Origin: Methylobacteriaceae bacterium
GTDB taxonomy: Bacteria > Pseudomonadota > Alphaproteobacteria > Rhizobiales > Beijerinckiaceae
Direction of reading: 5' to 3'
DNA length: 37,088 bases
Assembly: GCA_019244955.1 (NCBI GenBank)
Contig: JAFASC010000193.1
Location: 1-37,088 of the forward strand
Part shown: one piece after another, positions 1-37,088 of the stretch
How positions within the stretch are numbered: position 1 is the stretch's first letter
Layout: each line of letters starts with the position of its first letter
Made by a program: the position numbers and the translations under genes
The notes under the pieces: model-generated
What the model was told of the DNA's origin: nothing
Seen by the model: the letters and a program-made list of their open reading frames with translations, nothing else
Database searches by the model: none

Positions 1-676
1 AGCTGCGCACAAGCTCGCGGAAGGCTGCGCGCTTGTTGCGGAAACGGGCCCCGAAGAATTCCACGTCATACTCGTTGAGGACGAGCTGTGCCGAAGGGTC
101 CGCTGCGCGTGCGGCGCGCAAGGCAATCGCGATGTAGTCTGCGCCGAGCCGGCGCTGCCAAATCAGCGGGCGAAGATCGGAGGCACGGCGAGCATCGTCG
201 CGCAACGGCTCGTTAACCACATTCCAGCTGCGAATGCTCGATTTGTAGCGCGAGACGACGGTTTCGATATGGCGTACGAGCTCGCGTTCGGCCTCGGCGG
301 CCGTCGCGATCTCCTCGGTCCAGCGCGGCATAACGCCGTACCAGACCAGCGTGTGGCCGCGAAGGGCGAGCCCGTGCGATTGAGCGAACGTGCTGACGCT
401 GTCAGCTTCGTCAAAACGGAACTCGTGTCGCTGCGGATGCAGATCGCCAAACAAGAACCCGCCCTCGGCAACGATTTGATCGCAATAGGCCAGGATGGCT
501 TGGCGATAGGCGGCATCGGTGCTCAGCAGGGCCGGACGTACGGCTGCGCCGAACAGCACGGGCCTCTTCACCCCGGTCGTTAGCTCGATTGCGGGGCGCG
601 CGCGGGCACCGCCTGCGCCCGTGCGCAGCGCAGCGACCGCGCCGAACAATGTTTCACGTCTGGAAAATGTCCTCAT
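1..676 (-). CDS. Endo-1,4-beta-xylanase-like protein, GH10 family, N-terminal part only (runs off window start)
   Basis: Hand translation of the minus strand from ATG at 676: MRTFSRRETLFGAVAALRTGAGGARARP...GHTLVWYGVMPRW...SWNVVNEPLRDD...LVLNEYDVEFFG; GH10-typical GHTLVW, W(D/N)VVNE acid/base motif and LNEYD; twin-arginine-like SRRETLF signal. Not in the supplied ORF list. Confidence 0.88.
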   Translation of the reverse strand, partial: MRTFSRRETLFGAVAALRTGAGGARARPAIELTTGVKRPVLFGAAVRPALLSTDAAYRQAILAYCDQIVAEGGFLFGDLHPQRHEFRFDEADSVSTFAQSHGLALRGHTLVWYGVMPRWTEEIATAAEAERELVRHIETVVSRYKSSIRSWNVVNEPLRDDARRASDLRPLIWQRRLGADYIAIALRAARAADPSAQLVLNEYDVEFFGARFRNKRAAFRELVRS

Positions 677-741
677 GCTGGCGCGCGCTGCAATCGATGT
701 GCCGTGCGAGAGAGTATCGGCAGATGGGTTAACGCTGCAGT

Positions 742-764
742 CCTCGTCTCAATCTGAGACGGGG
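742..764. promoter_or_regulatory. Inverted repeat in the divergent GH10/deacetylase intergenic region
   Basis: CCTCGTCTCA-ATC-TGAGACGGGG: core CGTCTCA/TGAGACG exact, 10-bp arms with one G.T; no T-tract follows. Confidence 0.5.
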
Positions 765-779
765 TTTGCGTTGGGTTAG

Positions 780-1739
780 TTGATCCCGGAGGAGTCTCGG
801 CGGATTTCCGGCCGACGCCCGCTGGCATGGTTTGCGCTATTCGAAAGCGCGGCGTCCAGAAACGGCACGCTCGCGGCGGGAGAGCGCGTGTTGGCGAAGG
901 CAACCAAGATCGCATCAAAGACACGCTATCTCGGCGAGTCGGCGCTGCATTTAGCGAGACGCGCGTCCCATCGTCTCGCCCGCCACGTGCCGCTCACGCC
1001 AAAACGTATGCGCAATTGCGAGCCTCTCGTCAGCTTCACATTCGACGACGTTCCCGAGAGTGCATATCGCATCGGCGCTCCGATCCTGGAAGCGCACGGT
1101 GCGCGCGGGACCTTTTACATCGCTACCGGACTGCTCGGCCACCGAAGCGACTTTTGGACGGTAGCCGGCGCCAGTGAAGTTGCAGACCTTTATCAGCGCG
1201 GACATGAGATCGGGCTGCACTCGCATTTGCATCGGTCGAGTTCCCTCCTTACGGCGGATGAATTCGCCGCCGATCTCAGGCGCAATCGTGAAACGCTGCA
1301 GGATATTGATCCAGGTATCGACGCGCGAAACTTTGCCTATCCCTTCGGTCAATGCACGCTGGCACGCAAGCATCAACTCAATCGGCTGGTGCGCTCGAGC
1401 CGCAGCATCTATGCCGGCGTTAACCGCGGTCTGTTTGACCCCCACTATACGCGGGCAACCGAGCTCTGCGACACACGTCTCACGCCGGAGCGGCTTGAGG
1501 CGCGCTTAGATGAAGCTCAGCGGTCGCGTTGCTGGCTCGTCTTCTGCATCCATGATGTCGCCGATACGCCGAGCCCGCTCGGCTGCTCGCCTGGCTTTTT
1601 GAGCCAAGCGCTCGAAGGCGCGAGGCGACGCGGCATGCGCATCGTCACCGTCGATGCCGCACTCGACCTGATTGCCGGCGCCGCGACGATGCCCCTCCCC
1701 GAAAATCTCATACCTGCCCAGGAGTTCAGCCGTGGCTGA
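780..1739 (+). CDS. Polysaccharide deacetylase (NodB homology domain, CE4)
   Basis: SFTFDDVPESAYRIGAPILEAHGARGTFYIATGLLG, GHEIGLHSHLH, NFAYPFG motifs; start codon uncertain (TTG at 780, or ATG at 1008). Confidence 0.85.
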   Translation: MIPEESRRISGRRPLAWFALFESAASRNGTLAAGERVLAKATKIASKTRYLGESALHLARRASHRLARHVPLTPKRMRNCEPLVSFTFDDVPESAYRIGAPILEAHGARGTFYIATGLLGHRSDFWTVAGASEVADLYQRGHEIGLHSHLHRSSSLLTADEFAADLRRNRETLQDIDPGIDARNFAYPFGQCTLARKHQLNRLVRSSRSIYAGVNRGLFDPHYTRATELCDTRLTPERLEARLDEAQRSRCWLVFCIHDVADTPSPLGCSPGFLSQALEGARRRGMRIVTVDAALDLIAGAATMPLPENLIPAQEFSRG

Positions 1740-2505
1740 GGCGAATGTTCTTTCAAGCATAGAGAAGGTGAGGGTCGGCGGCATCGAGATCGCCCGCCTC
1801 GACCTGAATACCACGGCCGATCTCATGGTGCGGGTCGTACAAAGGCGCTCGCCCGGTCGTGGCCCCTTGAATTTTACGTCCGCGAACGGCGAGGTGATCG
1901 CGCGTTGCCGTTCAAATCCGGCCTTCGCGAAGCTGATTGACGGCGCCGATCTCGTCAGCGCCGACGGCCAACCCCTGGTTTTCGCCTCGATACTATTCGG
2001 TCGCGCAGCATTGCCGGAACGGGTCGCGACAACCGATCTTTACGATCGTGTTGCCGCGCGCGCCGAGCGCTCGGGCGTCACTTTTTACCTTTTTGGCGCA
2101 AGCGATGAGGTAAACTGCAAGACTTATGAAATGACGCGCAAGAAATATCCCGGCCTGCGGATTCTCGGGCGTTCGCACGGTTACCTCACAGGCGCTGCCC
2201 TCGAAGCAAAACTCGACGAGATCAACGCACTCGCGCCCGACATTCTTTGGCTTGCGATGGGCGTGCCGACTGAGCAGCACTTTGTCGAGCGCTGGTCCTC
2301 GCGTCTGTCCAACGTTGGACTGATCAAGACTTCAGGCGGTCTCTTCGATTTCTACTCCGGCACTAAGCCGCGTGCGCCGAAGCGGGTGCAAACGCTCGGT
2401 TTGGAATGGGCATACCGTGTTCTGGTCGAGCCGCGGCGGCTTTTTTGGCGCTACGCCGTTACAAATCCGGTTGCAATCGTACAGCTGATCCGTGCAACGG
2501 CATGA
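1732..2505 (+). CDS. WecG/TagA/CpsF family glycosyltransferase
   Basis: NFTSANGEVIARCRSNPAFAKLIDGADLVSADGQPLVFAS...FLFGAS-type segment...APDILWLAMGVPTEQHFV...GGLFDFYSGTKPRAPKRVQTLGLEWAYRVLVEPRRLFWRY; likely GTG start at 1732 overlapping the deacetylase stop. Confidence 0.88.
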   Translation: MAEANVLSSIEKVRVGGIEIARLDLNTTADLMVRVVQRRSPGRGPLNFTSANGEVIARCRSNPAFAKLIDGADLVSADGQPLVFASILFGRAALPERVATTDLYDRVAARAERSGVTFYLFGASDEVNCKTYEMTRKKYPGLRILGRSHGYLTGAALEAKLDEINALAPDILWLAMGVPTEQHFVERWSSRLSNVGLIKTSGGLFDFYSGTKPRAPKRVQTLGLEWAYRVLVEPRRLFWRYAVTNPVAIVQLIRATA

Positions 2506-4295
2506 GCGTGGGCATCCTCCCTCCGCCGCGCATGGTGCCGGTCACCTTCGGCGCTTGTGCCGGGTGGCTGCATCCAGCTAGCGGAAAACATGGAGTTCTT
2601 CTTTGCGGCGCTCTCAACCATGAGATATTGCCGCTCTATCAAAGCTGGCACGCTCTTGCGGCGATGATCGCGGCTGCCGGATTGTCGGTGTTGCGCTTCG
2701 ATTACCATGGGACGGGAGATTCCCTCGGCGACGACCGCGAACCTGGGCGCGTCGAGGCTTGGCGTCAGTCAATTCGGGCGGCAGCGCAGTTCATGCGCGA
2801 GGAGTGCGGCTTCGAGACGCTGGACCTTGTCGGCATCCGGCTCGGCGCAACCTTGGCTAGCCTCTCGGCTGCGGAGATCCGCGTCGAACGGCTGGTTGCG
2901 ATCGCGCCCGTCGCGAACGGCCGCACCTATATTCGCGAGGCGCAGGCGCGATCCAGGATGCTTTGCAGTATCTGGCGGCTTGGCAACGCGAGCCTGACGC
3001 ATGGCGAGATCGCCAATGACGGATTTATTATCACGAAGGAAACAGCATCTGATATTGCACGCCTTGATCTCACCTGCGTGAGGACGAGGCCGGCGCGCGA
3101 GGTTTTGCTGGTCGGCGAAACCTCCAGTCTCATCCATAAGCTTCAAGAAGCATACGAGACTGCCGGTTGCCATGTGACGCGCAAAGACTTTACCGGTTTC
3201 GCTGCTCTGATGGATTCAGCGACACTCGCGCAAATTCCACTCAAGGATTGGCAGGCGGTAGTTTCCTATTTGACGAAAGCCCGCCAGGCGGCGTCAAACG
3301 TTCCGGTTCTGCCTAGAAGCTTCGCCCTGCAAGCGTCGTCGTTTCATGAAGAACGCATGATCTTTGGCCACGACGACCGGCTAGCGGGGGTGCTCTGCCG
3401 GCCGGTGGCGCAAACACCGGTCGCGACAATTCTCTTTCTTAACACCGGCGGCAATCCGCACTTCGGCTGGGGCCGCATGAGTGTCGAACATGCGCGTGCG
3501 CTCGCCGCGCCCGGTGTCGCCTCGCTGCGCCTCGACATCGCCGGTTTAGGAGACGCCGCTCCGCTCGCCGGCAGTCCCCGCGCGGCGCTATACCGGAAGG
3601 AAAGCATCGCCGATGTTCGCGAGGCGTTGGAACTTCTCGAGCAACGCGGGCTTTCCAATTTCACGCTTGTCGGCCATTGCAGCGGCGCCTGGCTGGCGCT
3701 CAATGCCGGACGCGCGGATCCGCGCGTTCGCGGTCTTTTCCTCGTCAACCTGCAACGTTTCATCTGGACGGGCGATGAAGACCTCGAAGCATTGATGGCG
3801 CAAGCCTATCGCGCCACAGACTCTTACCTCCAGGAGATCGGATCGGGCGCAATGTGGCAGCGCCTGCTCAAAGGTCAGATCAATTGGGCGCGCCTGCCCG
3901 GGATCGCCCGCGCAATGCTCCGCCGCCCCGCCGCGCGTATCGGGAACCGGTTATGGCGAATCGCGGCGCGGCTTCTCGGGATCGAGACGCAAACCGCGCG
4001 GATCAGCGGGATGCTAAGGCACCTTTCGGAGCGCGGCACGGACACTCTACTGGTTTACAGCGAGACCGATCCTGGCCGTGAGGAACTCGCGCGCCACTTT
4101 GGTGCGTCGGGATGCCGGCTGCGGCTTCCGCGCCTTTGGATCGCCACGATCGAGAACGCAGACCACGACATCACATCGGAAGAGGCACGCCGCGCTTATT
4201 TCGAGTTGCTCTCCAAGCATGTGGACTGCGCGACCGGCGCGATCCCTGCGAAGCCCGCGTCTGAGCGGCCCCAGATCGTGGCGCAAGCCGCCTGA
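2502..4295 (+). CDS. Tandem double alpha/beta-hydrolase protein resembling fused exosortase-A-system hydrolases
   Basis: Two hydrolase domains: LRFDYHGTGDS...LVGIRLGA and LRLDIAGLGDA...LVGHCSGA...DHDI; ATG at 2502 overlaps the upstream TGA (ATGA). Confidence 0.8.
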   Translation: MSVGILPPPRMVPVTFGACAGWLHPASGKHGVLLCGALNHEILPLYQSWHALAAMIAAAGLSVLRFDYHGTGDSLGDDREPGRVEAWRQSIRAAAQFMREECGFETLDLVGIRLGATLASLSAAEIRVERLVAIAPVANGRTYIREAQARSRMLCSIWRLGNASLTHGEIANDGFIITKETASDIARLDLTCVRTRPAREVLLVGETSSLIHKLQEAYETAGCHVTRKDFTGFAALMDSATLAQIPLKDWQAVVSYLTKARQAASNVPVLPRSFALQASSFHEERMIFGHDDRLAGVLCRPVAQTPVATILFLNTGGNPHFGWGRMSVEHARALAAPGVASLRLDIAGLGDAAPLAGSPRAALYRKESIADVREALELLEQRGLSNFTLVGHCSGAWLALNAGRADPRVRGLFLVNLQRFIWTGDEDLEALMAQAYRATDSYLQEIGSGAMWQRLLKGQINWARLPGIARAMLRRPAARIGNRLWRIAARLLGIETQTARISGMLRHLSERGTDTLLVYSETDPGREELARHFGASGCRLRLPRLWIATIENADHDITSEEARRAYFELLSKHVDCATGAIPAKPASERPQIVAQAA

Positions 4296-4296
4296 C

Positions 4297-5316
4297 TCAG
4301 GACCCCTGGCGCTCCCATGCATCAGGCCAAAAAATGTCCTTCCATGAGGCGAGCTTTTCCTTCACCCGCTTCTGCCGGAACAGGAAGTCGGAAATGAACT
4401 GGATGCGCAGCGGCGTCGCGGAAAATTCGAAGCGCGGATCGGAGACGATGGCGAGAAGCTCGTCGACGCTTTCGTTCGCCTTGTGGACTTCCTTCCACAG
4501 CGAAACCGCCGCGCGCTTGTCGGCGTTGATGATTGCGATCGACTCATCAAGCGCCGCAAGAATCGCCTTCTGCAACTGAGGATTCTGGTCACGAAAGCGG
4601 CGCGACCCGACCAGCATCATCTGCGTGAACGAGCCGCCAAACACCTGATGACTATCAAGCACCACGTGGGCGCCCCGCAGGTGCAAGCCGCGCTCGGTGA
4701 ACGGCGGCACCGCGACATGCGCCGTGATCGCCGCCCGCCCCATGCCTGCGGCTAGCGACGCGAGCGCATCGGGATGGCCCATCGAGACGGTGAGCGGATC
4801 GAGGCGCTCGGCGTCACCGAAAGTTTTTTCCGCTTCGATCTGCAGCATCACCGCGTTGAAGGAGACTTTTGCCGCCGGCACCGCAATGCGGTCGGCAGGC
4901 GTGAAGTCCGCGATCGTCCTCACCGCGGGATTAATCGTGTAAAGCGTCATCGGCACGTTGCTCATCGTGCCGAGCGCGCGGATCTCATTGGGTGTGCCGC
5001 GCGTTTTGTCCCAGACGGTGAGCAGCGGCGGCGGCCCCGCCGTGCCGAAATCGGCCGAGCCCGACAATAGTGCGTCGTTCACCGCTGCGGCGGAGTTAAT
5101 GACTTCGGCTTTCGCGTCGATCTTGCCAAGGCCCATGCGTTCGGCATGTTTTGCGATCAGCCCTCCATTCGTCATCACATCGACAGGCAGATAAAGAAGG
5201 CCGCGCTGCTGCACAATGCGCACGTTACGTGCTTCCTGGGCGCGCAAGATTGTCGGCGTGGCAATGAGGCTCGCTGCGGCCGTAAGCGCATGACGCCGCG
5301 AAATTCTGTAGATCAT
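4297..5316 (-). CDS. ABC-type substrate-binding protein (NMT1/SsuA-like), Tat-like signal
   Basis: MIYRISRRHALTAAASLIATPTILRAQ signal, then VRIVQQRGLLYLPVDVMTNGG...VNDALLSGSADFGTAGPPPLLTVW. Confidence 0.8.
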   Translation of the reverse strand: MIYRISRRHALTAAASLIATPTILRAQEARNVRIVQQRGLLYLPVDVMTNGGLIAKHAERMGLGKIDAKAEVINSAAAVNDALLSGSADFGTAGPPPLLTVWDKTRGTPNEIRALGTMSNVPMTLYTINPAVRTIADFTPADRIAVPAAKVSFNAVMLQIEAEKTFGDAERLDPLTVSMGHPDALASLAAGMGRAAITAHVAVPPFTERGLHLRGAHVVLDSHQVFGGSFTQMMLVGSRRFRDQNPQLQKAILAALDESIAIINADKRAAVSLWKEVHKANESVDELLAIVSDPRFEFSATPLRIQFISDFLFRQKRVKEKLASWKDIFWPDAWERQGS

Positions 5317-6944
5317 GCGCTTTCCCGTCTAATCACCGGCGCCCCGACGCGCTCGATCATCACATTGACACAGGCCGGTTTGCCGCTGGCAAGAGCCCGG
5401 TGCAGCGCCGGCGCAAGATCATCTACACGCTCCACGAACTCGCCGTGACCGCCGAGGGCCTCGACAACCTTATCGTAGCGCGACGGCAGAAGATCGCAGC
5501 CATGCGCCCGCGCCTCGCCATACGAGCGCAGCTGGATCTGATATTCCGCGTTCCACGTCGCGTCGTTGCCGATCACTGCTACAAACGGCAGATCGCGGCG
5601 CACGGCAGTGTCGAATTCCGCCATGTGAAAACCGAAGGTGCCGTCGCCCATCACCGCGATGACTGGTGCGCGGGGCTCGAACAGACGCGCGGTCAGTGCA
5701 AAGGGAATGGCCGATCCGATCGAGCCGGCCACCCCATTGATCAGCCGCCGCGGCGCCTCGAGGAGTGCCTGAGCCCATTGGCCGATCTCGCCGCCGTCGC
5801 ACACGAAGACGGCTTCCTCGTCGCCTGCGAGCAACGGCTGAATTGCGCGGCAGAAATCGATCGGATGGACCTTCGCGTCGCGTGGCCGCGGCGCGTCCCA
5901 TTCCGGCGGGCGGTAGGCGAGCGCCGTCCCGACTTGGTGAAACCAGTCAAGGCGCCGATCCGAACGGTGGGCCATCTCTGAAAGCACCCGTGCCGCCGCA
6001 TGCGGCTCCGCGATGGTGCTGAGCATGAGCCGAGCGCCCTTTTCACCTCGAACGCGGTCAAGCATGGCGCGATCCGGATCGACGGCAATAAAGCGGCACC
6101 CAGGATCGACAAAGGGCGGCTCAGCGAAGCGCAAGGTGAAATCGTGCGGCTTGCCGAGAAGCACGAGAAGATCGGCCTGCCGCAACATTTCGGCAAGGGC
6201 GCCGAGACTCGGATCTTTGATCCCGCGTGGACTCTCCATGAGCACCGCCGGCACGCGCGTCGACACAGCAACCGAGCGCAGGAGCGCGCGGCCGCCGATA
6301 TCAGCCATCGCGGCCCCTGCCAGAATGAGCGGCCGCTCTGCCTCTTCGAGGGCCGCGAGGATCGCGTCCGCACGATCACCCGGGAGGACCGTCCGCGACG
6401 GCTCGAAATCCGCTTCAGCGGGCCAAAGCCTCGCGCCCTCTTCAACCTTCATCTCAAGCACATCGAATGGCAGGCTGACATGTACCGGCCCCGGGCGGCC
6501 ACTGCGCGCGATGGAGACGGCGTGCGCGATGTCATGACCGAGTCCCTCCGCGCTCGCAGCGACCCATGCGGCCTTGCATAAGGGCGCGGCGGTTGCCGCC
6601 TGTTGCATCTCTTGGAAGGCGCCGCGGCCGATCTCGCCAATCGCAGCATGGCCCGAGAGCAGAATGAGCGGCGATTCCGCCGCTTGCGCCGTCGCAAGCG
6701 CGCCGATCGCATTAGCGTGGCCGGGGCCGGCGGTCACGAGCGCAAGTCCCGGCATGCCGGAAAGCCGGCCCCAGGCGTCTGCCATATGCACGGCGGCGCC
6801 CTCATGACGCACATGAATGAGATTGAGACGCGTGCCAATCGCCGCATCGAAGATCGGCATGATGTGGTTGCCGGAAAGCGTGAAGATGTTGGTCAGCCCG
6901 GCGCGATCGAGCGCACGTGCAAGGATATCGGCGCCGCGAATCAT
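5313..6944 (-). CDS. Thiamine diphosphate-dependent enzyme (acetolactate synthase/decarboxylase-like)
   Basis: RHEGAAVHMADAWGR, GPGHANAIGALATAQ, GDGTFGFHMAEFDTAVRRDLPFVAVIGND; start ATG at 6944 overlaps upstream stop; overlaps downstream start by ATGA. Confidence 0.85.
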   Translation of the reverse strand: MIRGADILARALDRAGLTNIFTLSGNHIMPIFDAAIGTRLNLIHVRHEGAAVHMADAWGRLSGMPGLALVTAGPGHANAIGALATAQAAESPLILLSGHAAIGEIGRGAFQEMQQAATAAPLCKAAWVAASAEGLGHDIAHAVSIARSGRPGPVHVSLPFDVLEMKVEEGARLWPAEADFEPSRTVLPGDRADAILAALEEAERPLILAGAAMADIGGRALLRSVAVSTRVPAVLMESPRGIKDPSLGALAEMLRQADLLVLLGKPHDFTLRFAEPPFVDPGCRFIAVDPDRAMLDRVRGEKGARLMLSTIAEPHAAARVLSEMAHRSDRRLDWFHQVGTALAYRPPEWDAPRPRDAKVHPIDFCRAIQPLLAGDEEAVFVCDGGEIGQWAQALLEAPRRLINGVAGSIGSAIPFALTARLFEPRAPVIAVMGDGTFGFHMAEFDTAVRRDLPFVAVIGNDATWNAEYQIQLRSYGEARAHGCDLLPSRYDKVVEALGGHGEFVERVDDLAPALHRALASGKPACVNVMIERVGAPVIRRESA

Positions 6945-8338
6945 CGGACTTGCTCGCACGTATCCAGCACCGACTGAAGCGATCTGCGGCACGCAAAGAT
7001 TGCTCCGCTCGCAAGAAGTGCAATAGCGGTCATGAGTGCGAAGAAATGCATCTTGTCCATGCTGCTCCAGAAGCTTCCGAGCCAGCCGGCGGCGAAATTG
7101 CCGACAAAGCTCGTCGCAAGCCACGCGCCCATCGTCACCGAGAGATAGCGTGCTGGCGCGACCTGCGATACGAGCGACAGACCGATCGGCGAAATGTAGA
7201 GTTCGCCGATCGTCAACACGATGAAGTAGAGAAAGAGCCAGAGCCAGCTCGCTTTCTCGCTTCCCGCATACCAGGCTGCCGCAATCAGGGTGGCGTTGGC
7301 GAGCGCAAGCCCGAGACAGCCGAGCGCCATCTTGCTAATCGTCGACGGCTCGCTGCCGCGCCGGCTTTGATATGCCCATAAGGCCAGCAGCGGCGGTGTG
7401 AAGGCGAAAATCATCAGTGGATTGAATGCCTGGAACCAGGTCGCCGGCACTTGGAACCCCGTCAGCGGCACTGTGCGATCCGTGAAATCGTCGGCCCAGA
7501 GCGCGATAGTATTGCCTTGCTGTTCGTACACGGCCCAGAAGAGCGTCACGGGTAGAAACAATACTGCCAGCGCGGCAAGCCGGTGCGTCTCCGTGGGACT
7601 CAGCGCCGCCCTTACGCCGGGATGCGGCGGATCGCTGGGCGGCAGGTGTGGCGCCGCCGCCAGATAAATCACAAGCCCGATCGTCATGCCAATTCCCGCG
7701 GCGGCGAAACCATAGTGCCAGCCGACCTCCTCGCCCAGCGTGCCGCAGACGAGCGGAGCCAGAAACGCGCCGAGATTGATGCCGACATAGAAGATCGAGA
7801 ACGCCCGGTCGCGGCGTGAGTCACCCGGGGCATAGAGGTCGCCTACCTGCACGGAGATGTTCGGCTTGAACGCACCGTTGCCGAGGATGAGCAGCAACAT
7901 TGCCGGGAGGAAAAGATGCTCGAAAGCCATCATGAAATGTCCGACAGCCATCGTTCCCGCGCCAATGATGATGGTGCGGCGGCGGCCGAGCACGCGATCG
8001 GCGAGAAGTCCGCCGAAAATCGGCGTGAGGTAAACTAGGGCCGTGTAAAGGCCGTAGATTTGCGACGAGAACGGCTGGATATCCAGCGGACCGAATACCG
8101 TCTCGAGGGTGCGCTTCAGCGCCGCAAGGCCTGCAACATTCTCGGGGCGCCCCTTCAGCAACAGATACTTGGTCATATAAAGAACGAGCAGCGCGCGCAT
8201 TCCGTAATAGGAAAACCGCTCCCACATCTCAGTCGCGCAGAGATACGAGAGGCCACGTGGGTGGCCGAAAAAATCGGCTTCACGCCCGCGCTGTAAAGGA
8301 GCGTTCAGAAGGCTAATGATGCTTGGCCCGCACCTCAA
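6941..8338 (-). CDS. Proton-dependent oligopeptide transporter (POT/PTR2 family)
   Basis: [36 protein letters not shown]...[19 protein letters not shown]...[17 protein letters not shown]...[28 protein letters not shown]. Start unclear; in-frame TTG at 8338 is a guess, the ORF track extends to 8629 by running into the P450 gene. Confidence 0.88.
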
Positions 8339-9533
8339 CAGGCAGGCTCGATAAGCCGCGCAGCGTATTATTGTAACGGCGCTTGGGTTCGCCCACGATC
8401 TCGATCGTCTCGACGCGCTTCGCCAACGCCGTAAGAACGAGCTCGCCCTCGAGCCGCGCCACCGCCTGCCCGACGCAGCCGTGAATGCCGCTGCCGAGCG
8501 CGACGTGGCCCGCGACACGCCGTCTGATGTCGAATTTATCAGGGTTTTGCCAGCGCCGCGGATCGCGGTTCGCTGCGGCCATGAACAGCAACACCTTCTG
8601 GCCTTCGCCGATCGCGACGCCGCCAACATCTACGGCGCGGGTCGTCGTGCGGAAGAAAACCTGCGAGGGAGATTCAAGCCGCAAGGTTTCTTCAAAGGCG
8701 TTTCGCGCGAGCGTCGGCTCGCCGCGCAAGAGCTGCCACTGATCGGGATTACGCGCGAGGCAATCCATGGCCGCCCCGAGGGCGTTGACGGTTGTATCAA
8801 CGCCGGCCGAGAGGAAGGAGCGCATCAGCATCGGCGCTTCCTCGTGCGTGATCTCGCCGCGGTCGGCCGCCGCGAAAATCTCTGCGCCGAGTCCATCCGG
8901 CCGCAGAGATTCGCGCGCGCAGAGTCTCATGATCTCCTGCCGCACGCGATCGCCGTCGCGCATCGCCTCCTCGAAAAGGTAATTGCGCGGCCCGAAGCCT
9001 GTGAACACCATATTCCCGTACGGCAATAAAAATTCCCGTCCGGCATCGGGTAGGCCGATCGCATCGGGAAAGACTTTCAAGGGATAGGCCTCGGCCAAGT
9101 CTTTGACCGCCTCGAAACGGCCGCGCGCCACGAGTCTATCCACAAGCTCTTCCGCGTAGGCTTCGAACGGCGCGCGCAGTCGCTTGATCGTTCCCGGCGA
9201 GAGAATGCGTGCGATCACCGTTCGGGTTTTCGTGTGATAGGGAGGATCAACCTCCAAGAGCAGGCTGCGCGGACGCCACGGCTCTTCCTTGGCGAAATCG
9301 CTCAGGCCCACGCCGCGGCCGGAGCAGTACGTCTGCCAATCGTTAAATGCAGTGTGGACATCGTCATGGCGCGCCATTCCCCAGACCTGATAGCGGGGAA
9401 TCCAGACAACGGGCCCCGCCTCGCGCATGGCCTCGTGGGCGGGATAGGGATCGTCGAAGAATTCGCGGCTGAACGGATCGAAGTCAAATGTCGGCACGTC
9501 CGGAGTGCGCGTCGCGGTTGCGGCTTGCGGCAT
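8313..9533 (-). CDS. Cytochrome P450, CYP199-like
   Basis: FDPFSREFFDDPYPAHEAMREAGPVVW...CSGRGVGLSDFAKEEPWRPRSLLLEVDPPYHTKTRTVIARILSP...heme loop ALGSGIHGCVGQAVARLE. Confidence 0.9.
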   Translation of the reverse strand: MPQAATATRTPDVPTFDFDPFSREFFDDPYPAHEAMREAGPVVWIPRYQVWGMARHDDVHTAFNDWQTYCSGRGVGLSDFAKEEPWRPRSLLLEVDPPYHTKTRTVIARILSPGTIKRLRAPFEAYAEELVDRLVARGRFEAVKDLAEAYPLKVFPDAIGLPDAGREFLLPYGNMVFTGFGPRNYLFEEAMRDGDRVRQEIMRLCARESLRPDGLGAEIFAAADRGEITHEEAPMLMRSFLSAGVDTTVNALGAAMDCLARNPDQWQLLRGEPTLARNAFEETLRLESPSQVFFRTTTRAVDVGGVAIGEGQKVLLFMAAANRDPRRWQNPDKFDIRRRVAGHVALGSGIHGCVGQAVARLEGELVLTALAKRVETIEIVGEPKRRYNNTLRGLSSLPVEVRAKHH

Positions 9534-9624
9534 ATTCCCACTCTAGCGGTTCTTTGCCAGGCAGATTCGCATGTGGGAAAGCGATGTCAATGCGCGCCCG
9601 AGAGGCTCCTTGCGGGCTGATGCC

Positions 9625-10788
9625 TCAATGATTGCTTCGCTGCCCAGGCAGAATGCCCATGCCCTTGGCGATTATCGTCAGCATGACCTCGTCGGCACCG
9701 CCGCCGATCGAGCTTAGGCGGCCGTCGCGATACATCCGCGAGATTTCGCTCTCGTTCATAAAGCCCATGCCACCCCAATATTGCAGGCAGGCATCGTTGA
9801 CCTCGCGAATAAGGCGGCCGGCCGTCAGCTTCGCCATCGAGGCGAGTTGCGTCATGTCCTGCCCGTTCATGTAATCGTTGACCGCGCGGTAGACGAGCGA
9901 GCGCAACAGCTCGACCTTAGTCTGCAGCTCGGCGAATTTGAAGTGCACGACCTGATTGTCGATGATCGGCTTGCCGAACGCCATGCGGCCGGCGGTATAG
10001 TCGATCGTCATCTGGATCGCGCGCTCCATCCCGATGAGATGGCCGGCGGCAGCCCAGATGCGCTCCTCCTGGAATTGCTGCATCTGATAGATGAAGCCCA
10101 TCCCCTCCTCGCCGATGCGATACCGTTGCGGCAGGCGCACGTCATCGAAATAGATTTGAGCGGTATCGGAGGCGCGCATACCGAGCTTGTCGAGCTTGCG
10201 GGCGATCTCGACGCCCCTCGTCTTCATCGGCAGGCAGATCAGCGATTTGTTGCGATGGACCGGGCCGTCGCTCGTGTTGGCGAGCAGGCACATCCAGTCG
10301 GCCTGCGTGCCGTTCGTCGTCCACATCTTGCCGCCGTTGATGACGTAGTCGCCCCCGTCCTTGCGCGCAGTGGTCTTGATCGAGGCGACGTCGGAGCCGG
10401 CGCCGGTCTCCGAGACGCCCAGGCACGAGACATAGTCGCCGGCGATCGAGGGCCGAAGAAATTCCTCGCGCAATTCATCCGAGCCGTAACGCGTCAGCGC
10501 CGGCGTCGCCATATCGGTATGAACCCCAATCCCCATCGCCACGCCGGAACATTTGTTCGCACCGAGCGCCTCACAAAATGCAATTTCATAGGAATAGTCG
10601 AGACCGAGTCCGCCGAATTTCTCCGGCTTGTTAATCCCCAGAAAGCCCTGCTCACCCATTTTCTTAAAAACATCGTGCGCCGGGAAGATGCCGGCCTTCT
10701 CCCATTCCTCGGCGTGCGGGTTGATCTCGCTCTCGACGAATTTCGTCACCGAGCGCATAAGCTCGCGGTGCTGTTCGGTATAGATCAT
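9625..10788 (-). CDS. Acyl-CoA dehydrogenase (AtuD/citronellyl-CoA dehydrogenase-like)
   Basis: CLGVSETGAGSDVASIKTTARKDGGDYVINGGKMWTTNG, DACLQYWGGMGFMNESEISRMYRDGRLSSIGGGADEVM. Confidence 0.9.
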   Translation of the reverse strand: MIYTEQHRELMRSVTKFVESEINPHAEEWEKAGIFPAHDVFKKMGEQGFLGINKPEKFGGLGLDYSYEIAFCEALGANKCSGVAMGIGVHTDMATPALTRYGSDELREEFLRPSIAGDYVSCLGVSETGAGSDVASIKTTARKDGGDYVINGGKMWTTNGTQADWMCLLANTSDGPVHRNKSLICLPMKTRGVEIARKLDKLGMRASDTAQIYFDDVRLPQRYRIGEEGMGFIYQMQQFQEERIWAAAGHLIGMERAIQMTIDYTAGRMAFGKPIIDNQVVHFKFAELQTKVELLRSLVYRAVNDYMNGQDMTQLASMAKLTAGRLIREVNDACLQYWGGMGFMNESEISRMYRDGRLSSIGGGADEVMLTIIAKGMGILPGQRSNH

Positions 10789-12650
10789 GGGTCGATCCTT
10801 GAGGCGAGTTCGGCCGCGAACTTTCGGTCCACCGGCACGGGAAAATCGAGCAGCATTTGCGCAAAGCCCTTGCCCTGCGGATCGTTGCGGAGCGAGGCAA
10901 TGCCGCCGCCGCCAAGCACGTCGTGCAAGACGAAGTTGATTGCCCCGATGCCGGGCACGTCGAAGCGCGCGACCGGCTCGCTTGTTTTGCCGTCGAGATG
11001 ATGCGCGAAAAAGTTGGCAACGGCATCCGTTGTAAGCGCGCGGCGAATGATGGGCAGGTATTCGGGCTTGCGAGCGATAACGCCGATATTGGAATTGTTG
11101 CCTTTGTCGCCGCTACGCGCCCATGCCAAGGCGATGAGCGGGACGGTCGTGCCACCCTCATCCTGAGGAGATTGCGAGGCAACACCCACCTCCTCATCCT
11201 GAGGAGCATGCGCAGCATGCGTCTCGAAGCATGAATCGCTCGCCGCGTCCTTCGGGACGGTCCTTGGGCCGTTCTCCGAATTGGAGAATGGCATTTGCAT
11301 CCCCTCCATCTCGATCGCGATCGGCACCTTATGCTTCGGCACCAGACACGAAAACAGCCTTACGACCGGCGACACCTTAGCGCGATTGCCGCCCATGCCG
11401 GTAATCCCCGGCGACATAGAGGTGCCGGAGGAGGTGAGCTCGCGCACCATGAGTTCGAGCGGCTTCGGGTCGGGGTGCTTGGCCGCAAGCTTCAGCACGA
11501 CTTCGCGGGCTGCGCGTGCGCGCGAATGCGGACCGTAGGACGCCTCTGCTCCGAGCACTTCGACACTCGTTTCCGTGTAAGGTGCGGCGTTCGTCGCCTT
11601 CAAAATGATGCCGCAGCGGCGGATGACGGCGTCGGCGACTTTGTCGGCCTTGCGCGCCGCATCGATGCCGCCAATCGCCAGATACGCGCCGACGCGATAG
11701 CCATCCTGGTATGTCGCGCTGACTTTGTATGTGTCGGTCGGCGCGCGGCCTTTTGCATTGGAGACACGCACCCGGTCCGGTCCGATCTCGTCGATGCGCA
11801 CGCCTGAGAAATCGCAGGTCACGTCAGGCAGGACATAGGCGCGGGGATCACCGATCTCGTAGAGCATCTGCTCGGCGACCGTGGCGAAGTTCACCAAACC
11901 GCCGGTATCTGGCGGTTTCGACAGGACAAAGCTGCCGTCCGGCCCGATATCCGCGATGGGATAGCCGATATCGGCCCAGTCGCCGGTCTGTTCCCAATCC
12001 GTGTGCAGACCGCCGGTCGCCTGCGCGCCACATTCGAGGATGTGGCCGGCGAGCGAACCGGCGGCAAGATGATCGAACTCGTCGGCGCGCCAGCCGAAAG
12101 CATGGATGCAGGCGCCGAGCGTCACCGCGCTGTCGACACAGCGCCCGGTGATGACGAGGTCGGCGCCTTGAACGAGCGCCGCTGCGATGGGACCTGCGCC
12201 GAGATAGGCATTGATGCTCCATAAGTTTTCCGGCATCTCGGCGCCGGAAAACATTTCGCGCGTGCCGGCGGCGCGGAATTCAGCAGCGCGATCGAGGAGA
12301 TCGTCGCCGAGCACGACTGCGATTTTCATCTTGACGCACGCTTCCGTGAGCTTCGCCTCGAGGGCACGCGCGCAGGCGCGCGGATTGACCCCACCGGCAT
12401 TGGAAATGATCTTGATCTTGCGTTCGCTGATCGCGCGTGCATGCCGCGCGATCGTGCTGACGAAGTCGGTGGCATAACCCAGCGAGGCATCCTTTGCTCG
12501 CGCCCGCGCCATGATCGACATCGTAATCTCGGCGAGATAATCGAAGACGATGTAATCGAGATCGTCGGCGCGCAAAAGCTGCGGCACGGCAATCGAAGAA
12601 TCGCCCCAGAAGCCGGACGCGCCGGCGACGCGGATGGTGTCGCGCCTCAC
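10785..12650 (-). CDS. atuA: AtuA family (DUF1446) protein with C-terminal AtuA-like domain and repeat-derived linker
   Basis: GTG start at 12650 (GTGA overlap with biotin subunit stop): VRRDTIRVAGASGFWGDSSIAVPQLL...DYLAEITMSIMARAR...SNAGGVNPRACA...GRCVDSAVTLGACIHAFGW; C-terminal ALAWARSGDKGNNSNIGVIAR. The ORF-track extension to 13154 lies over the biotin subunit gene. Confidence 0.88.
   Translation of the reverse strand: MRRDTIRVAGASGFWGDSSIAVPQLLRADDLDYIVFDYLAEITMSIMARARAKDASLGYATDFVSTIARHARAISERKIKIISNAGGVNPRACARALEAKLTEACVKMKIAVVLGDDLLDRAAEFRAAGTREMFSGAEMPENLWSINAYLGAGPIAAALVQGADLVITGRCVDSAVTLGACIHAFGWRADEFDHLAAGSLAGHILECGAQATGGLHTDWEQTGDWADIGYPIADIGPDGSFVLSKPPDTGGLVNFATVAEQMLYEIGDPRAYVLPDVTCDFSGVRIDEIGPDRVRVSNAKGRAPTDTYKVSATYQDGYRVGAYLAIGGIDAARKADKVADAVIRRCGIILKATNAAPYTETSVEVLGAEASYGPHSRARAAREVVLKLAAKHPDPKPLELMVRELTSSGTSMSPGITGMGGNRAKVSPVVRLFSCLVPKHKVPIAIEMEGMQMPFSNSENGPRTVPKDAASDSCFETHAAHAPQDEEVGVASQSPQDEGGTTVPLIALAWARSGDKGNNSNIGVIARKPEYLPIIRRALTTDAVANFFAHHLDGKTSEPVARFDVPGIGAINFVLHDVLGGGGIASLRNDPQGKGFAQMLLDFPVPVDRKFAAELASRIDP
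11157..11234. repeat. Rhizobiales-type palindromic repeat (one partial and one longer copy) inside the atuA-like CDS
   Basis: ctcatcctgaggag at 11157-11170, then ctcatcctgaggagcatgcgcagcatgcgtctcgaagcatgaa from 11193; matches the copy at 36507-36547. Confidence 0.75.
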
Positions 12651-14590
12651 GCTGCGTCCTCCATCTTGACGATCACCAGGGGATCGCGCGTCGCGACCTG
12701 CGCACCGGGTGCAACGGCGACTTTTTCGACGGTGCCGTCGGCCGGCGCGATGATCTCGTGCTGCATCTTCATCGCTTCCAGAACCGCGACGATGTCGCCG
12801 CGCGCGACGCGCGCGCCCTCCGCAACGCGCACGGCAATAACAGACCCGTTCATCGGCGCGCGCAAGATGCCGTCCGCCGCGGCTTCGGCCGCCTGGGGCA
12901 GCGCGAAGGTGCGATCTTCGAACCGCAGCACCTGGCGGCCGAGATCGAGGTGAAGCGTGTCGTGGACGCGAGCGAAGCGGAGGCTGCGCACGTGGCCGTT
13001 CATTTGATAGTGCAGGCGATCTTGCGTTCTCTCGAGAATGCGGAGGCGGGCGCTTTGCCCCTCCCCCGTCACGTTCCAGTACGCACCGTCGCGCGCCGCG
13101 TGCAGGGTCTTTTCGCTCTCGCCGATCGCAAGCTTTATCGGATGCTGCAGCCAATGCGAGGAATGCCAGCCCTGCCCCGGCCCGTCGCTGAAAAGCGCGG
13201 CGGCGATGGCGAGTGTTTTGAAATCCGGCGGTCCGGCCGGCACAAGCCTCATGTGCTTGCTGATGAAGTCGGTGGTCACCTCACCGCTCACGAACGCGTC
13301 GGTGTCGAGCACCTCGATCAGGAATTCCTTGTTGCTTGTGACGCCGAGCAGCACCGTGTCCTCAAGCGCCGCCAGGAGCCGCCGCCGCGCCTCCTCGCGG
13401 TCGTCGCCATGGGCGATGATTTTCGCCAGCATCGGGTCGTAGAACGGCGTCACGACTCCGCTGGGCATGAGCCCGTGGTCGACGCGAACGCCCTCGCCCG
13501 CCGCAGGCTCGAACAGATGCATCGTGCCTGTCTGCGGCAGGAATTTCTGGCGCGGGTCTTCGGCGTAGAGCCTTACTTCGATAGCATGGCCCTCGAGCCG
13601 CACGTCGTCTTGCGCGAGCGGCAGGGCCTTGCCCTCGGCGACATCGAATTGCAGCGCGACGAGGTCGAGTCCGGTAACCATCTCTGTCACCGGGTGCTCG
13701 ACCTGCAGGCGCGTATTCATCTCGAGGAAATAGAACTCGCCCTTCCCGTCGAGCATGAACTCGATCGTGCCGGCGCCGACATAGTGGATCGCTCTTGCCG
13801 CCTGCACCGCGGCGGCGCCCATGCGCGCGCGTAACTCCGCATTCACGGCCGGCGACGGCGCCTCCTCGACCACCTTTTGGTGCCGGCGCTGCACCGAACA
13901 ATCGCGCTCGCCGAGATGGATGACGTTGCCATGCGTGTCGCCGAACACCTGGATTTCGACATGCCGCGCATCGAGAATGGCGCGCTCCAGCAACAGGCGA
14001 TCGTCCCCGAAAGCGTTCTTCGCTTCCGAGCGGGCCGTGCGCAGTGCGCCTGCAACCGCGCCCGCTTCTTGCACGAGCCGCATGCCGCGCCCGCCGCCGC
14101 CGGCCGCGGCTTTCACCATTAAGGGAAAGCCGATGCGCGCCGCCTCGTGTGTGAGGCGCGCGTCGGATTGGCCGCCATCCTGGTAACCCGGTACGCAGGG
14201 CACGCCGGCGGCAATCATACGGCGCTTGGCTTCTGCCTTGTCGCCCATCATGCGGATCGCCTCTGGCGAAGGGCCGATGAAGATCAGCCCCGCGTCGCCG
14301 CACGCCTGCGCAAAACCGGCATTCTCAGAGAGAAAGCCGTAGCCGGGATGAATCGCATCGGCGCCGCTCTGTTTCGCGGCATCGATGATTTTGTCGATCG
14401 CGAGATAGGATTGCGCCACCGGCGCCGGGCCGATCGCCACCGCTTCGTGCGCAAGCCGCACATGCAGCGCGTCTTGATCTGCCTCGCTATAGACGGCAAC
14501 CGTGCGATAGCCCTTGGCATGCGCGCTGCGGATGATGCGGCAGGCGATCTCGCCGCGGTTCGCGATCAGCACTTTGCGAAAGCGGCTCAC
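12647..14590 (-). CDS. Acyl-CoA carboxylase biotin carboxylase/biotin carrier subunit (AtuF/LiuD-like)
   Basis: FRKVLIANRGEIACRIIRSAHAKGYRTVAVYSEAD...HPGYGFLSENAGFA...EMNTRLQVEHPVTEMVTG...VLEAMKMQHEI biotinylation site; GTG at 14590 overlapping upstream stop. Confidence 0.93.
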   Translation of the reverse strand: MSRFRKVLIANRGEIACRIIRSAHAKGYRTVAVYSEADQDALHVRLAHEAVAIGPAPVAQSYLAIDKIIDAAKQSGADAIHPGYGFLSENAGFAQACGDAGLIFIGPSPEAIRMMGDKAEAKRRMIAAGVPCVPGYQDGGQSDARLTHEAARIGFPLMVKAAAGGGGRGMRLVQEAGAVAGALRTARSEAKNAFGDDRLLLERAILDARHVEIQVFGDTHGNVIHLGERDCSVQRRHQKVVEEAPSPAVNAELRARMGAAAVQAARAIHYVGAGTIEFMLDGKGEFYFLEMNTRLQVEHPVTEMVTGLDLVALQFDVAEGKALPLAQDDVRLEGHAIEVRLYAEDPRQKFLPQTGTMHLFEPAAGEGVRVDHGLMPSGVVTPFYDPMLAKIIAHGDDREEARRRLLAALEDTVLLGVTSNKEFLIEVLDTDAFVSGEVTTDFISKHMRLVPAGPPDFKTLAIAAALFSDGPGQGWHSSHWLQHPIKLAIGESEKTLHAARDGAYWNVTGEGQSARLRILERTQDRLHYQMNGHVRSLRFARVHDTLHLDLGRQVLRFEDRTFALPQAAEAAADGILRAPMNGSVIAVRVAEGARVARGDIVAVLEAMKMQHEIIAPADGTVEKVAVAPGAQVATRDPLVIVKMEDAA

Positions 14591-15405
14591 GCTTTTTCCA
14601 CCCAACGCGCCGGGCGTTTTTCCAGGAATGCGGCGAGTCCCTCCCGCCCCTCTTCACTGCGCAGCGCAGCGCTGAATGCGGTCGCAGCTTCGTCCGTGAG
14701 TTCTTCCGGCCGCCGGCCGACGGTTGCCAGCAAGAGGCGCTTCGTGGTGGCATTCGCACCCGGTGCGCAGCGCCCTACGTTTTCGTAGATCGCGTTCAAC
14801 GCGGCCTGCAGATCGTCGTCACGCGGACAGAAATGGTCGACAAGACCGATGGCAGCGCCCTCCTGCCCGTCGAAGCGCGCGCCGGTCAGCGCCAGCCGCC
14901 GCGCGTGCTTCAGGCCAATGCGCGCCACCACGTAGGGCGCGATCTGCGCCGGCGGAATGCCGAGGCCGGTCTCGGACAGAGCGAAGCGCGCGCGCGGCGT
15001 CGCCAGCACGATGTCGGCGCATGAGGTGAGGCCCAGACCGCCGCCGAACGCCGGTCCGTCGACGATGGCGATGACGAGCATCGGATGCGCGTTCAGCTTC
15101 GCATAGAGCTCGCCGCCGCGACGGTTGGCGGTGAACAGCGGATCGGTCTCGTCGAGCTTCAGATCGGCTTTCAGCCGCGCGAGATTGCCTTTCAGATTGG
15201 CGCCGGCGCAGAAGGCGCCGTTCGCGCCCTGCAACACAAGCGCGCGGAGCGAGCGGTCGTCGTGCGTTGCCTCGAGAATGGCGAAAAGGTCGGCCACCAG
15301 CGCGTCGGTCATGGCGTTGCGCGTCGCCGGATCATCGATCGTGGCGATCATGCGAAAGCCGCGGCGCTCGAGACGCACCACCTTTGTTGCCGGCAACTCC
15401 GCCAT
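14587..15405 (-). CDS. Enoyl-CoA hydratase/isomerase family protein (AtuE/LiuC-like)
   Basis: MAELPATKVVRLERRGFRMIATIDDPATRNAMTD...GANGAFCAGANLKG...DGPAFGGGLGLTSCADIVLATPRARFALSETGLGIPPAQIAPYV. Confidence 0.9.
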   Translation of the reverse strand: MAELPATKVVRLERRGFRMIATIDDPATRNAMTDALVADLFAILEATHDDRSLRALVLQGANGAFCAGANLKGNLARLKADLKLDETDPLFTANRRGGELYAKLNAHPMLVIAIVDGPAFGGGLGLTSCADIVLATPRARFALSETGLGIPPAQIAPYVVARIGLKHARRLALTGARFDGQEGAAIGLVDHFCPRDDDLQAALNAIYENVGRCAPGANATTKRLLLATVGRRPEELTDEAATAFSAALRSEEGREGLAAFLEKRPARWVEKA

Positions 15406-17024
15406 CACATCCTCGCAACGCCAAACGTGTTCGGATGTAGGACGCGGCGCTCGCCTTCCATGGCCGTGGCGAGGCAAAAGGACAATACGCGCCGCGTGTC
15501 CCGCGGATCAATCAGCCCGTCGTCCCAGAGCCGCGCGGTCGCAAAGAGTGCAGTCGACTCGCGGTCGTACGCCTTCACGACGCGCTGAGACATCGCATCG
15601 AGCTTGGCGCGATCCGGGCTCTCGCCGCGGACGCGCGCACCTTCCTCGGCGACGATCGTCAAGACGCGCGCCGCCTGCTCGCCACCCATCACCGAGATGC
15701 GATTGTTCGGCCAGGAGAAGACGAAGCGCGGGCCGAAGGCGCGCCCGCACATGCCGTAATGGCCGGCCCCGAACGAGCCGCCGATCTGCAGCGTGAGTTT
15801 CGGCACGGTCGCATTGGTCACCGCTTGGATCATCTTCGATCCGTGCTTGACGATGCCGGATTCCTCCGCCTCAACGCCAACCATGTAGCCGGTCGTATTT
15901 TGCAAAAAGACGAGCGGCGTGCCGGACTGGCAGCACAATTGGATGAATTGCGCCGCCTTGCTCGAGCCATTGGAATCGATCGGCCCGTTATTGGCAAGAA
16001 TGCCGATCGGCTGCCCCTCGATCGCGGCGTGGCCGCACACGGTCGCGGCGCCGTAGAGCGGCTTGAAATCGAGGAAATCGGAATCGTCGACGACGCGCGC
16101 GATCACTTCGCGCACCTCGTAGGGCTTGCGATAGTCGGTCGGCACGATACCGAGAAGTTCCTCTGCATCATAGCGCGGCGGCTTGTAGGCGCGCGGCGTG
16201 CGAAAAGGCAGATTGTCGTTCCACGCCATTTTTGCGAGGATATCGCGGCCGATGCGCAGCGCATCGGAATCGTCCTCAGCGAGATATTCGCCGAGACCTG
16301 TCGTCACCGCATGCATCTCCGCGCCGCCGAGCGCCTCCTCGTGCGCAATCTCGCCGGTGGCCGCTTTCAAAAGCGGCGGCCCAGCGAGAAACACCTTCGA
16401 GCGCTTGCGCACGAGCACGATGTAATCGGCAAGCCCCGTCTGATACGCGCCACCGGCCGTCGACGAGCCGTGCACGATCGAGATCACGGGAATGCCGGCA
16501 GCGGACATGCGCGACATGTTAGCGAACGTACCGCCGCCCTTCACGAACATTTCCGCCTGTAGGAAAAGATTGGCGCCAGCGCTTTCGACGAGCGACACAT
16601 AGGGTAGCTTGTTTTGGAGCGCGATCGACTGCACGCGCAACGCCTTCTCGACGCCCATCGGATGCGAGGCGCCGCCCTTGATGCCGGAATCGTTGGCAGT
16701 AACCACGCAACGCACGCCGGAGATGAAGCCGATGCCGGCAATAGAGCCGCCGCCGTACACATTATCCGTGCCGTCGTCCTCGTTCATGCCGAGGCCGCAG
16801 AGCGTCGACAGCTCAAGATACGGCATGTCGCGATCGAGCACGAGGCTCACGCGTTCGCGCGGCAGCAATTGTCCGCGCCAGCGGAACTTTTTCTCCGCCC
16901 GGTTCGACGTCTCGCGCACCTTCGCTTCGAGCGCGCGGAATTCGTCGATCAAGGCGAGATGTGCCGCGCGATTGGCGCGGTAGGCCTCACTCTCCCTGAT
17001 GATCGCAGAGTTAAGGACAGGCAT
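15405..17024 (-). CDS. Acyl-CoA carboxylase carboxyltransferase (beta) subunit, AtuC/geranyl-CoA carboxylase-like
   Basis: GGGSIAGIGFISGVRCVVTANDSGIKGGASHPMGVEKALR...LVESAGANLFLQAEMF...VHGSSTAGGAYQTGLADY...QNTTGYMVGVEAEESGIVKHGSKMIQAVTNATVPKLTLQIGGSFGAGHYGMCGRAF. Confidence 0.93.
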   Translation of the reverse strand: MPVLNSAIIRESEAYRANRAAHLALIDEFRALEAKVRETSNRAEKKFRWRGQLLPRERVSLVLDRDMPYLELSTLCGLGMNEDDGTDNVYGGGSIAGIGFISGVRCVVTANDSGIKGGASHPMGVEKALRVQSIALQNKLPYVSLVESAGANLFLQAEMFVKGGGTFANMSRMSAAGIPVISIVHGSSTAGGAYQTGLADYIVLVRKRSKVFLAGPPLLKAATGEIAHEEALGGAEMHAVTTGLGEYLAEDDSDALRIGRDILAKMAWNDNLPFRTPRAYKPPRYDAEELLGIVPTDYRKPYEVREVIARVVDDSDFLDFKPLYGAATVCGHAAIEGQPIGILANNGPIDSNGSSKAAQFIQLCCQSGTPLVFLQNTTGYMVGVEAEESGIVKHGSKMIQAVTNATVPKLTLQIGGSFGAGHYGMCGRAFGPRFVFSWPNNRISVMGGEQAARVLTIVAEEGARVRGESPDRAKLDAMSQRVVKAYDRESTALFATARLWDDGLIDPRDTRRVLSFCLATAMEGERRVLHPNTFGVARM

Positions 17025-17147
17025 GATGATGTTGCGGCGCAGCGGAACACGGCCGGACGCCGCTCCCGATCCTTGCCTTCGCTTCTGGGAGAGTCAAACC
17101 GCCTCGAAGCTTGCGGGGCCGCGCGGCTTCGCGTACGCGGAAGGCCG

Positions 17148-17798
17148 ATGATCACGCTCTACCATTGCATGAATGCGCGCTCCTTCCGTGTTCTATGGAC
17201 GCTGGAAGAGCTGCAGCTGCCGTACGAGCTAAAAATTCTGCCGTTTCCACCGCGCGTTCATGCGCGGGACTATCTGCAGATAAATCCGCTCGGCACGATT
17301 CCGTTGATGATCGACGGCGACACGCGCATGACGGAATCCGCGGCGATCTGCGAATACCTTTCCACCCGCTACGGTCCGAGCCCGCTCGCAGTTGGCCCGG
17401 ACGAACCTTGTTACGGCACGTTCTTGAACTTCCTGCATTTCGGCGAGGCGACGCTGACGTTTCCGCAGGCGATCGTATTGCGCTATTCGCGCCTGGAGCC
17501 GCCGGAGCGCCGCCTGCCCCAAGCTGTCGAGGATTATGCGCGCTGGTTTTTGGGGCGGTTACGCGCGGTCGAGGCGATTGTCTCGCGATCAGATTATGTC
17601 TGCGCGGACAGATTTACCGCCGCCGATATCTCGGTTGGCTATGCATTCCTGCTCTCGCAGTTCAATGGCTTGAGCGAAAGGTTGCCGGATGCGGTACGCT
17701 CATATTGGGATCGGCTTCAGGCGCGCGACGGATTTCGGCGCGCCGACGCGGCGCAGAAGAGCGCGGCTAAGGCTGCAGGAATAAGCGAGAATTTCTGA
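17148..17798 (+). CDS. Glutathione S-transferase family protein
   Basis: MITLYHCMNARSFRVLWTLEELQLPYELKILPFPPRVHARDYLQINPLGTIPLMIDGDTRMTESAAICEYLSTRY. Confidence 0.92.
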   Translation: MITLYHCMNARSFRVLWTLEELQLPYELKILPFPPRVHARDYLQINPLGTIPLMIDGDTRMTESAAICEYLSTRYGPSPLAVGPDEPCYGTFLNFLHFGEATLTFPQAIVLRYSRLEPPERRLPQAVEDYARWFLGRLRAVEAIVSRSDYVCADRFTAADISVGYAFLLSQFNGLSERLPDAVRSYWDRLQARDGFRRADAAQKSAAKAAGISENF

Positions 17799-17823
17799 GC
17801 CGCATTGCGTCTCGGCAACGACC

Positions 17824-19809
17824 CTATTCCGCCGCTGCGCGCATTCCCTCCGCCCGCTCCCGCCGCACATCCGGCGGTGTTGCCTCCTCCGTCAACGCCC
17901 GCAGCGCCTCGTCAAAACTCATCGACGTCTGCGCCTGCGAGCCGAGGCGCCGGATCGACACGGTACGCTCTGCCGCCTCCTTACGGCCGACGACGAGCAG
18001 CACGGGAATCTTCGCCAGAGAATGCTCGCGCACTTTATAAGTGATCTTCTCGTTGGTCAGATCGCCCTCGACCCGCAGCCCCTGTTTGCGCGCCGCCGCA
18101 ATCATCTCCCGCGCATAATCGTCGGCCTCCTGCGTGATCGTGCAGACGACCGCCTGCACCGGTGAGAGCCAGAGCGGCAGATGGCCGGCGAAATGTTCGA
18201 TCAGAATGCCGATGAAGCGCTCCATCGAGCCGCAGATCGCGCGATGGATCATCACCGGCACCGTCTTCTCGCTGTTCGGCGCGATGTAGAAGGCGCCGAA
18301 GCGTTCCGGCAGGTTGAAGTCGACCTGCGTCGTGCCGCATTGCCATTCGCGGCCGATCGCATCGCGCAGCACGTACTCGAATTTCGGCCCGTAGAACGCG
18401 CCCTCGCCGGGATTTATCGACGTCGTCACGATATTGCCGTGTCGCGCCTTAATCTCGTCGAGCACACGGCGCATCACCGCTTCGGCGTGATCCCACATCG
18501 CGTCGGTGCCGACGCGCTTGTCCGGCCGCGTCGACAGTTTCACGACGATGCGGTCGAAGCCGAAATCGTTGTACACCGAGAGAATGAGATCGTTGATCTT
18601 CATGCACTCCTCGGCAAGCTGATCCTCGGTGCAGAAGATGTGCGCGTCGTCTTGGGTGAATGCGCGCACGCGCATGATGCCGTGGATGGCGCCCGACGGC
18701 TCGTAGCGGTGCACGAGACCGAATTCTGCCATGCGCAACGGCAATTCGCGATAGGAGCGCAGGCCGTGTTTGAAAATCAGGACATGACCGGGACAGTTCA
18801 TCGGCTTTAGCGCGAACGTGCGCTCGTCATCGGGATCGTCGCCCGCCGGCTTCACCATGAACATGTTGTCGCGATACCAGCCCCAATGGCCCGACGTTTC
18901 CCATAACGCTGTGTCGAGCACTTGCGGCGCGTTGACCTCTTGGTAATCGCCGGCGAGGCGGCGGCGCATATAGGCGATCAACGTCTGGAACAGCGTCCAG
19001 CCCTTCGGATGCCAGAAGACCGTGCCCGGCCCCTCTTCCTGAAAATGGAAGAGGTCCATCTCGCGACCCAAGCGGCGATGATCGCGGCGCTCGGCCTCTT
19101 CGAGCTGCTTTAAATACGCGTCGAGCTCTTCCTGGCGCGCAAACGCCGTCGCGTATATGCGCGACAGCATCGGATTGTTGGAATCGCCGCGCCAGTAGGC
19201 GCCGGCCACCTTCATCAGCTTGAACGCGCTGCCGATCTTGCCGGTCGACGTCATGTGCGGACCGCGGCAGAGATCGAGCCAGTCGCCCTGCTTATAGATT
19301 TTCAGATCCTGGTCGGGCGGGATTGCGTCGACGAGCTCGACCTTGAACGCTTCGCCATGCGTCTCGAACCAGTTGCGCGCTTGTTCGCGCGACCACACTT
19401 CTTTGGTGAACGGCTTGTCGCGCGCGATGATCTCGCGCATGCGCTTTTCGATTGCCGGAAAATCCTCCGGCGTGAACGGCGCGTTGCGAAAGAAATCGTA
19501 ATAGAAGCCGTTCTCGATGACCGGCCCGATCGTCACCTGCGTCCCGGGAAAAAGCCCCTGCACCGCCTCCGCCATGACATGCGCGGCATCGTGGCGGATT
19601 AGTTCGAGCGCCCGCGGGTCGTCGCGTGAGATGAACTCGATTTTGGCGTCGCGGTCGATCGCGTCCGCGAGATCGGCGAGCGCCCCGTCGCGGACCATGG
19701 CGACCGTGCGCCTGGCGAGGGAGGGCGAGATCGATTTCGCGATGTCGAGGCCGGAAATGCCGGGCTCGTACGCGCGCGAAGCGCCATCGGGAAAGGTGAT
19801 GTTGATCAT
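17824..19809 (-). CDS. thrS: Threonyl-tRNA synthetase
   Basis: [28 protein letters not shown] (TGS), [94 protein letters not shown]. Confidence 0.98.
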
Positions 19810-19910
19810 GTCTTGCTCCAGCTCACTCGCCGAAACCAGCCGGCGTAAGGGAAGCGTTGGGTTTTAGGGAGGAGCGTGGGCGAGCGCAAGGTCGGACGCG
19901 TGCGGCCATC

Positions 19911-20393
19911 TCAGGGCCCGGGCGGCGTCTTACGTGCAAGCTCGTCGATTTCGCCGAGCTGAAGCTCCAGGGCGCCCTCCACGAAACGGAGGATCGCCGT
20001 CAGTTCAGCGTGTGTAAAGCTCGCCAGAAACCTCGTTCCTTTAGCCGCGATCGGACCGTAATATTGCGCGGTCAGCCGTTCAGCCATCGGGGTCATCGAG
20101 ATGAGCACCTGACGGCGATCGTGTTTGTCGGCTGTACGGCGAACGAGCTTGCGCGCTTCGAGGCGGTCCACGAGCGTAGTGATGGCCGCGCGAGTGAGTC
20201 GCGTCGCCTCCGCGATGTGACGAGCGGGGTGCGGACCCTGCGTCAGCAATGCGAGGCACTGCCGTTCGCTTGTGGAGAGGTGGAGCCGCTCGCCGATGGC
20301 TTCATCGAAGCGCGCCGTCGCATCCTGCCACCGCGAAATCGCTGTACCGATCCGCTGAATGAGCTCTGACGGGGAGAGGCTTGACACGACCAT
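19911..20393 (-). CDS. MarR family transcriptional regulator
   Basis: RQCLALLTQGPHPARHIAEATRLTRAAITTLVDRLEARKLVRRTADKHDRRQVLISMTPMAERL. Confidence 0.93.
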   Translation of the reverse strand: MVVSSLSPSELIQRIGTAISRWQDATARFDEAIGERLHLSTSERQCLALLTQGPHPARHIAEATRLTRAAITTLVDRLEARKLVRRTADKHDRRQVLISMTPMAERLTAQYYGPIAAKGTRFLASFTHAELTAILRFVEGALELQLGEIDELARKTPPGP

Positions 20394-20444
20394 TTGATTA
20401 GATTATCGAACTATCTGAGATTCGAATTTACTCGGAAATGACGC

Positions 20445-21674
20445 ATGAAGGAAGTGGACTTTCGCCGCGCCACCGCCGCTGCCCCGATCGGAATTGTCGG
20501 AGCAGGCATTGCAGGGTTGGTCCTCGCGCTGCAGCTCAAAGGGCTTGGCCTGCCGTCGATCGTGTTCGAGGCGCGCAGCCGAGATTCCGTCATCCACGAA
20601 GGCGCCTTCCTGACGCTGGCACCGAACGCGATCAACGGACTTCGCGCCGTCGGTCTCGACGCGCGGATTGCAGCGGCGGCCATCGTCAGCCGCGGCATGG
20701 AGTTTCTTGATGAGCGAGGCATACGCCTCGGATTTGCCGACCAAAGTTATCATGCCGAGGAATTCGGCGCCCCGAGCGTGACGATCGCTCGCGGTGTATT
20801 GATGCGGCTCCTCCTCACCGCCTGCGAGCAGGCCGGCATCGACGTGCATTTCGACTCCGCTATCGAGGAGCTGGTTGATGTTGGCGAGCACGTCCAACTC
20901 GTCGCCGGCGGGAACATTAAGAAGGTCGTCTGGGTTGCGGCCTGCGATGGTCTGGGGTCACAAACTCGGCGGCGTATTTTCCCGGATTTTCCGACACCGC
21001 GTTTTACCGGCCTCATCGGCACCGGCGGCATCGCAATGATCGACGCCGTGGGCTCCACGGATGGTGTTATGCGCATGGTGTTCGGCCATGTCGGCTTCTT
21101 TGGCTATTTGAAGCGCGGGGATGGACCCGTCTATTGGTTTAATTCCTTCCCCGCGGAGCATCCCAATTCTTCCGGTTCCACCATTGCGCGGTTGCGCGCA
21201 TTGCATCGCGCCGACCCCAGTTTCGTACAGGCGATCCTCGCCGGGATCCCGGAGCCCGTACGTGATTATCCGCTGTTCGACATGCCGGTCCTGCCAATAT
21301 GGCATCGCGACAAGGTCGTGCTCGTCGGCGATGCGGCTCATGCCGTCGGGCCGCATGCCGGGCAAGGCGCGGCGATGGCGATTGAGGACGCAGTGACGCT
21401 CGCCGCCTGCATGCGCGCGACCAGCAGCCTGGAGGCGGGCTTTAGGCGATTCGAAGCGCTGCGCCGGCCCCGTGTGGAGACCGTGGCGAAAGTGACGGCA
21501 CGCAATCGTCAGCAAAAGCGGGCTGCTACGCGAGTTGAGCGATGGCTGAGACGGCTAATTCTGCCGCACGTCCTGCCAGCAGGCATCAAATCGATCGACG
21601 CGCTCTGCGCATATCGTGTAGAATTAGATCCATGTCTTGCAATGCCGGCGAGCCACTCGCGCATTGCGGCGTGA
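20445..21674 (+). CDS. FAD-dependent monooxygenase (aromatic hydroxylase, salicylate/3-hydroxybenzoate hydroxylase-like)
   Basis: PIGIVGAGIAGLVLALQLKGLGLPSIVFEAR dinucleotide fold; VVLVGDAAHAVGPHAGQGAAMAIEDAVTLA. Confidence 0.92.
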   Translation: MKEVDFRRATAAAPIGIVGAGIAGLVLALQLKGLGLPSIVFEARSRDSVIHEGAFLTLAPNAINGLRAVGLDARIAAAAIVSRGMEFLDERGIRLGFADQSYHAEEFGAPSVTIARGVLMRLLLTACEQAGIDVHFDSAIEELVDVGEHVQLVAGGNIKKVVWVAACDGLGSQTRRRIFPDFPTPRFTGLIGTGGIAMIDAVGSTDGVMRMVFGHVGFFGYLKRGDGPVYWFNSFPAEHPNSSGSTIARLRALHRADPSFVQAILAGIPEPVRDYPLFDMPVLPIWHRDKVVLVGDAAHAVGPHAGQGAAMAIEDAVTLAACMRATSSLEAGFRRFEALRRPRVETVAKVTARNRQQKRAATRVERWLRRLILPHVLPAGIKSIDALCAYRVELDPCLAMPASHSRIAA

Positions 21675-21681
21675 CGTCAGG

Positions 21682-22455
21682 TCATTCGCCCCTCGCCGGC
21701 TCCATGCCGCTCCGGCGGATCGCCTCTGCCGCTTCCGGTGCCGACAAGAACTTGATCAAAGCTTCTCCCGCCGCGCGTTCCTTCGCGCCCGTGGCGAGAC
21801 CCGCCGTGAACGTCGTCGCCTTCTGGATGTTTGCCGGAATCGGCCCCAAGAGATCGACGCCCTTCACGGGTTTGAGCTCACTCATTTGCTGGAACCCGAT
21901 CTCGGCATCCCCGCGTGCCACCACCTCGCCCACCGGATCGGCAGGGATCATGCGGCTCTTCGCGCGGACCGCATCGCTGACGCCGAGGCGGTCGTATAGC
22001 ACCGTCGAAATGTAGACGCCGCTGGCGCTGTCGGAATAAGCAATCGACTTTGCGTTCTCGAGCGCGCGCTTGAACGCATCTACGGTGGAAATGTCGGGAT
22101 GCGGTGCACCGGCGCGCACGACAGCCCCGATCAGCGCTTTTGCGAGATCGGTCTCGCTGACGAGCTTGCCTTCGGCGGCAAGCTTGTCCAGCGCCTCGCG
22201 CACGCCGATCACGACATCGACCGGCTCGCCGCGCGCGATGCGGTTCGGCACCGCCTGCGGCGTCGCACCCATCGACGGCCCCCACGCATTGATCACGTGA
22301 TGGCCGGTCTTTTGCTCGAAGTCACGTACCAGTTCGAGATAGGCCGCCTTGAAACCCGCTGACGACATCACATGAATGTCGGCCGCCAGCGCGGCGAGGG
22401 GCACCAAGACGACAAAGGCGGCAGAAAACCCGGCAATGATGCGCTTTAGCTTCAT
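21682..22455 (-). CDS. Periplasmic substrate-binding protein, ModA-like
   Basis: Signal peptide, then DIHVMSSAGFKAAYLELVRDFEQKTGHHVINAWGPSMG...RGEPVDVVIGVREALDKLAAEGKL...SDSASGVYISTVLYDRLG. Confidence 0.8.
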   Translation of the reverse strand: MKLKRIIAGFSAAFVVLVPLAALAADIHVMSSAGFKAAYLELVRDFEQKTGHHVINAWGPSMGATPQAVPNRIARGEPVDVVIGVREALDKLAAEGKLVSETDLAKALIGAVVRAGAPHPDISTVDAFKRALENAKSIAYSDSASGVYISTVLYDRLGVSDAVRAKSRMIPADPVGEVVARGDAEIGFQQMSELKPVKGVDLLGPIPANIQKATTFTAGLATGAKERAAGEALIKFLSAPEAAEAIRRSGMEPARGE

Positions 22456-22479
22456 GTCACGTCCTTCCGCCGGGCGTTC

Positions 22480-22998
22480 TTATTCGATGATCCCGCAGGC
22501 TATTCGGCCGCCGGCGTCACCGGTTGGATCGGTCTTATAGTCGTCTTTGCCGGCGTGAATGATGAGCGCGAGCCCGTTCGCGTCGTTCGGACCCTTGCCT
22601 TTCTCCAGAGTGATTGCGCTGTTTACGACATCGACCGCGAGGGTTCCGCTTGCAGGTATGTGCAAGTTCGGCATGTCGCCGGCGTGCTGGCCTTCAGGCG
22701 CCATCATACCGTGTTTCTTGTTCCCCGGATTGAAATGACCTCCCGCCGAGGTGAATGGCGGCTCGCATTTGCCGACAGCGTGAACATGGAAGGCGTGGTC
22801 GCCAGGGGGAAGCCCGTTCACAGCGAGCGAGATCAGCACCCCGCCCGTCGCGGCCTGCGTCAGTTGGGCGGTGCCGACGTCTTTCCCGTCCGCGTTTCTA
22901 AGAGTCGCCTTGGCGGTTTGCGCGACCGCCGACGGAGCCGTGACGCCGGCGAGTGCGCCGGCAAGTCCAGCTATCGCCACGAAGGAAAAGACATGCAT
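22480..22998 (-). CDS. sodC: Cu/Zn superoxide dismutase, periplasmic
   Basis: PPGDHAFHVHAVGKCEPPFTSAGGHFNPGNKKHG...HAGDMPNLHI...IIHAGKDDYKTDPTGDAGGRIACGII. Confidence 0.97.
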   Translation of the reverse strand: MHVFSFVAIAGLAGALAGVTAPSAVAQTAKATLRNADGKDVGTAQLTQAATGGVLISLAVNGLPPGDHAFHVHAVGKCEPPFTSAGGHFNPGNKKHGMMAPEGQHAGDMPNLHIPASGTLAVDVVNSAITLEKGKGPNDANGLALIIHAGKDDYKTDPTGDAGGRIACGIIE

Positions 22999-23055
22999 GC
23001 TGGTCTCCCTAAATGCTGGGCTGGCAGCCTATCTCTGATCCGTCCCGATTGCCAG

Positions 23056-23071
23056 AATTGCCGTGGCAATT
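23056..23071. promoter_or_regulatory. Palindromic element between divergent sodC and MFP-like gene
   Basis: AATTGCC-GT-GGCAATT, exact 7-bp arms; an extra ATTGCC half-site lies just upstream at 23048-23053. Confidence 0.45.
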
Positions 23072-23108
23072 ATGATCACTCGAAAGAGCGGGCAAAAAAG
23101 GCTCGGCG

Positions 23109-23816
23109 ATGCCGGTTCGGACTATTCTGAGGTTTGCGGCGGCACTTGCGATGCCAATGCTGGTGCCCACCTTGGCAATCGGACAAACATCCTCCCGTGT
23201 CGCGTCGCCCGCAACCATCATGCAGCTCGGAATTGCTGCAACGGGGGTGATCGAGAAGATCTTTGTGCGCGATGGCGATTATGTCGATGCGGGCCAGCTG
23301 CTCGTGACGCTCGATTGCCGGCCACTGCAGGCGGAGATCAAAGTGCGCGGCGCCAATCTGACCGCCGCGCAAGCGGCTTTCGAGCGCGCCCGCAACGGCC
23401 CGCGGCCGGACGAGATCGCCATCGGAGAAGCCAATGTCGGGGTCGCCCGTGCACGATCGGAAGAGGCGCAGGCGGCTTACGATCGCGCCCAGGAGCTGCA
23501 CGAGGGCATCACGATCAGCCGCGCCAACCTGTTGCAGGCGCGACGCGACGCGCGCATTGCCGCCGCGCAGCTCGAAGACCAGAAGCGGCGGCTCGATCTC
23601 TTGCATGCCGGCACACGCGTCGAGGACATTTCCGAGGCGGCGGCCAAACGCGATGTGGCGGCCGGTCTTGTTGATGAAGCAAGGGCGCTGTTCGATCAGT
23701 GTTTCCTGCGCGCGCCGGCGGCCGGGAGCGTCAAACTGCTGGCGACGCCGGGCCAGTTCGTCTCCACTAATGTGCCGGTGACTTTGGTGCAGCTGACTCC
23801 GAAGGAGCGCGAGTAA
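23109..23816 (+). CDS. Short HlyD/membrane-fusion-like periplasmic protein (lipoyl plus hairpin only)
   Basis: Signal peptide; IEKIFVRDGDYVDAGQLLVTLDCRPLQAEIKVRGANLTAAQAAFERARNG, alpha-hairpin, FLRAPAAGSVKLLATPGQFVSTNVPVTLVQL then stop. Confidence 0.8.
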   Translation: MPVRTILRFAAALAMPMLVPTLAIGQTSSRVASPATIMQLGIAATGVIEKIFVRDGDYVDAGQLLVTLDCRPLQAEIKVRGANLTAAQAAFERARNGPRPDEIAIGEANVGVARARSEEAQAAYDRAQELHEGITISRANLLQARRDARIAAAQLEDQKRRLDLLHAGTRVEDISEAAAKRDVAAGLVDEARALFDQCFLRAPAAGSVKLLATPGQFVSTNVPVTLVQLTPKERE

Positions 23817-23837
23817 GCGGCTAAGCTTCGCGCAAGG

Positions 23838-23852
23838 TTAACAGGGCATTAA
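23838..23852. promoter_or_regulatory. CtrA-type box TTAA-N7-TTAA
   Basis: gg-TTAA-cagggca-TTAA-cc, exact match to the full CtrA consensus spacing. Confidence 0.55.
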
Positions 23853-23894
23853 CCATTCTCTCGGACCATCTTTGCGTCCGCGGAGAATGCCTTT

Positions 23895-24071
23895 ATGCGC
23901 CGAGCCTGCAAGCACGTTCGTTCTCCGACGAGTCTGATCGCGCAAGAACTTCGCACGATCTACGTGCCGCAGATCGGGCTTCCGTTCGAGATGGAGGCTG
24001 CCCTCAAAGCGATCGAGCTGCTGGCGCCGCGCCCAGCACCGATCGTTGAGGCTGAGAAGAAGGTCGCCTGA
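23895..24071 (+). CDS. 58-aa ORF of unknown function (not in ORF track)
   Basis: ATG at 23895 with GGAG about 9 nt upstream; MRRACKHVRSPTSLIAQELRTIYVPQIGLPFEMEAALKAIELLAPRPAPIVEAEKKVA*; preceded by the CtrA-type box. Confidence 0.55.
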   Translation: MRRACKHVRSPTSLIAQELRTIYVPQIGLPFEMEAALKAIELLAPRPAPIVEAEKKVA

Positions 24072-24107
24072 AGCTCTGTAGGGTCGACGACGAAGCAAAA
24101 CCGAGCA

Positions 24108-25067
24108 CTACCCCGCTTTTCTTTGTCGCGTGCTCGTCTTCGCCGGGGGCGCCTTCGCCGCTGGCTTTGTGGCCTGCGCCTTCCCCGCACCCTTTCCGGC
24201 GATCGGCAGCAGCATTTCGCGCTGCCCTTCCACCTTCTTCTTCGGCTTCTTCGCCTTGCTGGCCGCCGCGGCCGGCGCTTTCGAGTCCTCCACGGCCAAA
24301 CTCTTTTTCAACGCATCCATCAAGCTGACGACATTCGTCGCAGGTGCCGCCGGTTTTGCGAGCTCTGCGGGCATGCCCGCCTGCTTGCGTCGTAGCATCT
24401 CGACGACTGCATCTTCATAGCGGTCGTGGAAGTTTTCCGGCTCGAATTCGCCTGCCTTTGTCTCAAGAATATGTTCAGCGAGCGCCAGCATGTCTTTGGC
24501 GATCTTCATGTCCTGGATTCCCGAAAACAAATCCGAGGTGTCGCGCACCTCGTAGGCGTAGCGCAGGGTCGTGCCCATAAGGCCCTTGTCCCAGGGCTGC
24601 AGCATGATCACGCGCTCGCGCTTTGCCAGCACGACGCGGCCTAGCGCCACCATGTCCTTGCCGCGCATGGCGTCGCGGATGACGGTGAACGCCTCCTGCC
24701 CGACGCGGTCGTCCGGCACGAGATAATAGGGACTGTCGAGATAGCGCTCGTCCATTTGCGCGCGCGGCACGAACGAGTCGATCTCGATTGTATGATTGCT
24801 CTCGACAGCGACGGCATCAAGCTCGTCGTCCTCGATGAGGATATACTGGTTCTTGGCAACTTCGTAGCCGCGGCCCTTCTCGCCGGGCTCCACCGGCTCC
24901 CGCGTCACATCGTCGACGAGCTGCTGGCGCAGCCGATTGCCGGTCTTGCGGTTGATCTGCCGGAACGAGACGCGCTCGCTTGAGGATGTCGCGGCATACA
25001 GGGCGATGGGGCAGGAGACGAGGGAGAGCTTGAGGTAGCCCTTCCAATAGGGACGCGGGGGTGCCAC
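24108..25067 (-). CDS. ku: Ku protein, bacterial non-homologous end joining
   Basis: MAPPRPYWKGYLKLSLVSCPIALYAATSSSERVSFRQINRKTGNRLRQQLVD...YLDSPYYLVPDDRVGQEAFTVIRDAM...GTTLRYAYEVRD; Lys/Ala-rich C-terminal tail. Confidence 0.97.
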   Translation of the reverse strand: MAPPRPYWKGYLKLSLVSCPIALYAATSSSERVSFRQINRKTGNRLRQQLVDDVTREPVEPGEKGRGYEVAKNQYILIEDDELDAVAVESNHTIEIDSFVPRAQMDERYLDSPYYLVPDDRVGQEAFTVIRDAMRGKDMVALGRVVLAKRERVIMLQPWDKGLMGTTLRYAYEVRDTSDLFSGIQDMKIAKDMLALAEHILETKAGEFEPENFHDRYEDAVVEMLRRKQAGMPAELAKPAAPATNVVSLMDALKKSLAVEDSKAPAAAASKAKKPKKKVEGQREMLLPIAGKGAGKAQATKPAAKAPPAKTSTRQRKAG

Positions 25068-25133
25068 CGGATACTCCTTGTACGAAACGCGACGGGCGCG
25101 ACTGTGACCAGCGAGAGGATAGAGTCAATCACG

Positions 25134-25148
25134 TTAAACCTGGCTTAA
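25134..25148. promoter_or_regulatory. CtrA-type box TTAA-N7-TTAA upstream of ku, with GANTC site at 25122-25126
   Basis: acg-TTAA-acctggc-TTAA-gc, exact; GAGTC 8 nt away. Confidence 0.55.
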
Positions 25149-25279
25149 GCATGACTGGCCCGGTTCCCGTTGGCCATTGGCCCGCCACGTCGATCACGCA
25201 GTTCGGCCCGAGGTTGTCCCCGTAAGGATCTCTTTACGTGTTCACTGAATACTTACCTCTTGTTGCGGGGACATGGACG

Positions 25280-25456
25280 ATGTCCACTGTCAGTGTACGT
25301 CTGCATAAGAACTTCCAGAAATCGACGGAACCGCCAGCGCGGTCGAACTTGCGCATCGTCAGCAAGGAGCCCTTTTCACCCGTCGCATCGTTCATGCTTG
25401 GAATGACCGCGGGGTTGACCGCCGCTACGGGTCTATTCGTCATCTTCTTTCGCTAA
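25280..25456 (+). CDS. Possible small single-TM protein of unknown function
   Basis: MSTVSVRLHKNFQKSTEPPARSNLRIVSKEPFSPVASFMLGMTAGLTAATGLFVIFFR*; C-terminal hydrophobic segment; GGGGA about 10 nt upstream. The ORF track starts at GTG 25238. Confidence 0.4.
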   Translation: MSTVSVRLHKNFQKSTEPPARSNLRIVSKEPFSPVASFMLGMTAGLTAATGLFVIFFR

Positions 25457-25487
25457 GCAGCATCCGAAGGCGATCGGGGGACGCGCC

Positions 25488-26108
25488 ATGTGGTGGCAGC
25501 AGCACGTCAGCGAGTTTGTGACCTTCTTCCTGGTCATGAACCCGTTCTCGACGTTGCCGGTGTTTCTGTCGCTCGTCGCAACGCTCGAGCCGGCAGGGCA
25601 ACGCAAAATCGCAGTATATGCGGTGTTCGTCGCTTTCGGCGTGCTGGTGTTCTTCATTTTCGCCGGCGCATTTCTGCTGCAAAAGATGAGCGTCCCGATC
25701 CGTGCATTCCAGATCGCAGGCGGCATTCTGCTTTTCCTCGTCGCATTGGATATGATCCGCGGGGAGATCCGCGTCGCTGCGCAAGGTGCAGAGCAGAGCC
25801 ACCTCGCACGTGCGGTATATCCGCTCGCAATCCCAAAGATCGCCGGTCCCGGCGCCATGCTCACCGCCATTCTTCTTACCGATGACGACAGGTTCAATCC
25901 CTTGGGGCAACTTGCCACGGTCGGGGTGCTCGCCGCCGTGCTTTTGATCCAGCTGATCGTGCTCATCGCAGCGATACCAATCTCGCGGCTGATCGGTATG
26001 GCGGGCGCGAGCGTGATTGGCCGCGTCATGGGGATGCTGCTCGCGGCGCTCTCAGTCAGCATGGTGCTCGGTGCGATCGGCGATTGGCTGAACCTGCCGA
26101 AGCTCTAA
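25488..26108 (+). CDS. MarC family integral membrane protein
   Basis: FLVMNPFSTLPVFLSLV...AFQIAGGILLFLVALDMI...YPLAIPKIAGPGAMLTAILL. Confidence 0.93.
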   Translation: MWWQQHVSEFVTFFLVMNPFSTLPVFLSLVATLEPAGQRKIAVYAVFVAFGVLVFFIFAGAFLLQKMSVPIRAFQIAGGILLFLVALDMIRGEIRVAAQGAEQSHLARAVYPLAIPKIAGPGAMLTAILLTDDDRFNPLGQLATVGVLAAVLLIQLIVLIAAIPISRLIGMAGASVIGRVMGMLLAALSVSMVLGAIGDWLNLPKL

Positions 26109-26245
26109 CACCTCCTGGGACGGAGTGATCCGCGGCCAGCCGGTCGGAGCGGGCCGGGCGCGCTGATACCATAGAGGTTTGCCTTCGCCTTCCGGCTTGC
26201 TTAAACGAACGGGCACGCGCCTCACGTATTGCTGCGGACGGGATC

Positions 26246-27664
26246 ATGACGGACATCGCAGGCCATCCCGTCGTGGAACCGCCGCCCGAAGATCAGGTGC
26301 GTGACGAAGAGGGCCGGCTGCGCGACGAGTTCGTCGAGCGCGTGTCTGCGGCGGTCCAGGCCAGTGACGCCGAACAGGTCCGCACACTCGCCGGCGATTT
26401 GCACGAGGCGGACATGGGCGCGCTCATCGAGGCGCTCGATCCCGACGACCGCCCGCGGCTCATCGAGCTTTTAGGCGCCCATTTCGATTTCAGCGCGCTG
26501 ACGGAAGTCGACGACTCCGTCCGCGAGGAAATCCTCGAAGAAATTCCCAACGAGGAGATCGCCGAGGGCGTCCGCGAACTCGAAAGCGACGACGCGGTCG
26601 CCATCCTCGAAGACCTCGATCCGGAAGACCGCGCCGCCGTCCTCGAGGCGCTGCCGCTGATCGAGCGCACCGCACTGCGCCGCTCGCTCGATTATCCAGA
26701 AAATTCCGCCGGCCGGCTGATGCAGACGCGGCTCATCGCCGTCCCAGCCTTTTGGAATGTCGGCCAGACGATTGACTACATGCGTGAGGCGCATCCCGAG
26801 AGTCTCCCGGACTCTTTCTTCGAAGTCTTTGTCGTCGATCCCGGCCACCGCTTCTTAGGCACGGTCTTCCTCGATCGGCTGGCGCGCTCGAAGCGCCCCG
26901 TGCGGCTCGAAGACATCATGCAGGCCGATCGCCGGCGCGTTGATGTCATGGAAGACCGGGAAGAAGTTGCCCGGCTCTTTGAGCGTTACAACCTCGTCTC
27001 GGTGCCGGTGGTGGATGAGGCCGAGCGGCTCGTTGGCGTGGTCACGATCGACGACATCGTCGACGTCATCCAGGAGGAAGCCGAAGAAGATCTTCGCGCA
27101 CTTGGTGGCGTCAGCCGCCGCGAGGAATTGTCGGATCCGGTCTGGTGGATTACCCGCAGCCGGTTTTTGTGGCTGCTCGTCAATCTCGCGACCGCCTTCA
27201 TCGCCTCCTCCGTCCTTGGCTTGTTCGAGGGTCAGCTGCAGAAGATGGTGGCGCTAGCGGTGCTCGCGCCGATCGTCGCCAGCCAGGGCGGCAATGCCGC
27301 CACCCAAACCATGACCGTAGCCGTACGCGCGCTCGCGACGCGCGACCTCTCGCGGGCGAACGCCCTTTGGATCATCGGGCGCGAGCTAATGGTGGGCGCC
27401 ATCAATGGCGCCGCCTTCGGCCTCATCACCGGCATCATCTCGGCGACCTGGTTCCATACGCCCGGGATCGGGGTTGTCATCGCGCTCGCCATGCTGACCA
27501 ATCTGATCGCCGGAGCGCTTGGCGGGATCCTGATCCCGCTGCTACTCGACCGGCTCAAGGTCGACCCTGCGGTCTCCTCCGGCGCGTTCGTGACGACGGT
27601 CACCGACGTGGTCGGGTATGCCTCGTTCCTGTCGATCGCCACGCTATGGTTCGGCCTCGCCTGA
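26246..27664 (+). CDS. mgtE: Magnesium transporter MgtE
   Basis: MgtE N domain, CBS pair (VPVVDEAERLVGVVTIDDIVDVIQEEAEEDLRALGG), TM region VLAPIVASQGGNAATQTMTVAVRALA. Confidence 0.97.
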   Translation: MTDIAGHPVVEPPPEDQVRDEEGRLRDEFVERVSAAVQASDAEQVRTLAGDLHEADMGALIEALDPDDRPRLIELLGAHFDFSALTEVDDSVREEILEEIPNEEIAEGVRELESDDAVAILEDLDPEDRAAVLEALPLIERTALRRSLDYPENSAGRLMQTRLIAVPAFWNVGQTIDYMREAHPESLPDSFFEVFVVDPGHRFLGTVFLDRLARSKRPVRLEDIMQADRRRVDVMEDREEVARLFERYNLVSVPVVDEAERLVGVVTIDDIVDVIQEEAEEDLRALGGVSRREELSDPVWWITRSRFLWLLVNLATAFIASSVLGLFEGQLQKMVALAVLAPIVASQGGNAATQTMTVAVRALATRDLSRANALWIIGRELMVGAINGAAFGLITGIISATWFHTPGIGVVIALAMLTNLIAGALGGILIPLLLDRLKVDPAVSSGAFVTTVTDVVGYASFLSIATLWFGLA

Positions 27665-27724
27665 GGCTGCCGGGATTTGGCCCCATTAACGGGTCATTAC
27701 CGGCTCCTCGCTAATTTGCCCCTC

Positions 27725-28573
27725 ATGGCGAGTATGGCCGCGTCCCAGTTCTTCCGCTCCCTTCCCGCAACCGTGCTCCTCGTAACGCTGGGCCTTGGCC
27801 TCGCCGGCTGCGGGCCGACGCTCGATGGCCGCGCCCTCGCGCCCACAGCCAAGGACAGGCGGCTCGCCTTCATGGTCCCGGAGAGCGAACTCGCAAACTA
27901 TTCCGCCGCGCGCCACCGCGAACACCCGATCCAGGGCATCGATGTCTCCAAGTACCAGGGCGATATCGACTGGCAGGCCGTGCGCGATTCCGGCGTCCGC
28001 TTCGCCTGGATCAAGGCGACGGAAGGCGGCGACGTCCTTGACTCGAAATTCCAGGCGAACTGGGAGGGTGCGCGTGCTGCAGGGATCCCGCGCGGTGCCT
28101 ACCACTTCATGTTCTGGTGCCGCCCGTGGCAGGAAGAGGCGAACTGGTTCATCAAGAACGTCCCGGTCGATCCCGATGCGTTACCGCCTGTCCTTGATGT
28201 CGAGGCGACGCCGCAATCGAAAATGTGCAAGCGCACACTTGAGCCGGAGAAGACAGTCGCGGAGATGCGGTTCATCCTCCAGGAACTCGAGCGCCAGTAC
28301 GGCAAAAGGCCGGTGATCTATTCTTCCGTCGACTTTTATCAGAGCATTTTGTCCGACGGCGCGCTGTCGGACTATCCGATTTGGGTCCGTAGCACCAAAT
28401 ATCATCCGGCTGTTCGCTACGGCAACCGCCACTGGCACATCTGGCAATATGCCTCCGACGGCTCCGTGCCCGGTATTCAAGGGGCCGTCGATCGTAACGC
28501 CTTTTACGGGTCGGAAGGCGATTGGCGGCGCTGGCTGCGTGGCGAAGACACGCGCTACGCCTCAAAAAACTGA
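27725..28573 (+). CDS. GH25 family lysozyme, predicted lipoprotein
   Basis: Lipobox LGLAGC; IQGIDVSKYQGDIDWQAVRDSGVRFAWIKATEGGDVLDSKFQANWEGARAAGIPRGAYHF...LDVE...WHIWQYASDGSVPGIQGAVDRNAF. Confidence 0.93.
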   Translation: MASMAASQFFRSLPATVLLVTLGLGLAGCGPTLDGRALAPTAKDRRLAFMVPESELANYSAARHREHPIQGIDVSKYQGDIDWQAVRDSGVRFAWIKATEGGDVLDSKFQANWEGARAAGIPRGAYHFMFWCRPWQEEANWFIKNVPVDPDALPPVLDVEATPQSKMCKRTLEPEKTVAEMRFILQELERQYGKRPVIYSSVDFYQSILSDGALSDYPIWVRSTKYHPAVRYGNRHWHIWQYASDGSVPGIQGAVDRNAFYGSEGDWRRWLRGEDTRYASKN

Positions 28574-28630
28574 GCAACGGACCGCCGATCTCCTAGTGCG
28601 CAATATCTAGAAAACGTGCTTGAATGTGTG

Positions 28631-28648
28631 GCGCACCAGGAGGTGCGC
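28631..28648. promoter_or_regulatory. Perfect hairpin in the leader of the thioesterase gene
   Basis: GCGCACC-AGGA-GGTGCGC, exact 7-bp stem; outer arms CGGACCGC (28578-28585) and GCGGTCCG (28647-28654) are also complementary. Confidence 0.45.
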
Positions 28649-28664
28649 GGTCCGGAACTATTTT

Positions 28665-29057
28665 ATGACCCCGCCTCCCAGCATGCCATTTTCCGAGCTT
28701 CTCGGCATCCGCGTGACGACGAGCACGCCCGATCTCGTGGAAGCCGAGATGGAGGTGCGTGCCGATTTGTGCACCGTTCCTCCCGTGTTGCACGGCGGCG
28801 CATTGATGGCGCTTGCCGATTCCGTCGGCGCGCTCGCAACCGTGCTCAATTTGCCCGAGGGCGCCTGGACGACGACAATTGAGAGCAAGACCAATTTCTT
28901 GGCCCCGCTGCCCGTCGGAGAGCTCGCGCGCGCCTCCTGCACGCCGATCCATAGAGGCCGTCAGACGATGGTGTGGCAGACTAGGATAAGTCGCGCCGAC
29001 GGGCGGCTGGCCGGCGTCGTGATGCAGACGCAGCTTGTTATCCCGCCGAAAGCCTAA
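28665..29057 (+). CDS. PaaI-type hotdog-fold thioesterase
   Basis: PFSELLGIRVTTSTPDLVEAEMEVRADLCTVPPVLHGGALMALADSVGALATVLNLP...ESKTNFLAPLPVG. Confidence 0.9.
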   Translation: MTPPPSMPFSELLGIRVTTSTPDLVEAEMEVRADLCTVPPVLHGGALMALADSVGALATVLNLPEGAWTTTIESKTNFLAPLPVGELARASCTPIHRGRQTMVWQTRISRADGRLAGVVMQTQLVIPPKA

Positions 29058-29067
29058 GGACGGAACG

Positions 29068-29994
29068 ATGCGCATTGCGATCATGGGCGCCGGTGGCGTC
29101 GGCGGCTATTTCGGGGGGCGGCTGGCACTTGCTGGCAATGACGTGACCTTCGTCGCGCGCGGCGCACATGGCGATGCGATTCGGCGCAATGGATTGAGCG
29201 CCGGAGGCACTTTGGGCGAGTTCCATGTGAATCCGGCCAAGTGCGTGGCGAGTCCCGACGAACTCGGTGAGCCGCCCGATGTCATTCTGTTTGCGGTCAA
29301 ACTCTCGGCAATGCAATCCGCCGCGGAGCAATTGCTGCCGATCGTCGGCGCCAATACCAGTGTGTACACCGTGCAGAACGGGGTTGAGGCGGCAGATGTC
29401 GTCGGCGGCGTTCTGGGGCATGAAAAGGTTGTGCCTGGGATTGCCTACATATCCGCGATCATTTCAGAGCCCGGGGTGATCAACACCCGCGCGGCTTTTG
29501 GCGCTCTGGCTTTTGGCGAGCGAGACGGGCGCGAGAGTGCACGTGTGAAAGCCTTTCAGGAAACATGTAAAGCAGCGCAATTCGAAGCGCAGATTCCGCC
29601 AGACATTACGCGCGCTATATGGCTCAAGTTCGCAATGCTCGCGCCAATGGCGGCTACGACCTCGTTGATCCGCTGCGGCCTGGGCCCGATCCGCACAAAT
29701 CCAAGGTCGCGCGCGCTTTTGCAGGCGCTCATCGAGGAAATCGTCGCCCTCGGCAAAGCCGCGGGGGTCGATATGCGCAAACGCGACGTGAAGGACACGT
29801 TGAAGATTTTGGACGGTCTGCCGCCGGCGGTGCGCGCCTCGATGGCGCATGACCTCGAGGTCGGCAATCCGCTGGAATTGCCGTGGCTTTCCGGGGCTGT
29901 CGTGCGGCTCGGCGAAAAGCACGGCATGGAGACGCCCACGCATCGTTTCTTTGCGGACGCGCTTGCGCCTTACGAGAAGGGGCGGCCGGAATAG
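29068..29994 (+). CDS. 2-dehydropantoate 2-reductase family protein
   Basis: MRIAIMGAGGVGGYFGGRLALAGNDVTFVARGAHGDAIRRNGL...QNGVEAADVV...IWLKFAMLAPMAATTSL. Confidence 0.92.
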   Translation: MRIAIMGAGGVGGYFGGRLALAGNDVTFVARGAHGDAIRRNGLSAGGTLGEFHVNPAKCVASPDELGEPPDVILFAVKLSAMQSAAEQLLPIVGANTSVYTVQNGVEAADVVGGVLGHEKVVPGIAYISAIISEPGVINTRAAFGALAFGERDGRESARVKAFQETCKAAQFEAQIPPDITRAIWLKFAMLAPMAATTSLIRCGLGPIRTNPRSRALLQALIEEIVALGKAAGVDMRKRDVKDTLKILDGLPPAVRASMAHDLEVGNPLELPWLSGAVVRLGEKHGMETPTHRFFADALAPYEKGRPE

Positions 29995-30028
29995 AAGCCG
30001 GTTCGTCGTCGCGAACCGACCACCGTAC

Positions 30029-31348
30029 TCAGTGCACCGGATGTGCTGCAATCGCCGCAGCGCGGCTGCCCCGGCCCAGGATGAGCACCAGGAGGCACCC
30101 TGCAGCTGAGATGACGGCAAGCGGCATCAGCCCCAAGGGATAGCTGCCCGTTGCATCTTTGATCACGCCGAGGAGCGATGTTCCGACGAAACCGCCGATA
30201 TTGCCCATCGCATTGATCTGCGCGATCCCCGCGGCGGCGGCACCGGCCGACAGCCATTCGGTCGAGAGCGCCCAGAATGGACCCTTGACAATGTAAGTCG
30301 CTGTCACCGCTACGCACAGAATGAGGATGGTGGGCAGCAGTGAATTCGTGAAGACGGCGACCGTAAGGCTCGCGGCGAGCAATGCGAGCGGAATTGCCGT
30401 ATGCCACATCCGCTCATCCGTCCTGTCGGAACTGCGCCCCCAAATGATCATCAAGACAGACGCGATGCCAAAGGGAATCGAGTTCAGGAGACCGGTCTGC
30501 ATGTTGGTCAGACCGAAGGACTTGATGATCTGCGGCTGCCAAAGCGACAGACATTGGCTTGCACCGGATGCGCCGGCATAGATCAGCGATGCCGCCAAAA
30601 CGTATTTGTTGCTCATCACCTTCCACAGCGAAGCGTGTCCAACGGCCTGCTTCCGGGTCGCCGACGGACTAGCAAGGCGCTGCAACAGCCAAGCGCGCTG
30701 TTCAGGGGTAAGAAAGCGAGCATCCGCCGGACGGTTCGGCAGAACGAAGAGAGCCGCAAATCCCAGCAGCACGGCCGGCGCTGCCTCAAGGATGAACATC
30801 CATTGCCATCCGCGCAGACCCAACCATCCGTCGGTCTGCAACAGGGCAGCCGAGATGGGCGAGCCGAGAAAGCTCGAGATCGGAATGGCCACCATGAAGA
30901 TCGCAACGATGCGGCCGCGATATTCCGGCGGGAACCAATACGTCAGATAGAGGATAACGCCGGGAAAAAATCCGGCTTCAGCCGCGCCGAGCAGGAGGCG
31001 CACGGCATAGAAGGAATAAGGGCCGACCACAAAGGCCATGCACGCGGATACGATTCCCCACGTGACCAGGATACGCGCGATCCAAAGCCGAGCGCCGACT
31101 TTCTCCATGGCGAGGTTGCTGGGAATCTCGCAAAGGACGTAAGTGATATAGAACAGCCCGCCACCGAGGCCGAAGGCTGATTGCGACAGGCCGATGTCCT
31201 GATTCATCTGCAGTGCGGCGAAGCCGGCATTCACCCGGTCGACGAAGGCGATGAAATAACAGACCATGAGAAATGGGACGATGCGCCAAATGATCTGGCG
31301 CATCGTCGCCCGCTCAAGACTCGGCGTAGTGACGCTCGTGGCAGCCAT
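30029..31348 (-). CDS. MFS transporter, anion:cation symporter (ACS)-like
   Basis: IIWRIVPFLMVCYFIAFVDRVNAGFAALQMNQDIGLSQSAFGLGGGLFYITYVLCEIPSNLAMEKVGAR...GAAEAGFFPGVILYLTYWFPPEYRGR. Confidence 0.94.
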   Translation of the reverse strand: MAATSVTTPSLERATMRQIIWRIVPFLMVCYFIAFVDRVNAGFAALQMNQDIGLSQSAFGLGGGLFYITYVLCEIPSNLAMEKVGARLWIARILVTWGIVSACMAFVVGPYSFYAVRLLLGAAEAGFFPGVILYLTYWFPPEYRGRIVAIFMVAIPISSFLGSPISAALLQTDGWLGLRGWQWMFILEAAPAVLLGFAALFVLPNRPADARFLTPEQRAWLLQRLASPSATRKQAVGHASLWKVMSNKYVLAASLIYAGASGASQCLSLWQPQIIKSFGLTNMQTGLLNSIPFGIASVLMIIWGRSSDRTDERMWHTAIPLALLAASLTVAVFTNSLLPTILILCVAVTATYIVKGPFWALSTEWLSAGAAAAGIAQINAMGNIGGFVGTSLLGVIKDATGSYPLGLMPLAVISAAGCLLVLILGRGSRAAAIAAHPVH

Positions 31349-31502
31349 CTTTTCCTCCCCAGCTGCCCGGAATATCTCCGCAGCAACGCCATGAGTTAAC
31401 GGCCGCAGCCGATGATGGCGGCCGCGCTGCATCGCCTGTCGACACTCACATCTACCGCGCTATAGCAAGGTTCAATAGCCGATAGGCTTCGTTCCGCGCC
31501 TT

Positions 31503-31883
31503 TTATTGTCTCGGTGGAATCGTCATCGCTTCGATCTTGTTGCCGTCGAGATCGCGAATGAAGGCGCCGAAATAGCCGGTCATCTCGCCTTTGCGCGGGC
31601 CCGGCGCACCATCATCACGCCCACCATGCGAGAGAGCCCGCGTATGAAATTCGCGGACGGCCTCTACGCTCCTTGCGCGTAAGCAGATATGCGCACCGGT
31701 GTCCTCGGCGCCACGCGCGCCGTTCGGCCGCGCATTGAGCCAGAACTCAGGGTATGCCTTGCCGAAGCCGACGCTCGCCGGCCGGTCGGCGATCTTCCGG
31801 TAGCCGAGGGGCTCCAGCACCGCTTGGTAGAAGGCGGCGCTCTTCTGGAGGTCCGCAACGGCGATAGAGACGTGGTCAATCAT
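31503..31883 (-). CDS. VOC family (glyoxalase-like) protein
   Basis: MIDHVSIAVADLQKSAAFYQAVLEPLGYRK...YPEFWLNARP...GYFGAFIRDLDGNKIEAM. Confidence 0.92.
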   Translation of the reverse strand: MIDHVSIAVADLQKSAAFYQAVLEPLGYRKIADRPASVGFGKAYPEFWLNARPNGARGAEDTGAHICLRARSVEAVREFHTRALSHGGRDDGAPGPRKGEMTGYFGAFIRDLDGNKIEAMTIPPRQ

Positions 31884-31944
31884 TGCCTGCCCTCTGGCGC
31901 CGCTCTGGACGGCCGAGCCTGCCTCCAATAGACCGGGCCAAGCC

Positions 31945-33954
31945 ATGTTCAAGAAAATCCTGATTGCCAACCGCGGCGAGATCGCCTGCCGCGTCATCAA
32001 GACGGCCCGGCGAATGGGCATTGCGACGGTCGCGGTCTATTCCGACGCCGACAAGGACGCGCTGCACGTCGAGATGGCGGACGAGGCGGTGCATATCGGC
32101 CCGGCGCCCGCGGCGGAGTCCTATCTCGTCATCGACAAGATTGTCGGCGCCTGTAAATCGACGGGCGCCGAGGCTGTGCATCCCGGCTATGGGTTTTTGT
32201 CCGAGCGCGCGGCGTTCGCACAGGCGCTGGCTGACAACGCCATTACCTTCATCGGGCCGAACCCGCGCGCGATCGAGGCGATGGGCGACAAAATCGAATC
32301 GAAAAAAGCCGCCAATGCGGCGAAGGTTTCCACCGTCCCGGGATTCCTGGGGGTGATCGAAGATGCCGACCATGCGATAAAAATTGCCGACGAGATTGGC
32401 TACCCGGTCATGCTGAAGGCCTCCGCCGGTGGCGGCGGCAAGGGCATGCGCATCGCCCATTCCCGCGATGAGGTCGCTGAAGGTTTCACCCGCGCCAAAT
32501 CGGAAGCGAAGTCGTCATTCGGCGACGATCGCGTGTTCGTCGAGAAATTCATCGTCAATCCGCGCCACGTCGAGATCCAGGTGCTCGGCGACAAGCATGG
32601 GGATGTGATCTATCTCGGCGAGCGCGAATGCTCGATCCAGCGCCGCAATCAAAAGGTCATCGAGGAGGCCCCGTCGCCGCTGCTTGACGAGGGGACGCGG
32701 CGCAAAATGGGCGAGCAAGCGGTCGCGCTGGCTAAAGCCGTCAATTACGATTCCGCCGGCACTGTCGAATTCGTCGCCGGCCAGGACCGCAGCTTTTATT
32801 TTCTCGAAATGAATACGCGGCTGCAGGTCGAGCATCCCGTCACCGAGCTCGTCACCGGCATTGATCTCGTCGAGCAGATGATCCGCGTCGCCGCCGGCGA
32901 GAAGCTCGCGATCAAGCAGTCCGACATCAAGCTCAAGGGGTGGGCCGTCGAGAGCCGCATCTATGCCGAGGATCCCGTTCGCAATTTTCTGCCCTCGACT
33001 GGACGCTTGATCACCTACCGCCCGCCCGGCGAGGGGCACCACGACGGTGTGACCGTGCGAAACGACACCGGCGTGTACGAAGGGGGCGAAATCTCCATCT
33101 ACTACGATCCGATGATCGCGAAGCTGGTGACGCATGCCGGCGATCGTTCGAGCGCCATCGATGCGCAAGCCGATGCGCTCGATCGCTTCGCGATCGACGG
33201 CATCCGCCACAACATCCCGTTCCTCGCCTCGATCATGCAGAAGCCGCGTTGGCGCTCCGGCAATCTGTCGACCGGCTTCATTGCCGAAGAATATCCGGAC
33301 GGATTCGTGCCGCCGCAGCCGCAGGGCGAGATCGCGCATGTCATCGCCGCCGTCGCGGCCTTCGTTGATCACGTCGCCAATGAAAGAAAGCGGCAGATTT
33401 CCGGGCAGATGCGGACCGCGCGGTCCGTGCAATTCGAACGCGAGCGCTGCGTCCTGCTCGGCACCGAGCGTTTGAATCTCACGCTCGACAGCGGCGACGA
33501 GTCGCTGCTCCTGCGCTTTGAAGATGACAACACCGAAGCATACCATGTTGCGTCCGAGTGGACGCCGGGCGTTCCGGTTTGGACCGGCACGATCAACGAC
33601 GAACCGCTCGCGGTCCAAGTGCGGCCGATCCTAAACGGCTATCATTTGGCGCATCGCGGCATGTCGCTCGAGGCGCGCGTCTATACGCGGCGCGAGGCGG
33701 AGCTCGCCGAGCTGATGCCGGACAAGAAGGTCGGCGCCTCGACGAAGGCGCTGCTCTGCCCGATGCCCGGCCTGGTGAAGGCGATCTCGGTCAAAGAAGG
33801 CCAGGAGGTCAAAGCCGGCGAGGCACTCTGCATCGTCGAAGCGATGAAGATGGAAAACGTGCTGCGCGCAGAACGCGACGTGAAGGTTGTTAAAATATTA
33901 GCCAAGGAAGGCGACTCCCTTGCCGTTGACGCGCCGATCATGGAATTTGCGTGA
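31945..33954 (+). CDS. pccA: Propionyl-CoA carboxylase alpha (biotin) subunit
   Basis: MFKKILIANRGEIACRVIKTARRMGIATVAVYSDAD...EMNTRLQVEHPVTELVTGIDLVEQMIRVAAGEKL...VEAMKMENVL. Confidence 0.92.
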   Translation: MFKKILIANRGEIACRVIKTARRMGIATVAVYSDADKDALHVEMADEAVHIGPAPAAESYLVIDKIVGACKSTGAEAVHPGYGFLSERAAFAQALADNAITFIGPNPRAIEAMGDKIESKKAANAAKVSTVPGFLGVIEDADHAIKIADEIGYPVMLKASAGGGGKGMRIAHSRDEVAEGFTRAKSEAKSSFGDDRVFVEKFIVNPRHVEIQVLGDKHGDVIYLGERECSIQRRNQKVIEEAPSPLLDEGTRRKMGEQAVALAKAVNYDSAGTVEFVAGQDRSFYFLEMNTRLQVEHPVTELVTGIDLVEQMIRVAAGEKLAIKQSDIKLKGWAVESRIYAEDPVRNFLPSTGRLITYRPPGEGHHDGVTVRNDTGVYEGGEISIYYDPMIAKLVTHAGDRSSAIDAQADALDRFAIDGIRHNIPFLASIMQKPRWRSGNLSTGFIAEEYPDGFVPPQPQGEIAHVIAAVAAFVDHVANERKRQISGQMRTARSVQFERERCVLLGTERLNLTLDSGDESLLLRFEDDNTEAYHVASEWTPGVPVWTGTINDEPLAVQVRPILNGYHLAHRGMSLEARVYTRREAELAELMPDKKVGASTKALLCPMPGLVKAISVKEGQEVKAGEALCIVEAMKMENVLRAERDVKVVKILAKEGDSLAVDAPIMEFA

Positions 33955-35072
33955 GCATGCTTGAACGCGCGCGAGCGTTTCTGGATCGGGTCCCGCTTGT
34001 CGACGGCCACAACGATCTGCCGTTCGTCATCCGCGCCGACAAGCAAGCGCACGGCGATGTCGCGGCATTCCATTTGGAAGAGCGGCGCGAGGGCCGCGAC
34101 ACCGACATTCCGCGGCTGATCGAAGGCAGAGTCGCCGCGCAGTTCTGGGCGGCGTTCGTGCCGCCACGCGAGAAGCAGCCGGCGAGCTTTGCGCTGCAGC
34201 AGATCGCGCTGACGCACCGCATGATTGCGCATCATTCGGACGTGTTTCTGCCGGCCTTCGCCAGCGCGGACATCGCGCGCGCCAAAGCCGGGAATAAAAT
34301 CGCCAGCTTCATCACGATCGAGAACGGCGCGGCGCTGGAGAACCGCCTCGACACGCTCTTTGCGTTCTACGATCTCGGCGTGCGGTTGATGACGCTCTGC
34401 CATAACGCGACAACAGACTGGTGCGACAGCGCGACCGACGAACCACGCCACAATGGCCTCACTGATTTCGGCCGCGACGTCATCGCCGCAATGAACGATA
34501 TCGGCATGATCGTCGATCTTGCCCACGTCAGCCCTGCGGTCATGCATCAGGTGCTGGATATTCCGCGCGCACCCGTCGTCTGGTCGCATTCGAACGCGCG
34601 AGCGCTCTGCGATCACCCGCGCAACGTCCCGGACGACGTGCTCGGGCGCGTCGGCGCCAACGGCGGCATCGTCATGCCCTGCTTCGTGCCGGACTTCATC
34701 TCGCAGAAGTCGCGTGACTGGATGAAGCCACTGAAGGACGAGCACGGCGCGACGCCGAAAGGCGTCAACATGGACGAGGTCGTGCCGGCGCGCGAGCGCG
34801 ACGTCGGCCCTTGGCCGCGCGGCACGCTTTCCGAATATTGCGACCATCTCGATTACCTCCGGGGCAAGATCGGGCCGGATCACCTCGGCATCGGCTCGGA
34901 TTTCTTCGGCGGCCCACAAGGCGAGGGGCTGAAGGATGTCGGGTGCTTTCCCGCGATTTTCGCCGAGCTGATGCAGCGCGGCTGGCCCGATGCCGATCTC
35001 GAGAAGCTGGCGAGCGGCAATTTCGTGCGTGTGTTCGCAGCCGTGGAGAAAGCACGCCGGCCCGCCTCATAG
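33951..35072 (+). CDS. Membrane-type dipeptidase, peptidase M19 family
   Basis: VPLVDGHNDLPFVIR...GADIAR-type segment...ENGAALENRLDTLFAFYDLGVRLMTLCHNATTDWCDS...GMIVDLAHVSPAVMHQVLDIPRAPVVWSHSNARALCDHPRN; GTG start overlaps the pccA stop (GTGA). Confidence 0.92.
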   Translation: MSMLERARAFLDRVPLVDGHNDLPFVIRADKQAHGDVAAFHLEERREGRDTDIPRLIEGRVAAQFWAAFVPPREKQPASFALQQIALTHRMIAHHSDVFLPAFASADIARAKAGNKIASFITIENGAALENRLDTLFAFYDLGVRLMTLCHNATTDWCDSATDEPRHNGLTDFGRDVIAAMNDIGMIVDLAHVSPAVMHQVLDIPRAPVVWSHSNARALCDHPRNVPDDVLGRVGANGGIVMPCFVPDFISQKSRDWMKPLKDEHGATPKGVNMDEVVPARERDVGPWPRGTLSEYCDHLDYLRGKIGPDHLGIGSDFFGGPQGEGLKDVGCFPAIFAELMQRGWPDADLEKLASGNFVRVFAAVEKARRPAS

Positions 35073-35142
35073 GCTTGTTGCACAGAAAAGCATCAATTAA
35101 GACCGCCTGTGGCCGCTTGGGGCCGATGTCGGGCGCTTTTTC

Positions 35143-36438
35143 ATGCATCGTTTCGGTTCCGTGATGGCCGCCCTGCCCTGCTGCTTCTTGGCGAGCGCCG
35201 CACTCGCCGCGTCCGGCACACCGGCCGAAAGCGGGCATGTCGCCTGGGTGCTCACGGCCTCCGCGCTCGTCCTGTTCATGACGCTGCCCGGTCTTGCGAT
35301 GTTCTATGGCGGCCTCGTCCAGGCGAAGAACGTGCTGTCGGTCGTGATGCAATGCTTCTCGATCTGCTGCGTCGTCTCGCTGATCTGGGCGGTCTGCGGT
35401 TACTCGCTGGTGTTCGGCGGCACCGGCGCCGTTCTCGGCAATCTTTCGAAAGGCTTTCTCGTCGGGCTCGATCCATCAGTCCCGCCGAGCAACCTGCCGG
35501 AAATCGTCATCGCACTTTTCCAGATGACGTTCGCGATCATCACGCCGGCTTTGATCATCGGCGCCTTCCCCGAGCGCGTGACGTTTCCCTTTGTGCTCGC
35601 TTTCAGCGCGCTCTGGGTGCTCATCGTCTACATTCCCGTCGCGCATTGGATTTGGGGCGGCGGCTGGCTCGCGGGCCTAGGTACGCTGGACTTTGCCGGC
35701 GGCATCGTCGTGCATACGACGGCGGGCGTGTCCGCGCTTGTCGCCGCGATCCTCATTGGCGAGCGCCGCGGCTTCCCCCAGCATTTCGAGCCGCCGCACC
35801 GGCCGGGCATGACCATGGCCGGCGCCGGCATGCTCTGGGTCGGCTGGTTCGGCTTCAACGGCGGCAGCGCGCTGGCCGCGGATGCGAGCGCGGCGTCGGC
35901 AATCATGTCGACCCATCTCGCCGCCTCGGCCGGCGCGCTGGCGTGGATCGCGATCGAGTGGATACGGAGCGGCAAGCCGACTTGTATCGGCATCGTGACG
36001 GGCTGCGTTGCGGGATTGGCGACGATCACGCCCGCCGCAGGTTACGTTCATCCCGCGGCGGCGATCCTGATTGGCGGACTGGGCGGCGCGATCTGCTTCT
36101 TCGCGACCGTGTTCGTCAAACAGCGGCTGATCATCGACGATTCGCTCGACGTGTTTGCCGTGCACGGTGTCGGCGGCATGCTCGGCTCGACGCTGCTCGC
36201 GGTGTTCGCCGCGGCGGCGCTCGGCGGGGTTGGATTTGCCGAGAGCATGGATTTTCCACGCCAGCTCGGCGCGCAATTGCTGGCGATCGCGGTTGCAGCT
36301 TTCTGGTCAGCGGGTATCACGTTTGTACTCGTGCGCGCCTTGCGCCCGCTCACGGGCTTGCGCGTCGATGCGGAACGCGAATTCGACGGGCTGGATTTCT
36401 CAACGCACGGGGAGCGCGCGTATGATTATGCGGGATGA
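35143..36438 (+). CDS. amtB: Ammonium transporter, Amt family
   Basis: LVLFMTLPGLAMFYGGLVQAKNVLSVVMQCF...FQMTFAIITPALIIGAFPERVTF...DFAGGIVVHTTAGVSALVAAILIGERRG...GWFGFNGGSAL...DVFAVHGVGGMLGS. Confidence 0.97.
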   Translation: MHRFGSVMAALPCCFLASAALAASGTPAESGHVAWVLTASALVLFMTLPGLAMFYGGLVQAKNVLSVVMQCFSICCVVSLIWAVCGYSLVFGGTGAVLGNLSKGFLVGLDPSVPPSNLPEIVIALFQMTFAIITPALIIGAFPERVTFPFVLAFSALWVLIVYIPVAHWIWGGGWLAGLGTLDFAGGIVVHTTAGVSALVAAILIGERRGFPQHFEPPHRPGMTMAGAGMLWVGWFGFNGGSALAADASAASAIMSTHLAASAGALAWIAIEWIRSGKPTCIGIVTGCVAGLATITPAAGYVHPAAAILIGGLGGAICFFATVFVKQRLIIDDSLDVFAVHGVGGMLGSTLLAVFAAAALGGVGFAESMDFPRQLGAQLLAIAVAAFWSAGITFVLVRALRPLTGLRVDAEREFDGLDFSTHGERAYDYAG

Positions 36439-36506
36439 TCCGACGGCTTACTTCGGACGTTTATCGCCATCCGACTAGGTGACGGTGCGAGGCGCGAAGC
36501 GGCATA

Positions 36507-36547
36507 CTCATCCTGAGGAGGCGCGAGGCGCCGTCTCGAAAGATGAG
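36507..36547. repeat. Intergenic copy of the palindromic repeat also found inside atuA
   Basis: ctcatcctgaggaggcgcgaggcgccgtctcgaaagatgag; outer arms CTCATC/GATGAG and inner GGCGC/GCGCC complementary. Confidence 0.7.
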
Positions 36548-36634
36548 AAATTTACTTCAGTTTCCAAGAACCGGCGGGCCCCTTCAATTCATCGCTGCCG
36601 CCACACGCCTTGCCCGCAGACGTCTTCTTGCCGA

Positions 36635-37041
36635 CTACGATTTGCCCGGCGTGTCCGAATCCCCGTGACGATGCCTGTTGGCGTCGGCGACCGGGAGCTG
36701 CCATCCATGCCTGATCGCAAGGACACCAACGCCGGAGCAGAGCGTCGCCCCAAAAAAGCGTCCACTCCAGACGGCAGCTGCAGGATGTTCGCGATCACCA
36801 CGATGGCCGCTCCTGCCAGTGCGGCGACCGCGTAAAGGTCGGCACGCAATACCGTATGGATCTCGGCCAGGAGACCATCGCGCGCCCTCCCGCCACCTAT
36901 GCCGGTCAGCATGCCGAGCAAAGTGGCCATGACGGGGTTGAGCCCATACACGAGCGCCTTGTGCAGGGGCCTTCTCTCGTCGAGTAGGTCAGCCGAACCT
37001 ATTATTCTTCGGAAATCCCTTCGGTGGGAGGCGCCCCGCAT
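36635..37041 (-). pseudogene. Decayed UPF0126/TRIC-type membrane protein (C-terminal repeat only, frameshifted)
   Basis: KALVYGLNPVMATLLGMLTGIGGGRARDGLLAEIHTVLRADLYAVAALAGAAIVVIANILQLP, then the family-like GATLCSGVGVLAIRHGWQLPVA continues only in another frame after the CCCCAAAAAAG run near 36748-36758; N-terminal half not found upstream. Confidence 0.6.
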
Positions 37042-37088
37042 CAGCGCGGTTGCCCATCCAATCGCGCAATTCGCTCTTCAAGACGGTG
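37041..37088 (-). CDS. Possible C-terminus of a further minus-strand gene (runs off window end)
   Basis: Open frame HRLEERIARLDGQPR* ending at 37041; only 15 codons visible. Confidence 0.2.
   Translation of the reverse strand, partial: HRLEERIARLDGQPR

Follow-up and report, generated by a model that had tools for sequence, protein, structure and literature searches.

A proteobacterial double alpha/beta-hydrolase with a cysteine nucleophile elbow that co-occurs with amino acid:[carrier-protein] ligases and may act in surface-polysaccharide biosynthesis

Introduction

The amino acid:[carrier-protein] ligase Bll0957, which we take to load glycine, is the relative in the PDB of the ligases considered here. 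It belongs to family NF005479, and solved structures exist (PDB 3mey/4h2w). An independent gene-neighbourhood analysis (PMC2922099, 2010) proposed that the amino acid is ligated to a cell-surface sugar and that a linked uncharacterised ORF, Atu2574, acts as the ligase. By its place in the operons described below Atu2574 would correspond to DUF1839, for which a papain-like Cys enzyme, possibly glycan-processing, has been predicted (PMC10318531). A literature search, largely without subscription papers, found no paper naming the amino-acid recipient for these ligases.

A second group of described proteins is formed by hydrolases 2 (TIGR03101) and 1 (TIGR03100) of the exosortase-A system, which are encoded by separate genes. 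Their nucleophile elbows, of the types given in the earlier note on this DNA, are mostly GLR[SL]G in hydrolase 2 (one protein, L151, has AVRHG) and mostly G[LN]CD[AG] in hydrolase 1. Here we analyse a fused double hydrolase encoded in a 37,088-nucleotide stretch of DNA (the window), for which the database records examined give only the annotation 'alpha/beta fold hydrolase'.

The gene and its two domains

The features of the locus are as follows.

1008 to 1739, plus strand: polysaccharide deacetylase (PF01522, 5.8e-18); start uncertain, possibly 780
1672 to 2505, plus strand: WecG/TagA/CpsF-family glycosyltransferase (PF03808, 1.2e-47; TIGR00696, 107 bits against a cut-off of 69); the true start may be 1732
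2502 to 4295, plus strand: fused double alpha/beta-hydrolase, 597 aa (100 nonredundant homologues; AlphaFold)
2535 to 3275, plus strand: domain 1, residues ~12-258, a putative hydrolase-2-like pseudoenzyme (best match TIGR03101; secondary structure; alignment)
2832 to 2846, plus strand: degenerate nucleophile elbow GIRLG, with Arg113 at 2838-2840 (sequence, family alignment, model)
3276 to 3338, plus strand: inter-domain linker, residues ~259-279 (AlphaFold model; variable-length region in the alignment)
3342 to 4232, plus strand: domain 2, residues ~281-577, hydrolase-1-like and competent as judged by its residues (best match TIGR03100; alignment; model)
3672 to 3686, plus strand: nucleophile elbow GHCSG, with Cys393 at 3678-3680 (sequence, family alignment, model)
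4068 to 4070, plus strand: Asp523, the presumed acid of the triad, which comes directly behind strand 514-520 (Asp in 95 of 100 homologues)
4161 to 4166, plus strand: Asp554-His555, presumed triad His (His in 99 of 99 non-gapped homologues)

The ATG of the hydrolase overlaps the TGA of the WecG-type ORF as ATGA (1672-2505 / 2502-4295), the arrangement that the earlier note had described as translational coupling. The same note described two fused alpha/beta-hydrolase domains, and this is borne out by PF12697, which matched two stretches of the protein (51 bits against a Pfam cut-off of 26.3), and by a confident two-domain AlphaFold model (pLDDT 90.9, pTM 0.91) built from a 79-row alignment. 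Fold and elbow are recognised in both halves, and the protein belongs to the alpha/beta-hydrolase superfamily. The Foldseek matches listed (best 50) are to alpha/beta-hydrolase chains with a single domain, for the most part Ser esterases and lipases, and no solved double-domain relative is evident among them; one match among the many esterases was the Vibrio harveyi myristoyl-ACP thioesterase (1tht). A chance or artefactual ORF is ruled out by conservation across the 100 relatives, by a same-genus homologue (69% identity, elbows GMRLG/GHCSG) and by a paralogue on contig C129 of the same genome (elbows GLRLG/GTCSG). The fused hydrolase is a member of a widespread proteobacterial two-domain family.

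The elbow positions proposed earlier are exact for the pentapeptides GIRLG and GHCSG, the longer strings LVGIRLGA and LVGHCSGA spanning 2826-2849 and 3666-3689 respectively. In the model the domain-1 elbow consists of strand 106-112, a turn and helix 114-126, and the nucleophile position is occupied by an arginine (Arg113), as had been read from the sequence. Arginine is not a constant of the family at this position, which holds Arg in 61, Gly in 38 and Ser in 1 of the 100 nonredundant homologues; a required role for Arg as a rule of the family is ruled out by the glycine cases. Domain 1 therefore looks like a pseudoenzyme. Behind strands 7 and 8, where the triad Asp and His would be expected, neither residue was seen, and in a 21-row alignment the triad sites of domain 1 likewise showed no conservation of His or Asp. 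Gly115, Gly140 and Glu146 are invariant in the 100 homologues. This half would be a catalytically dead hydrolase whose role is most likely structural or that of a docking partner.

Domain 2 has the corresponding topology (strand 387-392, turn, helix 394-405), and the cysteine at its elbow, also read correctly before, is invariant (100 of 100 homologues). From the conserved residues and the elbow topology we propose that domain 2 is an active hydrolase-fold enzyme with a Cys-His-Asp triad. The idea of a pseudoenzyme-enzyme pair is accordingly supported, the nucleophile being absent from domain 1 and the Cys, His and Asp of domain 2 being conserved.

Genomic context of the fused hydrolase

Occurrence of the ligase was compared with that of the fused protein in two genome samples. 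Among 60 relatives, the ligase is present in all 16 genomes that encode the fused protein, against 21 of 60 overall (p = 1.4e-10, Fisher test, which ignores phylogeny); in a sample of 299 genomes across the phylum the values are 12 of 12 against 21 of 299 (p = 3.4e-16, by the same test and with the same disregard of phylogeny). Taken together, 24 of 24 distinct genomes having the fused protein also carry the ligase. The converse fails: seven ligase-bearing loci that are negative for the fused gene (L185-L191) represent a second ligase branch, ~50% identical, and no DUF1839, GH2 or fused gene was recognised in them. In some of these seven loci there are hydrolases of other kinds and another small gene that is carrier-like.

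The usual operon comprises a carrier protein, an acyl-CoA-dehydrogenase-like protein, the ligase, DUF1839, GH2 and the fused hydrolase, and this loader operon together with the hydrolase is conserved in Rhizobiales, Azospirillum and Burkholderiales (an annotated example is AZL_RS30835-30860 of Azospirillum sp. B510, where AZL_RS30835 is the carrier protein, AZL_RS30845 the ligase and AZL_RS30860 the hydrolase). The one-strand order from carrier to fused hydrolase recurs in Azospirillum, Alsobacter, Pararobbsia and Phreatobacter loci and in the relatives G008, G009, G010 and G019, and the same gene set is found in convergent layout in many Rhizobiaceae. Context was counted within at most 10 kb of the fused gene in 80 loci (79 fetched from named genomes, with L040 left out, plus the window), whose genes were called by a GC-position script that gives approximate starts. 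Carrier protein was found in 53, ligase in 44, DUF1839 in 40, a GH2-like gene in 48 and the acyl-CoA-dehydrogenase-like gene of the operon type in 45 of these loci (46 clustered, one being the unrelated dehydrogenase of the window). Carrier and loader were absent from 27 of the 80 within the DNA examined, several of these loci being cut by contig ends. In seven Paraburkholderia/Cupriavidus loci an amino-acid adenylation enzyme lies at position -2 and a carrier protein at -1 of the fused gene. All seven enzymes have FDPS as their A4 motif, including the Asp that binds the amino group, and the one scanned exceeds the cut-off of TIGR01733. Two unrelated amino-acid loaders therefore adjoin the same hydrolase family.

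Polysaccharide genes form the other recurrent context. The deacetylase of the window has as its nearest NCBIfam match the oligosaccharide deacetylase HfsH (NF050820, 1.8e-41), below cut-off at 142 of 400 bits. A close MAG (L036, 69% identical protein) extends the window locus, with glycosyltransferases, a Wzy-like ligase/polymerase, Wzx, GH10 (L036:7071-8150), deacetylase, WecG and the fused hydrolase. The pairing of WecG with the hydrolase is also found in Methylobacterium, in loci that have Wzx, GH5, GT4 and GT2 as well. Wzx, Wzc, GT or WecG genes occur in 35 of the 80 loci. These observations, together with the window locus itself, support the EPS setting suggested in the earlier note. In two genomes of one genus (G058, G305) the double hydrolase is joined in frame to a Wzx flippase (L159:11388-14699 and L170; Pfam was checked on L159, the other being near-identical by sequence). 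Other apparent long N-terminal fusions (L009, L098, L070, L074, L047, L041 and others) were judged by eye, on their N-terminal sequences, to be frame extensions. Four Paraburkholderia genomes have one fused copy beside Wzx and another beside a loader.

The source genome (G000) also has two fused copies, one in the window and one on C129 beside an LpxB-like gene (by eye). No carrier protein or ligase is present near the fused hydrolase at the window locus. The ligase of this genome (NF005479, 498.6 bits against 357; G000:C46:3812-4711) lies on contig C46, in the order partial dehydrogenase-like gene, ligase, DUF1839, GH2, 4HBT thioesterase; the contig breaks off within the dehydrogenase-like gene, on the side on which the carrier gene would be expected. 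A carrier gene over cut-off was not found in the G000 draft; in the same-genus genome G001 carrier, dehydrogenase-like gene and ligase are together. It may be noted that the 4HBT-type thioesterase (L154:1-365) follows GH2 at the position that the fused hydrolase has in relatives. Downstream in the window, the minus-strand genes at 4297-17024 (SsuA-like binding protein, TPP enzyme, POT peptide transporter, cytochrome P450, acyl-CoA dehydrogenase, AtuA, biotin carboxylase and carboxyltransferase) resemble a cluster for the catabolism of acyclic terpenes or branched acyl compounds, supplemented by a P450, and a threonyl-tRNA synthetase is encoded at 17824-19809 on the same strand.

Proposed function and alternatives

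The genomic associations support the view that the fused hydrolase takes part in the biosynthesis of surface polysaccharide and acts there on an (amino)acyl group bound to a carrier. We infer that the substrate may be aminoacyl, that the reaction would be transfer rather than hydrolysis and that the acceptor would be a sugar. A dedicated carrier protein would hold the aminoacyl group, or an oxidation product of that group, as a phosphopantetheine thioester, from which Cys393 would take it over. The resulting Cys-thioester would then be transferred to a sugar intermediate that is lipid-linked and still cytoplasmic, prior to export by Wzx. The outcome would be an amino-acid-decorated polysaccharide. 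In the source genome the loader operon lies on another contig, and the window copy would act on what the deacetylase/WecG/Wzx locus makes; as a speculation, the deacetylase might supply the free amine acceptor. This is the model that we prefer; for it as a whole, from the capture of the carrier-bound (amino)acyl group by Cys393 to its transfer onto a glycan intermediate, we consider the chances evenly balanced.

The main rival is that domain 2 is a housekeeping (type II) thioesterase that clears mis-loaded or stalled aminoacyl or acyl groups from the carrier, while DUF1839 does the transfer; hydrolysis would give the same genomics. Alpha/beta-hydrolases beside carrier proteins are often thioesterases, and the structural match to 1tht, one among many esterases, agrees with this. 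DUF1839, usually encoded in the same operon, is a rival transferase in its own right, being a predicted papain-like Cys enzyme (PMC10318531), and PMC2922099 prefers it, predicting the linked ORF as the ligase. However, copies of the fused hydrolase in EPS loci occur without carrier protein or DUF1839, and in one genus the protein is fused to Wzx. In addition the invariant nucleophile is Cys instead of Ser, and in general enzymology a cysteine rather than a serine nucleophile favours acyl transfer over hydrolysis. We rate the thioesterase explanation as rather unlikely.

Alternatively, the protein could be an esterase or deacylase that trims ester groups of the polysaccharide at the window locus, unconnected with carrier proteins. 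Such an activity would suit the fold, the Ser esterases that are the nearest solved structures among the matches listed, and the deacetylase and WecG neighbours, but it is at odds with the invariant Cys nucleophile and with the family-wide ligase co-occurrence. Moreover, no signal peptide is apparent by eye in the fused hydrolase, which is thus presumably cytoplasmic. An esterase of this kind appears quite improbable to us.

Relation to the exosortase-A system

The earlier note had likened the two halves to the exosortase-A hydrolases 2 and 1. TIGR03101 is indeed the best NCBIfam match of domain 1 (2.3e-17, 63.4 bits; whole protein 84.9) and TIGR03100 that of domain 2 (1.4e-16, 60.6 bits; whole protein 94.5), but both remain far under the respective cut-offs of 202.75 and 168.45. 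In the tree the N halves join hydrolase 2 in 98% and the C halves hydrolase 1 in 99% of bootstrap trees, with an outgroup of four Ser hydrolases only, two of which are on long branches. The fused-protein halves form their own clades beside, and not inside, the two hydrolase groups. Kinship therefore stands and membership does not (63 and 61 bits against 203 and 168): judged by profiles and tree, domains 1 and 2 are distant kin of hydrolases 2 and 1. A fused hydr2-hydr1 of an exosortase genome, G180 (L164, G180:C5; 620-aa frame, elbows GCRFG/GLCDG), groups with the separate hydrolase genes in the tree, so fusion probably arose at least twice.

Exosortase (PF09721) was not found in the source genome, a 91% complete draft, nor in the remaining 15 genomes that encode the fused protein among the 60 relatives; within that sample it occurs only in G046 and G059, neither having the fused protein. 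In the 299-genome sample exosortase is present in 51 genomes and in 1 of the 12 with the fused protein, and is not enriched (p = 0.70). Three exosortase loci (L162, L163, L165) do have a carrier-protein-like gene followed directly by hydr2 and then hydr1 (Pfam checked for L162). An AMP-ligase and a PLP-decarboxylase-like gene lie near these genes. The ligases of exosortase loci lack the FDPS A4 motif, so their substrate may differ. A place in the exosortase-A/PEP-CTERM EPS system, as fused hydrolases 2 and 1, draws on the best profile matches, the elbow types, the phylogeny, the order of the true hydr2 and hydr1 genes behind a carrier-protein gene and the fusion in G180, but with scores at about one third of the cut-offs, separate clades and exosortase in 0 of 16 and 1 of 12 fused-protein genomes (source genome included in the former) it is hardly credible in general, and for the source genome, a 91% complete draft in which no exosortase was detected, it is largely refuted.

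Comparison with known systems

The fused hydrolase is a concrete candidate for the step that hands on carrier-loaded amino acids, perhaps to a sugar polymer, and since this candidate has one predicted active residue, the acceptor question becomes directly testable. It resembles the exosortase-A hydrolases 2 and 1 in having an Arg-type followed by a Cys-type elbow in the same order, an adjacent carrier protein and an EPS context. It differs in being one chain, far below both profile cut-offs, and in the residues after the Cys (S/A-G, as opposed to D-A in hydrolase 1). The fused protein also hints that hydrolases 2 and 1, where separate genes behind a carrier-protein gene encode them in exosortase-A loci, act as a complex.

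With the Bll0957-type ligase pathway it shares its location, being last in or beside the operons, and the ligase co-occurrence in 24 of 24 genomes. However, the one neighbourhood analysis found (PMC2922099) does not list it among the components in the text consulted, and the second ligase branch (7 loci) is without DUF1839, GH2 and fused hydrolase. The D-alanylation of teichoic acid by the Dlt system (DltA/DltC) is similar in that a carrier-loaded amino acid is passed to an envelope polymer, and DltA and DltC are matched, below cut-off, by the adenylation enzyme and the carrier protein encoded in the loci beside the fused gene; the transferase fold is different, the hosts of the fused hydrolase are Gram-negative and transfer is here proposed to be cytoplasmic. 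We tentatively suggest, with somewhat more doubt than belief, that these proteins could constitute a hitherto unassigned transferase family, a Cys-nucleophile pseudoenzyme-enzyme fusion that would move carrier-bound amino acids onto lipid-linked polysaccharide units, as a Gram-negative counterpart of Dlt and the acceptor step for Bll0957-type ligases.
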